Assembly (NCBI GenBank): GCA_020854055.1
Contig: JADZGD010000064.1
Location: 1 to 64,000, forward strand
DNA from: Bryobacterales bacterium
GTDB taxonomy: Bacteria > Acidobacteriota > Terriglobia > Bryobacterales > Bryobacteraceae
Length of the DNA stretch: 64,000 bases
Reading direction: 5' to 3'
Under the pieces are notes generated by a model that worked only from the letters and a program-made list of their open reading frames with translations, was not told the DNA's origin and did no database searches. Each line of letters begins with the position of its first letter. Within the stretch, counting starts at the first letter, position 1. Made by a program: the position numbers and the translations under genes. Shown one piece after another: positions 1 to 64,000 of this stretch.

Positions 1-413
1 CCGAAGTTCCAGAATAAGACGATCGATGAGCTAATTAGTTTTGCTATCATATAGTGCCAATGAACCTTTTCGATTACAAACCAAATGATTGCTTCGTTGA
101 AGCCTAGTCCGACCACACCGATTATGGTGAAGACGATGAGCTCGGCGGCTGGATTCTGCAGGGTATGGCGATCGAATACCCATATGCAACTTAACAGGTA
201 GTTTACTGTTAGCCCCAAAATGAAGGCGATCGCGGCTGCGAGCAGATAGTGGAGGCCGAGAAGTCCGGTGAGCAGATACAGAGCACTAAAGTCGACGAGA
301 AATGCTGCGCCTCCTACTACGACATAACGGGCAAATTGCAGGTATAAAAGGTGTGTCGAGTCGAAGACAAGAGTCCGCAATCCATCATATGAGGGTGCCC
401 TGTTGAGCGTCAC
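1..413 (-). CDS. GtrA family membrane protein (partial, 3' end outside window)
   Basis: GtrA-like proteins are small four-helix inner-membrane proteins thought to help move undecaprenyl-linked sugars or glycans across the membrane. The frame stays open from a GTG at 411-413 to the window edge (137 codons). It reads [20 protein letters not shown] early on, the typical first GtrA helix, then further hydrophobic segments and a charged IWVFDRH loop. The GTG overlaps the TGA of the upstream oxidoreductase by 4 bases (GTGA), so translation is probably coupled. GC is low here (about 38% in the first 60 bases) against clearly higher values elsewhere, which hints at a transferred surface-glycan locus. 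The family call is firm from sequence pattern; the substrate is unknown. Confidence 0.85.
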
Positions 414-2002
414 GATTGGTTCGATGCTGCTTTCTCTTCGTGATAGTCCGATTCGGTGTTTACATTCCAGATATTGCTCTTGTCCGTATTGCCGGACAGA
501 ATATTGTCGACGGCTACCATGGCAGTGAGCATCGAGTGATCCTGATTATTGTAGCGGTGCATGCCATTACGACCTAAGAGAAACAGGTTCTGGTAGCGGT
601 CGACATAAGAGCGGATCTCAGCGAAACGATCATACGTACCAAAGTAGGCGGGGTAGGTCTTCTCAACGTGGATTACAGTCGAATCGAGAACCTCGCCGGC
701 ATCGATGATGCCAATCCGGGATAACTCCTGGATTGCCAATTGCGCCATGCTTTCGCGTGGCATCGTCCAGAGGCTGTCGCCCTCGTTACAGAAGTATTCG
801 AGGCCGAGCCAGACCGACTCCGGATCCGCCACCATGCCGGGACTCCAATTGTTAAAGATCTGCAGCCGGCCGAGGCGAACGTCCGGCTCCTGGATGTAGA
901 TCCAATTGTCGGAAATCAATTTCCGGCCTTGAGGGGTATCGTCAGAGACTCTTAATGACCGCACGAGCAGACCGACAGTAATGAAGTCGCGATAGACGAG
1001 GCCATCGGAGACTTCAAGGACGGAAGATGGCGGAGCCGGACGAAAGGAGCGCATCAGCTCGCGTACCGGGGCGGTGGAGAAGAAGTAATCGCCAGTAAAG
1101 GTTTCGACCTGGCCGGTGGTGGCGTTTACCGCTTCGAGTGCGTGGATGTTCCCGTCCGAGGCTTGTAGTCCTTGAAAGGTGTAACCGGTATGAATGCTGC
1201 CGCCCAGTTCGCGAATTTGGCGGGCGACTTCCTCCCACATCTGACCCGGGCCAAACTTCGGGTAAAGGAACTGCTCAATCAACGACGTTTCGGTGTCCTT
1301 TTGCGCGATGCCCTTTGACTTGGGCCCGAAAGCGGCTTTCGCCGCGTGTGCCAATGTTGCCCAGACCGAAAGCCCTTTGATTCGCTGCGCGCCCCACTCA
1401 GCGCTGATCTGGTTGCACGGTACGCCCCAGACTTTTTCGGTGTAGGATTTGAAGAAGGTCTGGTATAATTCACGACCGAAACGGTTGATAAAAAACGCCT
1501 CTAGCGTGTCCTCTTTATTCAGCGGGAAGACGGTACTTCTGATGTAGCTCAGCCCGATTTTGAAGGTTCTCCACAAACCTAATTTTATTAGGGTGTCCTT
1601 GCTGAGGCGGATCGGGTAATCGAAGAAGCGCCGAAGGTAGAAAATCCGGGACTTCCGGGGACGTAACAGCATGACCCTATCGGTGGAAGGGATGACGGAT
1701 GGGGCCGCGGCCACGCTTTGCTCCATCTGGTGATAGCGAATTGTATTGGAGCCTGGTTCGGCGGTGGCGGCCAGAGGGAGAATCCTGAGCCACCATTGCA
1801 TGACCCTGTCGGACTTTGAGAAGAAGCGATGCCCGCCAATGTCCATGCGGTTGCCTTTATAGTTAACCGTTCGGGAGATGCCGCCGATATAGTCTCCCTT
1901 TTCTAATACGATGGGGTGAATTTGTGTACGGGTGAGTAGTTCATACGCTGCCGTTAATCCGGCAGGGCCCGCGCCGATTATAATTGCCTGTTTCTTCTGC
2001 AT
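410..2002 (-). CDS. NAD(P)/FAD-dependent oxidoreductase, UDP-galactopyranose mutase/protoporphyrinogen-oxidase-like
   Basis: A flavin amine-oxidoreductase-type protein. The N-terminus carries the Rossmann dinucleotide motif ([18 protein letters not shown]), followed by the acidic end of beta-2 (VLEKG) and the GG..R segment IGGISRT. The C-terminus has the second FAD-contact region near [18 protein letters not shown]. The ATG at 2000-2002 places the FAD motif directly after the start; a TTG at 2047 would add 15 residues and is less likely. Such proteins often sit beside GtrA and GT2 genes and are annotated as nucleotide-sugar mutase-like enzymes acting on lipid-linked or surface sugars. The GtrA gene follows with a 4-base overlap. 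The exact reaction cannot be told from sequence. Confidence 0.85.
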
Positions 2003-3081
2003 GATCTGGTTCCGGAGAACAGTAATGGCGTTCGCTACATTCGACAAGGATACACTTTGGGGTGGTTCCGTGCGGGGAGAGAGCGGGCCAGGCTATGTCA
2101 TCATCGTCTGGTACGCCGATGATCGGACCGCCAGGTTTGTGCGCCGGGCAGATGCGGAGCGGTTCCGGTGAGACCTTCAGGAGTGGCCGCGGGCAAAACT
2201 CCCGCCGGTTAGGCAGCGCGCATTGCAGCGATCCTGAGAGCGCGGCGTCAACCAGCGCGGGACCCATCCATATCCTCACTCCATGGAGTGTATGCGCCCG
2301 CTCGACTCGCCGCCTCAGTTTTCGGATCCACGCCATGTACAAAGCCACCCCCCACGTCCCAATAGCAACCGGAAAGGAGGATATTTCCATCGAGGCTTGA
2401 CACTTCGGTATTTAACGGATTGAAAACAGCTGGAGTTTCAACGATACTGGTCGGAGTCCGCTAGTAGCTATAGAAAGACCGCATCGGAATTGGAGGATGA
2501 GGCTACTGAGAGAGTCCTTATTCCGATGCGGTCTGCCCTGGTTGGGCTGGGAATGAGCGTCTGCCCGCCTGTGTTAGACCCGCTTGGAGTTTCCTCCACG
2601 ACCCGAACCCGCGTCCATTTCTCCGGCTCGAGAAGGCCAGACCCTGGCCGAAACCGCATTCCCAGGAAAGATCATCAATCCCGGCCGCTCCGCTGAGCGG
2701 CAGAGACGCGCATGAACAAAACCGTTTCAAAAAGTGCAAAACCCAAAAAAGGACCCTCTGTTGCCACTTGCAACCAGAAGAATGAGCGGTTCGAAATCCT
2801 GTCACCGGCTCCCGCAAGCACGCTGCTGATCAGCCGCTCGCTCCTCCTGCTTACCTGTCGCAGCAGAGGGCAGGTCAAAGAGCACCTTCATCAATTCATC
2901 TCTCTCTCAGGCAACTGACACACCAACGCTCGCATCCTGCAAGTAATTGATCCTGCTCAAGATCGCAAAAACTGTGGGCCCCCGTACGTTGCCTGCTGCT
3001 CCGGGTGTGTGTCAGGCCGACACACCTCGTCCGCAGGTATCCGCCTGCCGGTACGCCCGGCGCGCGCGTTCGCTGCAAGGT
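2003..3081. other. gene-poor interval
   Basis: About 1.1 kb between the divergent oxidoreductase and secreted-protein genes. Frames open here on both strands (for example 2062-2400 plus and 1941-2390 minus) read as low-complexity Arg/Pro/Ser/Gly text without domains or a good Shine-Dalgarno site. Base composition is mixed. The only clear structure is the 15-bp inverted repeat at 2476-2534 and a small GC hairpin near 2684-2701. It may be a decayed insertion or the flank of a transferred segment. Confidence 0.4.
2476..2534. repeat. 15-bp perfect inverted repeat, 29-nt spacer
   Basis: The left arm AGACCGCATCGGAAT (2476-2490) and right arm ATTCCGATGCGGTCT (2520-2534) are exact reverse complements. 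No T-run follows either side, so it is not a standard terminator. It lies in the gene-poor interval and could be a regulatory or small-RNA hairpin, or a mobile-element remnant. Confidence 0.75.
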
Positions 3082-4449
3082 ATGACAGAATCAAGCCAGA
3101 TGCGATCGTTGTATTGCCGGGTTCCAGCCGTAGCATTCGTCCTGCTCACCCTGATCCCCATCGCCATGCCGGCAGCCGGCGAGGACTTGGCTGTCTATAG
3201 CGAACATCCGCGGCTATTTCTCACCGCTCGCCGTCTGCGATTGCTGCGCCGCGAGCGGGATCGCCAGTCCATGCGCTGGCAGCAGTTCCACTCGTTGATT
3301 GCCGGGAAGGCGGCTACGCCGGAGAAGGGCTTTGCCTACGCACTCTACGCGCAGGTTACCCAGCAGCCTGAGTATTGCCGGGAAGCGGTGTCCTGGGCGC
3401 AAACCTCTACCAGCCTGCGCCAGCTCGCCATTGTCTATGACTGGTGCCAGCCCGACGCCGTGGTATTGCTCCCACGGATTCGCCAGATGATTCAGGCGCC
3501 TCGCCCCTCCGATCTGGACGGAATTCGCTCCCTGGCACTGGCCGCGATCGCCGCCTCCGGCCAGCCTCACGAGTTCGAGCCTGAATTGAAGTGGATTGTC
3601 CAGACCTGGTGGCGCAAACAGCAGGTTCCAGGCATCGACGCGGGCACCAGGACCATGGGCCGCTCCGATGCCTACGCCCTCGCTGAGCTGTGGCATGCGT
3701 TGAGCGACAACTTCCACATTGAAATAAGCGACGATTTGCCGGCCTGGTTCAAGCAACTGCCGGTACTGCGGCTACTGCAGTACTACCCGGCGCCGATGGA
3801 GACGCCCGAAAACCAGTACCGGATACCAGCTTATGCCGAAGATGGAGATCCCGATATCGCCGCCGCCACCTACGCCCGCGCCGCGGACCTCGCGCTGGTG
3901 GCCACCGAACCGAATGCGCAGGGAATGCAATTTTTGCAAGGGTGGCTGATGCACGATCAGTTCATGCTGCGCTCCGCGCTCGGAGCACCCTACGAGTTCC
4001 TCTGGGCCAACCCTTACCAGCCGGGTCTCAGCTACTATTACGCTCCGCTGTTGCTACACGATGCCGCCGGGGGACATCTTCTGGTGCGCTCCAGTTGGGA
4101 TGATGACGCCGGCTGGTTCGGTTTTCTGGACGGCCACGGCCAGGCATTCACCGCCGGCACGCGGAAGGACGTTAAACCGGATACCTCTCCCACCCGCCTC
4201 GGCCCCGCGGTTATTCTCGCCGTGCCGCAATCCATGAAGTTTGTCAGCGATCTTCCGGCAACAGAACCTGATGCCCCGGTAACGGCCTTCGTGTTCGGCC
4301 TCAAGCCGCACACGGCCTACTTCGTCGAGATGGATCACCGGGAGATGGCCGAATACGACGCCGATAGCGGCGGAATCCTGGCCTTCAACCTCCCGCCCGG
4401 ACAAAGGGTCAATGTCCGCTTGCGGGAGGTCGCCGCCGGCCGCCGCTAG
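3082..4449 (+). CDS. exported protein, heparinase II/III-like (tentative)
   Basis: About 455 residues with a signal peptide: a charged start, then a hydrophobic stretch FVLLTLIPIAMPAAG ending near residue 40. The ATG at 3082 is used because the upstream extension lacks a signal and reads as junk. The mature start (SEHPRLFLTARRLRLLRRER) and an alpha-helical middle recall the toroid domain of heparinase/alginate-lyase families. The tail (GGHLLVRSSWDDDAGWFGF, then DGHGQAFTAG) recalls their C-terminal beta domain. A role in cleaving uronate-containing polysaccharides is therefore possible but not proven; catalytic residues were not assigned. Its TAG shares the palindrome CTAG with the stop of the convergent lipoprotein gene. 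Confidence 0.7.
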   Translation: MTESSQMRSLYCRVPAVAFVLLTLIPIAMPAAGEDLAVYSEHPRLFLTARRLRLLRRERDRQSMRWQQFHSLIAGKAATPEKGFAYALYAQVTQQPEYCREAVSWAQTSTSLRQLAIVYDWCQPDAVVLLPRIRQMIQAPRPSDLDGIRSLALAAIAASGQPHEFEPELKWIVQTWWRKQQVPGIDAGTRTMGRSDAYALAELWHALSDNFHIEISDDLPAWFKQLPVLRLLQYYPAPMETPENQYRIPAYAEDGDPDIAAATYARAADLALVATEPNAQGMQFLQGWLMHDQFMLRSALGAPYEFLWANPYQPGLSYYYAPLLLHDAAGGHLLVRSSWDDDAGWFGFLDGHGQAFTAGTRKDVKPDTSPTRLGPAVILAVPQSMKFVSDLPATEPDAPVTAFVFGLKPHTAYFVEMDHREMAEYDADSGGILAFNLPPGQRVNVRLREVAAGRR

Positions 4450-5321
4450 CGGGTGTAGGTAAGGGGCGCCTGCAGGGTGAAGGTCAGCACGCTTTCGGCC
4501 GGAATTACGGCGTCCCCGCCTCGGGTAGCCAGCACCGTACCGCCGCCGGCGGCGCCACCCACGGCTGCTCCGATCGCCGCGCCTTTACCGCCACCCGCGA
4601 TCGCTCCGATCGCCGCTCCCAGGCCCGCTCCGATTCCCACCTTGGTCGCATCTTTCTTTGCCGAGGAGGCGGCAACCGACGTGTGCGGTCCGGTCTCAAC
4701 AGCCGCATTTCTTCCATTCGCCAGTTGGATGCTGGTAATCTCGACCGACAGGCTGGCCCTGCCCTTCACGCGCCCGCCCTTGTCGGCGGTCACCACCTTG
4801 CCCGCAACCGTGGCGCCCCGTCCAGCCACGGTCACCCCATCCACCACGATCGGTTCCGCCAGGGTGCCCACGAAGTTTTGGCCGTCCACGGCTGTTTTCG
4901 TTGAAAGTGTTGAACCGGTTCGCACCCGCACGTGTGTGCCGGCCTGCACCACTACCGGCGGCGGCGCCGGGGCGGGCGCCGGTGCCGCTACATGAGTGGC
5001 GGCTCCCGGGGCCTCGGTTGGCAACGCCGAGGTACCTGACTGCGCCGGAGCGCGCTTCACCGCCGGTGATCCGGCGCGCTCCGTCCTGCCTCGCTGGCTC
5101 CGCGGCTGCTCCGCGGGAGCGGGCGCGGCCGCGGGCGCCGGAGCGGGTTGCGACGCTGCCGGTGGCGGATTCTCCGGTAATGTCGATTGCGCCGGTTCGG
5201 CGCTGCCGGCCGGCGGAATCGCCTGCTCACTCTGCTTGTTGCCGCAACCCGGCGCCAGCAGTAAGGCTGCCCCGGCCACGAAACTCAGAAGGATCGAATT
5301 TCCGAACTTGATGGATGTCAT
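4446..5321 (-). CDS. lipoprotein with glycine-zipper C-terminus
   Basis: About 291 residues. The ATG at 5319-5321 is preceded by a strong GGAGG 7 bases upstream, which rejects longer in-frame starts. Residues 1-25 form a lipoprotein signal ending in the lipobox LLAPGC. A long Pro/Ala-rich linker follows (residues about 30-125). A beta-rich segment starts near VVVQAGTHVRVRTGSTLSTK. The end holds repeated GxxxG text (GAGLGAAIGAIAGGGKGAAI), a glycine-zipper membrane element. It is probably an outer-membrane or periplasmic envelope protein of unknown role. The gene is convergent with the preceding gene, with overlapping stop codons. Confidence 0.8.
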   Translation of the reverse strand: MTSIKFGNSILLSFVAGAALLLAPGCGNKQSEQAIPPAGSAEPAQSTLPENPPPAASQPAPAPAAAPAPAEQPRSQRGRTERAGSPAVKRAPAQSGTSALPTEAPGAATHVAAPAPAPAPPPVVVQAGTHVRVRTGSTLSTKTAVDGQNFVGTLAEPIVVDGVTVAGRGATVAGKVVTADKGGRVKGRASLSVEITSIQLANGRNAAVETGPHTSVAASSAKKDATKVGIGAGLGAAIGAIAGGGKGAAIGAAVGGAAGGGTVLATRGGDAVIPAESVLTFTLQAPLTYTR

Positions 5322-5463
5322 CCGTAGCCTCCAGATCTCTGATGGCGGGAGTTCTCCCGGTCCCCGTTCGGCTGCTCTGCCCGCCTCTGCCATTCTCCCG
5401 CATTTCGCGCGCCGGCAAAACCGCGATCTTTCAGCCGTAGTAAGATCACGGTGGGTGCCTGCC

Positions 5464-6600
5464 TTGAATCGAAGATCGTTCTTATCCCACGCCGTTGCCG
5501 CTCCCGCCGCCCTCAGTCCGCTGGCGGCGGCCGCCTCCGAAGATGGATTGACGGCGCTTTTTGACGGAAAATCCCTTGCCGGCTGGACCATCCGCGAGGG
5601 TCCCGAAAGCGCATTTTATGTGGATAGTGGCTCTATTGCCGTCCACCACGGATCGAATTTTCCCACCTGGCTCGCCTCCAGCCGGCAATACGAGAATTTC
5701 GATCTGCGTTTCGACTTTTTCGTTCAGGGCTGGATCGATTCGGCTCTGTACTTGAACGCTCCCGAACACGGGCGCCCCATCGAGAACGGCATCGCCGTCA
5801 AGCTCTTCCACAAGCAGGACCACACGATGCGTCCCGAGTCGATGGGCGCGATCTTTCCCGTGGTGCCGCCCCGCCTGATCAACGTGCGCAACAAAGGCGA
5901 GTGGAACGCCATGCGCGTGTTGATGGATTGGCCGTCCCTCAAGATCTGGTCCAACGGCGAAATCGTGCAGGATGTGAACCTTACCGCGGTGCCCGAACTC
6001 CGTTACCGGCTGCGCTCCGGCTACCTGGGGTTCCTTTCGCTCTCCTACCCCATTCGTTTCCGCAACATCCGCATTCGCGAATTGCCGTCCACCGACCACT
6101 GGACCCGGCTTTACAGCCAGCCGGCCGATCTGACGGGTTGGAAGGTCTACAGCGGCAAGCCGCGCGTGGAGGCTCTCGGCCGCATCCTTCGCCTGGATAG
6201 CCTCGGTTACTTCGGAACGGTCGACTCCTATCGCGATTTCGAGCTTCAAATGTATGTGCGGGCCGCCCGCTACTCAAACGGTGGCGTCTATTTTCGCGTC
6301 GCGCCCGGCGGCCCTCCCGGCGACCATTACGAGATCCAGATCCACGATCCCGAGGGCGCTGTCTATCCCACCGGATCGCTCTATGAGCACAAACGATCCA
6401 TCTATCCACAGATTCGGGCCGAGGAGTGGTTTCTGTTTCACATGATCGCCCACGGCCGCGATTGCCTGGTTCGCGTCAACGGCGACACGGTCATGGAGTA
6501 TCACCAACTGGACCGGATGGTGGAAAGCCCCATCATGCTCCAGGCCCACGACGCCGACAAATGGATCGAGTATAAAGAGATTCGCGTCAAACGGTTGTGA
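5464..6600 (+). CDS. exported double DUF1080 (3-keto-disaccharide hydrolase-like) protein
   Basis: Two concanavalin-like DUF1080 domains in tandem. The first runs from LTALFDGKSLAGWTIREG and the second from WTRLYSQPADLTGWKVYSGK, each with the family's typical start and its YENFDLRFDF or YRDFELQMYV core strand. The N-terminus NRRSFLSHAVAAPAAL is a twin-arginine export signal. I place the start at the TTG 5464 (MNRRSFL); the GTG at 5455 is also possible. DUF1080 members include 3-keto-glucoside hydrolases and carbohydrate-binding proteins and are abundant in soil Acidobacteria and Planctomycetes. The stop overlaps the next gene's GTG by 4 bases, so the two are probably co-translated. Confidence 0.85.
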   Translation: MNRRSFLSHAVAAPAALSPLAAAASEDGLTALFDGKSLAGWTIREGPESAFYVDSGSIAVHHGSNFPTWLASSRQYENFDLRFDFFVQGWIDSALYLNAPEHGRPIENGIAVKLFHKQDHTMRPESMGAIFPVVPPRLINVRNKGEWNAMRVLMDWPSLKIWSNGEIVQDVNLTAVPELRYRLRSGYLGFLSLSYPIRFRNIRIRELPSTDHWTRLYSQPADLTGWKVYSGKPRVEALGRILRLDSLGYFGTVDSYRDFELQMYVRAARYSNGGVYFRVAPGGPPGDHYEIQIHDPEGAVYPTGSLYEHKRSIYPQIRAEEWFLFHMIAHGRDCLVRVNGDTVMEYHQLDRMVESPIMLQAHDADKWIEYKEIRVKRL

Positions 6601-7796
6601 CTGCCAACATCATGAACAACCCGCTGGCCTATCTCTCCGAACAGATCGAGGCATGGAAGCAGGCCGGAACGTATCAACGGCTACGTGAGTTGGAGAGCGC
6701 CTGCGCCCCCGTCTCGATTGTCGATCACAAGGAAGTGATCAACCTCGCCTCCAATAACTACCTCGGGTTGGCGAATCACCCCAAGTTGGTCGAAGCCGCC
6801 ATTGACGCCACCCGCAAGTACGGAGCCGGCACCGGCGCGGTGCGCACCATCTCCGGCACCATGGACCTCCACATGGAACTGGAGCGCCGCATCGCCGCCT
6901 TCAAAAACGTCGAAGCCTGTGTTGTCTTCCAGTCCGGCTTCACCGCCAATGCCGGTACGGTCTCGGCCATCCTGTCGCCGGAAGATCACATCATCTCGGA
7001 TGAGTTGAACCATGCCAGCATCATCGACGGCTGCCGGCTCTCCCGCGCCCGGATTCATGTTTTTCCGCACCGCGACGCTTCCGCGGCCGCCGGAAAGCTG
7101 GACGAGCTACAGTCCGAGTCTGGCCGTAAGTTATTGATTACGGATGGTGTTTTTTCTATGGATGGCGATATTGCGCCGCTCGCCCAACTGGTGGAAGTGG
7201 CCGAGCGCTACGGTGCCATCATGATGATCGACGATGCGCACGCCTCCGGTGTGCTGGGCCGCAACGGCCGCGGCACGGTGGATCACTTCAACCTCCACGG
7301 CCGGGTCCACATCCAGGTTGGCACGTTGTCAAAAGCGGTCGGCGTGCTGGGCGGCTATGTCTGCGGCAGCCGCGATTTCATTGATTATTTGTACCACCGC
7401 GCGCGGCCGTTCCTGTTCTCCACCTCGCATCCGCCGGCGGTGGTTGGCGCCTGCATGGCGGCGTTCGAAATTATGCAAAACGAACCCGAGCGCATCGCTA
7501 CCCTATGGAGCAACACGGCCCACTTCAAGAAAAGCCTCCAGCAATCCGGCTTCAACACCGGCGCGAGCGAGACACCCATTACGCCCATCATGGTGGGCGA
7601 AGCGAAGGTCGCGCACCAGTTCTCCCGCGCGCTGTTTGAAGAGGGGTTGTTTGCCACCGGCATCGGCTATCCCACCGTTCCCCAAGGCAAGGCGCGTGTG
7701 CGGACCATCGTCACCGCCACGCATACGGTGGAGCAGTTAGACCGCGCCGTCGAGATCCTCGCCCGCGTCGCCAGGCGCATGAACATCCTGTCCTGA
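6597..7796 (+). CDS. kbl: glycine C-acetyltransferase / 2-amino-3-ketobutyrate CoA ligase-like aminotransferase
   Basis: A PLP-dependent alpha-oxoamine synthase of about 399 residues. It has the family landmarks: NLASNNYLGLANHP near residue 45, GAGTGAVRTISGT near 80, SDELNHASIIDGCR, the PLP aspartate in MMIDDAHASGVLG, and the Schiff-base lysine in VGTLSKAVGVLGGY. Kbl makes or cleaves 2-amino-3-oxobutyrate in threonine/glycine metabolism. The close paralogues BioF and serine palmitoyltransferase cannot be fully excluded, but overall sequence and length fit Kbl best. No threonine dehydrogenase is adjacent. The GTG overlaps the upstream DUF1080 stop (GTGA); an ATG at 6612 is an alternative start. 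Confidence 0.8.
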   Translation: MTANIMNNPLAYLSEQIEAWKQAGTYQRLRELESACAPVSIVDHKEVINLASNNYLGLANHPKLVEAAIDATRKYGAGTGAVRTISGTMDLHMELERRIAAFKNVEACVVFQSGFTANAGTVSAILSPEDHIISDELNHASIIDGCRLSRARIHVFPHRDASAAAGKLDELQSESGRKLLITDGVFSMDGDIAPLAQLVEVAERYGAIMMIDDAHASGVLGRNGRGTVDHFNLHGRVHIQVGTLSKAVGVLGGYVCGSRDFIDYLYHRARPFLFSTSHPPAVVGACMAAFEIMQNEPERIATLWSNTAHFKKSLQQSGFNTGASETPITPIMVGEAKVAHQFSRALFEEGLFATGIGYPTVPQGKARVRTIVTATHTVEQLDRAVEILARVARRMNILS

Positions 7797-7816
7797 GCGA
7801 TGGACGGCCGCTCGCC

Positions 7817-9268
7817 TCAGGCCGGAAGAGTAAACGTGACCACCGCCTCCGAGTCCGCATCGGCTCCCCGGCCGAGGCGTCCGCCGTGGTTCTCCACAAT
7901 TCTCCGCCACAAAACCGGTCCGATTCTGGCGCCGGTGCTCTCGCCGTTGGCGTGCAGCCGGAACACCCGGAATTCGCCATCGCGCCGCGCCTCCAGGTGG
8001 ATGCGCAGCGGCAATTCGGGGTGGCTGCGGCTCAACACCTCACGCATCAGGCTGTGGAAAAGCCGGAAAATCTGTCCGCGGTCTCCGCGCGAGATCACGG
8101 GCAGGCGGTCGTGGGTAACCTTAGCCGGTATTGCGTCGATAATCGGCCGCAGGTCGCGCAGGACGTCCTCAAAGACCCGGTTGGTATCCACGCTCTCCTC
8201 GGTTTGGCAGGCGGTGGAAAACGCCAGCAGATCCTCCACCATGTCCTGCATTCTGTTGGTGCGTTCGGTGATTCCGGCGGCGATTCCGGCGGCTGTCGCA
8301 TCGGTCCGTTCCACGGCATCGCGGAGCAGGCGCCGGGCCTGGTCGTGAATCTTCTTCAGCGGTTCCTCAAAGTCGCGGCCGGTGATGTTGGCCAAATCCT
8401 CGACTCCGGCGCTCGTCCGGTCATCGCGGCGAGGCGCGCGGCCGCTGATCTCCTGGCAGACCGCGCCCGCGCCAACTACCTCAGTACCCAATCGAACCGG
8501 ATAGAAGCTCACACTCCAATGCCGGATGCGATCCGGAGCGGCCGGCGTGTGCCCTGTAATCTCCTGGTCGAGCAGCGGTTCTCCCGTCTCGATAACCCTC
8601 GCCAGCAACTGGGTCGCCGCCGGATCCATGTTCGGAAGCAGGTCGGCGATTGTCCTGCCCGGGTGTTCGTGCGCCGGAAAGCCGTTCATGTCGGCCAGCG
8701 CCTGGTTTACCCGCACGAAGCGCAGCTTGCGATCCCAGAAACCGAGCCCGATCGGCGCTCGCATGAACAGGGTCTCCAGCAGTGCATTGGTGTGAAGTAA
8801 CTCGGTGGCCTGGCGCTCGTTATCGAAACGGGCCTTGCGTTCGCGATCGAGCATCTCGTCGCGAATCCGTAGCGCCTCAGCGCGCGCCCGGTCGCCCTCC
8901 AGCCGCGCGGTGACATCCTGAAAAACCAGCAGCACCCGCGGTTCACCGGCGATCGAATGGAACAGGAGCGCGCTCGTCTCCAGGAATTGCGGCCTCGTGT
9001 TGGGCCTCTCGCGTTCCAGCAGCGTTTTCGCCTCGGTGTCCGAGTTGAAAACGCGGCTCATCATGCGGCCCAGTTCGCGAGCGCTGGCCGTATCCAGGTG
9101 TTCGTACAGCGGTCTGCCTGCCAGCGTCTCCGCATCCGTGCCCAGAATCGACAACGCGCGCTCGTTTTGCGACAGCACGTTAGCCGACTCGTCCAGCGTG
9201 ATTACGCCGATTGGCGCCAAATCCAATAACCGGTCCAGATAGATCAACTCATCCGAAGTCTTGTCCAC
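7817..9268 (-). CDS. double-PAS protein with degenerate histidine-kinase core
   Basis: Two PAS domains (residues about 10-120 and 160-275) are joined by a coiled-coil stretch around 125-160, followed by a histidine-kinase-like C-terminus. In the dimerisation helix the motif normally SHDLxEPL reads GRDFEEPL, so the phospho-accepting His is Arg298. The N-box reads RLFHSLMREVL without its asparagines, and the DxGxG loop is missing although ENHGGRLG remains near the end. The protein should sense through PAS but probably cannot autophosphorylate. It has no membrane segment, so it is cytosolic. Start is GTG. No response regulator lies beside it; the CHASE2 kinase pair begins 1.4 kb to the right. 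Confidence 0.85.
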   Translation of the reverse strand: MDKTSDELIYLDRLLDLAPIGVITLDESANVLSQNERALSILGTDAETLAGRPLYEHLDTASARELGRMMSRVFNSDTEAKTLLERERPNTRPQFLETSALLFHSIAGEPRVLLVFQDVTARLEGDRARAEALRIRDEMLDRERKARFDNERQATELLHTNALLETLFMRAPIGLGFWDRKLRFVRVNQALADMNGFPAHEHPGRTIADLLPNMDPAATQLLARVIETGEPLLDQEITGHTPAAPDRIRHWSVSFYPVRLGTEVVGAGAVCQEISGRAPRRDDRTSAGVEDLANITGRDFEEPLKKIHDQARRLLRDAVERTDATAAGIAAGITERTNRMQDMVEDLLAFSTACQTEESVDTNRVFEDVLRDLRPIIDAIPAKVTHDRLPVISRGDRGQIFRLFHSLMREVLSRSHPELPLRIHLEARRDGEFRVFRLHANGESTGARIGPVLWRRIVENHGGRLGRGADADSEAVVTFTLPA

Positions 9269-9404
9269 TTCGTATACTCTGCCTCTCTGTCCGGGCGCAC
9301 GGAATCAACGAATTGACAGAGCCCGGCGTCCCGGTATGTACCCGTCTGACTCTGTTGGAACCAACGAACCTGAGAGGAGCCGTGACCGTTCCGCGTGGGT
9401 GTCC

Positions 9405-10574
9405 TCATCTGCATTGTATGTCACGGACCGGGCTGTGAGAATCCGGTTGTAGAGTGTAGATTCTGCCGCGCCAGAGGATTCGCCGGCTTCCGGCTGACGC
9501 CACCAGGGCATAGAGCCAGAGCCAGGTGGCCAGCGGAGTCCACCAGGTGTGAACCCACCCGTATCGCCGCCACCAGTCGCTGCTCTCATCGAGGGCCAGG
9601 GCCGCCAACCGCCCCCGGTTTCTTCCCTTCCACATCCCGGCAGCCATTTGCGCTCCCAGTGCCGCCAGCGCGGGATGGTAACCTGCTACGGCACTGGCGG
9701 CACAGGCCGCCATCGAAGCGCAGTACAGAATATGGGCCGCCAGTGCGATCGCCCACATCCCCGGCCGGTGTACGCGAGTGAGGATCAATTGCCGGCGCAC
9801 CCATTCGAGCAAGGCCCTTCCGGTAATGGCGCTTCGATCGGCGCTCAACGCTCCCGGGGCGAATGCGATCTTCTTTTGGGCGGCGTGGATGGCGGCTGTC
9901 AGCACATAGTCGTCGCTCACCGCGTCCCGCCAGTGAGCGGCGATGTTCAGGTGTTCGAAATCGCGCTTCCGCACGGCCATGGATCCTCCCCAGGCAAACG
10001 CCGCGCCGCCGGGCCGGAACATACCGAGGGCAGCCGAATCCCAGACGCTTCTCAGCAGCGCCCAGAAACCGCCCTGTGGCGGAAGGTGCCAGCGGTATCC
10101 GGTGGACGCGGCGGCGTCCGGCGTGGCAAGCGCCGATACCAGCGACCGTAGCCAGCCCCGGTTGACGGCGATATCGGAATCGGCAAAGGCGTAGACCTCC
10201 GTTGCCGGCCGGGCGCGCTGGATCGCCGCCAGCAGGTTGTGAACCTTCTCGCCGGTGCCATCCGGGCAAGGTCCCGCTACGACAATCCGCGCTCGCGGCG
10301 GAGCCACGCCCTCGGGCAGATCCCCGGGCTCCCTAGTGGCCACAATCAGCTCGAAATCCGGGTAATCAAGCGCGGCCAGCGCGGCCAGGTTCGCGGCCAA
10401 TCCGTCTTCCGGACCCTTCACCGGAACAATCACCGTGGCCGGGGGCCAATGCCATTCCGCCTGTTCCGCCGTGGCGAGCGTCCGGCGGGCCCAGGCCAGT
10501 TTCCGGCGCTCGCCGCGCAAAGAGGCCGCCGCCAGCACAAGCGTTGGCGCCACCAGCGCCCAGAACCAGACCAT
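9405..10574 (-). CDS. glycosyltransferase family 2, ceramide glucosyltransferase-like
   Basis: About 389 residues: one N-terminal membrane helix, a GT-A domain (ATVIVPVKGPEDGLAANL) with the metal-binding FADSDIAV, a second acidic motif VSDDYVL, the acceptor-region RRQLILTRVHRP, and C-terminal hydrophobic helices. This order matches the ceramide-glucosyltransferase/HpnI-type GT21-like family, which transfers sugars to lipid acceptors at the membrane. A GGAGGTGA lies about 12 bases before the ATG. The gene diverges from the CHASE2 kinase. The lipid acceptor is unknown. Confidence 0.82.
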   Translation of the reverse strand: MVWFWALVAPTLVLAAASLRGERRKLAWARRTLATAEQAEWHWPPATVIVPVKGPEDGLAANLAALAALDYPDFELIVATREPGDLPEGVAPPRARIVVAGPCPDGTGEKVHNLLAAIQRARPATEVYAFADSDIAVNRGWLRSLVSALATPDAAASTGYRWHLPPQGGFWALLRSVWDSAALGMFRPGGAAFAWGGSMAVRKRDFEHLNIAAHWRDAVSDDYVLTAAIHAAQKKIAFAPGALSADRSAITGRALLEWVRRQLILTRVHRPGMWAIALAAHILYCASMAACAASAVAGYHPALAALGAQMAAGMWKGRNRGRLAALALDESSDWWRRYGWVHTWWTPLATWLWLYALVASAGSRRILWRGRIYTLQPDSHSPVRDIQCR

Positions 10575-10683
10575 TTTTTCATTCTGTCACCTCCGGTTCC
10601 GCCGCTTGACTCTTCATGCCGGTAAAATATGGGAGAAATGTGCCACTTTTGCCGCCCGTCGAGCAAGCTGGCGGAGCCTTGAA

Positions 10684-12543
10684 ATGAAACCGGTGGGCCG
10701 GCCTCGATTCCGCGGCGTGAGCTACGTCCTGTTGCTGGCCGCCTGCCTGGTGGCGGCTGTCGTAACCGGCTGGACCGCTCTCGGCGCACAGATCGACAAC
10801 AACGCCTACGACTTCCTGTTCCGGCTCAATCCGCCCGAACCCTGGCCGCTGAATTCGGTGGTGCTGGCGGCCGATGAGGCCTCGCTCCAGAAGTTCGGCA
10901 GCATGCGACGCATCCGGACTATACTGGCCTCCGTTCTCGAACGTCTCTCCCAGGCGCGGCCGAAGGTGGTGGCAATCGACGTCATTCTGGCCGATGCTGG
11001 TGACGAGGCCGAGGACGCCCGGCTCGAAACCGCCTTCCGCAACACCCGGAATCTGGTATTGCCCTGTGCGCGCACCCGCGCCACATGGGAATTGCCTCTC
11101 CCCCGCTTCAGCCGCTGGGCCTCGGCCGTGGGACACGTCCATACCAACAAGGACCCGCTCGACGGCGTCAGCCGCAGCCTGCCGGTCGAAGAGATCGCCT
11201 TCGGCGACCGCCGCTGGGCGCTGTCGCTGGAAGCCTTTCGCCTGGACTCGGGCGGAGGGCCGATTCTCGAATCACCCGGTGATATCCAGGTCGGCGGCGT
11301 GGTAGTGCCGGCGGTGCGGCGGCATGGCGTCCGCAACATGCTGATCCGCTACCTGCCCCCACAGCCGGACGGCGCTTCGCCCATTCCCACCGTGACCTTC
11401 GCCCAGATGCTGGGAGCCAACCCGCCGGTCGAAAAGCTGAGAAACAAGGTGGTCTTTGTGGGAATCATGGCCGAATCGGCCGCCTGGGACCGCCTGATGA
11501 CTCCCTATTCATTCGGCCGCACCATGCCGGGCGTGGAGGCACATGCCCACGCCTTCGAAACGTTCAACTCGGGGCGGTTCCTGCGCCCGGCGCCGGAGAC
11601 CGCCGCCGTGCTCTTTTCCCTGCTGCTGGTGGCGGCGGCTGGAGCGGTGTTCTGGTTGCTCTCGGGCTGGCCGGCCTATCTGGCCGCGGTTGGGGTGCTG
11701 CTGGTGGCGCACCTCACCCCCTACCTGCTGTTTCGCCGCGGTATCGTGTTTCCGTACATGGGAGCCCTCGCGGCGGCCTGGCTTGCGTCGGTGGCCGCAG
11801 CCACCTACCAGCATTTCGTTGTCCGCCGGAATCTTCTGCGCAGCGAGACCGAGCGCGGCCGTTACCGCCAGGCCATCCACTTTGTCACCCACGAAATGCG
11901 TACCCCGCTCACCGCCATTCAAGGTTCCAGCGAATTGATGAGCCGCTACAACCTGAACGACGAAAAACGAAAGCAGATGGCCGGCATGATCAACTCCGAA
12001 TCCAAACGCCTGGCCCGCATGATTCAGACTTTCCTCGATGTCGAGCGCCTGGGGGAGGGGCAACTGGAATTGCGCCGGGAGGAGTACTCTCTCGGCGACT
12101 GTCTCTCCACCTGCATCGAACGCGCCCGCGTGATCGCCGAACGCAAACAGATCGAAATCGTGATGGAAGCGAGTGAACCCTGCCATCTCCACGGCGATCG
12201 TGAGTTAATGGAATACGCCTTCTACAACCTGCTCACCAACGCCGTTAAATACAGCCCGCCGGAAACCAGCGTCCGGGTTGCCGTCCGCGCCGCCGCCGGC
12301 GATGTTCGCGTCTCGGTGGCCGATCAGGGCATCGGCATGGAAGGCGCCGAGTTGAAGAACATCTTCCTGAAGTTCTACCGGACCCGCAAGGCCGAGGCCT
12401 CCGGCGAGACCGGTACCGGCATCGGACTCTCCATTGTCGAGCAGATTGTGACACGTCACGGCGGGCGCATCGAGGTGACCAGCCAACCCGGCATGGGTTC
12501 CTGTTTCACCGTCAGCCTGCCGTTTTTGCGAACCGCTGTCTGA
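10684..12543 (+). CDS. CHASE2-domain membrane histidine kinase
   Basis: About 619 residues. The ATG at 10684 has GGAG 8 bases upstream and opens directly into a membrane helix (VLLLAACLVAAVVTGWTAL). Then comes a periplasmic CHASE2 sensor (AIDVILAD, then a PTVTFAQML-type segment), three closely spaced membrane helices, and a complete kinase: H-box FVTHEMRTPLTAIQGSSEL, N-box FYNLLTNAVKYSPPE, G1 VADQGIGM, G2 TGTGIGLSIVEQIV. It should autophosphorylate and pass phosphate to the response regulator encoded 83 bases downstream. The CHASE2 ligand is unknown. Confidence 0.92.
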   Translation: MKPVGRPRFRGVSYVLLLAACLVAAVVTGWTALGAQIDNNAYDFLFRLNPPEPWPLNSVVLAADEASLQKFGSMRRIRTILASVLERLSQARPKVVAIDVILADAGDEAEDARLETAFRNTRNLVLPCARTRATWELPLPRFSRWASAVGHVHTNKDPLDGVSRSLPVEEIAFGDRRWALSLEAFRLDSGGGPILESPGDIQVGGVVVPAVRRHGVRNMLIRYLPPQPDGASPIPTVTFAQMLGANPPVEKLRNKVVFVGIMAESAAWDRLMTPYSFGRTMPGVEAHAHAFETFNSGRFLRPAPETAAVLFSLLLVAAAGAVFWLLSGWPAYLAAVGVLLVAHLTPYLLFRRGIVFPYMGALAAAWLASVAAATYQHFVVRRNLLRSETERGRYRQAIHFVTHEMRTPLTAIQGSSELMSRYNLNDEKRKQMAGMINSESKRLARMIQTFLDVERLGEGQLELRREEYSLGDCLSTCIERARVIAERKQIEIVMEASEPCHLHGDRELMEYAFYNLLTNAVKYSPPETSVRVAVRAAAGDVRVSVADQGIGMEGAELKNIFLKFYRTRKAEASGETGTGIGLSIVEQIVTRHGGRIEVTSQPGMGSCFTVSLPFLRTAV

Positions 12544-12626
12544 ATTGAGGGTGATTGTCATTTCCACAGTCCTGCTAACCTGTGGAGTGAGGCCGTAACC
12601 GGCCCCGAGGAGAGGTCTCAAATAGC

Positions 12627-13943
12627 TTGCCGCGCCTGTTGGTAGTTGAGGATGATTCTTCGGTTCGAACAACGATCGTGACGTTTCTCGAATTGGAAGG
12701 TTTTTCGGTGGATGCCGTCGCCTCCACCCGTGAAGCCATGGCGCGGCTGGCCGCGGATTCTTATCCAATCGTCATCTCGGATATTTACGTGGATGAGCGG
12801 ACCGGCCTCGATGTGCTTGAAGCCGCCCGTTCGGCCAATCCCGGTTGCGCGGTGATTCTCATGACCGCCCGCGGCACCATGGAAACCGTGATGGCCGCCA
12901 CCCGCGGCGGCGCCTTCGATTACATCGCCAAGCCGTTCGACTTCGACCGGATGCTGGAGGTCATCCACCGCGCCGAGACTTCGCTGGCTGCTGCCGAGGG
13001 GGATGAATCGGAGATTGACGACCTGCCGGAAACCGAGATGATCGGAAGTTCGGCCGGGATGGTGGACATATACAAAGTGGTATCGCGCGTGGCGCCCACC
13101 GACGCCAGCGTGCTGATCGAGGGGGAGACCGGCACCGGCAAAGAGTTAGTGGCGCGGATGATCCACCGCAACAGCCTTCGCGCCGACGGGCCGTTTGTCC
13201 CGGTCGATTGCGGATCGATTGCACCCTCGCTGCTCGAAAGCGAACTGTTCGGCGCAATGAAGGGAGCCTACACCGGGTCGGACCGCGACCGCGTCGGCGT
13301 GTTTGAAGCCGCAAACCGCGGAACGGTGTTCCTCGATGAGATCGGCGACATCGAATTGCAGTTCCAGTTGAAGTTGTTGCGCTTCCTCCAGGAAAAAGAG
13401 ATCCGGCCGCTCGGCGCGTCGCGCTCCCGGCCGGTGGATGTGCGCGTGGTTGCCGCCACCAACCGCGACGTTCAGAAGATGGTGGAGCAGGGCAAGTTCC
13501 GCGAGGATCTGTGGTTCCGCCTGAACGTGGTTCGCATCACGCTGCCGCCGCTGTGCGAACGGCGCGGCGATGTGGCACTGCTGGCGCACTTCTTCCTGCG
13601 CAAATACAATCAGCGTTACGGCCAGAACGCGCGGTTGATGGAATCGGCCCTGCGCTCCATGGAAGAGTACAGTTGGCCGGGAAACGTTCGCCAGCTCCAG
13701 CACATGATGGAGCGGTTAGCCATCCTGGCTCCCGGCGGACGGATCGACGATGACGCGGTGAAGGACGCCATCCAGTCCATGGAACCGCGCGAGACAGCCG
13801 GCGAGACCCTGGCCGACACCGAAGCCGAGCAGATAAGGCGCGTTCTCGCCGCAACCAGCGGTAACAAGAGCCGCGCCGCCAAGATTCTGGGGATCGAGCG
13901 AAAGACGCTCTACCGGAAGCTGGAACGGATGGGTCTCAGCTAG
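12627..13943 (+). CDS. NtrC-type sigma-54-dependent response regulator
   Basis: A three-domain regulator. The receiver domain has the acid pocket VVEDD, phospho-acceptor Asp52 (VISDIYVDE) and the conserved Lys in IAKPFDF. The AAA+ domain has Walker A GETGTGKE near residue 165 and Walker B FLDEIGD. The C-terminal Fis-type helix-turn-helix ends [20 protein letters not shown]. The loop that contacts sigma-54, normally GAFTGA, reads GAYTGS at about residues 213-218. The start is TTG with GAGGAGAGG upstream. It is the likely partner of the CHASE2 kinase just before it. Target genes are not shown; the small membrane-protein gene downstream is a candidate. Confidence 0.92.
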
Positions 13944-13958
13944 CCGATTCAGTCGCTT

Positions 13959-13980
13959 AATGCTCCTGAATGGAAGCATT
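13959..13980. terminator. hairpin downstream of the response regulator
   Basis: AATGCTCC pairs with GGAAGCATT across a 5-base loop with one bulged A. It starts 15 bases after the stop codon. There is no U-run after it, so termination, if any, would not be classical. Confidence 0.35.
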
Positions 13981-14196
13981 TAGAAGCGAATCGAAAACTT
14001 TTCTATTTCAGACAGATTGATCACTTTTCGCTGGTATTCTGCCCGGTTCGGCTCTACAATGAATCTGCCCGGTATTAGGGTTTATAACGGCGGTTCTTTC
14101 ATAAGGGTAGCTCGCGGACTGGTGGAATGAGACGCTTCGCGGGTTCGTGGCGGCTTCATACGGTACTTCCAAGGTAAGCAAAGGAGGTTAGTACCC

Positions 14197-14343
14197 ATGT
14201 TTGAGAGCCTCGATGAAACGATGAAGAAGGACAACGAGTCCGCTAACTCGTTGCAACAGCGAATCCTGCTCTACGCGGGAATCCTGATCCTCTCCGTATT
14301 GGTTTTCGCCGGACTGGTTTTCAGTGTCCGGATGCTCGAATAG
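14197..14343 (+). CDS. 48-residue single-span membrane protein
   Basis: A small gene with a near-perfect Shine-Dalgarno sequence (AAAGGAGGT at 14180-14188) 8 bases before ATG. The product has a charged 22-residue N-terminus (MFESLDETMKKDNES, then NSLQQR) and one hydrophobic helix ILLYAGILILSVLVFAGLVF ending in SVRMLE. It should be a cytosol-in, single-pass inner-membrane peptide. It follows the sigma-54 regulator by about 250 bases of non-coding sequence. No family is recognised; coding potential rests on the ribosome site and the clean helix. Confidence 0.75.
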   Translation: MFESLDETMKKDNESANSLQQRILLYAGILILSVLVFAGLVFSVRMLE

Positions 14344-14395
14344 CCGCACGGCGCCGGAAGGGCGCCGTTACCCGGCCGCTGCCAACTACTAAGAC

Positions 14396-14893
14396 TCAAT
14401 CCGTGGCCGCTTCGGGGACCGCGGGTCCCAGCTTGCGCATCAGCGACTTTACGAGTTGCGGGTAATCCGCGCGCACGGAGTTGTACGTTCTCAGGATTTC
14501 CGTAGTTTCCTTATTCCTGTATAACCTGGACTTGCCTAGCCGGCGGGCGACAACGTGGATCCCTGCGCGCAGGGAGGGGAAGCCTTGCCGGCAACTGTCC
14601 CAACCGAAAAGATTGTTCTTGTGGGCGTTCTTCCCCCCACCCGACTCCACCACCGCGATGCTTGGCAGCAGGCGCCAATCGAGACGGTTCGTGTCAGCGG
14701 CGAGGATGAAGTCTGCCGCAAGGTCCTGAGCGGGACATTCGCGGCGGCGAAAGAATTGCTCAAGCAGATGGAGCCGAGGATCGGGCTTCGATCCGGCTTC
14801 AGCCACGGGAATCAAACGGACATGCGAATCGGTGAGTGAGGGCGCTGCCAGTAGACCTGCGAAAACAAGTATCCTCTTGGTCACTGTTCTCAA
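14396..14893 (-). CDS. exported lysozyme-like/glucosaminidase-domain protein
   Basis: About 165 residues with a signal peptide (RILVFAGLLAAPSL). The TTG at 14893 is supported by AAGGAG 7 bases upstream; a GTG at 14884 is a second choice. The domain has a muramidase-like core: DWRLLPSIAVVESGGG, with Glu in the catalytic position, then NNLFGWDSC and ILRTYN. This matches the lytic-transglycosylase/glucosaminidase fold that cuts peptidoglycan glycan strands in the periplasm. It lies apart from other wall genes except uppP further right. Confidence 0.75.
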   Translation of the reverse strand: MRTVTKRILVFAGLLAAPSLTDSHVRLIPVAEAGSKPDPRLHLLEQFFRRRECPAQDLAADFILAADTNRLDWRLLPSIAVVESGGGKNAHKNNLFGWDSCRQGFPSLRAGIHVVARRLGKSRLYRNKETTEILRTYNSVRADYPQLVKSLMRKLGPAVPEAATD

Positions 14894-15414
14894 TCAAAAC
14901 TCCTTACTTTGCAATTGCTTATATTTGACGATCCCGCGATGCGAAAACAGTTGCTCCGGCGGTTCCGGTGTGCTGCGTTGGGAATCGCAAATTTTTATCC
15001 GGGCGGACGGCCCGGGCCAATACGCGTCCTTGGGATACGCGACCGGCTTTCACCAGTTATCCGGCGGCTTCGTGCGCCACCAGCGGCGGAACCGGAATAC
15101 TGTGGCCGGACGTTGCTGTACAGCCGGTGTCATGTACCTCGACTCCGGCCGGAACGTCAGTGCTGAATCACTCCAGGGCTGGCAAATTCAACCGCATAGG
15201 TGACATCATAGCACACACAACGGGCGCATCCAACAGCCGGAAGGCTTTGGCGGGAAAACAGTTATTCAATTAACAATGAAGTAAATGTCGCGTTTTACGA
15301 GTCGTGAATAGAGCAGGGTATAAAAATGCCGTTCCAGATAGCCTTGTCCTGAACCCGGCCGTCGCCCGGAACCAGCCGCTCCCGGCTGATGCGCTACCAT
15401 GGTTGTTCCCCGCT
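14894..15414. other. non-coding interval before uppP
   Basis: About 520 bases between divergent genes. Several short frames are open but none has a ribosome site or recognisable domain. The right end is A/T-rich with a TATAAA at 15319-15324 that could serve as a -10 element for uppP, but no matching -35 was seen. Confidence 0.4.
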
Positions 15415-16245
15415 ATGCCAATTTATCAGGTGGTGATCCTTGGCCTGGTTCAGGGCCTGACCGAGTTTCTTCCGATCAGCAGCTCGGCGCATCTGGCGCT
15501 GGCTCCCTGGCTTTTCGGATGGAAGGATCCCGGCCTGAGCTTTGACATCGCGCTTCACTTCGGAACGCTGATTTCCGTGCTGCTCTATTTTTATAAGGAC
15601 TGGATTCAAATTGCCGCCGCCGGCGTTGGAATCCGCTGGGGTTCGGATCCGGAGCTGCAAAAAACCCCGAAACTGTTGTGGATGCTGGCAGTGGGTTCCC
15701 TGCCGATCGGCTTTTTCGGGTTCTTGTTCGAGAAGCACGCTGAGACTACGCTCCGCAATCCCTATATCATCGGCAGCATGCTGATTCTGGTAGGTGTGGT
15801 GATGTGGATCGGTGAGTCGATCGGCGCGCGGCGCAAGCAAGTGGGGCAGATCTCGTGGCTGGACTCACTCGTGATCGGCGCCGCCCAGGCGCTGGCGATC
15901 GTTCCGGGCACGTCCCGCAGCGGGGTTACCATTACCGCCGGACTATTTCGCAACATCGACCGTGCCGCCGCGGCCCGGTTTTCGTTTCTCCTCTCCACGC
16001 CGGCCATTGCTGCCGCAGCCGCCAAAGCGTTCCATGGCCTGATCAAGCACGGTGGCATCGCCCCGGATATGCGCGTGGCATTCGTGGTGGGAATGCTGGT
16101 CAGCGGCATCTCCGGATGTCTGGTAATCGCATTTTTCCTGCGTTTCCTGCGCAGCCATAGCCTGAAGTTCTTCGTTCACTACCGGCTGGTTTTTGGCATA
16201 ATAGTAATCGCTCTGGCTGCGTTTTTCCGCGCTCAAGCGGGATGA
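15415..16245 (+). CDS. uppP: undecaprenyl-diphosphate phosphatase
   Basis: An integral membrane enzyme of about 276 residues that recycles undecaprenyl pyrophosphate for peptidoglycan and surface-glycan synthesis and gives bacitracin resistance. Both signature motifs are present: GLVQGLTEFLPISSSAHL near the start and VPGTSRSGVTITAGLF near residue 165, with about seven hydrophobic helices. The ATG at 15415 fits the family start; an in-frame GTG at 15304 would add an unlikely tail. Its stop overlaps the ftsK start by 4 bases (ATGA), so the two wall/division genes are coupled. Confidence 0.95.
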   Translation: MPIYQVVILGLVQGLTEFLPISSSAHLALAPWLFGWKDPGLSFDIALHFGTLISVLLYFYKDWIQIAAAGVGIRWGSDPELQKTPKLLWMLAVGSLPIGFFGFLFEKHAETTLRNPYIIGSMLILVGVVMWIGESIGARRKQVGQISWLDSLVIGAAQALAIVPGTSRSGVTITAGLFRNIDRAAAARFSFLLSTPAIAAAAAKAFHGLIKHGGIAPDMRVAFVVGMLVSGISGCLVIAFFLRFLRSHSLKFFVHYRLVFGIIVIALAAFFRAQAG

Positions 16246-18692
16246 AGCTATTAGGACCGACACGCCATACACGGCTGAACGAAGCGCTGGCGGTAGTGTG
16301 TCTGCTGTTCAGCATTGCCTTAGCGCTCAGCCTCGTCTCTTATCACCAGCAGGATGCCTCCTGGGATACCGCCGCCGGTAACGCGCGCCCTCTCAACCTT
16401 ATCGGCCCGTTCGGCGCCTACTTCTCCAACTGGTTTCTGCAGTGGTTCGGCCTGGGCGCTTTCGCCTTTCCCATCCTGCTGATCGCGCTGGCCTGGAAGT
16501 GGCTTCGTTCTCAGCCGGTGGAGGCGCCGCTGGTCCGCGTGTTTGGCTCCATCCTGCTGCTGGCTGGAACCTGCGCCGCGCTCGCACTTTTGGTGAACTG
16601 GCGGCCGTACGGAGGCGCGATTCCAGCGGGCGGCGTCGGCGGCATCCTGGCCGGCGATTTTCTGGTGGATCGCTTCAACGCCACCGGCGCGCTGCTGGTT
16701 GTGGCTAGCTCGCTGCTGGTTTCGCTCTACCTGATTTCCAGCTTCTCCATGACGAAGCTGGCGTCGTGGTTCAGCGGTCCGCGCACGTGGCTGGAGAGGC
16801 GCCGGGCGCGTTTCGACGCCTGGCTCGAGGCGCGACGCTCGCTCCGGGACCAGCGGCGGCTCGAGCGGGAAGCACTCCGCAATGAGAAGACCTCCCGCCG
16901 CCGCGCCCGCCGGGTAGCCCGCGAGGCCACCGAGGAGTTGCCCGTTTCGATGGCGCGGACCGCGGATGCGCCGATTCCCGGTCCGGTAGGCCCGGATTTC
17001 GTCGACGACGAGCCGCCGTTTGAACCCGACCGGAACGACATTCCGATCCATACGCTGGAGGACGAGGAGCGGGAGCGCCGGGTTCCGGCGCCCGTCCCGG
17101 CGCCGGAACCGCCCATCGCCGTCGCAGCCTCGGCCGAACTGCTTGAAATGCAGGCGCCGGAACGCCGCCACCCGGCTCCCGCCCCGCAATCCGGGCAACC
17201 GCATCAGTGGGAACTGCCATCTACCCAGTTACTCAACGACCCTCCCGCCCGCAGCGGCTACGACGAGGCGGAGTTAAAGGACATCGCCGCCCGCATCAAG
17301 GCCAAGTTCGAGGAGTTCAACGTTTTCGGAAATGTGGTCCAGATCAATCCCGGCCCGGTGGTGACTACCTTCGAATTCAAGCCCGACGCCGGTATCAAGT
17401 ACAGCCGGATTGTCAACTTGAGCGAGGACCTTTGTCTCGGCTTGCAGGCCGAATCGATCCTCATCGAACGAATTCCCGGTAAGCCAACCGTCGGTCTTCA
17501 GGTGCCCAACTCCCGGCGTGAGGTGATCAGCCTGCGGCAGGTGCTGGAGTCGGAGGAGTTCCACAAGTCGGCTTCCAGGCTCACCATGAGCATGGGCAAG
17601 GACATCAGCGGGCGCATCAAGGTAGCCTCTCTCGAGTCGATGCCCCACCTGCTAATCGCCGGATCCACCGGCTCGGGCAAGAGCGTGATGCTCAACGCCA
17701 TGATCATGTCCATCCTCTACAAGGCGACGCCCGATGAGGTGCGCGTGATCATGGTGGACCCCAAGCGCGTGGAGTTGGGGATCTACGAAGGGATACCGCA
17801 TCTGCTGACGCCGGTGATCACCGAACCCAAGAAGGCCACCAACGCCCTGCGCAACGCCGTGGCCGAAATGGAGCGGCGCCTCAAGCTGTTGGCTTCCCAG
17901 GGCGCCCGCAACATTGAGCAGTTCAACAAGAAAATGCGGCAGCTTCAGAGCGGGCCGCGCAATCTATTCCCCGACGCTGGCGGCGCCGAGCCGGAAGACA
18001 TTCGCCCGCTTCCCTACATCCTGATCCTGATCGACGAACTAGCCGACCTGATGATGCTGGAGCGCGCCGCGGTGGAGGAGAGCGTCACCCGGCTGGCGCA
18101 AATGGCCCGCGCCGTCGGCATGCACCTGGTGCTGGCCACGCAACGGCCCAGCGTCGACGTGATCACCGGCCTGATCAAGGCCAACTTCCCGGCGCGTATC
18201 AGCTTCCGCGTGGCGACGCGCGTCGATTCAAGAACCATCCTGGACGTGATGGGGTCCGAACACCTGCTGGGCAAGGGCGACATGCTTTTTCTGCCGCCCG
18301 GTTCTTCCCGGCTGATTCGCGTCCACGGCGCGCTTGTCACCGAGGCCGAAATCAATTGCGTGGTGGATTTCTGGAAGAATCAGGCGCCTCCGGACTACGA
18401 CCAGAGCTTCCTGCTGGCGCCGCCCGATGCTTCGGGCGATTCCGTCGACGAAGATGAAGACTCCAGCGAACAGGACCCTATGTATGAGGAGGCGCTACGG
18501 GTGGTGCTGGAACTGGGTAAAGCCTCCACCTCTACTTTGCAACGCCGCCTCCGGCTCGGCTACGGGCGCGCCGCCCGCATTCTGGACATGATGTACCGCG
18601 AAGGGATCATCGGTCCGCCCGATGGAAGCCGCCCACGCGAAGTGCTGAAGCGTGCCGACTGGCTGCGCGAAATCGACGAGCAGATTCGTTAG
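16242..18692 (+). CDS. ftsK: FtsK/SpoIIIE DNA translocase
   Basis: 816 residues. Four N-terminal membrane helices (residues about 15-165), a short charged linker (about 190-320, Arg/Glu/Pro rich), the alpha/beta motor with Walker A IAGSTGSGKSVM near residue 472 and Walker B ILILIDELADLM, then the C-terminal gamma winged helix (STSTLQRRLRLGYGRAARIL) that reads KOPS-like sequences. It pumps DNA at the division septum to resolve chromosome dimers. The start overlaps the uppP stop by 4 bases. Confidence 0.96.
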   Translation: MKLLGPTRHTRLNEALAVVCLLFSIALALSLVSYHQQDASWDTAAGNARPLNLIGPFGAYFSNWFLQWFGLGAFAFPILLIALAWKWLRSQPVEAPLVRVFGSILLLAGTCAALALLVNWRPYGGAIPAGGVGGILAGDFLVDRFNATGALLVVASSLLVSLYLISSFSMTKLASWFSGPRTWLERRRARFDAWLEARRSLRDQRRLEREALRNEKTSRRRARRVAREATEELPVSMARTADAPIPGPVGPDFVDDEPPFEPDRNDIPIHTLEDEERERRVPAPVPAPEPPIAVAASAELLEMQAPERRHPAPAPQSGQPHQWELPSTQLLNDPPARSGYDEAELKDIAARIKAKFEEFNVFGNVVQINPGPVVTTFEFKPDAGIKYSRIVNLSEDLCLGLQAESILIERIPGKPTVGLQVPNSRREVISLRQVLESEEFHKSASRLTMSMGKDISGRIKVASLESMPHLLIAGSTGSGKSVMLNAMIMSILYKATPDEVRVIMVDPKRVELGIYEGIPHLLTPVITEPKKATNALRNAVAEMERRLKLLASQGARNIEQFNKKMRQLQSGPRNLFPDAGGAEPEDIRPLPYILILIDELADLMMLERAAVEESVTRLAQMARAVGMHLVLATQRPSVDVITGLIKANFPARISFRVATRVDSRTILDVMGSEHLLGKGDMLFLPPGSSRLIRVHGALVTEAEINCVVDFWKNQAPPDYDQSFLLAPPDASGDSVDEDEDSSEQDPMYEEALRVVLELGKASTSTLQRRLRLGYGRAARILDMMYREGIIGPPDGSRPREVLKRADWLREIDEQIR

Positions 18693-18750
18693 CGTCGGCC
18701 GGCCGGCCGGTTGCCGCCTGTCTCCATTTGCGATAAAAGAAAAGCTTGGT

Positions 18751-20316
18751 ATGAGCAACCGCAGACGCTTCGCCTTCTCCGCGCTCGGGCTGGCCGGCGC
18801 CGGGGCTTTCCGCGCGGTGGCCCAGTCCTCGACAGCCATCCCGGGTGTATTCGACGTGCGGGCATTCGGCGCCACCGCGTCAGGCAGCCAGTTGGATACC
18901 GGATCGATCCAGCGTGCCATCGATGCCTGCAGCGCATCAAACGGCGGCATCGTGCTGTTTCCTCCCGGGAAATATCTTTCGGGCACCCTGGTGCTCAAGA
19001 GCGGTGTCCATCTGCACCTGATGCCCGGCGCTACGCTCATCGGCAGCAAGAATCTGGCCGACTTTCCCGAACACATTCCCGCAGCGCGCTCCTATACGGA
19101 CAACTACACCCGCCGCAGCCTGATCTATGCCGAGAACGCGCGGGACATCGGCATTGAAGGCGGCGGCGTGCTGGATGGCCAGGGAGCCTCTTACACGGGC
19201 CCCTACCTGGTGCGGCCGTACATGATCCGGATGATCGGCTGCCACGATGTTCATGTGAACGGCGTCACCGTGCGCGACTCTCCCATGTGGGTGCAGCATT
19301 ACCTGCTGTGCCAGGATGTACAAATCGACGGGGTTACGGTCCGCAGCCAGGTGAACCGCAACAACGACGGCATTGACATCGATTCTTGCCGCCGGGTGCG
19401 GATCTCCGATTGTGATATCAACTCGGGTGACGATGCCATCGTATTCAAAAGCACCACCGGCACCCCATGTAGCGACATCACCGTTGCCAACTGCGTGCTT
19501 AGCAGCGTGTGCAATGCCATCAAGATGGGAACCGAATCAAACGGCGGTTTCCGCAACATCACCATCTCCAATTGCTCCATCTATGACACCCACCTGTCGG
19601 GCATCGCGCTCGAGTCCGTGGATGGCGGTGTTGTGGACGGGGTGACCGTGAGCAACGTCGTCATGCACGGCGTGCAGAGCCCCATCTTCCTGCGATTGGG
19701 AGATCGCGGGAGGCCGTTTGAACCGAGCCGCCCGCGGCCTCCGGCCGGCCGGATGCGCAACGTGATCCTCTCCGGCATTCAGGCTACCTCGGCCGGAAAA
19801 AGTCCCTGCATCATCGCCGGACTGCCGGAGCGGCCGGTCGAAAAGGTACTACTCACGAATATCAACATCGAGTTTTTGGGCGGCGGCGCGCTCGACCGGA
19901 CGCCGAAGGCGATTCCCGAACAGCGCGAGCAATATCCCGAATACCCGATGTTCGGGAGCCTGCCCGCCTACGGCTTGTGGGCGCGGCACGCGCGCGAGTT
20001 GACCATCGACAATGTGCGGCTTGGCACCCACCGGCCGGATTTGCGGCACGCTGCTGTCCTGGACGATGTCCACAAAGCGACCCTGCGCAACCTGCAGGCG
20101 GGGGCCGGAAGCGGAAGCGCCGCGGTGATCGCCCTGGAGAACGTACGGGAGGCGCTGATCAGCGGGTGCCGCGCACCGAAGCCTTGCGATTTATTTATGA
20201 AGGTGACTGGTCCACAATCGGCCGATATCTCGCTTGCCGGAAACGATCTCCGCGGGGCGAAAGCCGCGCTCGATGTGGATCCGTCGCTACCCAAGCAGGC
20301 AGTTGAAATCCTTTAA
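18751..20316 (+). CDS. glycoside hydrolase family 28 (polygalacturonase-like), exported
   Basis: About 521 residues. The ATG at 18751 begins with a Tat-like signal MSNRRRFAFSALGLAGAGAF. The mature protein opens with the pectate-lyase-superfamily signature (VFDVRAFGATASGSQLDTGS) and continues as a parallel beta-helix. GH28 acid motifs are seen: NNDGIDIDSC and SGDDAIVFKS. The usual GHG segment is replaced by CNAIKMGTESNGG, as in rhamnogalacturonan or exo-acting relatives. Likely substrate: pectin backbone or galacturonate side chains. It lies 58 bases after ftsK and is convergent with the galactonate-dehydratase-like gene. Confidence 0.9.
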   Translation: MSNRRRFAFSALGLAGAGAFRAVAQSSTAIPGVFDVRAFGATASGSQLDTGSIQRAIDACSASNGGIVLFPPGKYLSGTLVLKSGVHLHLMPGATLIGSKNLADFPEHIPAARSYTDNYTRRSLIYAENARDIGIEGGGVLDGQGASYTGPYLVRPYMIRMIGCHDVHVNGVTVRDSPMWVQHYLLCQDVQIDGVTVRSQVNRNNDGIDIDSCRRVRISDCDINSGDDAIVFKSTTGTPCSDITVANCVLSSVCNAIKMGTESNGGFRNITISNCSIYDTHLSGIALESVDGGVVDGVTVSNVVMHGVQSPIFLRLGDRGRPFEPSRPRPPAGRMRNVILSGIQATSAGKSPCIIAGLPERPVEKVLLTNINIEFLGGGALDRTPKAIPEQREQYPEYPMFGSLPAYGLWARHARELTIDNVRLGTHRPDLRHAAVLDDVHKATLRNLQAGAGSGSAAVIALENVREALISGCRAPKPCDLFMKVTGPQSADISLAGNDLRGAKAALDVDPSLPKQAVEIL

Positions 20317-20513
20317 GGAGATGGTATGACGGTACTGGCTATCTTCGCCGCGCTCCTCTTTCTTCTGATCATGATCGGCCGGCGTCGCGCATAGGTTTCA
20401 GACAGCGCCGCATAGATCCTGACGCTGGTTGGGAATCGAACATCCGCGGCGGCCCGTGCGCCGGGCGCTACCGGCACGTTGTTGCCAGGATGAATCTGGA
20501 GTGCCTGCGCCAT
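20313..20513 (-). pseudogene. possible remnant of a UxaA/SAF-domain gene
   Basis: A 66-codon frame 14 bases after the dehydratase stop. Only the first part resembles a protein: ALQIHPGNNVPVAPG is close to the opening of SAF domains in altronate/galactarate dehydratase small units (pattern IxPxDNVAVAL). The rest loses resemblance and becomes Arg-rich. I read it as a decayed or frameshifted sugar-acid dehydratase fragment. Evidence is about 20 residues only, and the frame overlaps the micropeptide on the other strand. Confidence 0.25.
20326..20394 (+). CDS. 22-residue hydrophobic micropeptide (candidate)
   Basis: A short frame beginning right after the GH28 stop. TAAGGAGATGGT provides a strong ribosome site ending just before ATG. 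The product is MTVLAIFAALLFLLIMIGRR plus RA: one membrane helix with a positively charged end. Too short for homology; it could be a real coupled membrane peptide or chance. Confidence 0.4.
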   Translation: MTVLAIFAALLFLLIMIGRRRA

Positions 20514-20527
20514 ACCGCTGGATTTTG

Positions 20528-21727
20528 CTACCAGTCCACTACGCTACCGTCGTCGGCATCATAGCTTTCCGGATTTCGCCAGTCGTGGTGAATCTTGCCT
20601 GCCAGCGCTTCTTCATCGAGTTCGATGCCCAGGCCGGGCGCGGTGGGCAAATCGACGAATCCTTCTCGCACCGTGAACGGATTTTTGAGGTAGCCTTCGC
20701 CAAGTGATACCTGTTCCTGGCACAGGAAATTGGGAATCGACGCAGCAATCTGAAGACCAGCCGCCAGCGAGATGGGCCCCAGTGGATTGTGGGGCGCGAT
20801 CGTGGCGTAGTAGGCCTCGGCCATTCCGGCAATCAGCCGCACTTCGGTGATGCCTCCGGCGTGGCACAGATCGGGTTGCAGCACCGTGGCTGCCTGCTTC
20901 TCCAACACCTCGCGGAAGCCCCACTTGGTGAAGACCCGCTCCCCGGTGGCGATGGGAAGGTGCGTGCCGCGCGCGATCTCCGCCATCACATCGTGATTCT
21001 GCGCCTGGCACGGTTCCTCGATGAACATCGGCTGGTAGGGTTCAAGCGCCTTGATGAGCAGTTTGGCCGTGGCCGGGCTGATCGCTCCGTGAAAGTCGAT
21101 CGCCAGGTCTCCTTCTGGGCCTGCCGCCCGGCGCAGTTCGGCGAAGTTTTCGGCCGCATACTGTACCGCGGCCGGTGTCTCGATGTAACGCATGGGGCGT
21201 CTTTTAGCGACTGACGTCTTGAACGCTGTAAAGCCGTTCTTCATCAACTGCACGATCTCATCCGGCCTGGTGGCGTGCGCATAGACCCGGATGCGGTTGC
21301 GCGTCGGCCCGCCCAGCAGTTCATAAACCGGCACTCCCAGTGCCTTGCCTTTGATGTCCCATAGCGCCTGGTCGATGCCGCTCAGCGCGCTGGTCAGAAT
21401 GGGACCTCCACGATAGAACGCATGGCGGTAGATAGCCTGCCAGTGGTGTACTACCTGGCGCGGATCCTTGCCCACCAGGTAAGGCTCAATCTCTTTCACC
21501 GCCGTGGCGCACGTCAGCGCCCGGCCTTCGGTGATCGGTTCTCCAAGGCCGGTAATTCCAGCATCGGTATGAATCTTCAGAAAGAGCCAGCGGGGTTTTA
21601 CCAGGAATGTTTCGAGCCGGGTGACCCGGATGCGCTCTTTGGGGTTGATGGGTGGCGCGGCCACGCCGGAGCCAGCGGCGGCAAGGCTGGCAAATGCGCC
21701 GGCAATCGCGCTGCGGCGGCTAGTCAT
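20528..21727 (-). CDS. enolase-superfamily sugar-acid dehydratase, D-galactonate dehydratase-like
   Basis: 399 residues with a twin-arginine-like N-terminus (MTSRRSAIAGAFASLAAAG), unusual because dehydratases of this family are normally cytosolic. The body closely follows DgoD: LAIDFHGAISP (metal Asp, catalytic His), MFIEEP, IATGERVFTKWGFREVL, PDLCHAGGITE and IAPHNPLGPISLAA with the second catalytic His. DgoD dehydrates D-galactonate to 2-keto-3-deoxy-galactonate. It lies 35 bases after GH115 in the same direction, an operon for acidic-sugar breakdown. Related sugar acids are possible substrates. Confidence 0.85.
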   Translation of the reverse strand: MTSRRSAIAGAFASLAAAGSGVAAPPINPKERIRVTRLETFLVKPRWLFLKIHTDAGITGLGEPITEGRALTCATAVKEIEPYLVGKDPRQVVHHWQAIYRHAFYRGGPILTSALSGIDQALWDIKGKALGVPVYELLGGPTRNRIRVYAHATRPDEIVQLMKNGFTAFKTSVAKRRPMRYIETPAAVQYAAENFAELRRAAGPEGDLAIDFHGAISPATAKLLIKALEPYQPMFIEEPCQAQNHDVMAEIARGTHLPIATGERVFTKWGFREVLEKQAATVLQPDLCHAGGITEVRLIAGMAEAYYATIAPHNPLGPISLAAGLQIAASIPNFLCQEQVSLGEGYLKNPFTVREGFVDLPTAPGLGIELDEEALAGKIHHDWRNPESYDADDGSVVDW

Positions 21728-21762
21728 GCAGACGAGGATACAACATGCTTCCCCATCCGGAG

Positions 21763-23811
21763 TCAGTAATCGAGCGATACGCGCCGCGTGCCCTGATAGC
21801 GCTTGATGATCTGGTAGGGATCGGGAGGAGTCATCTGGATCCGTGTGCCCGCGGGCACTCCCTTACCCGCCACAAACGAGTTCCAGGCTTCGACCATGGA
21901 GCGTGTCTGGGTGATCTTGACGAAGAGTTCGTTTTCATAGAACCCTCTCCACTGCCCGTATTCGGCTCTCCGCAGGCCGGCCAGCGCCTGGTCGATATAT
22001 CCAACCGCTTTGCGGGCGGGCTGGTGAGCCGCGATCGCTCCGGCGACGTCGGCCAGCATCCGGTTGGAGTATTCGTTGACGTCCAACTGCGTCAGTATGT
22101 GACTTTGGAAAAAATCCCGCCGGTTTCCGGGAACCTTGGCGGCCGCCTTCTCGGCCAGCGCACGGGCGTTGCTCCATCGTGGTTGGGCCGCGCGCGCCGC
22201 GTCGGCCAGATGTGCCGCCAGCGCGCGAGCGTCACCGAAACTTTGAAGGTAGCGGGGTGGCACGGGCTGGCCGGTAATCTCCTTGCTGATCAGGTAGCGT
22301 GAGAAATGGTGGTAGGCGTTATCGGCATAGACCTGGTGTTCGCCCTTACCCCAGCGGCCTGGGGCATCGAAGTAAGCGCGGTAGTAGGCCACCAGGTCCG
22401 TCACGGCCCCGGTGCCGAACTCTTCCCTGATCCATTTCGAAAGGTACGGGCGCGCCGCGGTTCCCGTTTCCCACTCTTTCGGCGCCCAGGCCAGTTCCAT
22501 CACCGCCCGCGTGGTCATTGGCACCGGCCGCAGGTCGGAGGTGTTCACCAGCAGATATTCGGTGGCTCCGGCACGCGCCGCCCGGCCCAATTCCCGCTGA
22601 ATCCGCACCAGCGGAATGTTCTCGCTCAACTGGTTGGCGCGGAAATTGTGCATCGCCGTGTGGTAGTAGACGCCCTGTCCTCTTGAGATCGCGCCTCCGT
22701 CGCGAATGGTGCCAAAGCCGTCGTCGGGCCACACCAGGGTCACGTCGCCGGGAATCTTCAGGTGGCCCTCACGGATCAGCGGCACGGCCTCGTCCCAGGC
22801 GTTCATCAGGAAATATGCATCGGGGTATTCGCTGCGCACCAGTTCCTGTTGAATCTCCATGGCCGCCCCGATCACCCGGCCGCGCGCCTGATCCGTCGCC
22901 GCTGTCGGATCGTCGGCCCAGAAAGCACGGTCGTGTTTGCCGCGGAAGCCGAGAGTCCAGAGGATCTCCTGGCCGGGCCGGTAGCCGTGAATGGCGTTGC
23001 GCCAACCCTGCACCAGCAGGCCGCGGCTGTTGCCGAACGAGTAAGGCATGTTTTCCGGCCAGCGCCAGGTGTTCAGCCCGACCACCTCGATGTGATGTTG
23101 CGAGATGATCAATCCCCGCCGGCTGGCGGCGCGAATCTGAGGTTCGTCAGGAAACAGGAAAGTGCCCGGCACGATCATGTTGCCCTTCAGCCGCAGCAGC
23201 GCCTCGAAAATCCGGTCCCAGACCTCCAGAGAGATGCCTGTGCCGTCCTTGCCGCCGGGCTGCCAGGTGGTCAGCAGATCCTCGTCGTTGATGAACCAGC
23301 CGCGATAGCGAAAGCCTGGCGCCGAGGTCAGCCGAAAGCTGTCAGGAACCGTGATCGAATTCTGGTGGGCCGGTGGGTGATCGGTCCAATACCAGAGTGG
23401 ATCCACTCCCAGAAAGCGTTGGGAAAATTCGTACACCGCATAAACCGCGCCGCGGACATCGGCGCCGGTCAGCGTTACGCAGTTGGCTATTCTCGACGGG
23501 TGGAACGGCCGCCGAGTGACGCGGATTTCGAGTTCTTCGGCCCGCCGGGGACGTGTCATGCCCGCCGGCGGATTGGCCTCGAGCGTGATACAGATGGCGT
23601 TTCCCGAAGCCTCGGCCGGGCTGGAGACTATTCGCACCGGATTGCCGAACACCTTGCCGAGGTCCGAAGCCAGATCGGCTCCTGCTTTTCGCAGCGCCTC
23701 TGGTTCGCGGTCCGACATGACAACCGTTACCGAACGGTTCAGTGTAATGGCGGGCAGGGGCGCCGCGCTCAGCACGGCAAGGCAGGGAATCAGGCGGCCG
23801 CATGTACTCAC
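21763..23811 (-). CDS. glycoside hydrolase family 115 (alpha-glucuronidase-like), exported
   Basis: GH115 enzymes remove (4-O-methyl-)glucuronate from xylan side chains. The protein shows the family's N-terminal domain (VTVVMSDREPEALRKAGADL), the barrel start FRYRGWFINDEDLLTTW, NMIVPGTFLFPDEP, and VTLVWPDDGFGTIR. I favour the GTG at 23809-23811 because it opens into a signal peptide (STCGRLIPCLAVLSAAPLPA). The ATG at 23862 lacks a ribosome site and would overlap the palindrome shared with perR. At about 680 residues it appears shorter than many GH115 proteins, which carry an extra C-terminal domain. Confidence 0.88.
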   Translation of the reverse strand: MSTCGRLIPCLAVLSAAPLPAITLNRSVTVVMSDREPEALRKAGADLASDLGKVFGNPVRIVSSPAEASGNAICITLEANPPAGMTRPRRAEELEIRVTRRPFHPSRIANCVTLTGADVRGAVYAVYEFSQRFLGVDPLWYWTDHPPAHQNSITVPDSFRLTSAPGFRYRGWFINDEDLLTTWQPGGKDGTGISLEVWDRIFEALLRLKGNMIVPGTFLFPDEPQIRAASRRGLIISQHHIEVVGLNTWRWPENMPYSFGNSRGLLVQGWRNAIHGYRPGQEILWTLGFRGKHDRAFWADDPTAATDQARGRVIGAAMEIQQELVRSEYPDAYFLMNAWDEAVPLIREGHLKIPGDVTLVWPDDGFGTIRDGGAISRGQGVYYHTAMHNFRANQLSENIPLVRIQRELGRAARAGATEYLLVNTSDLRPVPMTTRAVMELAWAPKEWETGTAARPYLSKWIREEFGTGAVTDLVAYYRAYFDAPGRWGKGEHQVYADNAYHHFSRYLISKEITGQPVPPRYLQSFGDARALAAHLADAARAAQPRWSNARALAEKAAAKVPGNRRDFFQSHILTQLDVNEYSNRMLADVAGAIAAHQPARKAVGYIDQALAGLRRAEYGQWRGFYENELFVKITQTRSMVEAWNSFVAGKGVPAGTRIQMTPPDPYQIIKRYQGTRRVSLDY

Positions 23812-23862
23812 ATAATCTTTATAACGTCTGGCAGATCCGACCAGAACATCATTTTGAATCAT

Positions 23863-23887
23863 TCTAAGCTTAGATTACGTCTAAGCT
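23863..23887. promoter_or_regulatory. putative PerR/Fur operator in divergent promoter
   Basis: A perfect 12-bp palindrome TCTAAGCTTAGA (23863-23874) is followed by a second TCTAAGCT at 23880-23887, the same unit repeated at 17-bp spacing. It sits 4-28 bases before the perR GTG and in front of GH115. Position and symmetry suggest autoregulation by the adjacent PerR-type repressor; the sequence differs from the classical per box. Confidence 0.55.
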
Positions 23888-23890
23888 AGT

Positions 23891-24322
23891 GTGAGAGAGG
23901 CACAACAACACGGCGTCCGGGGCCGCTCCACCGCGCAACGGCGGGCGATCTTCGACACGATCCGCCATTTCGAGTTCCATCCGACGGCGGACGAGATCTA
24001 CCGTGAAGTGAACCGTAATCTCCCGGTCACTTCCCGCGCCACCGTATACAACACGCTCCACCACTTGAAACAGGCCGGCGTGGTCCGGGAGTTGCACGAG
24101 GGAGGAGTGACGCGATTCGACGCCAACCCGAAGTGTCATCACCACTTTGTCTGCACTGTCTGCGGTGGAATCGAGGATGTCGCCTGGGAAGCGCTTCCCG
24201 AACTGCGAAAGCCTGTACTGAAAGACGTTCGGATTGAGTCCTATTCTGTGACGCTGCGTGGTGTCTGTGCCTCATGTAACAGAGCCAGCAAGGAGGAAAT
24301 TAAAAAACATGGTCGCAACTAA
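23891..24322 (+). CDS. Fur-family transcriptional regulator, PerR-like
   Basis: 143 residues. A winged helix (TSRATVYNTLHHLKQAGVV) is followed by the metal-sensing region: HPTADEIYREV near the N-terminus, TRFDANPKCHHHF, and two structural-zinc pairs (CTVCGG and CASC). The RFDxN-x-HHHF pattern and coupling to dps point to peroxide sensing (PerR) rather than iron (Fur). It should repress dps and itself until oxidised. Start is GTG, immediately after the operator-like repeat. The coding end overlaps the dps start by 14 bases. Confidence 0.88.
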   Translation: MREAQQHGVRGRSTAQRRAIFDTIRHFEFHPTADEIYREVNRNLPVTSRATVYNTLHHLKQAGVVRELHEGGVTRFDANPKCHHHFVCTVCGGIEDVAWEALPELRKPVLKDVRIESYSVTLRGVCASCNRASKEEIKKHGRN

Positions 24323-24803
24323 CCTGATGGTCCCAACGAGAAACGATCTCGCGGAAGATATCCGGCACAAAATGGTGGATCTGTGCAACCGCAACCTGGC
24401 CACCGCGCTCGACTTGTACTCGCAGCTCAAACAGGCGCACTGGAATGTGAAGGGGATGCAGTTCATCCAGCTTCACGAACTGTTCGACAAGGTGGCCGGC
24501 GAGGTGCTGGAGGACGTCGACATGATTGCCGAGCGAGCCACCGCGCTGGGTGGTACGGCGCTGGGAACGGCCCGTATGGCGGCAGCCGGTTCGGCGCTTC
24601 CCGAATACCCAGCCGAGGCGCACGGCAGCAAGCAGCACGTTGAACTGGTAGCCGATCGCCTGGCTGCATATGGCAAGGCCCTCCGCGACGCCATTCACAC
24701 AGCAGAAGCCGCCCGGGACCAGGACACGCAGGACATGTTCACCCAGATTTCACGCGAAGCGGACAAGAACCTATGGTTCGTCGAAGCGCACCTCCAGGCC
24801 TGA
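24309..24803 (+). CDS. dps: Dps/ferritin-like DNA-protection protein
   Basis: 164 residues, a four-helix-bundle ferritin-like protein. The Dps ferroxidase site is visible in SQLKQAHWNVKGMQFIQLHE and EDVDMIAERATALGG (His, His, Asp, Glu). It stores iron and detoxifies H2O2, often while binding DNA. AAGGAGG lies upstream inside the perR coding end, and the genes overlap by 14 bases, so dps is co-expressed with its presumed regulator. Confidence 0.93.
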   Translation: MVATNLMVPTRNDLAEDIRHKMVDLCNRNLATALDLYSQLKQAHWNVKGMQFIQLHELFDKVAGEVLEDVDMIAERATALGGTALGTARMAAAGSALPEYPAEAHGSKQHVELVADRLAAYGKALRDAIHTAEAARDQDTQDMFTQISREADKNLWFVEAHLQA

Positions 24804-24810
24804 TCGCGGC

Positions 24811-25473
24811 GTGTCCAATATCCTGGTAACCGACTTTGACGGCACCATCACGGAGAAGGATGTCTACTCGCTGGTGATCGACCGTCACCTTCCCACGGGC
24901 GCCCCGGACATCTGGGGCGCCTACCTCGCGGGCAAGCTCACACACTTTGAAGCGATGGCGCGGTACCTGGAGTTCTTTCCTACCGAACCCGCCATCATGG
25001 ACCGGTTGCTGGCCGACACTCTCCCTGACACGAACCTGGCAAGTGCCGTTCGCCATCTGCGCGATGGCGGCTGGGAAGTAGTGATCGTCTCGGCCGGTTC
25101 CTCCTGGTACATCCAGCGGATTCTGGCATCGGCCGGCGTCAGCGTTCCGGTGTACTCGAATCCCGGGCGGATCGAACCAGGGCGCGGTCTGGTGTTGGAG
25201 TTGAACCACGGTTCGCCGTTCTTTCATGCCCGGATCGGCATCGACAAGTCCGCCGTGGTGCGCGACGCTCTCGGCCGCTACGATCGCGTCGCCTATGCGG
25301 GTGATGGACCGCCCGATCTCGATCCCGCACTGCTGGTGGATGGCAATTTACGTTTCGCCCGAGGCTGGCTGGGCGCCGAACTGGATCGCCGCAACCTGCC
25401 CTATCATCGTTATCGGCGATGGTCCTCGATTGCCGCCACGTTGTTGCAACTCAACCCACCGCAACCGGATTGA
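24811..25473 (+). CDS. HAD-IB family phosphatase, MtnX-like
   Basis: 220 residues from GTG 24811, 7 bases after dps. HAD motif I is ILVTDFDGTITEKD with both aspartates, motif II is VVIVSAGSSWYI, and motif III/IV is VAYAGDGPPDLDPAL. This arrangement matches MtnX/SerB-like small-molecule phosphatases. No methionine-salvage genes are near, so the substrate is open. The 3' end overlaps the convergent MFS gene by 23 bases. Confidence 0.82.
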   Translation: MSNILVTDFDGTITEKDVYSLVIDRHLPTGAPDIWGAYLAGKLTHFEAMARYLEFFPTEPAIMDRLLADTLPDTNLASAVRHLRDGGWEVVIVSAGSSWYIQRILASAGVSVPVYSNPGRIEPGRGLVLELNHGSPFFHARIGIDKSAVVRDALGRYDRVAYAGDGPPDLDPALLVDGNLRFARGWLGAELDRRNLPYHRYRRWSSIAATLLQLNPPQPD

Positions 25474-26698
25474 GGCGCGGCGAGGCGATGTGGATCGCAG
25501 CCAGGGCGAAGAAGTAGGAGATCCCGGCCCAGATGAAGATCACATGGTAGCTGCCGGTCAACTCCAGAATCCAGCCCACCGAAGCCGCTAGCAGCATGCC
25601 GCCGATGGCGCCGCCGAAGCCGGCGATGCCGATCAGCGAACTCACCGCCTGGCGCGGGTAAATGTCGCTGATGATGGTAAACATATTCGCCGACCAGCCC
25701 TGATGGCCTGCCATCGCCAGCCCCAGCAGCGCCACCGCTTCCCAGGTGGTGCTGACGTTGGTTGCAAACATGATCGGAGCAATCAGCGCCAGGCAGGCCA
25801 GGATGGCCAGCTTGCGAGCGGCGTTGAGACTCGCGCCGCGGGTGATCAGAAAGCCGGAGAACCATCCGCCGAACACGCTGCCGGTGTTGCCGATCAGGTA
25901 CATGGCCACCAGCGGCGCGCCTAACTCGGCCAATCCGATGCCGTAGCGTAGATCGAGGAATTTCGGAGCCCAGAACAGGTAGAACCACCACACGCCGTCG
26001 GTAAGAAACCGCGCCACGATCAAGCCGATGGTTTCCCTTAGGCCGAACAGGCGCCGCCAGGGGATCGGCGTGGAGGGCTCCACCGGGTCGCTGAGAATGA
26101 GATCCAGTTCGGCTTTTGAGACTCTGCGATGTTCCTGTGGCAGGCGGTAGATGGCGTGCCAGCACAGGACCCAAAGGAATCCGATCGCCCCGATCAGGAG
26201 ATAGGCCACCTGCCAACCGTAGTGCAGCGTGATAAACGGCACGGTCAGCGGGGTGATAATGGCGCCGACGTTGGAACCGGCGTTGAATATGCCGGTAGCG
26301 AGCGCACGCTCCTTTTTGGGAAACCATTCGGCAATGGTTTTGATGGCGGCCGGAAAGTTGCCTGCCTCGCCTAATCCCAGCGCGAAGCGCACCACGCCGA
26401 AGCCAAACGCCGAGCGCACGGCGGCATGAGCCATCGCCGCCAGGCTCCAGAAAATTACCGAAAGGCTGTAACCCTTCCCGGTGCCAATCAGATCGATAGC
26501 CCGTCCGACACCCAGCAAGCCGATGGCATAGGCCGCCTGAAACGCCGTGACGATGTAGCCGTATTCCTTCTCGGTCCAGCCGATCTCGTGCTGCAGCGTG
26601 GGCGCCAGGATACCCAGAATCTGGCGGTCCATGTAGTTCACCGTGGTGGCGAAAAACAGCAGGCCGCAGATCACCCAGCGGAAATGGCCGGATCTCAT
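25451..26698 (-). CDS. MFS transporter, hexuronate/anion:cation symporter (ACS) family
   Basis: 415 residues, about 12 membrane helices. It opens with the ACS-type first helix (TVNYMDRQILGILAP) and has the charged loop-2/3 region, a GEAGNFPAAIKTIAEWFPKK motif typical of ExuT-like symporters, and a second-half repeat. It probably imports galacturonate or glucuronate with protons. It lies 17 bases after uxuA in the same direction, so uptake and breakdown of hexuronate are co-transcribed. Confidence 0.9.
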   Translation of the reverse strand: MRSGHFRWVICGLLFFATTVNYMDRQILGILAPTLQHEIGWTEKEYGYIVTAFQAAYAIGLLGVGRAIDLIGTGKGYSLSVIFWSLAAMAHAAVRSAFGFGVVRFALGLGEAGNFPAAIKTIAEWFPKKERALATGIFNAGSNVGAIITPLTVPFITLHYGWQVAYLLIGAIGFLWVLCWHAIYRLPQEHRRVSKAELDLILSDPVEPSTPIPWRRLFGLRETIGLIVARFLTDGVWWFYLFWAPKFLDLRYGIGLAELGAPLVAMYLIGNTGSVFGGWFSGFLITRGASLNAARKLAILACLALIAPIMFATNVSTTWEAVALLGLAMAGHQGWSANMFTIISDIYPRQAVSSLIGIAGFGGAIGGMLLAASVGWILELTGSYHVIFIWAGISYFFALAAIHIASPRLNPVAVG

Positions 26699-26715
26699 TT
26701 GGGGGGAGTCTCTCT

Positions 26716-27783
26716 TTATTCGGAATCGAGCGTCTGCAGGACACCCCGGATGTAGCCCAGCGCGAAGGCCATGCCGGCGTGCCAGGACGCCCCGCAGGTC
26801 ATCTGCGGCGTGTGGTCCGGGATGATGACGCCGTCGAAGTTGTTCTTGCGCAGGATTTTCAGCATCCGCACCATGTCCACCTCGCCCTCGTCAATAAAGA
26901 CCTCGTGATATTTCGGCACCTTGCCGCGCACGTTGCGAAGGTGCACGTAGGAGATCGCCTTCTGGCCGCTGTAGTGGTCGATCATTTGGTAGAGGTCGCT
27001 GTCGTCGGCCATCTCGCCCAGCGTTCCGATGCAGCACTCGAGTGAATTGGACCGGCTGGGAATGATGTCGAGCAACTTCTGGTAGAGACCGCGCTTGTAA
27101 ACCAGCCGGGCGGTACCGCGAAGTTCCGGCATCGGGGGATCGTCGGGATGGGCGGCCAGCCTTACACCAGCCTCTTCGGCCACCGGCACTACCGCTCTCA
27201 GGAAGTCCGACACCCGCTGCCACATCTGGTCCGCGCTCACCGGGCCGACCACGCCCGGCGCGGCATCGGGGTCGTAGACCATGTTCCAGATCTGCCCGGC
27301 GGGAATCGGCGTCTGCTTCCATTTACTCAAATCGAACCCGACCGATTCGGCGCCGCCGCGCGCCCACGGGCCCACCACGTGACCCCAGACGCCGGCCAGG
27401 GTGAAGCAATAGCCCATCACCGGAATCCCCACCTGCCCCAACCGCCGGATGGTGGTTTTGATATCTTCCAGTTGCGCCTGCTTTTGCGGTCCATCGAGCA
27501 GCACGTCGTACCAGTGGGAGGGATCGAAGTTCTCGATCGCGTACAGTTCCAGCCCGGCGGCGTTGATGGAGTCTTTCAGCTCCGATAGCTCCTTCACCGT
27601 CCATAGTTTGCCGCGATTATCGCTGATACCCCACGAACGCTGGCCGTCAGTTTCGGGCAGCTTGGGCGAATCGTGGAAGTAATCCACCATGTGGGCGATG
27701 ATGTGGGTCGCCCCCGCCTGTTTGGCGAACTGAAAATTTTCCGGCGTCAGCATGTGCCGGTACAGTCCCAGACCGAGTTTCAA
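26716..27783 (-). CDS. uxuA: mannonate dehydratase
   Basis: 355 residues. UxuA converts D-mannonate to 2-keto-3-deoxy-gluconate in the hexuronate pathway. Recognisable blocks: GATHIIAHMVDYF, VGIPVMGYCFTLAGVWGH, VRLAAHPDDPPMPELRGTAR, SLECCIGTLGEM and IPDHTPQMTCGASWHAGMAF, with the metal-binding His/Cys/His set. The TTG at 27781-27783 is well supported by AAGGAGG 7 bases upstream. It heads the uxuA-MFS operon and diverges from the RraA-like gene. No fructuronate reductase (uxuB) or isomerase (uxaC) is in the window. Confidence 0.94.
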   Translation of the reverse strand: MKLGLGLYRHMLTPENFQFAKQAGATHIIAHMVDYFHDSPKLPETDGQRSWGISDNRGKLWTVKELSELKDSINAAGLELYAIENFDPSHWYDVLLDGPQKQAQLEDIKTTIRRLGQVGIPVMGYCFTLAGVWGHVVGPWARGGAESVGFDLSKWKQTPIPAGQIWNMVYDPDAAPGVVGPVSADQMWQRVSDFLRAVVPVAEEAGVRLAAHPDDPPMPELRGTARLVYKRGLYQKLLDIIPSRSNSLECCIGTLGEMADDSDLYQMIDHYSGQKAISYVHLRNVRGKVPKYHEVFIDEGEVDMVRMLKILRKNNFDGVIIPDHTPQMTCGASWHAGMAFALGYIRGVLQTLDSE

Positions 27784-27867
27784 TCGAATCCTCCTTCGGT
27801 AAACTCCTGTTGTACCTCACCTGGGGGCTCGAACGCGCGCCGGAGGATCGGCTAAGCTGAGTGGTTG

Positions 27868-28563
27868 ATGAACACGCTCTGGGAAGACGACGCACAACTT
27901 TTCGCCATCGCGCGCCGGGAACTGTTCACCGCCGTGGCGGGCGACGTGATGGACAAGATGAAACTGCTGCATCAGTTTCTGCCGGCTGCTATCAAGCCGG
28001 TCCACCGCGAGATGGTCGCCATCGGCAGGGCCATGCCGGTGCTGGAAGCCGACTACTTCGAGGAGGTCTGGGACGGCGGTTACAATCCCATCTCCCGCAA
28101 GCCCTTCGGCATGATGTTCGAAGCCCTGGATAGCTTGCAGAAGGACGAAATCTACATCTGCACCGGCTCCTCGCCCACTTACGCGTTGTGGGGCGAACTG
28201 ATGAGCGTGCGCGCCATGCGCTGCGGCGCCGCCGGAGCCATTCTGGACGGGCCTTCACGCGATACCCGGGGCATTCTCGACCTGAAGTTCCCAACCTTCG
28301 CCCGCGGCACGTATGCCCAGGACCAGGGCGCTCGCGGCAAGGTGCTGGACTTCCGTATCCCAATTGAGATCGAGGGCGTGCGCATCCAACCCGGCGATAT
28401 CCTGTTCGGCGATGAGGACGGCGTCCTGGTGGTGCCGAAAGCGGCCGAGCGCGAAGTGTTTCATCGCGCCATCGAGAAGGCGCGCAAGGAGAAGACGGTT
28501 CGCAAAGCGATCGAAGGCGGTATGACCGCCCGGCAGGCGTTCGATGAGTTTGGCATCCTATAA
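27868..28563 (+). CDS. RraA/HMG-aldolase-like protein
   Basis: 231 residues with the RraA fold signature GELMSVRAMRCGAAGAILDG followed by SRDT (Arg and Asp of the metal/substrate site) and the late block IQPGDILFGDEDGVLVVP. Catalytic members are class II pyruvate aldolases (4-hydroxy-4-methyl-2-oxoglutarate aldolase type); others are RNase E regulators. In this setting an aldolase splitting a 2-keto-3-deoxy sugar acid is the better guess, but that is inference. It diverges from uxuA and is followed 3 bases later by the UroD-family gene. Confidence 0.85.
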   Translation: MNTLWEDDAQLFAIARRELFTAVAGDVMDKMKLLHQFLPAAIKPVHREMVAIGRAMPVLEADYFEEVWDGGYNPISRKPFGMMFEALDSLQKDEIYICTGSSPTYALWGELMSVRAMRCGAAGAILDGPSRDTRGILDLKFPTFARGTYAQDQGARGKVLDFRIPIEIEGVRIQPGDILFGDEDGVLVVPKAAEREVFHRAIEKARKEKTVRKAIEGGMTARQAFDEFGIL

Positions 28564-28566
28564 TCG

Positions 28567-29826
28567 ATGACCTCGAGAGAGCGTATCCGCACTGCTGTCA
28601 GCCACCGCGAACCCGACCGCATTCCGGTCGACTTCGGTGGCTCCACCGTCACGGGAATCCACATCAGCGTAGTGGCCGCGCTGCGCGACCATTATGGGCT
28701 CGACAAGCATCCGGTGAAGGTCTTCGACACCACGCAGATGCTGGGCCAGGTGGAGGACGACCTGCGCGACGCAATGGGCATCGATACCACGCCGGTGGTT
28801 CCGCCGCGAGCCAGTTTTGGCTTCCGGCTGGAAGACTGGAAACCCTGGCGCATGTACGACGGCCTGGAGATCCTGGTCCCGGGCGGCTTCGAGGTAACCA
28901 TCGATGAAAAAGGCGATACGCTGATCCACCCGCAAGGCGACCGCGGCGCGCCCCCGAGCGGGCGCATGCCCAAGGATGGCTACTTCTTCGACGCGATCAT
29001 CCGCCAGCCGGCATTCGACGAAGGCGACCTGGACCCGCGCGACAACGTCGTGGAGCACGCGCCCATCAGCGACGCCGACGTCGACTGGTTCGAAGCCGCA
29101 ATCCGCCAGGCGGCGGCCAGCGGGCGCGCGGTGATGATCAAGGTGGGCTCCGGATTGGGCGACATCGCCACCATTCCGGGCATCTCGCTGAAGTATCCCA
29201 AGGGCATTCGAGACATCGCGGAGTGGTACATGTCCACCCGCACGCGTCCCGATTACGTGCGCGCCATGTTCGAGGCGCAGGTGGAAGCGCTGATCAGCAA
29301 CATGAGCCGCATCAACGCGCGCGCCGGCGGTCTGGTGGACGTAATCTACCTTTGCGGAACGGACTTCGGCACCCAGAAATCCACCTTCTGTTCGGTGGAT
29401 ACCTACCGCGGCCTGTGGCTGCCCTACTACAAGCGGCTGGCCGATTGGATTCATTCGAATACCGGCTGGAAGGTCTTCAAACACTCGTGCGGCGCGGTCG
29501 GGAAACTGCTCGATGCGTTCATCGATTCGGGTTTTGACATCATCAACCCGGTGCAGGTAACCGCCGCCGGCATGGATCCGGCCACGCTCAAGTCAAGGCA
29601 CGGCGACCGCATCACGTTCTGGGGCGGTGGCGTTGATACGCAGAAGACGCTGGCATTCGGGACTCCGGGCGAGGTGCGGGAGCAGGCGCTGCGCCACCTG
29701 GACATCTTCTCCAAGGGCGGAGGCTACGTCTTCAACGTGGTGCACAACATCCAGGCGCAAACACCAGTAGCCAATGTCATCGCCATGATGGATGCCGTGG
29801 CCGAGTTCAACGGCGCGCGTCAGTAG
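28567..29826 (+). CDS. uroporphyrinogen decarboxylase-family protein (methyltransferase-like)
   Basis: 419 residues, a UroD-fold protein. It starts MTSRERIRTAVSHREPDRIP, the common opening of the MtaA/CmuA-like and uncharacterised UroD subgroup rather than heme HemE, and contains FKHSCGAVGKLLDAFIDSGF, the His-x-Cys zinc-binding type site of methylcobamide methyltransferases. Relatives move methyl groups from corrinoid cofactors. It is translationally close to the RraA-like gene. Possible roles include demethylation of methoxylated sugars; no corrinoid-protein gene is adjacent. It is not the heme-pathway HemE. Confidence 0.8.
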   Translation: MTSRERIRTAVSHREPDRIPVDFGGSTVTGIHISVVAALRDHYGLDKHPVKVFDTTQMLGQVEDDLRDAMGIDTTPVVPPRASFGFRLEDWKPWRMYDGLEILVPGGFEVTIDEKGDTLIHPQGDRGAPPSGRMPKDGYFFDAIIRQPAFDEGDLDPRDNVVEHAPISDADVDWFEAAIRQAAASGRAVMIKVGSGLGDIATIPGISLKYPKGIRDIAEWYMSTRTRPDYVRAMFEAQVEALISNMSRINARAGGLVDVIYLCGTDFGTQKSTFCSVDTYRGLWLPYYKRLADWIHSNTGWKVFKHSCGAVGKLLDAFIDSGFDIINPVQVTAAGMDPATLKSRHGDRITFWGGGVDTQKTLAFGTPGEVREQALRHLDIFSKGGGYVFNVVHNIQAQTPVANVIAMMDAVAEFNGARQ

Positions 29827-30125
29827 GCCAGCGTGCCGGTGCGCGGCGCCTCATCCGGATTGGGCAGATAGAGTGTTTTGCAGTGCTCGCAGCGGTAGAT
29901 CTCGGCGTTTTCGCCGAACTTCCGCTTCACTTCGTCCCCGAAAAAATACCAGCGCTTCAAGTGGCCCGCGCACAGCTTGCCCTTGGCGTCTTTCTCGTTG
30001 CAGGCGCGCATGCGCAGAAGACGGCGCTTCACTTTGGTTCCATCCGGGAGCGTGTCGACCAGTTCGGTGGCGGGCATAGTGTCCGGAGTGGTTGGATGCG
30101 GGTTGGCCATGACGATCGATTCCAT
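29820..30125 (-). CDS. small putative zinc-binding protein
   Basis: About 101 residues from ATG 30125 (or 30110, 96 residues). Two Cys-containing segments, RACNEKDAKGKLCAGHLK and YRCEHCKTLYL, could form one zinc ribbon. Between them lies an aromatic/basic stretch RWYFFGDEVKRKFG. No membrane helix. Function unknown; it reads like a conserved small cytosolic protein. Its stop overlaps the end of the convergent UroD-family gene by 7 bases and its start diverges from GH78. Confidence 0.65.
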   Translation of the reverse strand: MESIVMANPHPTTPDTMPATELVDTLPDGTKVKRRLLRMRACNEKDAKGKLCAGHLKRWYFFGDEVKRKFGENAEIYRCEHCKTLYLPNPDEAPRTGTLAY

Positions 30126-30146
30126 TTTATCATCGGTGATCAGGCC

Positions 30147-30184
30147 GCTCTTGCGGACATGACATGCTCTTGCGGGCATGATAT
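30147..30184. repeat. two tandem 19-bp direct repeats in a divergent promoter
   Basis: GCTCTTGCGGACATGACAT (30147-30165) is followed directly by GCTCTTGCGGGCATGATAT (30166-30184), 17 of 19 bases identical. It fills the space between the small zinc-protein gene and the first rhamnosidase, right where a regulator would bind; it ends 17 bases before the rhamnosidase ATG. Confidence 0.65.
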
Positions 30185-30201
30185 AAGGTGTGGGCCGTTT
30201 T

Positions 30202-33200
30202 ATGAATCGATATCCGGTAATCCTCATGGCTGTCCTGCTGGCGGCCCCGTGCGCTACCGCAGCCCTCATTCCCGTCCATCTGCGCTGCGAGTATCTCGAC
30301 AACCCGCAGGGAATCGACGCGCCGAAACCCCGCCTCAGTTGGGTGCTGATAGCCCGTCCGGTAACGTTGCGCAACCAGTCGCAATCGGCCTATCGTGTGC
30401 TGGTAGCCTCCTCGGTCATCAAACTTGCCGCCAACCAGGGCGACGTTTGGGATAGCGGCAAGGTGCCTTCCTCCGAACAGGCTCAGGTGGAATATGCCGG
30501 GCCGGCGCTTGCCAGCCGCCGCCCCTACTTCTGGAAAGTGCAGGTCTGGGACAACGCGGGCTCGGCATCACGCTGGAGCGCTCCAGCCCGCTGGTCGATG
30601 GGAATTCTCACGCGCGGCGAGTGGCAGGCCAAGTGGATCTGGGATCCCGCCACCGTTGTCGCGCCCGGCGCCGACGCCAGGTCCCGCGCGGCCTCTCACA
30701 ACGGATATCTATCGCGCATGTCCGATCACCCCACGGAGTTCCGCTGGGTGGGTGTCGATCTGGGCAGTCCCAAGACCGTAGACGCCGTGCGCCTCTGGCC
30801 GGCCCAATCGGAGCGCGGCAGCCGTCCCTTCCAGTATCCGGTGCGCCTGCGAGTGGAGTCGGGCACCGATGCCGCCTTCTCCTCTCCCGGGACACTGGTC
30901 GAATTCAGTGATGCCGATGTCAGGGTGCCCCGACCAGGCGCCTATGCCGAATACAAGTTTCCGCCGGTCACCGCTCGATTCATCCGCGTGCTGTCGCTCA
31001 AATCCGGCGGCGGCTCCGATGTTGCCCGTGGCCTGGCGCTGGCCGAAATGGAAGTGATGTCCTCGGGCGTCAATGTGGCACGCGGCGCCAAGGTGCTGGC
31101 ATTCGACGTCAGTGAAAACGGCGGCTGGTCGCGCACCAACCTGGTGGATGGCCGCACCCGGCTGATCGAACTGGTTCCGCCCGTTCAACCGGTGGCCGCC
31201 TTTCGCAAGAGCTTCCAGGTGAACGGCACGGTGAAACGCGCCACCGCCTACGCCACCGCGCGTGGCGTCTATCAACTTCGGGTGAACGGCAAAGCCGCCG
31301 ATGACCGTGTGCTGGCGCCCGAGTTTACGGACTACGCCCGCCGCATCCAGTACCAGACCTACGACGTCACCCGCGACATCCGGCCCGGTGAAAACGTGGT
31401 GGCGGCGCTGGTCGGCGCCGGATGGTACGCAGGCCGTGTCGGTCTTTACCAGCGCCAAATGTACGGCGTGCAGACAGCGTTGCTGGCGCGCCTGGAAGTG
31501 GAGTTGACCAACGGCCGCACAATCACCGTGGTGAGCGATGAAACCTGGAAGCGCGATCCGGCTCCGGCCATGGTCTCCTCCGACATGCTCGATGGCGACC
31601 TGTACGACGCTTGCCGTGAACACCCCGGCTGGGATGCCCCCGGGTTCTCCGCCAACGGATGGAAGTCCGCCGAGGCCGATGCTTCGCCGGGCGGCGCGGC
31701 GCTTTCGGCGCAGCCCAACGAGCCGATACGCCCGATGTTGGAGCACAAGCCGGTGAAGCTGTCTTCCCCCGAAAAAGGCGTCTACATCTTTGACATGGGG
31801 CAGAACATGGTGGGCTGGTGCCGTCTGAAGGTGGCCGGCGCTCGCGGCCAGAAGATCACGCTGCGCTATGGAGAGGCGCTGAACGATAACGGCACGCTCT
31901 ACACCGTGAACCTGCGGGGCGCGCTGCAAACGGACGCATTCATCCTGAAAGGGGGAGGCGAAGAGACGTTTGAGCCGATGTTCACTTACCACGGTTTCCG
32001 TTACGTTGAATTGACGGGTGTTACTGAGCCGCCCACGCTCAGCACGCTGACGGGCCGTGTGATCTACTCCGGGGCGCCGGGCGCGGGCACGTTTCATAGC
32101 TCGAGTCCGCTCGCCAACCGGTTGATGAGCAACATTCTCTGGACCCAGCGCGGCAACATGTACAGCGTTCCCACCGACTGCCCACAGCGTGACGAGCGCC
32201 TGGGCTGGATGGGCGACGCCCAAACCTTCTCCCAAACCGCCATTTTCAACATGGATATGGCCGGTTTCTATACGAAATGGGCGCTCGACATCCGCGACGA
32301 CCAGGCTCCCAGCGGCCAGTTCCCCGACTACGCGCCGAACCCCGGTATTCGCCAACAGCCTCCGCGCCAGGTGGGCGCCCCGGCCTGGGGTGACGCCGGC
32401 GTCATCGTTCCATGGCGGGTATGGGAGAACTACGGCGACAAGCGAATTCTCGAAGAGCAGTACCCCGCGGCCCGCCGCTGGGTGGAATTCATCCGCCAAA
32501 ACAACCCGAACCACCTATGGGAAAACCAGCGCGCCGCCGACTATAACGACTGGGTGAACGGAGACTTCATCATCAAGGACGGCTGGCCCACCACTGGTGC
32601 TGCCATTCCCAAGCCGGTCTTCGCCACTGCGTTCTGGGCACACTCTACGAACCTGCTGGCGCAAATGGCTGCGATCCTCGGCAAGACCTCGGAGGCCGCC
32701 GCGTACCACCAGTTGTTTGAAGACATTCGCGCCGCTTTCAATCGCGCCTGGGTAAAGCCTGATGGCGTCATCGAAGGAGACACCCAGGCCGGCTACGCGC
32801 TGGCGCTGCACTTCAACCTGCTGCCGGATGAGATGCGCCCGCTCGCGCTGAAACATTTGAATGCCGGGCTGGACCGCTATCACGGCCACCTCTCCACCGG
32901 CATTCACGCCACCAGCCGGCTGATGCTGGAACTGGCGCGCGGCGGTGAGACGGCCCGGGCCTACAACGCCCTGCTGATGCGCAGTTTCCCCTCCTGGGGA
33001 TTCATGATCGACAACGGCGCCACCACCATCTGGGAGCGCTGGGACGGCTACGTGAAAGGGCGCGGCTTCCAGAACCCCGGCATGAATTCGTTCAATCACT
33101 GGGCCTTCGGCGCGGTGGGCGAATGGATGTGGCGGGTGATCGCCGGCCTCAATCCCGACGCCGCCGCGCCCGGCTACGCCCACTTCGTGGTGCGGCCCCA

Positions 33201-33456
33201 GCCAGGTGGGGGATTGACCTCGGCCACCAGTGAGTACAACTCCATTCGCGGACCCATTCGTATCCGCTGGAACATCGCCGCCAAGGTCTTTACATTGCAG
33301 GTTTCCGTACCAGTAAACAGTTCAGCCACCGTCTGGGTGCCGGGCTCTGATGCCAAGTCCGATGTAGCCGGCCTGGCGCCCCAAGCGGGTGGAACCGGAG
33401 CCACGGCGTTCCGCGTCGGCTCCGGCAATTACGTGTTCCGCTCCACTTTCCAGTAG
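30202..33456 (+). CDS. alpha-L-rhamnosidase, GH78, exported, with inserted discoidin-like domain
   Basis: About 1084 residues with a signal peptide (RYPVILMAVLLAAPCATA). ATG 30202 is preferred to the GTG at 30190. Order: fibronectin-like N domain (LRCEYLDNPQGIDAPKPRLS), an inserted F5/8-type-C-like segment (about 170-310, with a NVARGAKVLAFD repeat start), the rhamnosidase beta domain, then the alpha/alpha barrel with TDCPQRDERLGWMGDAQ and WGFMIDNGATTIWERWDGY, where GH78 catalytic acids lie. It releases terminal L-rhamnose from rhamnogalacturonan or glycosides. The SDR gene follows within 11 bases. Confidence 0.93.
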   Translation: MNRYPVILMAVLLAAPCATAALIPVHLRCEYLDNPQGIDAPKPRLSWVLIARPVTLRNQSQSAYRVLVASSVIKLAANQGDVWDSGKVPSSEQAQVEYAGPALASRRPYFWKVQVWDNAGSASRWSAPARWSMGILTRGEWQAKWIWDPATVVAPGADARSRAASHNGYLSRMSDHPTEFRWVGVDLGSPKTVDAVRLWPAQSERGSRPFQYPVRLRVESGTDAAFSSPGTLVEFSDADVRVPRPGAYAEYKFPPVTARFIRVLSLKSGGGSDVARGLALAEMEVMSSGVNVARGAKVLAFDVSENGGWSRTNLVDGRTRLIELVPPVQPVAAFRKSFQVNGTVKRATAYATARGVYQLRVNGKAADDRVLAPEFTDYARRIQYQTYDVTRDIRPGENVVAALVGAGWYAGRVGLYQRQMYGVQTALLARLEVELTNGRTITVVSDETWKRDPAPAMVSSDMLDGDLYDACREHPGWDAPGFSANGWKSAEADASPGGAALSAQPNEPIRPMLEHKPVKLSSPEKGVYIFDMGQNMVGWCRLKVAGARGQKITLRYGEALNDNGTLYTVNLRGALQTDAFILKGGGEETFEPMFTYHGFRYVELTGVTEPPTLSTLTGRVIYSGAPGAGTFHSSSPLANRLMSNILWTQRGNMYSVPTDCPQRDERLGWMGDAQTFSQTAIFNMDMAGFYTKWALDIRDDQAPSGQFPDYAPNPGIRQQPPRQVGAPAWGDAGVIVPWRVWENYGDKRILEEQYPAARRWVEFIRQNNPNHLWENQRAADYNDWVNGDFIIKDGWPTTGAAIPKPVFATAFWAHSTNLLAQMAAILGKTSEAAAYHQLFEDIRAAFNRAWVKPDGVIEGDTQAGYALALHFNLLPDEMRPLALKHLNAGLDRYHGHLSTGIHATSRLMLELARGGETARAYNALLMRSFPSWGFMIDNGATTIWERWDGYVKGRGFQNPGMNSFNHWAFGAVGEWMWRVIAGLNPDAAAPGYAHFVVRPQPGGGLTSATSEYNSIRGPIRIRWNIAAKVFTLQVSVPVNSSATVWVPGSDAKSDVAGLAPQAGGTGATAFRVGSGNYVFRSTFQ

Positions 33457-33466
33457 GAGACGTTTC

Positions 33467-34285
33467 ATGAAGACGCGCGCGGCCATACCCGGCCGCTTTC
33501 ACAACCGGACCGCGATTGTTACCGGCGGTGCCTCCGGCATCGGCCGCGCCGTTGTGGAGGAACTGCTGCAAGAAGGCGCTTCGGTTTGCTTTCTGGATTC
33601 GAGCGGCACCGGCGCGGCGCTGGCCTCCGAATGGGCCGGCCGCGGCGCGGGCGTCATGTTCTGCCACGGCGATGTCAGCGACGAGGCATTTTGCCGCGCT
33701 TCGGTGGATTACGCAGCTTCCCGTTGGGGCCGCGTGGATTACCTGGTAAACAACGCCTTTTCGTTCAACGCCAAGGGCCTCGACGCCACCCATGCGGACT
33801 GGAGCCGCGTGATGGATGTGGGTCCGGTAGCCTACGCCCGCCTGGCGCAACTGGTGGTGGAGCCGATGAAGCTGGCCGGCGGCGGGGCGATTGTGAATGT
33901 CTCCAGCATCTCCGCGTTCATTGCCCAACCCAACCGTTGGACGTATAATGCGGCCAAGGGCGCCGTACACACGCTGACCAAGTGTATGGCCCTCGATCTG
34001 GCGCCATACGGCATCCGTGTCAACAGCGTGAGCCCGGGCTGGATCTGGACGCAGGAAGTGGACAAGGCGGCCGCCGGAGACCGCCGGCGCTGGGAGCCCG
34101 TCTGGGGGCAGTTCCACATGTTGGAGCGTTGCGGCGACCCGGTGGAGGTTGCCGGGCCAATCCTGTTTTTGTTGAGCGACGATGCTTCGTTCATCACCGC
34201 CGCCGACCTGGCTGTAGATGGCGGCTATCAGGGGTTGGGAAGTGAAGGGATCGGAAAGGCCAGCAAGTTTGCAGGCTCCGCTTAG
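33467..34285 (+). CDS. short-chain dehydrogenase/reductase (possible sugar dehydrogenase)
   Basis: 272 residues. Classical SDR: cofactor motif VTGGASGIGRAV, NNA at YLVNNAF, catalytic Ser in VNVSSISAF, and the YxxxK pair in TYNAAKGAV; the tail has the usual VNSVSPGWIWT and AADLAVDGGY. ATG 33467 has AGGAG 9 bases upstream. It sits between GH78 and the heme/TPR protein, so oxidation of a released sugar such as L-rhamnose is plausible (inference). Cofactor preference was not determined. Confidence 0.88.
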   Translation: MKTRAAIPGRFHNRTAIVTGGASGIGRAVVEELLQEGASVCFLDSSGTGAALASEWAGRGAGVMFCHGDVSDEAFCRASVDYAASRWGRVDYLVNNAFSFNAKGLDATHADWSRVMDVGPVAYARLAQLVVEPMKLAGGGAIVNVSSISAFIAQPNRWTYNAAKGAVHTLTKCMALDLAPYGIRVNSVSPGWIWTQEVDKAAAGDRRRWEPVWGQFHMLERCGDPVEVAGPILFLLSDDASFITAADLAVDGGYQGLGSEGIGKASKFAGSA

Positions 34286-34310
34286 CGGATTGGAGCGGCT
34301 GGCTTGGGGG

Positions 34311-36701
34311 GTGAGTGTCGTGAGGTTTTTTGTTGTCTGGGGTGCGCTGTCACTGGGCATGATCGCTTCAGCGCAGACGATTGTGGTGGATTATCCCCGT
34401 GAAGGATCGATCTTCCCTCCGGAGATTACAGCGCCCACGTTCCTGTGGCGCGACAAGGACCCGGCGGCCACTCGCTGGCGGATCGAAATCCGTTTCAGCG
34501 ACGGCTCACAGCCGGCTCAATTTACCGTGCCGGGCGAACGGCTGCGGCTGGGCAGCATCGATCCGCGCTGCGTGTCGAATACCAATGAGCTGCCGAAACT
34601 GACGCCCGAACAGGCTGCGGCCCACACCTGGATTCCGGATGAAGCCGCCTGGGCCGCCATCAAGCAACACAGTGTGGAGAAACCCGCCGTCATTACCATT
34701 GCCGGCCTGCGTGGAGACCAGGCGGTTTCCCAGGGCCGCATCACGATCACCACCTCAAAAGATCCGGTCGGCGCGCCCATCTTCTATCGCGATGTGCCGC
34801 TGATGCCCGCCGAAACCGAGAAGGGTGTAATTCAACCGCTGGCTGCCAGCGCCATACGCCTGATCCGCTGGCGCATTCGCGACATCGGTCAGCCGAGCAG
34901 CCACTCTGTCATCGAAAACATGCCTACTTGCGCCAACTGTCACAGCTTCTCCATGGACGGCAAGACGCTGGGCATGGATCTGGACGGCCCGCAGAACAAC
35001 AAGGGCATGTATACGCTGGCCTCCATCCGCCCGGAGATGACCATCAACCCGCGCGACGTCATCGAGTGGAGCTCTTCCAAGGGCACGCTGGCGGGCAAGA
35101 TGCGTATCGGCTTCATGTCCCAGGTTTCGCCCGACGGCCGCTATGTAGTCACCCGGGTGAACGGCCTCGATCCCGATCCCGGCCAGAACGCCGGCAACCC
35201 GGATTACTACGTTGCCAACTTCACTAACTACAAGTTCCTCCAGGTCTTCTATCCCACGCGCGGTATCCTGGCCTGGTACAGCCGCTCTACCGGCCGTTTG
35301 CAGCCTCTTCCGGGCGCCGACGACCCCCGTTTTGTTCAGACCAGCGCCTTCTGGAGCCCTGACGGCAAGTACCTCATCTTCGGCCGCGATACCGCTCAGG
35401 ACGCTTACCCCCCGGGAGCGCCCCTGGCCAAATTCGCCAACGATCCCAATGAGCGCCAGGTGCGCTTCAGCCTCTACCGCATTCCATTTAATGAAGGACG
35501 CGGAGGCAAGGCCGAGCCGGTCCAGGGCGCTTCCAACAACGGCTGGAGCAACAACTTCCCCAAGGTTTCCCCCGACGGCAAATGGATCGTCTTCGTGCGC
35601 TGCCGCAACGGCCAGTTGATGCGCCCCGATGGTCAACTCTACATGGTGCCCTTTGAAGGCGGCACCGCCCGGCGCATGAACTGCAACATGACGCCCATGA
35701 ACTCCTGGCACAGCTTCTCGCCCAACGGCCGCTGGCTGGTATTTTCGTCAAAAAGCCGTTCTCCGTTCACCCGCATGTTCCTCACTCACATCGACGAGCG
35801 CGGCAACGATAGCCCGGCCATTCTCATCGACAACCCTACCGAGGCCAACCGGGCGGTGAACATCCCGGAGTTCGTTAACATACCGCCCGGCTATCTGCGC
35901 AAGATCAACGTGCCGGCGGTGGACCTCTATAAGAGAATCGACGCCGCCGCCGATCTGATGGCAAAGGGTGAGTATCAAGCCTCCGCGGCCGCCTGGCGGA
36001 AGGTGATCGAAGTGGAGCCAAACAACGCCAACGCCCGCAACAATCTGGGGATGACGCTGGCCCAAAGCGGGGAACTGGATGAGGCGATCCGCCAGTACCG
36101 GAAAGCGGTTGAGCTGAAAAAGGATTTCGTCCAGGCCCAAAGCAGCCTGGGCAGCACGCTGGCCATGAAGGGCCGGTTGCCCGATGCCGTCGCCGCCCTG
36201 CGCCGCGCCGTGGAGATGGATCCGTCCTACGCCTCGGCTCACAACAACCTGGGGCTGGCGCTGTTTCAAACCGGGCAAACGGGCGACGCCATTACGGAAT
36301 TCCGCAAGGCAGCGGAACTGAAGCCCGGCCTGGTTTCCGTGCACTCCAATCTGGGAAGCGCTCTGGCCACCGAGGGACGGCTGGCGGAGGCGATTGTTGA
36401 ATTTCGCAAGTCGATCGGGATCGATCCCAAACAGCCTAAGTCGCAGTTCAATCTGGGCGTGGCGCTGAGTCAGGCCGGGCTCAGCGGCGAGGCCATTCCC
36501 CATCTGCGCAAAGCGGTGGAACTCGATCCCAATTATGCGCAGGCGCGCTACGTGCTGGCGGACGCGCTCTACGCCGGTGGCCACGGCAAGGAAGCAGTAG
36601 CCGAGTGGCGCGAGGCTCTCCGTCTCAAGCCGGATTACCTGCCGGCCCCCGAATTGAAACAGGTGAAGGACCGCATCAGCCGCCTGGAAGCCGCAAAGTA
36701 A
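34311..36701 (+). CDS. exported protein with c-type heme motif, beta-propeller repeats and TPRs
   Basis: About 796 residues. GTG 34311 (or 34320) opens into a signal peptide (VRFFVVWGALSLGMIASAQ). A beta-sandwich-like N-terminal domain (residues 20-190) is followed by one covalent heme site, CANCH at residues 207-211. Next come TolB/PD40-type blades (SPDGRYVVTRVNG, SPDGKYLIFGRD, SPDGKWIVFVRC, SPNGRWLVFSSK) to about residue 520. About seven TPRs then run from residue 550 to the end (NARNNLGMTLAQSGELDEAI and repeats). The mix suggests a periplasmic electron-transfer or scaffold protein. It is co-directional with GH78 and SDR. Function is not known. Confidence 0.85.
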   Translation: MSVVRFFVVWGALSLGMIASAQTIVVDYPREGSIFPPEITAPTFLWRDKDPAATRWRIEIRFSDGSQPAQFTVPGERLRLGSIDPRCVSNTNELPKLTPEQAAAHTWIPDEAAWAAIKQHSVEKPAVITIAGLRGDQAVSQGRITITTSKDPVGAPIFYRDVPLMPAETEKGVIQPLAASAIRLIRWRIRDIGQPSSHSVIENMPTCANCHSFSMDGKTLGMDLDGPQNNKGMYTLASIRPEMTINPRDVIEWSSSKGTLAGKMRIGFMSQVSPDGRYVVTRVNGLDPDPGQNAGNPDYYVANFTNYKFLQVFYPTRGILAWYSRSTGRLQPLPGADDPRFVQTSAFWSPDGKYLIFGRDTAQDAYPPGAPLAKFANDPNERQVRFSLYRIPFNEGRGGKAEPVQGASNNGWSNNFPKVSPDGKWIVFVRCRNGQLMRPDGQLYMVPFEGGTARRMNCNMTPMNSWHSFSPNGRWLVFSSKSRSPFTRMFLTHIDERGNDSPAILIDNPTEANRAVNIPEFVNIPPGYLRKINVPAVDLYKRIDAAADLMAKGEYQASAAAWRKVIEVEPNNANARNNLGMTLAQSGELDEAIRQYRKAVELKKDFVQAQSSLGSTLAMKGRLPDAVAALRRAVEMDPSYASAHNNLGLALFQTGQTGDAITEFRKAAELKPGLVSVHSNLGSALATEGRLAEAIVEFRKSIGIDPKQPKSQFNLGVALSQAGLSGEAIPHLRKAVELDPNYAQARYVLADALYAGGHGKEAVAEWREALRLKPDYLPAPELKQVKDRISRLEAAK

Positions 36702-36714
36702 CCGGCTGGCGGTG

Positions 36715-37218
36715 CTACTTTGCCGTCTGGAACATGGCGATCGCTTCGATTTCCACCAGCAGTTCCGGGCGGCACAATGCGGCTTCAATGGCCGTGGATG
36801 CCGGCAGCGGATCAAGCTCCTGTTGCCGGTAAAAGCCGGTGCGCTCCTCGTTGAACGCGGCGTAGTCGCGGTCGATGTCCCGCAGATAACAGGTGGTCCG
36901 GACGACGTCGTGCCAGGTGGCGTTTTCGGCCTCGAGCAGCGCCGTGATGTTGGCCAGAGTGCGCCGCATCTGTGCCCGGAAATCGCCCGCGTGGACCGAA
37001 TCGCCTTTCTCGTCGATGCTGGCGGTGCCGGAAATCAGCAGGATCGCCAACCCGTTCAAGTCGATCCGCATCCCACGGGAAAACGAGCTCGGCCGCTCAT
37101 AGTCGTAGGCCTCGTTCAGGGCCGCAAGATTGCTGATGGCGCGCTTATGTACGTGGCCTTGCGCCAACTGGCTGAGAATATTGCTGTCGATCTTCATCTG
37201 GAGACTTTGTGTCATCAT
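36715..37218 (-). CDS. RidA/YjgF family protein
   Basis: About 167 residues, slightly longer than typical RidA. Family features: GDFRAQMRRTLANITALLEA, DVVRTTCYLRDI, and PASTAIEAALCRPELLVEIE with the Arg that binds carboxylates in imine deaminases. Two adjacent ATGs (37213-37218) precede MTQSLQMKID; neither has a strong ribosome site. RidA proteins hydrolyse reactive enamine/imine intermediates; subgroup members act in sugar or aromatic catabolism. It diverges from the second rhamnosidase. Confidence 0.82.
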   Translation of the reverse strand: MMTQSLQMKIDSNILSQLAQGHVHKRAISNLAALNEAYDYERPSSFSRGMRIDLNGLAILLISGTASIDEKGDSVHAGDFRAQMRRTLANITALLEAENATWHDVVRTTCYLRDIDRDYAAFNEERTGFYRQQELDPLPASTAIEAALCRPELLVEIEAIAMFQTAK

Positions 37219-37267
37219 TTTAGCGAAAGACTTAAACAAGTTTCGAAAGTGAGGTCTTCGGATCCGG

Positions 37268-40200
37268 ATGACTGAAATACGGCTGGCAATTCCACTCGCG
37301 TTGACGCTGTTTGCAGGCGCGCTCCAGGGCGCATCCGTGCGCCCCGCGGCGCTCCGCTGCGACTTCCGTACCAATCCGCAAGGCATCGATGATCGCCATC
37401 CGCGCCTCAGTTGGATCCTCGAACCGCTCGATCCATCGGCCCGCGGCCTCAATCAGAGCGCGTATCAGGTCGTCGCCTCCGCCGGCGCCGAACTGTGGAA
37501 CAGTGGCAAGGTCACCTCGGATCAGTCCGTGCAAGTGGTCTACGCCGGCAAGCCGCTCACCTCCCGTATGCAGGTTACCTGGAAGGTGCGAGTGTGGGAT
37601 CAGGATGGCAAGGTCTCCGAATGGAGCCAGCCCGCGCATTGGACGATGGGCCTGCTGGAGCCGGGCGATTGGAAAGGGCAGTGGATCGGGTTGGATCAGA
37701 CCGCGATTTACCGCAATCCCGACAGCCCGTTTGCCAATCTCATTGGAGCGCGCTGGATCTGGCCTCGCACAGGCCCCCGCGTGGCCATCTCTTTCGATGT
37801 GCCGCCGAAGGCCCGCCTGCGCCGGGCCTTCGCGGTAGCCGCCGGTTCAGGCTCATTCGTGCTGGAGTTGAACGGCCGCCAGGTGGGGAAGGGAAGGGCC
37901 GGGTCCCTGTTGCCGGAGTACGACCTGGCGGGCGCGGTGCGCCCCGGCAAGAACGAGTTTGCCGCGAACCTTACCGCCGGCAAGACCGGGCCCGATGCCT
38001 GGATCGCCGCGCTACGGCTGGAGTTCGACGGCCACGAACCCATGGTGATCCGCACCGGCAGCGGCTGGAACGGTGTGGAAGACGTTGGTCCCTACGGCAT
38101 GGCGCCCCGGGGTGAAGTCGGCCTGATGCAGGATCATGCCCTGCCGGCGCGCCACCTGCGCCGTGAGTTCACCGTCGACAAGAAGGTTCGCCGGGCTGTA
38201 GTCTCCTTTTCCGGGCTTGGTCTTTCCGAACTCTATCTGAATGGCCGAAAGGTGGGTGATGACGTGCTCTCCCCCAACCTGACCGAATACTCCAAGCGCG
38301 TCTTCTACGTCACCCACGATGTCACCGGCTACCTGCGGCAGGGAGCGAACGCCATCGGGCTGCTTCTTGGCAACGGGCGCTATCATGCGCCACGTTCCAC
38401 CAGGCCACAGGTGGGCCAGGATTACGGCAGCCCCAAGGCGCTGCTGCAACTGGATGTGGAGTACGAAGACGGCTCCACCTCGCAGGTCGTGACCGATACG
38501 GCCTGGAAGGTGACCGCGTCCGGCCCCATCCTCGCCAACAACGAGTTCGACGGAGAAGAGTATGATGCCCGCCGGGAAATGCCCGGCTCGGCGATGCCCG
38601 GCTACGATGACAGCCACTGGCAACAAGCGCAGGTGGTTGCCGCCCCCGGTGGCGTCCTGGCCGCGCAGATGATGGAGCCGTTGAAGGTGACCGAGACTCT
38701 GCATCCGGTGAAACTCACCCGCCGCCGTCCGGGCGTGTGGATTTTCGATATGGGCCAGAACATGGTGGGCTGGTGCCGGTTGCGTGTCTCCGGGAAAGCC
38801 GGGACGAAACTGGTGTTGCGGCATGCCGAGACACTGGCGCCCGATGGCGGCCTCTACGTTGATAATCTGCGCTCGGCCCGCGCTACCGACACCTACATCC
38901 TCAAGGGGCAGGGCCAGGAGGTCTGGGAGCCGCGCTTTACCTATCACGGTTTCCGCTACGTCGAGTTAATCGGTTATCCCGGCGAGCCCAAACTCACCTC
39001 GCTCGAAGGCCGCGTGGTCCATGACGCGCTGACTCCAACTTCGAGTTTTGAGACGTCGAACACGGTTCTCAACCACATCCACCGCAATATGATTTGGGGA
39101 TTTCGCGGCAACTACCGCAGCATTCCCACCGATTGTCCGCAACGCGACGAGCGCCAGGGCTGGCTCGGCGACCGCTCGCTCGACAGCCTGTCGGAATCTT
39201 ACCTGTTCGACGTCGCCGCGTTCTACGAAAAGTGGATGCAGGATATCGCCGATACACAGACGGCCGAAGGCAGCGTCCCCGATGTTGCGCCCAGCTACTG
39301 GAGGGTCTACAGAGACGACGTCACCTGGCCTGCCACTTTCCTGCTGATCCACCAGATGCTCTATGACCAGTACGGGGACAAACGTGTCCTCGCCCGGGAT
39401 TATCCTGCCATGCGGCGGTGGATCGCCTATATGCAGACCAAGTACGAGAAGGACGGTCTGATGCCGCGTGACGAGTACGGCGACTGGTGCGTGCCGCCCG
39501 AATCGCCCGAACTCATCGCCACCCACGACCCGGCGCGTAAAACGGCGGGAGACTTTCTCGGCTCAGCCTACTTCTACCATCTGCTGCGGCTCATGTCGCG
39601 CTTCGCCACCATTTTGGAGAGGCCCACCGAGGCGCGCCGGTATGCAGCCGGGGCCGAAGCCATGCGCGCCGCCTTTGAACGCAAGTACTTTAACGCGCAA
39701 CTCGGTTACTACAGCAACGGAACGCAAACCTCCACCGTGCTGCCGCTGGCGTTCGGCATCACGCCGCCGGCCAACCAACAGCGGGTTTTCGATCATCTGA
39801 TCGCAAAAATTGAGAACGAAACGAAAGGACACATCGGCGTCGGTCTGATCGGCGCGCAATGGCTGGTGCGGCTACTGTCGGATCGTGGCCGTACCGATGT
39901 CGCCTACCGCATGACAACCGAGGAGACATACCCAAGCTGGGGCTACATGATTCGCAAGGGCGCCACCACCATCTGGGAACTCTGGAACGGCGACACCGCC
40001 GACCCGTCGATGAACTCTCACAACCATCTGATGATGGTCGGAGACCTGGGCGCGTGGATGTACGGCTATCTTGGCGGCATTCGTAGCGATCCGGAAAAGC
40101 CCGGCTTCCGTCATATCCTCATCCGGCCTTACATGCCCGATGGGTTGGCCTTCACACGGGCATCTTTCCGCTCGCAATACGGCAACATCGCGACCGCCTG

Positions 40201-40414
40201 GCGCCGCAGCGGCGCCGGTGTAGAACTTGATGTGCGGATCCCGCCCAACACCACCGCCAGCCTGATGATTCCGGCTTCGGGCTCCGGTGCGGTTACCGAG
40301 TCCGGCGTGCTGGCAAAAAGCGCCCGGGGTGTACGGTTTGAGCGGATGGAAAGCGGCCTGGCGGTATTCACCCTGGGCTCCGGCAACTACCGCTTCCACT
40401 CTTCCAGCAAGTGA
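37268..40414 (+). CDS. alpha-L-rhamnosidase, GH78, exported (second copy)
   Basis: 1048 residues with a signal peptide (IRLAIPLALTLFAGALQGAS). Same layout as the first GH78 (LRCDFRTNPQGIDDRHPRLS; FDMGQNMVGWCRL; TDCPQRDERQGWLGDRSLD; WGYMIRKGATTIWELWNGD) but without the discoidin-like insert. The two share many blocks yet differ throughout, an old duplication or independent gains rather than a recent copy. Together they probably cover different rhamnosyl linkages. The IclR/PBP-type regulator follows about 200 bases downstream in the same direction. Confidence 0.93.
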   Translation: MTEIRLAIPLALTLFAGALQGASVRPAALRCDFRTNPQGIDDRHPRLSWILEPLDPSARGLNQSAYQVVASAGAELWNSGKVTSDQSVQVVYAGKPLTSRMQVTWKVRVWDQDGKVSEWSQPAHWTMGLLEPGDWKGQWIGLDQTAIYRNPDSPFANLIGARWIWPRTGPRVAISFDVPPKARLRRAFAVAAGSGSFVLELNGRQVGKGRAGSLLPEYDLAGAVRPGKNEFAANLTAGKTGPDAWIAALRLEFDGHEPMVIRTGSGWNGVEDVGPYGMAPRGEVGLMQDHALPARHLRREFTVDKKVRRAVVSFSGLGLSELYLNGRKVGDDVLSPNLTEYSKRVFYVTHDVTGYLRQGANAIGLLLGNGRYHAPRSTRPQVGQDYGSPKALLQLDVEYEDGSTSQVVTDTAWKVTASGPILANNEFDGEEYDARREMPGSAMPGYDDSHWQQAQVVAAPGGVLAAQMMEPLKVTETLHPVKLTRRRPGVWIFDMGQNMVGWCRLRVSGKAGTKLVLRHAETLAPDGGLYVDNLRSARATDTYILKGQGQEVWEPRFTYHGFRYVELIGYPGEPKLTSLEGRVVHDALTPTSSFETSNTVLNHIHRNMIWGFRGNYRSIPTDCPQRDERQGWLGDRSLDSLSESYLFDVAAFYEKWMQDIADTQTAEGSVPDVAPSYWRVYRDDVTWPATFLLIHQMLYDQYGDKRVLARDYPAMRRWIAYMQTKYEKDGLMPRDEYGDWCVPPESPELIATHDPARKTAGDFLGSAYFYHLLRLMSRFATILERPTEARRYAAGAEAMRAAFERKYFNAQLGYYSNGTQTSTVLPLAFGITPPANQQRVFDHLIAKIENETKGHIGVGLIGAQWLVRLLSDRGRTDVAYRMTTEETYPSWGYMIRKGATTIWELWNGDTADPSMNSHNHLMMVGDLGAWMYGYLGGIRSDPEKPGFRHILIRPYMPDGLAFTRASFRSQYGNIATAWRRSGAGVELDVRIPPNTTASLMIPASGSGAVTESGVLAKSARGVRFERMESGLAVFTLGSGNYRFHSSSK

Positions 40415-40452
40415 AAGCGGCAACCGGCTCGATTGTTTACTTGTTAATAAAC

Positions 40453-40481
40453 TTGACGTTTAGTTTCCCCTGTGTCATTCT
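40453..40481 (+). promoter_or_regulatory. candidate sigma-70 promoter for the regulator gene
   Basis: TTGACG at 40453-40458 and CATTCT at 40476-40481 with a 17-base spacer. The -35 is good, the -10 weak. It lies in the 201-base interval between GH78 and the regulator, upstream of both palindromes. Confidence 0.35.
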
Positions 40482-40512
40482 GAACGGCGGAAGAAAAGCA
40501 ATCGATAGTAAT

Positions 40513-40533
40513 ACGAATCAAGTTGTGATTCGT
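40513..40533. promoter_or_regulatory. operator-like inverted repeat
   Basis: ACGAATCA, 5-base spacer, TGATTCGT: an exact 8-bp dyad with half-sites two helical turns long in total. It lies about 80 bases before the regulator's GTG and 30 bases after the candidate -10, a fit for autoregulation by a dimeric winged-helix protein. Confidence 0.55.
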
Positions 40534-40586
40534 TTGGTAGCGATCTCGTACTAAAATCTTCCGTTTTGGTTCGAAGTCTCGAGGAA

Positions 40587-40602
40587 CGTTCCCGCGGGAA
40601 CG
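40587..40602. promoter_or_regulatory. perfect 16-bp palindrome at the ribosome-site end of the leader
   Basis: CGTTCCCGCGGGAACG reads the same on both strands and ends 13 bases before the GTG at 40616. Either a second operator or an RNA hairpin that could mask the GAGGGAAG ribosome site just after it. Confidence 0.55.
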
Positions 40603-40615
40603 AGGGAAGCATGCC

Positions 40616-41776
40616 GTGAGCAACGAAGTAGAGAGGCGGTATTTTGTTGAAGCTGCCGCCAAGGCGCTGGATGTACTGGAAAGCTTTAACGGCTTCGACG
40701 AAGAATTGACCACCAGCGAGATCGTACGCCGGGTGGGACTTACCTACTGCTCGGCCTTCCGCCTGCTCTATACGCTGGAAAAGCGCGGCTACGTAATGCG
40801 TACCGAAGGAGCCAAGCGCTACCGTTTGACTCCCTCGCGCAAACGGTTTCGCATCGGCTACGCGGCGCTGGGCCGTTCCTGCCCGCACTCGCAGGAGATC
40901 TCGCGCGGAATGGTGCTGGCAGCGCGCGCCTACGGCGTTGACCTGCTGCTGCGAGACAACGAGTTCAGTCCGGCCAAAGCGCTGGTGAATGTGGATGGCT
41001 TCCTGGAAGAGCGCGTCCACATGGTGATTGAACACCAGTGGAGCGATGCCGCCGCCGAGGCCATCTCGTCGCATTGCCGCAAAGCCGGCGTGCCGCTGAT
41101 GGCGCTTGACTTCATGCACCCGGACGCCTACTACTACGGCAATGACGATTCATCCGCCGGTAAGCTGAGCGGCCAGTTTCTGCGGCGCTGGACAGACGAG
41201 CGCGGGGAGGAGGCCGAGCGCATTCTGGTGATTCCTCCGCGCGGCACCAGTTCCAATCGCCAGGCGTATCTGACGGGCGTCCGCAGCGGCCGGCGGCAGC
41301 GCTGCGGGAATGCGACTCCACTGGAGGTGATTTCCACCGGCGGACTCTCCACCAGCGATGCATACCGGGCCACCAAGGCCGCCCTTCGTCCGCATGATTC
41401 GCACCGCTCGCTGCTGATTGCCGCCGGTGCGGACGCCTATGCGATCGGCAGCGGCCGCGCCGCTTTGAAGGCCGGACTGGGCCGGGACGTGGCCGTTATC
41501 GGCATGGGAGGCGGCTCGGCCGGCAGGAATCAGATGCTGCGCGAGGAGGCGCTCCGCGCCGCCGTGGCCAGTTTTCCTGAAACGTATGGCGACCGGGTTC
41601 TCTCGCTCGCCTTGCGCATCCTTCAAGGAGAATCCGTCCCCCGGGTCCAGTACACCGAGCACGTGCTGCTCACCTGTTCCAACGTCCGGCAATACTACCC
41701 CGGCGGCGTGCATCGCGAGCCGCGCGGCAACCGGCAGTCTTCGCGCCGTTTGGCGGCGGTTGCCTGCGTCGGCTAA
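40616..41776 (+). CDS. regulator with IclR-type winged helix fused to a periplasmic-binding-protein-like sensor
   Basis: 386 residues. Residues about 10-80 are an IclR-type winged helix (AAKALDVLESF, LTTSEIVRRVGLTYCSAFRLLY, LEKRGYVMR). From about 95 to 350 the protein follows sugar-binding-protein/LacI effector domains instead of the IclR sensor: GVDLLLRDNEFSPAKAL, MVIEHQWSDAAAEAISSHCR and ALKAGLGRDVAVIGMGGG near the end. So DNA binding is IclR-like and sensing is sugar-PBP-like, cytosolic, with no signal peptide. GTG start; an ATG at 40611 would give only two codons. Next to two GH78 genes it probably senses rhamnose or an oligosaccharide (inference). Confidence 0.78.
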   Translation: MSNEVERRYFVEAAAKALDVLESFNGFDEELTTSEIVRRVGLTYCSAFRLLYTLEKRGYVMRTEGAKRYRLTPSRKRFRIGYAALGRSCPHSQEISRGMVLAARAYGVDLLLRDNEFSPAKALVNVDGFLEERVHMVIEHQWSDAAAEAISSHCRKAGVPLMALDFMHPDAYYYGNDDSSAGKLSGQFLRRWTDERGEEAERILVIPPRGTSSNRQAYLTGVRSGRRQRCGNATPLEVISTGGLSTSDAYRATKAALRPHDSHRSLLIAAGADAYAIGSGRAALKAGLGRDVAVIGMGGGSAGRNQMLREEALRAAVASFPETYGDRVLSLALRILQGESVPRVQYTEHVLLTCSNVRQYYPGGVHREPRGNRQSSRRLAAVACVG

Positions 41777-41812
41777 CTCCGGCGGTTCGTGCTTGCCGCC
41801 GGGTCGGGGCGG

Positions 41813-43054
41813 TCACTCCTCCGCGGCCCATTTCACGCTGTGATCGGAGCCCACGGCCAGCGTTTGCCGGGGCGACTCGATCTCGAAAAAGCTCCACGGG
41901 CCGGGAATCCAGGGATAGCGCTCCACCACAGACTCGTCCACGTCGATTCCGAGGCCCGGTTTCCTGGGAACCATCAGATCTCCACTGCCGATTTCGAGCG
42001 GTTCCCGCAGGATTTCGGAAGCCAGCGCGAATTCGTACATTCCCGTCCTGCCAGGCGCCGAGTAGCAGGGATACTCCAGCCACTCGACAACGTGCTCCGG
42101 CCAGCACACGCCTAGGTGCGCGGCAGCCAGCAGTTCGAGCGCGGTGCCCCAACTGTGAAAGGCGAACCGCAGTCCTTCGCGCGCGATCTCGTTGAACAGG
42201 CGCCGGCCGGTGGGGTATCCTCCCTGGCAAACGATATCCATTTGAACGTAATCCACGCAGCCGGTGAGGATCAGGTCGAGGTAGCGCGCCTCGGTGGGCT
42301 CATGTTCGCCGGCCGCCACGGGCATCAGATCGAGTTCCTTCAGCTTGCGGTAGCAGTGATGGTCGCCGGGTGGAAAAGGCTCCTCCAGCCAGGCCAGATC
42401 GCACTGTGTGAGTTGTTCGGCGAGGCCGATGATTTCGCTTTGGGAGTAGCTGCGATCTCCCATCCTCCACCAGGTGTGGGCGTCCATCATCAGGTCGCAA
42501 TCCGGGCCGGCCGCCCGACGGACCTGGCGCGCCGTCTCGAGATCCTGGGCGGGTCCCATCCCCGGCCGGAATTTGTAAGCGCGAAATCCCAGCTTTCCGA
42601 TTGCGGAGGCCTCCTCGGCATACTTTTCGGGCGCCATGTACATGCCGGCGCTGCCATAGAGCCGGATGCGGTCTCGTACTCGTCCTCCCAGCAGTTCGGA
42701 GACGGGCACGCCTCGGTCCTTTCCAACCAGATCGTAGAGGGCGATCTCTACCGCGCAATAGAGCCGGGTGAGAGCCGTGTTGCTGCCGCAGACATCGAGA
42801 AACTGGATGCGCAACGCGTCGGGATCGGCCAGTGAACGCCCTTCCAGGAATCCGGCGATTACGGTTTCGATCTTCCGGGCGGCCTCTTCGGTTGCAGGAC
42901 CCGGCGCATAGCCGGTCAATCCGTTGTCGGCCTCCACGCGGATCAGCATCGCGTCGCGCTTCAGAATCGTTCGCTGCCCTCCGAAGTAAGCCAGCTTCAG
43001 GGGTTCCGCCAGCGGACAGGATAGAAGAAATGGGCGGACGCGGCGAATCTTCAT
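41813..43054 (-). CDS. mandelate racemase/muconate-lactonizing-enzyme family protein (sugar-acid dehydratase-like)
   Basis: 413 residues, enolase superfamily. Capping domain first, then the barrel: KFRPGMG (a K-x-R pair at the usual K-x-K position), metal ligands in LMMDAHTWW (Asp), WLEEPFPP (Glu) and AAGEHEP (Glu), and His in FAFHSWGTALEL. This set fits acid-sugar dehydratases of the MR subgroup; L-rhamnonate or a related acid is a reasonable substrate given the neighbouring rhamnosidases, but the specificity is not shown. Unlike the dehydratase at 20528 it has no export signal. It is convergent with the regulator, 36 bases apart. Confidence 0.82.
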   Translation of the reverse strand: MKIRRVRPFLLSCPLAEPLKLAYFGGQRTILKRDAMLIRVEADNGLTGYAPGPATEEAARKIETVIAGFLEGRSLADPDALRIQFLDVCGSNTALTRLYCAVEIALYDLVGKDRGVPVSELLGGRVRDRIRLYGSAGMYMAPEKYAEEASAIGKLGFRAYKFRPGMGPAQDLETARQVRRAAGPDCDLMMDAHTWWRMGDRSYSQSEIIGLAEQLTQCDLAWLEEPFPPGDHHCYRKLKELDLMPVAAGEHEPTEARYLDLILTGCVDYVQMDIVCQGGYPTGRRLFNEIAREGLRFAFHSWGTALELLAAAHLGVCWPEHVVEWLEYPCYSAPGRTGMYEFALASEILREPLEIGSGDLMVPRKPGLGIDVDESVVERYPWIPGPWSFFEIESPRQTLAVGSDHSVKWAAEE

Positions 43055-43185
43055 ATATCGGATTTTACACGCCGTTGATCTTAACTAGAGGCAAAAATGC
43101 CGGGCGCCAGTCAGGCGCCCGGCCGAGAAGCATCCACAAATCGTTCCGAATCGGGATTTGTGACTATGGAGGAGATCATTCTAAG

Positions 43186-44157
43186 CTACGATAACAGCCC
43201 CCCATGGCCGAGACAGGCGATTTCCCAACCGGAAACCCGGTATCGTGCCAGCAGAGGCGGCAAAATCAGATCGACTACGTTGGGCTTGACGGAGCGGAAA
43301 CAGCCGGGAGCCGAGACGATCGGCACATTATCTTTGTATCCGAGCAAAAGCAGGCTGCCCGGCTCCACCGGAGCGAGAAATCGCTCGATGTGGCTCTCTA
43401 ATTTGAGCATTGCCCGGCCGATCACGTCTTCAGGACCGGCCGGAGCGGTGGTCGACGCGATCAGGATCACGGTCGGCCGGGCCTTCAGAAGGTGCAGCAG
43501 CGAGTGTGTAATCGAGGACTCTTCTTCGATGCTGGTCAGCAGGGTGTGGACCGAGGTTCCCAGCCGCTCCAGCCTTTGCCGGACAATGCTGTCGAAAAAG
43601 TCGCGGGCGCGATCGCCGCTCGATGCATCGCTGTAGAGCAGGGCCACGGAAGGGTTGCGAATCGGCCGCGCCTGTAGAATCGGACCGCGCTCCTTAAGAA
43701 TGGAGATTACGGCCTCCAGTTGCGATTGAGCAACCGCAAATGGATAGCTTTTGATGGTCGCAATTCGCTGGCCTGCCCGTGCAAAACCGAAGTTCGCCGC
43801 CGAGGCAATGACTACGCTTGAGGCACAGTTGATCTGCTTCAGCAATTCATCGTCAACTAGAATGCAACTGTCTTCGGTGGCAAACAGATTCGCTCTTCCG
43901 CCCGCCGCCAACCGAATTTCCACCGAGCCGCAAGCCATTTCCCGCGCCACTGCCAGAACGGCTTCATCCTCTCCGATTTCACCATCTTCGAGCTCGGTCA
44001 CCCAGACCTGCCGCATTCCTTCGGTTTGAAGCAGGCGCACGTCGTCTTCACTGATCACATGGCCTTTGGCGAGGAGCTTTCGCCCCCCAGGCTTAAATAT
44101 TGTGCAGCAAAGAATTCTACCCATCGCCTGGTGAACTTCGACGGTCTGTGCTCTCAT
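43186..44157 (-). CDS. molybdopterin-binding (MoeA/MogA-like) domain protein
   Basis: 323 residues. The N-terminal half resembles the beta-rich MoeA-type region (VHQAMGRILCCTIFKPG, then GHVISEDDVRLLQTEG). The C-terminal half is a MoCF-biosynthesis-like domain (VALLYSDASSGDRARDFFD; ARPTVILIASTTAPAGPEDV; KDNVPIVSAPGCFRSVKPNV). The standard GGTS/D-type loop is not clean. Such proteins are often paired with molybdenum enzymes, but none is present here, so it stands alone. A perfect TATAAT on the minus strand at 44285-44290 may be its -10 element, without a clear -35. Confidence 0.72.
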   Translation of the reverse strand: MRAQTVEVHQAMGRILCCTIFKPGGRKLLAKGHVISEDDVRLLQTEGMRQVWVTELEDGEIGEDEAVLAVAREMACGSVEIRLAAGGRANLFATEDSCILVDDELLKQINCASSVVIASAANFGFARAGQRIATIKSYPFAVAQSQLEAVISILKERGPILQARPIRNPSVALLYSDASSGDRARDFFDSIVRQRLERLGTSVHTLLTSIEEESSITHSLLHLLKARPTVILIASTTAPAGPEDVIGRAMLKLESHIERFLAPVEPGSLLLLGYKDNVPIVSAPGCFRSVKPNVVDLILPPLLARYRVSGWEIACLGHGGLLS

Positions 44158-44431
44158 CAGTTCCCTGCCGACTCCGCGTGTCTCGATCCCGGACTATTCC
44201 AATCTAATTCGGCCGGCGCATGGAACCCGCCACTCAGCGATTGTTCTCCACTGCTTTGCCGCTGATTTTTGCCAGCCGAAAGGCATTATACACACTTTAA
44301 GTACCGTGTGCGCCAGAATCTTCTCAGGATTTTGCAATGTTTTTATGCGATTGGGTGGAAACTGATCACCAATCCACAGAACAAAGGGAATGTTATTTCC
44401 CGAAAGGAATCGAGTTGTTCAGCGAGGCTGT

Positions 44432-44944
44432 CTAGAGGGCTTTTAGCATTGCGATTTCGTCGCAACACTGAAACTTCGGGCAGCGCAGGCAATCTTTCCA
44501 CGCTTTCAACGGAAGTTCGCCCCGCTCCACTTCCCGGAACCCCAGCTTGCGGAAAAACTCGGGCACATAAGTGAAGGCAAAAATGGTCTTCAGCGCGAAT
44601 TGCCTGGCTTCCTGTTCGAGCGCATCCACCACCATGCGGCCCACCCCGCGGCCGTGCGCCGCCTCGTGTACCGCCAGCGAGCGCACCTCGGCCGACGACG
44701 GGCTGTAGAAGTGCAGCGCTCCGCAGCCCACCATCCAGGGTCCGCTGAAAGCCACCGCAAAGTCGCGGATGTTCTCCGACATCTCGAATTCGGTTCGCGG
44801 CAACATAATGCCTTTTGCGGCGAATTCGTTAACCAGCGAGAGAAGCGCGGGAATATCCCGCATATTTGCCCGCCGTACCGCGACAGGCTGGTCCAGCGTT
44901 ACCGACGCCGGCGGCTGGTGAATCGAAATCAGCGGAGAACTCAC
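44432..44944 (-). CDS. argA: GNAT-type N-acetylglutamate synthase
   Basis: 170 residues, a single GNAT domain: AVRRANMRDIPALLSLVNEF, the acetyl-CoA loop HEAAHGRGVGRMVVDAL, then FFRKLGFREVERGELPLKAW and the Cys-rich end CLRCPKFQCCDEIAML, typical of stand-alone N-acetylglutamate synthases in delta-proteobacterial and related genomes. It acetylates glutamate, the first arginine step. GTG start 2 bases after argB, with AGAGGGG in the argB end. No amino-acid-kinase domain, unlike E. coli ArgA, so feedback control differs. Confidence 0.85.
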   Translation of the reverse strand: MSSPLISIHQPPASVTLDQPVAVRRANMRDIPALLSLVNEFAAKGIMLPRTEFEMSENIRDFAVAFSGPWMVGCGALHFYSPSSAEVRSLAVHEAAHGRGVGRMVVDALEQEARQFALKTIFAFTYVPEFFRKLGFREVERGELPLKAWKDCLRCPKFQCCDEIAMLKAL

Positions 44945-44946
44945 AA

Positions 44947-45723
44947 CTACCCCTCTTGTTCCACGACGGTGGTTCCCAACGCCTCGCCATTCAAGGCGCG
45001 AGCCAGGATGCCCGGCTCGGATCCCGGCATGATCCGCACTGCGCCCACGCCGCCGGCCAGGGCCGCGCCGGCCGATTCCAGTTTCGCCTGCATACCTCCG
45101 GTGGCGATTCCCCTGGCGATCAATTCCCTGGCGCCGGCGGCGGTCAGCCGTGGCAGAAAGGCGCCACCCTCTCCCTGTACGCCAGCGACATCGGTGAGAA
45201 ATAGCAGCGCCTGTGCGCCAAATCCCACCGCGCAGGCTACCGCCATCTGATCGGCGTTCACGTTGAAAATGCCGCCCAAACGGTCTCCGCCCACACAGGC
45301 CACCACTGGAACGAACCCGTTACCGGTCAACAGGTTCAACAACTCCGCGTTACAACGCACCGGGCGCCCCACCGCACCCAACTCCGGCCTAAGCAATTCA
45401 GTCTCCACCAGGCAATCGTCGATGCCACTCAGACCCACGGCCCGAACCCTGGCCTTCACCAGGGCCGACACCAGTTCGTGGTTGACGCTGCCGGCAAAAA
45501 CTTTCAACAGAGCGTCCAATACATCCGGCGTAGTCACCCGTAATCCGCCCACGAACCGGCTCTCCACGCCGCGCTCGGACAGAAAACGGGTCATCTGCTT
45601 TCCGCCGCCGTGGACCACGACCACCTGATGGCGGGCGCTGATCCCGGCAATCTGCTCTGCCAGCCGCTCGCGAGACTCCGGATTATCCAGCAGGGTCCCG
45701 CCCAGTTTCACCAGCAGCTTCAC
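44947..45723 (-). CDS. argB: acetylglutamate kinase
   Basis: 258 residues from GTG 45723, whose GTGA overlaps the argC stop. Amino-acid kinase fold: LLVKLGGTLLDN, VVVHGGGKQMTRFL, RVTTPDVLDALLKVFAG, NVNADQMAVACAVGF, and FLTDVAGVQGEGG. Phosphorylates N-acetylglutamate in arginine synthesis. Longer in-frame starts in the argC coding region lack support. Middle gene of argC-argB-argA. Confidence 0.93.
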   Translation of the reverse strand: MKLLVKLGGTLLDNPESRERLAEQIAGISARHQVVVVHGGGKQMTRFLSERGVESRFVGGLRVTTPDVLDALLKVFAGSVNHELVSALVKARVRAVGLSGIDDCLVETELLRPELGAVGRPVRCNAELLNLLTGNGFVPVVACVGGDRLGGIFNVNADQMAVACAVGFGAQALLFLTDVAGVQGEGGAFLPRLTAAGARELIARGIATGGMQAKLESAGAALAGGVGAVRIMPGSEPGILARALNGEALGTTVVEQEG

Positions 45724-46721
45724 AGTAAGCCCTCTGTCTCCGGATAGCCAAGCATCAGGTTCATGTTCTGGATCGCCTGCCCGGCCGCCCCTTTGACCAG
45801 GTTGTCGATCACGCTCACCACCACTGCCCGGCCGGTACCGGAATCGACCTTCCACCCGATGCCGCAGAAGTTGGTGTGTTGAACCGAGTGCAGATCGGGA
45901 ATCTTTCCGGGCAAATAAAACTGTATAAACGGTTCGCCGGCATAAGCACTCCGGTAAACGCTCAGAAAGTCGTCTCCCGAAGCCGAAGTGCGCAGGTAGA
46001 TCGTTTCCAGGATTCCCCGGTCGACCGGAATCAGGTGCGCCGTAAAGGTGAACTCGCTCTCCTCGAGGCCGGAATTCATCAGCACCTCGGGCGCGTGACG
46101 GTGGTCGAGAATCGAATAGGCGGAAAAGTTGCCGCCCACCTCACAGAAACTCGTCTTCAGGCTGGCCTTGCGCCCCGCGCCGCTGACCCCCGATTTGGCA
46201 TCACACACCACACCGGCGCGACGGTCGACAATTCCCGCCTCGACCAGCGGCCGCAGCGCCAGGTTGGCCGCCGTCGGGTAGCAGCCGGGATTGGAAACCA
46301 GGCGGCTGTTGACCACCCTGTCCCGGTAAAACTCCGGTAGCCCGTAGACTGCTTCTGCCAGCAGCGCCGGAACCTTGTGCTCCGTCTTGTACCACTTTAG
46401 GTAATCGGCAGCTTCGCGAAAACGGAATGCCCCGCTCAAATCCACTACTTTCAGTCCGGCCCCAAGCAGCGAAGGCGCCAGATCCATTGAAACTTCGGGT
46501 GGCGTGGCCAGGAACACCAGCTCCAGGCCGTTGCCGGCGGCTGCCTCGGCGGAACAGGGAATATGTTGGGGACTCGCGCGGCCGACCGGAATCGGCCGGC
46601 TCTCGGGATCGCTCCGATGTTCCATTAAAACAGGCTCAGTTCGCGGATGACGCAGAAGGAGCGAAACCAGTTCCGCGCCGCTGTAACCTCGAAAACCGAC
46701 AATACCAATCCGTGCACTCAC
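45720..46721 (-). CDS. argC: N-acetyl-gamma-glutamyl-phosphate reductase
   Basis: 333 residues from GTG 46721. NADP site IGIVGFRGYSGAELVSLLLR, the catalytic cysteine motif SNPGCYPTAANLAL, SGVSGAGRKASLKTSF, and the end region QAIQNMNLMLGYPE. Reduces acetylglutamyl phosphate. First gene of the arginine operon; AGAGGTG lies upstream at somewhat long spacing. The A/T-rich leader may hold an ArgR-like box. Confidence 0.94.
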   Translation of the reverse strand: MSARIGIVGFRGYSGAELVSLLLRHPRTEPVLMEHRSDPESRPIPVGRASPQHIPCSAEAAAGNGLELVFLATPPEVSMDLAPSLLGAGLKVVDLSGAFRFREAADYLKWYKTEHKVPALLAEAVYGLPEFYRDRVVNSRLVSNPGCYPTAANLALRPLVEAGIVDRRAGVVCDAKSGVSGAGRKASLKTSFCEVGGNFSAYSILDHRHAPEVLMNSGLEESEFTFTAHLIPVDRGILETIYLRTSASGDDFLSVYRSAYAGEPFIQFYLPGKIPDLHSVQHTNFCGIGWKVDSGTGRAVVVSVIDNLVKGAAGQAIQNMNLMLGYPETEGLL

Positions 46722-46738
46722 TGTTTATTTATGCACCT

Positions 46739-46756
46739 CTTTGAATAAATATACCA
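46739..46756 (-). promoter_or_regulatory. weak ArgR-box-like and -10-like element before argC
   Basis: On the minus strand the leader reads TATATTTATTCAA. The ATTCA half matches the ArgR half-site and TATATT resembles a -10 element; the other half-site is poor. Location fits arginine repression but the match is partial. Confidence 0.3.
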
Positions 46757-46795
46757 TTATTGGCGCTGCCTGCTCCGGCGGGGGAGCCGGACGGT

Positions 46796-47251
46796 TCAGC
46801 GCTGTTCGGCCACCGAGCGCTCGGCCAATTCGCCGACAATCGGCAGATGATAGGCCTCGCCGTGACTGACCTTGATCATCATGAAGATCCAGGCGACCAG
46901 GATGACCGCGTGCAACACGCGCAGCGGAGAGACCGGCAGGGGAATCCCCGGAATTGCGCCGAAGATCGGGCGGGCGACCCAATCCACCAGCAGCCAGGCC
47001 ACGAACAGGTACAGTCCCTGGAAGGCATGAAACCGGACCTTGCGGTCATCGCGGAAGCGCGTCGAGGCGAGGACCACGATGGATGCGATCCAGCCGGCGA
47101 TGGGAACGTAGCACAACATGGCTGCGGTCCGGGGCGATACTCCGTGAAGGTAATCGGGCGCCGGCGGCGTTACCGGCTGCCGCGCGCCACACCGCCGGCA
47201 ATACTGGTCGATGGCCCGGACCTCCGTGCCGCACTGGGAACAGAATGGCAT
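46796..47251 (-). CDS. zinc-ribbon plus DUF4870-like membrane protein
   Basis: 151 residues from ATG 47251, with purine-rich GAGAGAAGA before it. The N-terminus is a zinc ribbon (MPFCSQCGTEVRAIDQYCRR, two CxxC pairs). Three to four membrane helices follow (AAMLCYVPIAGWIASIVVL; GLYLFVAWLLVDWVA; VLHAVILVAWIFMMI). RFRDDRKVRFHAFQGLYL matches DUF4870/YtxG-like membrane proteins. Function unknown. The first 42 codons of the longer open frame were rejected as Arg-rich upstream sequence. Confidence 0.75.
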   Translation of the reverse strand: MPFCSQCGTEVRAIDQYCRRCGARQPVTPPAPDYLHGVSPRTAAMLCYVPIAGWIASIVVLASTRFRDDRKVRFHAFQGLYLFVAWLLVDWVARPIFGAIPGIPLPVSPLRVLHAVILVAWIFMMIKVSHGEAYHLPIVGELAERSVAEQR

Positions 47252-47427
47252 TCTTCTCTCTCTATTCAAACTTACGAAACTTGTGCGGCCTTTGTTCGGG
47301 CAGATTCCGCGGCGGGACCGGAACCGGGCCCAATCCCTCCCAGGCCGGAGAGCCGGAACAAAGTTCCGCCGCTGCAATAGTTAGCGCGGCCGGTGGAAAA
47401 TTTCGCTTGCATCAACCCGGTCAACGT

Positions 47428-47458
47428 GGGCTATCATAGGGAATCATTATCATAGCCC
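47428..47458. repeat. 7-bp inverted repeat in a divergent intergenic space
   Basis: GGGCTAT (47428-47434) and ATAGCCC (47452-47458) are exact complements around a 17-base loop that itself holds near-mirror CATA/TTATC text. It lies between the zinc-ribbon gene and the HTH gene; possible operator. Confidence 0.4.
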
Positions 47459-47508
47459 GTTCCTTTTGATTAGGATGGGTATGGTTCGGATCGATGTAGT
47501 TAGGATCG

Positions 47509-47895
47509 ATGATGTTACCGCAGAATTCGTGCCGCCAAGCGGCCCGCAATATTCGTTTGAATCTTTCCGCGGCGAGAGAAAAAGCAGGGCTCAGCATTGC
47601 TCAGATCGCCGAGGCAACCAAAATCAGTTCGCGTTTTCTTCGTGCCGTCGAAGAGGAGACGTTTGCCGAATTGCCGGGCGGCATCTTCGCCACCAGCTAC
47701 ATTCGTCAATACGCGGACGCGATCGGCGCGGATCCTGATGAGATCCTTGGGATTTACTACGAGTATGCGCCTGAGGCCGCATCCGCGGGGAAGGCCACCA
47801 CGCCTCCTGGAGCCGGCCGCAACGGGACCAAAGATGCCGGTCGTGTGAGTTGGTTGCGGTGGTTCGGCCTGCCGGCGGCAACCAGCCGGCCCTAA
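47509..47895 (+). CDS. RodZ-type helix-turn-helix protein without membrane anchor
   Basis: 128 residues. The N-terminal 85 residues are a RodZ/HTH_25-type domain: NLSAAREKAGLSIAQIAEAT, SSRFLRAVEEETFAELPGGI, FATSYIRQYADAIGADPDEI. After a Gly/Pro-rich tail the protein ends; the membrane helix and periplasmic domain of RodZ are missing. It may act as a DNA-binding or cytoskeletal adaptor. A TAGGAT sequence sits before the double ATG at 47509-47514. It precedes the flagellar block by 190 bases. Confidence 0.78.
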   Translation: MMLPQNSCRQAARNIRLNLSAAREKAGLSIAQIAEATKISSRFLRAVEEETFAELPGGIFATSYIRQYADAIGADPDEILGIYYEYAPEAASAGKATTPPGAGRNGTKDAGRVSWLRWFGLPAATSRP

Positions 47896-47901
47896 CCGGC
47901 A

Positions 47902-47928
47902 TAAGGTCTTTCACCGGGATACCGATTA
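47902..47928 (+). promoter_or_regulatory. sigma-28-like flagellar promoter
   Basis: TAAGGTCT, 11 bases, ACCGATTA: 6 of 8 matches in each half to the E. coli sigma-28 consensus (TAAAGTTT-N11-GCCGATAA) with exact spacing. It lies 155 bases upstream of flgM, itself a classical sigma-28 anti-factor. Confidence 0.55.
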
Positions 47929-47976
47929 AGAGCCCGGTTCTATCACCACTTTTTTCTAATCCAACGGCTCATTTGC

Positions 47977-47987
47977 GCCGATATAAT
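47977..47987 (+). promoter_or_regulatory. second -10 element: GCCGATAT fused to TATAAT
   Basis: GCCGATATAAT contains 7 of 8 bases of the sigma-28 -10 element and, overlapping, a perfect TATAAT. A TAAT at 47957 could be the sigma-28 upstream half at one base longer spacing. No sigma-70 -35 is seen. Confidence 0.45.
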
Positions 47988-48082
47988 TCGTGAAGGAACC
48001 TGAAACAACGGGTTTCTTCAGATCGACTTAGCCGCCGGTAAAAACCGGCCGGCGACATGAAACAGGGAAAGGCGATCCGCAG

Positions 48083-48388
48083 ATGAAAGTAAACGATTCA
48101 AATACCGGTCACGTCGGATCGGCGCAATATGAGAGCACGCGCGCTGCCGATGGGGTGCGTTCGGGTAGCCGTGACCGCGGCAGCGTGTCTTCGCGCGGAT
48201 CGGATGGAGACGACGTCCGGCTGTCGGATCTGGCTGGATTGCTGAAAACGGCTTCGGGCAATCCGGCTGAGCGCAACCAAAAAACGCAACAGTTGACCGA
48301 GCTGGTGCGTTCGGGAAACTATCAGGTGGATGCCGGCGATCTGAGCCGCCGCCTGGTGGATGAAATGCTCGGCAAGAATCCGCTCTAG
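48083..48388 (+). CDS. flgM: anti-sigma-28 factor FlgM
   Basis: 101 residues, intrinsically disordered-looking first half (Ser/Gly/Arg/Asp) and the FlgM sigma-binding end: DVRLSDLAGLLKTASG, QLTELVRSGNYQVDAGDLSR, RLVDEMLG. It holds the flagellar sigma factor inactive until hook completion. Position in front of flgN-flgK-flgL is the usual arrangement. A GGTAAAAACC-type hairpin lies in its leader. Confidence 0.88.
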   Translation: MKVNDSNTGHVGSAQYESTRAADGVRSGSRDRGSVSSRGSDGDDVRLSDLAGLLKTASGNPAERNQKTQQLTELVRSGNYQVDAGDLSRRLVDEMLGKNPL

Positions 48389-48403
48389 CCGCCGGAGTTC
48401 CGG

Positions 48404-48781
48404 GTGGGTGGCGTTCGCTCTCATTCAATCATCGTGCATTCGATCAGTTCATGCGCGGCGGCTACTGCCAGTCTGGCCCGCGCGCGCCAGTTGCTGCTTG
48501 AAGCGACTTCGCAGAACCTTGACACCGTGACCGCGCACCTTGAGCAGGCGATCGCCCGGCTGCGGGAACTGAATGAAAGCGCGGCCGCGGGAATCGTGCC
48601 GGCGTCCGGGGAATTGCCGGCGCTCAAACGGGAGGTAGCGCTGGTTACCGCTCTACTGCATCACGCGGGCCGTTTTCACCTCGGATGGGCCGCGATGCTC
48701 GCTTCGAGTGGTCCCGAATACGGCCTTAAAGGGCATCTGTTTCCGGCGCCGGAGCCGAGGCGGCTCACCTTCGACGGTTGA
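48404..48781 (+). CDS. flgN: FlgN-like flagellar chaperone
   Basis: 125 residues from GTG 48404. All-helical, with heptad-rich ATASLARARQLLLEATSQ and HLEQAIARLRELNESAAAG. Sequence alone is weak, but size, helical content and location between flgM and flgK make FlgN, the export chaperone for FlgK/FlgL, the best call. The start is uncertain. Confidence 0.65.
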   Translation: MGGVRSHSIIVHSISSCAAATASLARARQLLLEATSQNLDTVTAHLEQAIARLRELNESAAAGIVPASGELPALKREVALVTALLHHAGRFHLGWAAMLASSGPEYGLKGHLFPAPEPRRLTFDG

Positions 48782-48802
48782 CAAAGCGCGAGGTTCGATT
48801 TC

Positions 48803-50161
48803 ATGGGCAATCTGTTTGCATCTCTCCGCAGCGCCACCGGCGCGCTCCAGGTGTATGAGCGCGCGATGGCCACAATCCAAAGCAACGTCACCAATTCCTC
48901 CACGCCGGGCTACGCCAAACAGGTTCAGACCGTCGAGGCCAATCCCTTCGATCTCTCCGCCGGCCTGGTCGGGGGTGTCTCCGCCGGTCCGGTGATCTCC
49001 AGCCGCAACGAGTACGCCGAACTCTCGGTCCGCCGCCAGCAGGAATACCATGGAGCTTTCGACCAGCAGGCCGCGGATCTGGCGCAGATTCAACCGGTAT
49101 TCGACATCGCCGACGGCGCCGGTATCCCAGCCGCGCTGGACAGCTTTTTCAATAGCTGGTCGGCGCTGGCGGTGAAACCCAACGACGCCGGCGCCCGCCA
49201 GGCCGTGCTCGACAGCGCTGCCGCGGCTACCCGCAGTTTCGGGGAAACAGCCACCGCGCTGATCAGCGCCGGCAACACGATCGACCGTGAAATTCCCAGC
49301 ACTGTCGATCAATTGAATGGTCTGGCCAGCCAGTTGCGCGACCTCAACGCCGGCCGAATGCAATCCTTCCGTGCTTCCGACGATGCCGCCGCCGATGCGC
49401 GGATGCACAATATCCTGGAGCAGGTCGCCGAAATCGCCGACGTCACCGCGCTCAAGCAGGACAACGGATCCTACATGCTTCTGCTGGGTGGACAAACGCC
49501 CATCGTGGTTGGGGACAAAGCCTATCCAATCTCGGCTGACCTCAGCGGCTCTCCGGCGATTTTGAGAAACGCCCAGGGTGACGATATCACCGCACAGGTC
49601 ACCCGAGGACGTCTCAGCTCGATGCTGGATGTGAGAAACAATACCATTCCCACTCTGGCAGCGGGCCTGGACACGCTAGCCCAGAACTTTGCCGACCAGG
49701 TGAATACGATCCTCTCAAACGGCGTCGATCTCAACGGAGCAGCTCCTGTGACGCCGCTTTTCCAATATGATTTGGCCGCCGGCGCTGCGCTAACCCTCTC
49801 GGTTACCGGAATCACCGGCGACGAGTTGGCCGCCGCGGGTCCCGCCGCCCCAGGGGGCAACGCCAATGCCCTGATCCTGGCTGGAATGGCGACCGCCAAG
49901 CAGGCCAGCGGGAAGACCTTCGGCGATCAGTTCGCCGAGTTGGCCGCCAAGATCGGCCGCGACCTGAATACGGCCAAGTCCAATGCCGATATTCACGGCC
50001 AGTTGCTGCTCCAGGCCAGGGAACTCCGCAGCCAACTCTCCGATGTGTCGTTGAATGAGGAAGCCGGCCATCTGATCGAATTCCAGCGCAGCTACCAGGC
50101 GGCCGCAAAATTGATTGGAGTGCTGAACAATTTGACCGATATGCTCATGAACCTGATCTGA
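48803..50161 (+). CDS. flgK: flagellar hook-associated protein 1
   Basis: 452 residues. N-terminal rod/hook signature LQVYERAMATIQSNVTNSST and PGYAKQ; C-terminal D0 helix (SDVSLNEEAGHLIEFQRSYQ, then AAAKLIGVLNNLTDMLMNL). FlgK is the first junction protein between hook and filament. The variable middle is shorter than in E. coli (547 residues). Confidence 0.95.
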   Translation: MGNLFASLRSATGALQVYERAMATIQSNVTNSSTPGYAKQVQTVEANPFDLSAGLVGGVSAGPVISSRNEYAELSVRRQQEYHGAFDQQAADLAQIQPVFDIADGAGIPAALDSFFNSWSALAVKPNDAGARQAVLDSAAAATRSFGETATALISAGNTIDREIPSTVDQLNGLASQLRDLNAGRMQSFRASDDAAADARMHNILEQVAEIADVTALKQDNGSYMLLLGGQTPIVVGDKAYPISADLSGSPAILRNAQGDDITAQVTRGRLSSMLDVRNNTIPTLAAGLDTLAQNFADQVNTILSNGVDLNGAAPVTPLFQYDLAAGAALTLSVTGITGDELAAAGPAAPGGNANALILAGMATAKQASGKTFGDQFAELAAKIGRDLNTAKSNADIHGQLLLQARELRSQLSDVSLNEEAGHLIEFQRSYQAAAKLIGVLNNLTDMLMNLI

Positions 50162-50194
50162 GTTCGAAGCTGAACTCAACCCGGAACAAAGCAC

Positions 50195-51100
50195 ATGATT
50201 TCCAATCTCGACCCAGCCACGGACCGGTTTCTCAAGGACCTTGCGAGCATCGGGGACCGTATGAATCGCGCCCAGCAACAGATGGCTTCCGGCAAGCGCT
50301 TGCAGGTCCCTGCCGATCAGCCCGACCAGATCTCTACCCTTCTTGGAAGCCGCGCCGGGTTAGCGCAAATTCTCCAGATTCAACAGAATCTCAGCCAGAG
50401 TAAGACCGCCGTGGACACCGCGGAGCAGGGTCTCGAGAATGCCGCCAAACTCCTCGACCGCATCCAGACCATCGCCACCCAGGGAAACAGCGGTACACAG
50501 AACGCCGATACCCGTGCCAGCATGGCGACCGAGGTGGAAGGTTTACTCAGCGAACTGGTGGGCATAGGTCAGATTTCCGTCGATGGCCGCTACCTCTTCA
50601 GCGGAGACTCCGACCAGACCGTACCCTACACGATCGACCTTTCACAAGTCAATCCGGTGAGCGCCTACCAGGGCACGCAGGCCACCATGCTGGCCCAGCG
50701 CCTCGGTGGAACCACGTTCGCCATCTCGCGCACCGCCGAGGAGATCTTCGACAATCCCGACCCCGCAAAAAACGTCTTCCAGGCGGTCAACAATTTGCGC
50801 CTAGCCCTCAAAGCGAATGATCAGGCGGCCGTCGGTCAGGCAATGTCGCAACTGAGCACCGCTTCCACCCACCTCAATTCCCAACTCGCCTTCTACGGAA
50901 ACGTCCAAAACCAGATCGACCGGGCTACCGATGACGCCGCAAAGGGTGTAGTCCGCCTCCGCACCGAGATCTCCAGCATCGAAGATACGGATCTCCCTCA
51001 GGCCATCGTCGAAATGAGCCAGGCGCAACTGCAACAGCAGTCCGCCTTGCAGACCTTTGGTAAGATTCCCCGAACCTCGCTTTTCGACTTTCTTGGATAG
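50195..51100 (+). CDS. flgL: flagellar hook-associated protein 3
   Basis: 301 residues, flagellin-like helical ends: FLKDLASIGDRMNRAQQQMA, SGKRLQVPADQP, and a middle with ISVDGRYLFSGDSDQT. FlgL is the second hook-filament junction protein. Last gene of the flgMNKL block, 33 bases after flgK; convergent with the aldehyde dehydrogenase. Confidence 0.94.
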   Translation: MISNLDPATDRFLKDLASIGDRMNRAQQQMASGKRLQVPADQPDQISTLLGSRAGLAQILQIQQNLSQSKTAVDTAEQGLENAAKLLDRIQTIATQGNSGTQNADTRASMATEVEGLLSELVGIGQISVDGRYLFSGDSDQTVPYTIDLSQVNPVSAYQGTQATMLAQRLGGTTFAISRTAEEIFDNPDPAKNVFQAVNNLRLALKANDQAAVGQAMSQLSTASTHLNSQLAFYGNVQNQIDRATDDAAKGVVRLRTEISSIEDTDLPQAIVEMSQAQLQQQSALQTFGKIPRTSLFDFLG

Positions 51101-51140
51101 AACATCCCACGGGGCAGCGCCTACCGAAGGCAGCCGCCGC

Positions 51141-52559
51141 TCAGACGTTCCAGGTAATCAGCTTGGGTTCGGTCATCTCCTCCACTGCGTACTTGGGTCC
51201 TTCGCGGCCGATGCCCGAACGTTTCACTCCGCCATAGGGCATCTGGTCCAGCCGGTATTGGGGTACCTCGTTGATGTGGAACCCGCCCACCTGAACCTGG
51301 CGCGCGGCCGCAAACGCCTTCTCCAGGTCGCGCGTATAAATGCCGGCCTGCAATCCATACTCAGACCGGTTTACCAGTTCGATCGCCTCGCCCAGGCTGT
51401 CGTAGGAGTTCACAGCCACCACAGGGCCGAAGGCCTCCAGGCAACTGATCCGGCTGTCGGGTGAGACATCGGTCAGCACGGTCGGTTCCAGCGTGGCGCG
51501 CCTGCGCTGTCCGCCGGCCACCAGATGCGCCCCCTGGCCGACGGCCTCCTCCACCCATCCTGCTACGCGTCTCGCTTCGGCCTCGGTGATCAGCGAACTC
51601 ACCTCGGTCTGCGCATCGAAGGGGTGGCCGATGCGCAGCTTCGATGTGAGCGTCAGGAAGCGGTCCAGGAACTCTTCCCGAATCTTCCGGTTCACAAAGA
51701 TGCGCTGTACCGAGATGCAAACCTGCCCGGAGTGGGCGAAGCTGCCGGTAACCGAGCGCGGCACCGCCTTTTCCAGGTCCGCGTCGTCTTCGATAATCAC
51801 CGCCGAGTTGTTGCCCAGCTCGAGCGTTACTTTTTTCAATCCGGCCAGGTTGCGAATCCGCATCCCCACCTCCGGGCTGCCGGTGAAGGTGATCATCGCC
51901 ACGCCGGGGTGAAACACCAACTGGTCTCCGATCGCGCCGCCCGGACCGGTCACCACGTTCAGCGCGCCCGGCGGCAACCCGCTGGCTTCGAGAAGGCGGG
52001 CCAGGCGGATGGCACTGATCGGTGTGCTCGAAGCGGGCTTGTGCACCACCGCATTGCCGGCGGCGATGGCCGGCCCGATCTTGTGCATCGAAAGGTTCAG
52101 CGGAAAATTGAACGGGGTAATGGCGGCGATGACACCCAAGGGCTCGCGGATGGTCATTCCCCAGCGGCCCTTGCCGCCCGGCGAGGCGTCCATCGGAACC
52201 ACTTCACCGTGGATGCGGTGCGCCTGCTCGGCCGAAAACAGCAGCGTCTGCGCCGAGCGGTCCACTTCCGTCCGCGCCTCTCGAATCGGCTTTCCGCATT
52301 CGGAGGAGACGGCCATCGCCATCTCCTCCCTGTCGGCGTTCAGTTTCTCCCAGGCCCGGCGCAGAATGGTGGAGCGCTCATCAAGCGTCAGCGCGCGCAT
52401 CCGCGGAGCAGCCGCGGCGGCCGCCTCTACCGCCTCATCCACCACGTCTTTGGTCGCCTCAAACACGGTCCCCACATCACTGCCGTCGTAAGGCAGATGA
52501 ATCGGGATCGGGGTGTCCGTGGTCACATCCCGGCCTCCGATGCGCATCGGATATTCCAT
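51141..52559 (-). CDS. NAD(P)-dependent aldehyde dehydrogenase
   Basis: 472 residues. ALDH motifs: oxyanion Asn in ITPFNFPLN, KPASSTP, FTGSPEVGMRIR, catalytic Glu in TLELGNNSAVI, catalytic Cys in HSGQVCISVQRI, and the end EAFGPVVAV. The group resembles lactaldehyde or non-phosphorylating glyceraldehyde-phosphate dehydrogenases. Lactaldehyde from rhamnose breakdown would suit the neighbourhood, but the gene lies 8 kb away and the link is inference. Confidence 0.88.
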   Translation of the reverse strand: MEYPMRIGGRDVTTDTPIPIHLPYDGSDVGTVFEATKDVVDEAVEAAAAAAPRMRALTLDERSTILRRAWEKLNADREEMAMAVSSECGKPIREARTEVDRSAQTLLFSAEQAHRIHGEVVPMDASPGGKGRWGMTIREPLGVIAAITPFNFPLNLSMHKIGPAIAAGNAVVHKPASSTPISAIRLARLLEASGLPPGALNVVTGPGGAIGDQLVFHPGVAMITFTGSPEVGMRIRNLAGLKKVTLELGNNSAVIIEDDADLEKAVPRSVTGSFAHSGQVCISVQRIFVNRKIREEFLDRFLTLTSKLRIGHPFDAQTEVSSLITEAEARRVAGWVEEAVGQGAHLVAGGQRRRATLEPTVLTDVSPDSRISCLEAFGPVVAVNSYDSLGEAIELVNRSEYGLQAGIYTRDLEKAFAAARQVQVGGFHINEVPQYRLDQMPYGGVKRSGIGREGPKYAVEEMTEPKLITWNV

Positions 52560-52566
52560 GCCTACA

Positions 52567-53574
52567 TCATAGGCCCGGTGGGCGCCCGCGGCGGCGGGAG
52601 AGGCCGAAGCGGAAGCCCGATTCGAGTACCCGCAGGTCTGCTCCCACCACCGCCCAAGCCACGAAGCCGGAGCCGGGAGGCGCGCCGAAGCGCAGGTCCC
52701 GCAATTCTACCAGCGTCGCTCCGGAAGGAGCCTCCGCAGGGCCCGTCCGCCAGTAGGGGTACTGGGCGAAACCGAGCAGGACCTGGAATGGCCGTGTCCG
52801 CTTCGCTGCTTCCATCGCCGGAACGGTGGCAGCCTTGTACAAAACCCGCCCGGCGGTGGGATCGAATTGCCCCAGCAGATTCACCTGGTGGAGCATGTAG
52901 AAGTCCTCAGTTTCCACCAATCCCCGCCAGACGAACGGGTTGGCAAAGGTTGCCAAAGCCGCCACCCGCTGGGGCGGCTTCATCTGGTAGATGCGGGAAT
53001 CGAGCACCGCCTCGGCACGCTGGTGCAGCAGAGAACGCGCGCCCTCATAGCCGCCAACCAGCACGAGCACCGTAATGGCCATGCCGCGCCCGGCCTGGGC
53101 CGGAGCCCCAATCTCCGAACTTACCAGCCGCGACAACAACGGCCAGAGCGCGCCAAGAATCAACAGCGTCCAGATCCACGGGTCGATGACGCCGGTAATA
53201 TCCAACCGCAGCCACGCGCCCGACCACGGCAGCAGCATTCGAATCCCATAAATGTTCGTCCAGTCGAGCAGGATATGGCTGAACACGCCTACCAGCGCCA
53301 CCACCATGCCCCGTAGCCACGGGAACGGTCTCCCGCGCGCGAAAATCCGTACCGCCAGCAGGCAGGCCAGCGCCATCACCGGCGCGGCCGCCAACGCATG
53401 CGTCAGGTTGCGGTGATACTCGAAGTAGGTCAGTGGCCCGCCGGCCAGCATCACAATGTCGGCATCGGGCGCATTGGCCGACAACAACAGAACGGGCAGT
53501 GCGTAGCGGGACCAGCGATTCAACCCGGCCCGGCTGAGCGCCAGTCCGATGAGCGTGTGCGTGAGGTTGTCCAT
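52567..53574 (-). CDS. membrane-bound metal-dependent hydrolase (YdjM-like)
   Basis: 335 residues from ATG 53574 (a GGGG-rich site upstream; the longer frame adds 28 unlikely residues). N-terminal MDNLTHTLIGLALSRAG and APDAD, then HRNLTHALAAAP and FSHILLDWTN, the His/Asp set of the YdjM/DUF457 membrane hydrolase family, embedded in about five helices. The C-terminal third is a soluble, probably periplasmic domain. The substrate is unknown; relatives are linked to phospholipid or DNA-damage responses. Confidence 0.8.
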   Translation of the reverse strand: MDNLTHTLIGLALSRAGLNRWSRYALPVLLLSANAPDADIVMLAGGPLTYFEYHRNLTHALAAAPVMALACLLAVRIFARGRPFPWLRGMVVALVGVFSHILLDWTNIYGIRMLLPWSGAWLRLDITGVIDPWIWTLLILGALWPLLSRLVSSEIGAPAQAGRGMAITVLVLVGGYEGARSLLHQRAEAVLDSRIYQMKPPQRVAALATFANPFVWRGLVETEDFYMLHQVNLLGQFDPTAGRVLYKAATVPAMEAAKRTRPFQVLLGFAQYPYWRTGPAEAPSGATLVELRDLRFGAPPGSGFVAWAVVGADLRVLESGFRFGLSRRRGRPPGL

Positions 53575-53685
53575 CGCCCCATTCGAGTGTCCCACAGAGG
53601 AACCGGCGCCACCCGCCCACCGTGCTGCGGGCCCGGGTGGGAAAACGGTACAATTCATAGCGAAGGAGTAAGTGATCTGTTACTC

Positions 53686-53724
53686 CCTGCCTGGCCGCTG
53701 GATGCCAGTCCGCCCCCAGGCAGG
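53686..53724. promoter_or_regulatory. 9-bp inverted repeat upstream of pckA
   Basis: CCTGCCTGG (53686-53694) and CCAGGCAGG (53716-53724) form a perfect stem with a 21-base loop, ending 47 bases before the pckA ATG. It may be an operator or a leader hairpin. Confidence 0.45.
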
Positions 53725-53771
53725 CATAGCCGCCTGCCGATCGATTCATACCTTTCACGGAGTTTTTGTTA

Positions 53772-55341
53772 ATGCAAAATGCAGGGATCCACCCCAGCCG
53801 CTACGGGCTCGAACAACACGGCATTAGAAATGCAAACACGATCTTCTGGAACCTCGGCACGGCTCAGTTGGTCGAGGCCGCTATCCAGCGCCGTGAAGGC
53901 CTGCTGGCCAGCGGAGGCGCGTTTGTCGTGCGCACGGGAAACCAGACCGGCCGCTCGCCGCAGGATAAGTTCACCGTCCGCGATGCGATGACCGAAGACG
54001 CGGTCGCCTGGGGGCCGGTAAACCAGCCCTTCACGCCGGAGAACTTTGACCGCCTTTACGACAAGCTGATCGCCTATCTCCAGGCCCGCGACCTGTTCGT
54101 GCAGGATTGTTTCGCCGGCGCTGATACCCGCTACCGTCTGCCCATCCGCATCATTAGCGAACGTGCCTGGCACAACCTGTTCGCCCGCCAGTTGTTCGTT
54201 CGTCCGGACTGGCTGCGCACCGAAGACCATGTTCCGGAGTTCACCGTCATCGATGCTCCCGGCTTCCGCGCCAATCCGGCCGAGGACGGTACCAATTCGG
54301 TGGTCTTCATCATCGTCAACTTTACCCGTAAGCTGATTATCATCGGCGGCACGGCCTATGCCGGTGAGATCAAGAAGAGCATCTTCAGTGTGCTCAACTA
54401 CCGTTTGCCGGAAGTGGACGTACTGCCGATGCACTGCTCGGCCAATATCGGATCGGGTGGCGACTGCGCGCTGTTTTTCGGCCTCTCGGGTACCGGAAAG
54501 ACAACGTTATCGGCCGATCGTGAACGCCGCCTGATCGGCGACGACGAACATGGCTGGGGCCCCGACGGAGTATTTAATTTCGAAGGTGGCTGCTACGCCA
54601 AGACGATCCGGTTGTCGCGCGAGACCGAACCGCAGATCTGGGACGCTCTGCGCTTTGGCAGCGTGCTCGAAAACGTAGCCGTCGACACCGAACTGCGGCT
54701 GCTCAATTTTGACGACGACACCTATACCGAAAACACCCGCGCGGCCTACCCGGTGACGTTCATCGACAACGCGATCGTGCCCGGTATCGGACCGCATCCC
54801 AAGAACATCATTTTTCTGACCGCCGATGCTTTCGGCGTCATGCCGCCCATCGCGCGCCTGGACAGTCCCCAGGCCATGTACCACTTTCTCAGCGGTTACA
54901 CCGCGAAGGTGGCCGGCACCGAACGCGGCCTGGGCAAGGATCCGGAAGCCACGTTCAGTTCCTGCTTCGGAGCGCCCTTCCTGCCGCGAAACCCCAGGGT
55001 TTACGCCGACATGCTGGGCAAGATGATGGGAAGGCACCAGGCGAATTGCTGGCTGGTGAACACGGGCTGGTCGGGAGGTTCCTTCGGCGTAGGCCGTCGC
55101 ATGGATCTTCCGGTTACCCGGTCGATCGTGCGCGCCGCGCTCAGCGGTTCACTGGCGAATGCCGAATATCGCACCGACGCTACTTTTGGTTTCGCGGTCC
55201 CTGTCGCCTGCCCAGGGGTTGACCCATCGGTACTCCACCCCCGCGGCACCTGGGCCGACGGTGAAGCCTACGACCGCGCGGCAGCCGACCTGGCGGCCCG
55301 CTTCCACAGGAATTTCGAGAAGTTCAACATCGACGGCCCAA

Positions 55342-55364
<23 letters not shown>
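53772..55364 (+). CDS. pckA: phosphoenolpyruvate carboxykinase (ATP)
   Basis: 530 residues from ATG 53772, with GGAG 9 bases upstream. Substrate and metal residues in RTGNQTGRSPQDKF and MHCSANIG; the P-loop is GLSGTGKTTLSAD, followed by IGDDEHGWG and the adenine-binding C-terminal region. Converts oxaloacetate to PEP, a key gluconeogenic step when growing on acids. Its end overlaps the convergent lipid-kinase gene by 23 bases. Confidence 0.97.
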
Positions 55365-58311
<2,947 letters not shown>

Positions 58312-58331
58312 AACGCATCGCTACTGTTCTC

Positions 58332-58916
58332 ATGGCCTGGGGTCCGATAGGCCTGTTCCTGCTGGCGGTTCTCGATTCGGCCGGGATACCGCTCCCTGCC
58401 AGCGTCGATGTTCTCATTGTCTATCTGGCGGCGAAAAATCCGGCCATGGCCGTCACTTCGGCCATCATCGCCGTCTGTGGTTCGGCGCTCGGTTGTATGA
58501 TCCTGTTCTTCATCGCGCGCAAAGGCGGTGAGTTGTATCTTGATGCGCACACCGCCACGGGGATGACGGCGCGCTTCCGCCGCTGGTTTCAGCGCTACGG
58601 CCTGGCAACGGTGTTTGTCCCTGGAGTGGTGCCGATTCTGCCGCTGCCGATGAAGGTCTTCGTGGCGTCGGCCGGCGCCCTTGGGGTGCGCCCGCTGAGG
58701 TTCCTGCTGGTGGTGCTGGCTGCCCGCATTCCGAGGTATCTGGGGCTGGCCTATCTCGGCGCGAAGCTGGGCGAGCACTCACTCGAATATCTTCGCCAGC
58801 ATACCTGGCACTTGCTTGGTCTGGCCCTGCTGCTGTTGGCGCTGATCCTCGTGGTCCTGCGCCTGGCCGGCCGCCGCCCGGTCAGAAAGGGCTGTTTTGT
58901 CCGACAATGGAGGTAG
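58332..58916 (+). CDS. DedA/VTT-domain membrane protein
   Basis: 194 residues, about five hydrophobic segments. VTT/SNARE-associated core: GPIGLFLLAVLDSAGIPLP (re-entrant loop with Pro), ALGCMILFFIARKGG, then FVPGVVPILPLPMKVFVASA with the Arg/Pro-rich signature. DedA-type proteins flip undecaprenyl phosphate or phospholipids and affect membrane potential. It overlaps the next gene's start by 10 bases. Confidence 0.85.
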   Translation: MAWGPIGLFLLAVLDSAGIPLPASVDVLIVYLAAKNPAMAVTSAIIAVCGSALGCMILFFIARKGGELYLDAHTATGMTARFRRWFQRYGLATVFVPGVVPILPLPMKVFVASAGALGVRPLRFLLVVLAARIPRYLGLAYLGAKLGEHSLEYLRQHTWHLLGLALLLLALILVVLRLAGRRPVRKGCFVRQWR

Positions 58917-59992
58917 CGGCAGACGGGTTGGACTCTCGTCAGCCGATCATGTCCCTCGAACTGGCCAGAGAAATCGTCATGAATTACGGGTGGAATTCCA
59001 CCTGTTACCAGATTCTCAATCCGGGCATCGAACATTGGTTTTCCGAATCCTGTCACGCCGTCACCGGCTACACGCGCCGCCACAACACGCTGCTGGTGGC
59101 GGGCGCTCCCGTTTGTCCGCCGGAGAAATTGGCCTCGGTCTGTGCCGAATTCGAACACTTCGCCCGCCGCCAGGGCTGCCGCGTCTGCTACGTCTGCGCC
59201 GAAGAGAGGCTGTGGCGGCTGCTGGAGAACCTGCCACGGCATTCCAGAATCACCCTGGGGGCGCAGCCCGTCTGGAATCCCCATGTTTGGCCGCGAAAAC
59301 TGGAACACCACGCCTCCCTCAGGGCTCAACTGAATCGCTGCCGCAACAAGGCCGTCGAGGTGGAGGCCATTACCCCGGCCGAAGCGGCCCGGAATCCGCG
59401 ATACCAGCGGATCATCACCGAGTGGCTGGAGACGCGGCCCCTGCCGCCCATGCACTTCCTGGTGGAGCCGGGAATTCTGCGCGAGTCGGCCTCTGAGCGC
59501 GTGGTCCTGGTGGGACGGCGTCACGGGGCGCCGATCGCCTTCCTGGTGGCGTCTCCCATCGCGGCCCGCCGCGGTTATCTGGTGGAACTGCTGGCGCGCA
59601 CCCCCGCGGCGCCGAACGGGGTCAGCGAACTGCTGATCGATATGGCCATGAGGCACTTCGCTCACCACGGCCATACCCGCGTTACGTTGGGCCTGGTGGC
59701 GTTGGCCGCCACGGCCGAAGACGGAATCCGCGCCAACCCATTATGGCTACGTACCGTTATGCGCTTCGCCCGCCTGCACGCCAACCGCTTTTACAACTTT
59801 CGTGGCCTTGAACAGTTCCGGCTGAAGATGTCGCCCTGCGGCTGGGAGCCGGTCTATGCCATCTCCACCGAATCGCGCTTTTCCCCTCGGACGCTTTACA
59901 GCATGGGAGCGGCGTTTGCCGGAATTGCTCCCTGGCGCGCCGTGGCGATTGGAGTATGGCACGCCCTGCGGCAGGAACTGGGCCGCCGCTGA
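58907..59992 (+). CDS. DUF2156 (lysylphosphatidylglycerol synthetase C-terminal-like) acyltransferase
   Basis: 361 residues, soluble, two GNAT-like halves as in the C-terminal domain of MprF. RLWRLLENLPRHSRITLGAQ, LEHHASLRAQLNRCRNKAVE (the family's start of the second half), and FYNFRGLEQFRLKMSPCGWE near the end. The MprF membrane flippase part is missing, so it may be a soluble aminoacyl or acyl transferase acting on lipids. Possibly works with the DedA-like protein upstream. Confidence 0.78.
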   Translation: MEVAADGLDSRQPIMSLELAREIVMNYGWNSTCYQILNPGIEHWFSESCHAVTGYTRRHNTLLVAGAPVCPPEKLASVCAEFEHFARRQGCRVCYVCAEERLWRLLENLPRHSRITLGAQPVWNPHVWPRKLEHHASLRAQLNRCRNKAVEVEAITPAEAARNPRYQRIITEWLETRPLPPMHFLVEPGILRESASERVVLVGRRHGAPIAFLVASPIAARRGYLVELLARTPAAPNGVSELLIDMAMRHFAHHGHTRVTLGLVALAATAEDGIRANPLWLRTVMRFARLHANRFYNFRGLEQFRLKMSPCGWEPVYAISTESRFSPRTLYSMGAAFAGIAPWRAVAIGVWHALRQELGRR

Positions 59993-60003
59993 CTCCGGCA
60001 CCT

Positions 60004-60753
60004 TCAAAACGTAATCGTCCTCCCCTGTGCCAGCGGAATAAATCCTTCGGCCACCTTGCAGGCCGCCTCCACGCCGCGAAAGCGCTGCATCTGGTCGTGC
60101 AGCGCCCAGATCCCGGCCGGCCCCTGGCTGGCGTGAGCGAAGATCGATGCCCGCTTCTTATCGATGGTTGAGGCAATGTTCACGTAGCAGCCGGGAGCGA
60201 ACTGTTGCGTCTGGCGGCCGCTCTCCACCTCGTAGTAGTAGAGCTGGAATTTGGGTGTGGTCCGCAGCCAGGCATCGTGCGCCAGCAGTCCGGTAATGCG
60301 GTGGTCACGGTGCGAATCGATGGGCCACTGGGCGAAGACAATGTCCGGCCGTTCGGCCGACAGTAGCTTTTCGAACTGCTCGTAAACCGTGCGGCTGATC
60401 GAGGTGTCGCCGTCTACCTGGCCCAGAAACACCGCCCGGGCGCCAAGAATGCGGCACGCCTCACCGGCTTCTCTGGTGCGTATGGCGGCCGCTTCGTCCA
60501 GGCTCTTGCCGGGAATTCCCCGCTCTCCCCGCGTCAGGTAGAAGATGGTCACCCTGTGCCCGGAGCCGGTGAATCGCGCGATCGTACCGCCACAACCCGA
60601 TTCGGGGTCGTCGGGGTGGCCGCCAACCACAACGACGCGAAGTTTCTCCCCGGCCTCGCCGGGGTTCAACAGAAAGGAACCTGTCCCGGCGAGCATCCCG
60701 CGCCGGGTGGGGCTGGAGGATTGGTCTGGCATAATCCAGCCAGCATCGCACAT
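60004..60753 (-). CDS. PIG-L family deacetylase
   Basis: 249 residues (242 from a second ATG at 60732). LmbE/PIG-L signature RVVVVGGHPDDPESGCGGTI with zinc ligands, TRGERGIPGKSL, and WPIDSHRDHRITGLLAHD. Removes N-acetyl groups from sugars such as GlcNAc conjugates. The N-terminus has a twin-arginine-like SSPTRRGMLAGTG stretch, so export is possible. It follows the uptake operon in the same direction, 24 bases after the permease. Confidence 0.85.
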   Translation of the reverse strand: MCDAGWIMPDQSSSPTRRGMLAGTGSFLLNPGEAGEKLRVVVVGGHPDDPESGCGGTIARFTGSGHRVTIFYLTRGERGIPGKSLDEAAAIRTREAGEACRILGARAVFLGQVDGDTSISRTVYEQFEKLLSAERPDIVFAQWPIDSHRDHRITGLLAHDAWLRTTPKFQLYYYEVESGRQTQQFAPGCYVNIASTIDKKRASIFAHASQGPAGIWALHDQMQRFRGVEAACKVAEGFIPLAQGRTITF

Positions 60754-60777
60754 CCGCCCCTGCCGCCTGGAGGCTGC

Positions 60778-61785
60778 CTACAACCACAGGCTGCGGCGCT
60801 TGGAGCGTAGCAGCCATACAAAGAACGGACCGCCGAGGATCGCCGTAATGACGCCCACCGGCACCTCGCCCGGCGCCAGCATCGTTCGCGCCAGGGTGTC
60901 GCAGATCACCAGGAACATCGCCCCCACCAGAAACGAACAGGGAATCAGAATCCGGTGATCGGCGCCCAACCGCAGGCGCAGCGCGTGCGGGACAATCAAT
61001 CCGACAAATCCGATGGGCCCGGTGAGCGCGGTGATCACGCCGGTGAGCAGGCTGCCTGCGACGTAGCCTGCCAGCATCAGGCGGGAAGTGGAGACGCCCC
61101 GCGCCGTGGCCCAGTCTTCACCCACCATCAGCAGGTTCCAATCGCGCGAGTGCCAAAATATAAAGCCGCAGGCCGGCAGCACCAGCAACGCCAGCCAGCC
61201 GATGGTGGCGTAGTCAACCGGCTCGATCCCTCCCATTAGCCAGCGCACGATGGCGAAGGACTGCCCAAAACTGGCCAGATTTTGCAGGAACAGGATAATG
61301 GCGATGCACATGCTGTTGATCGTGATGCCGGTCAACAGTAACGTGAACGACGAGAGCCGCCGCCCCTCGCTGGCCACGCCCACCACCACCAGCAGCGTCA
61401 GCATCCCACCCGCCAGCGCGCATCCCCACACGCCGGGCAGATAGGCAACTGCGCCTGCTCCGGTGACGATCGCGATCACCGCACCCAGCGAGGCGCCGCT
61501 GGCCACTCCCAGTGTGTAGGGAGTGGCCAGCGCATCGCGCAACAACGCCTGAAACAGCACCCCGGCCACCGCCAATCCGCCTCCGGCCAGCATCGCCAGC
61601 AGTACCCGCGGCACCCGCGCAAAAAACAGAATCTGGCTGTCGGGAGCAAGTCCGGCAAATGCCCGGCGGTAGCTGATGGACGCCGGGCCAACCAGCGGCG
61701 CCGCCACGCACACGGCTAACAGTGCTCCCAGCGCCACGGCCGATGCGGCCAGCACCCTTCTACCGGTCGCTCGCCGAATCACCAT
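60778..61785 (-). CDS. FecCD/BtuC-type ABC permease
   Basis: 335 residues, about ten helices of the FecCD family: VPRVLLAMLAGGGLAVAGVL, then FQALLRDALATPYTLGVASG and the coupling-helix region FVGLIVPHALRLRLGADH. Start ATG 61785; the TTG at 61791 is also possible. It overlaps the ATPase gene end by 26 bases. With the lipoprotein and ATPase it imports cobalamin, heme or an iron chelate. Confidence 0.9.
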   Translation of the reverse strand: MVIRRATGRRVLAASAVALGALLAVCVAAPLVGPASISYRRAFAGLAPDSQILFFARVPRVLLAMLAGGGLAVAGVLFQALLRDALATPYTLGVASGASLGAVIAIVTGAGAVAYLPGVWGCALAGGMLTLLVVVGVASEGRRLSSFTLLLTGITINSMCIAIILFLQNLASFGQSFAIVRWLMGGIEPVDYATIGWLALLVLPACGFIFWHSRDWNLLMVGEDWATARGVSTSRLMLAGYVAGSLLTGVITALTGPIGFVGLIVPHALRLRLGADHRILIPCSFLVGAMFLVICDTLARTMLAPGEVPVGVITAILGGPFFVWLLRSKRRSLWL

Positions 61786-62545
61786 AGACAATCCACGGGC
61801 GCCCGCCCGCCGTGCGGTAGACCTGCGAACTCACCCCGAACACTTCCCGTACCATTTGCTCGCTCAATACCTCGCCGGGCGTGGCATCGGCTCGGATACG
61901 GCCGCTCTCGATCACGATCAACCGGTCGGCGAACGCCGCCGCCAGGTTCAAGTCGTGCGTAATCGTAATCACCAGGATGCCGCGCCGGCTCAGATCGGCC
62001 AGCAGGCGGTAAATCGAAACCTGGTGGCGTATGTCGAGAAACGTGGTCGGCTCATCGAGCAGTAGCGACTCCGGTTCCTGCGCGATTGCCGAGGCGATAA
62101 TCACCCGCTGGCGCTCTCCGCCGCTCAACGAACGAAAGTCGCGCTGGCGAAACCCGGCCGATTCGGTGATCTCCATGGCCTGTTCCACCGCCTCAAAATC
62201 TCGCGGCGATTCAAATAACCCGTCGCCATAGGGGGTCCGGCCCTGCAGCACTACCTGCTCCACCGTGAACGGGAACATCAGCGTCAGTCCCTGCGGCACC
62301 ATCGATACCGATCGCGCGAAGTGGCGCCGGTTCCACTTACGAATCTCTCTGCCGCGGTACAGGCAGTGGCCGGTGTGCGAGGGCCGCAGGCCGGCCATCA
62401 CGTTCAGCATCGTGGATTTGCCCGCGCCGTTCGGTCCGGCGATCGCCACCAGTTCCGGACGGTCGAAGCGCAGCGACACTCCATCCAGGACAACCGAACC
62501 GTTGTAGCTCATTCCCACGCCGTCCAGTTCGAACCCGATACTCAC
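61760..62545 (-). CDS. BtuD/FepC-type ABC transporter ATPase
   Basis: 261 residues from GTG 62545 (GTGA overlap with the binding-protein stop). Walker A GPNGAGKSTMLNVM, signature SLSGGERQRVIIA, Walker B LLLDEPTTFLD, and the switch His in ITHDLNLAA. Energises the permease. The longer upstream frame overlaps the lipoprotein gene and is rejected. Confidence 0.93.
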   Translation of the reverse strand: MSIGFELDGVGMSYNGSVVLDGVSLRFDRPELVAIAGPNGAGKSTMLNVMAGLRPSHTGHCLYRGREIRKWNRRHFARSVSMVPQGLTLMFPFTVEQVVLQGRTPYGDGLFESPRDFEAVEQAMEITESAGFRQRDFRSLSGGERQRVIIASAIAQEPESLLLDEPTTFLDIRHQVSIYRLLADLSRRGILVITITHDLNLAAAFADRLIVIESGRIRADATPGEVLSEQMVREVFGVSSQVYRTAGGRPWIVYGDSASDR

Positions 62546-63465
62546 AAATGCGCCTCCGGATGCGCCAGCCGGGCGATCATCCACGCCGCTTCGGCGACGC
62601 GCGGCCCCGGCACCACGAAGATATCCGAAGCGACCGCGAAAACCCGGCGCTCGCGCACTGCCGAGATCATCGGATAGCGCTCCCACAGCCGCACCACGCT
62701 TTGCTTGTGTTCTTCGCTAACCTGATCGGTCATGGTCATGTCGCCCATGTCGAGAATTACCTCCGGATCCCGCGCCAGCATCTCCTCGATGGATACTTTG
62801 GGATACTGTGCCACGGCGCCGGCGAACACGTTCCCGGTTCCCGCCAGCCGGATCAGGTCGCCGATATAGGAAGCCGATCCCACCGCTACCAGGCCCTCCA
62901 GCGTTCCCGGATTGCGGCCGACGATGAAGACGATACGCCGCCGCGGCAGCCCGGAAGTCGCGCGTCGAACCTGGCTGAGCGAACTCTCGATCGACGACAC
63001 CAGCCGCTCGCCCGCCTCCGGCCGCCCAAGCGCCGAGGCGATGTTCCGGATGGCGTCGAGAACGTCGGTGATCGAGTCCGCGCCCACCTCCACCACCCGC
63101 AGCCCGAGGCTCCGCAACTGGTCGGCCAGCCGGATGGGATTCTTCAGGATGAACACCATGTCCGGCCGCAGGGCGAGGATCGCTTCCGGACTCGGATTGA
63201 GAAAGGAGCCAATTTTGGGAAGTTGGCGCACTTCCGGCGGATAGTGGCAGAAATCGGTGACACCTACCACCTGTTTGCCGGCGCCCAATGCAAACAACGT
63301 CTCGGTGATGGAGGGCGCCGTGGAAACCAGCCTCCGCCCGGTAACGCTCGGCTCCATGCGCCCCGGACTGCAAGACTCCAGAAGCGCCGCGGCAAGACCC
63401 ACGCCCGATAGCGCCGCAAACCGCCGCCGGGTGCATCCTCGCCGCGCGCTTCTGCCGCTTACCAT
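62542..63465 (-). CDS. BtuF-like periplasmic binding lipoprotein
   Basis: 307 residues. Tat-type lipoprotein signal RRRFAALSGVGLAAALLESC. Class III fold with STAPSITETLFALGAGKQVV, DFCHYPPEV, LRPDMVFI and PGPRVAEAAWMI. The SITET and CHYP blocks match cobalamin-binding BtuF best; heme or siderophore is possible. The start overlaps the TonB receptor stop by 7 bases. Confidence 0.88.
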   Translation of the reverse strand: MVSGRSARRGCTRRRFAALSGVGLAAALLESCSPGRMEPSVTGRRLVSTAPSITETLFALGAGKQVVGVTDFCHYPPEVRQLPKIGSFLNPSPEAILALRPDMVFILKNPIRLADQLRSLGLRVVEVGADSITDVLDAIRNIASALGRPEAGERLVSSIESSLSQVRRATSGLPRRRIVFIVGRNPGTLEGLVAVGSASYIGDLIRLAGTGNVFAGAVAQYPKVSIEEMLARDPEVILDMGDMTMTDQVSEEHKQSVVRLWERYPMISAVRERRVFAVASDIFVVPGPRVAEAAWMIARLAHPEAHL

Positions 63466-64000
63466 TCGAACCGCAAACCTCCCCGCACTCCGCGTGAAAG
63501 CGCCGGATAGCCCAGCGCCTCTTCATAAGATTGGTTCAGCAGGTTGTCCATCCGCAAAAACGGCGAAACATGCCGGTTCAGCCGCAGGGAGCCGCTGGCC
63601 CACACGTTCTGATAACCCGGATTCCGGTTGAGCCCGTAGGCATCGGTATCCTGCCGCTCTCCAACGAAGATGGCTCCCGCCTCCAGGTACCATCGTTTCG
63701 GAGTGAGCGCAATCGACAGCGAGCCCGAGTGGTCCGGCCGCCGCGCCAGTTCCTGGCCGATTCCGTATACCAGGTCGCCCGGCCGGCTGGAAGAGACTAC
63801 CCGCGACCACAACCGGGTGTAAGCGCCGTCGACGGAAAGGATCGAGTTGACGCGCGCCTTGGCCGACAGCTCCACTCCGCGCGCCCAGCTTGCCTCCAGA
63901 TTCTGCCAGGAGCCCCACACCGGCGGCGGAAGTGACACGAACGTGATCAGGTCGTGGAAGGAGTTGCGAAACACCGAGACTTCGGTCCGCAGCCGCCGCC
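63459..64000 (-). CDS. TonB-dependent receptor, C-terminal part (partial)
   Basis: The last 180 codons of an outer-membrane beta-barrel; the frame is still open at the window edge (RRLRTEVSVFRNSFHDLITF). It shows alternating strands such as WQNLEASWARGVELSAKARV and LTPKRWYLEAGAIFVGE, RMDNLLNQSYEEALGYPA typical of TonB barrels, and ends in the assembly motif GGLRFEW. It feeds the BtuF-BtuD-BtuC-like system that follows in one operon, so a corrinoid receptor (BtuB-like) is likely. The plug domain and any riboswitch lie outside the window. Confidence 0.9.
   Translation of the reverse strand, partial: RRLRTEVSVFRNSFHDLITFVSLPPPVWGSWQNLEASWARGVELSAKARVNSILSVDGAYTRLWSRVVSSSRPGDLVYGIGQELARRPDHSGSLSIALTPKRWYLEAGAIFVGERQDTDAYGLNRNPGYQNVWASGSLRLNRHVSPFLRMDNLLNQSYEEALGYPALSRGVRGGLRFEW

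Follow-up and report, generated by a model that had tools for sequence, protein, structure and literature searches.

A gene in the 64,000-nucleotide stretch of Bryobacterales DNA analysed here (the window; assembly GCA_020854055.1, contig JADZGD010000064.1) encodes an exported protein whose single heme c attachment motif appears to sit on a blade of a PD40-type propeller followed by TPR repeats. Judged from sequence, the protein represents a real but undescribed family with no special tie to pectin breakdown, because the heme site is unchanged in 88 of 88 relatives from three phyla. An electron-transfer or redox-sensing role, with the TPRs docking partners, may be inferred. There is about an even chance that the family is an exported redox module whose paralogues are re-used in different uptake or metabolic loci.

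The gene product and its family

Table 1. Features of the heme-propeller-TPR gene and its surroundings in the window
Feature	Position	Strand	Basis or remark
Heme-propeller-TPR gene	34311..36701	+	GTG start, 796 aa; ORF and Pfam PD40/TPR
Sec signal peptide, predicted	34311..34376	+	cleavage between VSVVRFFVVWGALSLGMIASA and Q; hydropathy peak, site placed by eye
N-terminal beta-rich domain, residues 23-206	34377..34928	+	P36, W114 and R160 invariant family-wide
CANCH heme c attachment site, residues 207-211	34929..34943	+	start of propeller blade 1
PD40-type propeller, residues 207-502	34929..35816	+	PD40, inter-blade hhalign, TolB-like 2ojh match
Propeller blade motifs, near residues 207-246, 262-300, 340-383, 409-452, 459-502			
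His467 codon, proposed distal heme ligand	35709..35711	+	in SWHSFSPNGRW, last blade
Seven TPR repeats, about residues 545-775	35943..36635	+	Pfam TPR families
GH78 alpha-L-rhamnosidase	30190..33456	+	PF17389 1.1e-111; probable same operon
SDR oxidoreductase	about 33467..34285	+	adh_short_C2 3.5e-58; probable same operon
RidA-family gene, 160 aa	36715..37197	-	PF01042; tail-to-tail with propeller gene
Second GH78 alpha-L-rhamnosidase	37268..40414	+	PF17389 6.7e-113

The layout proposed in the first-pass annotation, PD40 blades and then seven TPRs, is borne out by Pfam, which detects PD40 in three stretches (55 bits, cut-off 20.9) and TPR repeats over the cut-off in seven. CANCH is the sole CxxCH of the product in a sequence scan, which confirms the earlier claim of one heme site per protein. 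Hydropathy shows an N-terminal peak alone, as suits a signal peptide, and no transmembrane segment after it, in agreement with the prediction that the protein is exported. The first 200 residues or so, formerly described as sandwich-like, matched no Pfam family, so the label stays provisional; the strands in a low-confidence AlphaFold model do agree with a beta-rich domain. The models, computed for residues 23-560 and for the propeller alone from three input sequences, reached pLDDT values of 42.8 and 42.5, too low for a reliable fold. Beyond Pfam, NCBIfam gave just sub-threshold TPR and TolB matches.

An initial scan of genome contigs yielded two relatives and a scan of viral contigs yielded none. 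Searches with the non-TPR part of the protein covered 101 near relatives and detected family members in 21, frequently three to five per genome and at 56-67% identity. The family was found in 16 of 297 genomes in a phylum-wide draw of Acidobacteriota and in 11 of 294 genomes of Planctomycetota, the phylum of a Pirellulales MAG (L009) among the loci; Bacteroidota members are about 25% identical. The fetched loci contain 88 family ORFs, each with exactly one CxxCH, which is always CxNCH (CANCH, CTNCH, CMNCH, CVNCH or CGNCH). A chance CxxCH is ruled out, since the motif persists in all 88 even where identity falls to about 24%, and does so in each of the three phyla (Acidobacteriota, Planctomycetota and Bacteroidota). 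The first-pass annotation had regarded the protein as a candidate for an undescribed part and had tied this view to conservation of CxxCH in orthologues; the motif is conserved throughout, and literature searches on the heme-propeller-TPR architecture gave no description. In an alignment of 86 sequences, the invariant residues are P36, W114, R160, C207, N209, C210, H211, P274, S413, S420, G423, H467, N472 and W475 alone. H211 and H467 are thus the only invariant histidines, and no methionine is invariant.

Heme site on the propeller blade

Blade profiles derived from the family alignment were compared by hhalign. The heme segment CHSFSMDGKTLGMDLDGP matched the last blade WHSFSPNGRWLVFSSKSR with 83% probability, CHSFSxDGKTLGM pairing with WHSFSPNGRWLVF. 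Blades 2, 4 and 5 likewise match the last blade (80-95%), whereas N-terminal control segments gave 1% or less. These blade-to-blade matches indicate that a propeller blade begins with the histidine of CxNCH. His211 and His467 share one blade position in the alignment of the blade-1 and blade-6 profiles, and propeller topology implies that the last blade would adjoin blade 1 upon ring closure. As the sole other invariant His or Met, H467 is the only candidate distal ligand among the invariant residues of these two kinds. The natural reading would be a bis-His, six-coordinate heme inside the propeller, with a ligation that we infer from these patterns. The non-heme TolB-like structure 2ojh also has a His at the H467-equivalent blade position in the alignment, so H467 could be invariant for a reason other than ligation.

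Covalent attachment of heme to the propeller protein is predicted from the motif, and the cytochrome c assembly family PF01578 scores over its cut-off in this genome. No cytochrome c domain was matched at E<=1 among the 25 of 29 Pfam families listed, nor in NCBIfam, and a fused cytochrome c domain was rejected on this basis. The protein would be an exported mono-heme c protein, with the heme on blade 1 of a PD40/TolB-like propeller rather than in a cytochrome c domain apart from the propeller. The proximal ligand would come from His211 of CxNCH and the distal one from His467, which occupies the corresponding position in the last blade and would lie beside blade 1 in the closed ring. Such a six-coordinate heme might pass electrons or report redox state, without activation of O2. 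Binding of a partner or ligand may fall to the N-terminal domain and the propeller face, and docking of periplasmic or outer-membrane partners could be the task of the TPR array, which is fused here; a TPR-less branch has a DUF6057 partner. Paralogues would be deployed at different uptake or metabolic loci, the present copy at a rhamnosidase/pectin locus. Somewhat short of an even chance stands the broader proposal of a new structural class of c-type cytochrome, in which the propeller itself is the cytochrome fold: the heme would be bound covalently to one blade and ligated by a histidine of the neighbouring blade, in at least three phyla and with swappable partners (fused TPR or separate DUF6057).

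Heme c and a propeller are a known combination. Cytochrome cd1 nitrite reductase and other cytochrome c-propeller fusions likewise join a covalent heme c and a propeller in one periplasmic polypeptide, but their heme c lies in a separate cytochrome c domain; no Cytochrom_D1 match was present among the 25 of 29 Pfam families listed for our protein. Hydrazine synthase alpha and the HZS-alpha-like PD40 cytochromes also combine heme c with a PD40-type propeller, and HZS-alpha relatives occur in RidA-linked clusters. Identity with hydrazine synthase alpha was rejected, as its PF18582 middle domain was absent among the same 25 of 29 families, and we know of no TPR array or blade-borne heme site described for that enzyme. 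TPR proteins were among the best 60 matches of a PDB profile search, and a PDB phmmer search without the TPRs returned 2ojh plus one chance match and nothing else. This best solved-structure match, the TolB/PD40 propeller Atu1656, is also exported and has PD40 blades with SPDG motifs. TolB-like propellers are heme-free; CxNCH on blade 1, the N-terminal domain and the TPRs are additions of the present family. TolB of Tol-Pal itself was rejected (TIGR02800 26.8 bits, cut-off 343). A PD40 protein of Parabacteroides distasonis (WP_009276472.1) is homologous over the N-terminal domain, the heme motif (CMNCH) and the propeller at about 25% identity, but differs in having no TPR and a DUF6057 partner directly upstream.

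To our knowledge, heme c on a propeller blade has not been described. If correct, the proposal would extend the known ways of binding heme and account for a conserved, exported, multi-copy protein shared by soil Acidobacteriota and gut Bacteroidota; in the latter, for instance Parabacteroides, genetic work may be practicable. The neighbours of each member would offer testable guesses about the purpose of the heme.

The rhamnosidase locus and the pectin link

The propeller gene lies directly behind a GH78 and an SDR gene in a rhamnosidase cluster, a placement that coordinates and Pfam confirm. Co-transcription with the SDR gene on the same strand is likely, since 26 nt separate its stop from the GTG start. 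A RidA-family gene, missing from the list of the first-pass annotation, separates the propeller gene from the second GH78. Positions 18652-43054 of the window form a pectin/xylan-type locus with GH28, GH115, two GH78, two MR/MLE enolases, UxuA, an RraA-like aldolase and an MFS gene. A protein that joins an IclR-type helix-turn-helix to a periplasmic-binding-protein-like domain is encoded at 40616-41776. The presence of GH28, GH115, the two MR/MLE enolases, UxuA and the RraA-like protein makes a pectin/xylan or sugar-acid setting reasonable for this copy.

A dedicated rhamnogalacturonan or pectin component, that is, a heme protein that accepts electrons from sugar oxidation in the operon or senses it, would suit this neighbourhood, with the SDR gene 26 nt away behind GH78 and GH28, GH115, UxuA and MR/MLE genes in the same window. 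Genome counts point the same way: GH78 and the propeller family co-occur in 19 of 21 family-positive genomes, against 26 of 80 others, and among 49 loci from further genomes of this taxonomic family (this locus excluded) GH78 lies near 2, where 0.27 are expected. Conserved linkage with pectin or rhamnose genes was nevertheless not found, since GH78 is near 3 of the 61 fetched family loci and the three GH78-linked copies are scattered across the tree; orthologues adjoin unrelated genes, and a RidA subfamily follows the propeller family better. The SDR is generic according to its solved-structure matches. The rarity and scatter of the GH78 linkage, the better tracking by RidA and the generic SDR together argue against the protein being an enzyme dedicated to pectin, and the pectin-specific explanation is accordingly unlikely. 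Of what had been suggested before, a role in pectin use thus stays plausible for this locus and fails as a family-wide link; GH78 co-occurs with the family at genome level and is near few of its loci. The periplasmic redox step or heme-based sensing is kept as the best reading, now with a candidate distal ligand and detached from a dedication to pectin.

TonB-type barrels, DUF6057 and RidA

Neighbours were counted at 61 loci with genes called by our own simple gene caller. Firmer ties than that to GH78 emerged for TonB-type barrels, for DUF6057 in a TPR-less branch and for a RidA subfamily. TonB-type barrels (OMP_b-brl_4) occupy 14 of 116 positions at +/-1 versus 1 of 202 at +/-4-7, a contrast somewhat inflated by the under-counting of long genes near locus ends. 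This genome has about 50 OMP_b-brl_4 genes, roughly 1% of its genes. Redox enzymes are not constant neighbours of the family. The adjoining barrels suggest uptake-linked sensing and, together with the TPR and propeller as scaffolding modules, would be in keeping with a structural or ligand-binding propeller whose heme stabilises the fold or senses gas or heme and takes no part in electron transfer. This explanation is very improbable: there is no signalling output domain and no constant regulator neighbour, and a coordinated heme fits the invariant H467.

DUF6057 is encoded directly upstream in nine of nine members of the TPR-less branch, which comprises Bacteroidota, some Planctomycetota and locus L101. 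The DUF6057 membrane protein precedes a TPR-less heme propeller in L131, L132, L133, L165, L166, L168 and L101, and tandem DUF6057-propeller pairs occur twice in L133 and twice in L165. Literature searches on DUF6057 returned nothing relevant. Its C-terminus is faintly TPR-like, with a weak hhalign match (62%), and the idea may be entertained that it replaces the TPRs, as a separate partner instead of a fusion.

The RidA subfamily is present in 21 of 21 family-positive near relatives versus 14 of 80 negatives (Fisher 9e-13, shared ancestry ignored) and, in the phylum draw, in 8 of 16 family-positive versus 11 of 281 other genomes (shared ancestry likewise ignored). RidA adjoins the propeller gene in the window and in L068. 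A RidA - DAHP synthase - propeller gene set was observed in two Acidobacteriota families (L095:7235-11051 and L096:6536-10220), with RidA and DAHP synthase upstream of the propeller and four-base overlaps in L096; L097 has a DAHP synthase - propeller pair.

Away from the propeller gene, a conserved and apparently undescribed RidA cluster comprises an HZS-alpha-like PD40 cytochrome, CRTAC1 (ASPIC/UnbV), a YVTN propeller with a MauG-like multiheme peroxidase, Reg_prop, RidA and a periplasmic binding protein (L175, L177, L178, L180, L181, L182, L185 and L187, the last with DAHP synthase). The periplasmic binding protein of this cluster occurs in 16 of the 21 genomes with the family and in 5 of the 80 without it, and is missing from the present genome.

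The propeller might act in an aromatic or imine-linked pathway. Its partners would be a RidA or chorismatase-like protein, DAHP synthase and three members of the RidA cluster: the MauG-like propeller cytochrome, CRTAC1 and the HZS-alpha-like cytochrome. The gene sets of L095 and L096, the DAHP synthase in L097, the adjacency in the window and L068, and the genome distributions of RidA and its cluster would fit such a pathway. It is unlikely all the same, since the majority of propeller loci have no RidA nearby, half of the family-positive genomes of the phylum draw (8 of 16) have none of the subfamily, shared ancestry inflates the statistics, and the compartments differ, RidA being cytosolic and the propeller exported. 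In L101 (6447-7661), a chorismatase-like RidA-fold protein of the FkbO/Hyg5 subfamily (155 bits, below the cut-off of 325) is encoded tail-to-tail with a TPR-less member.
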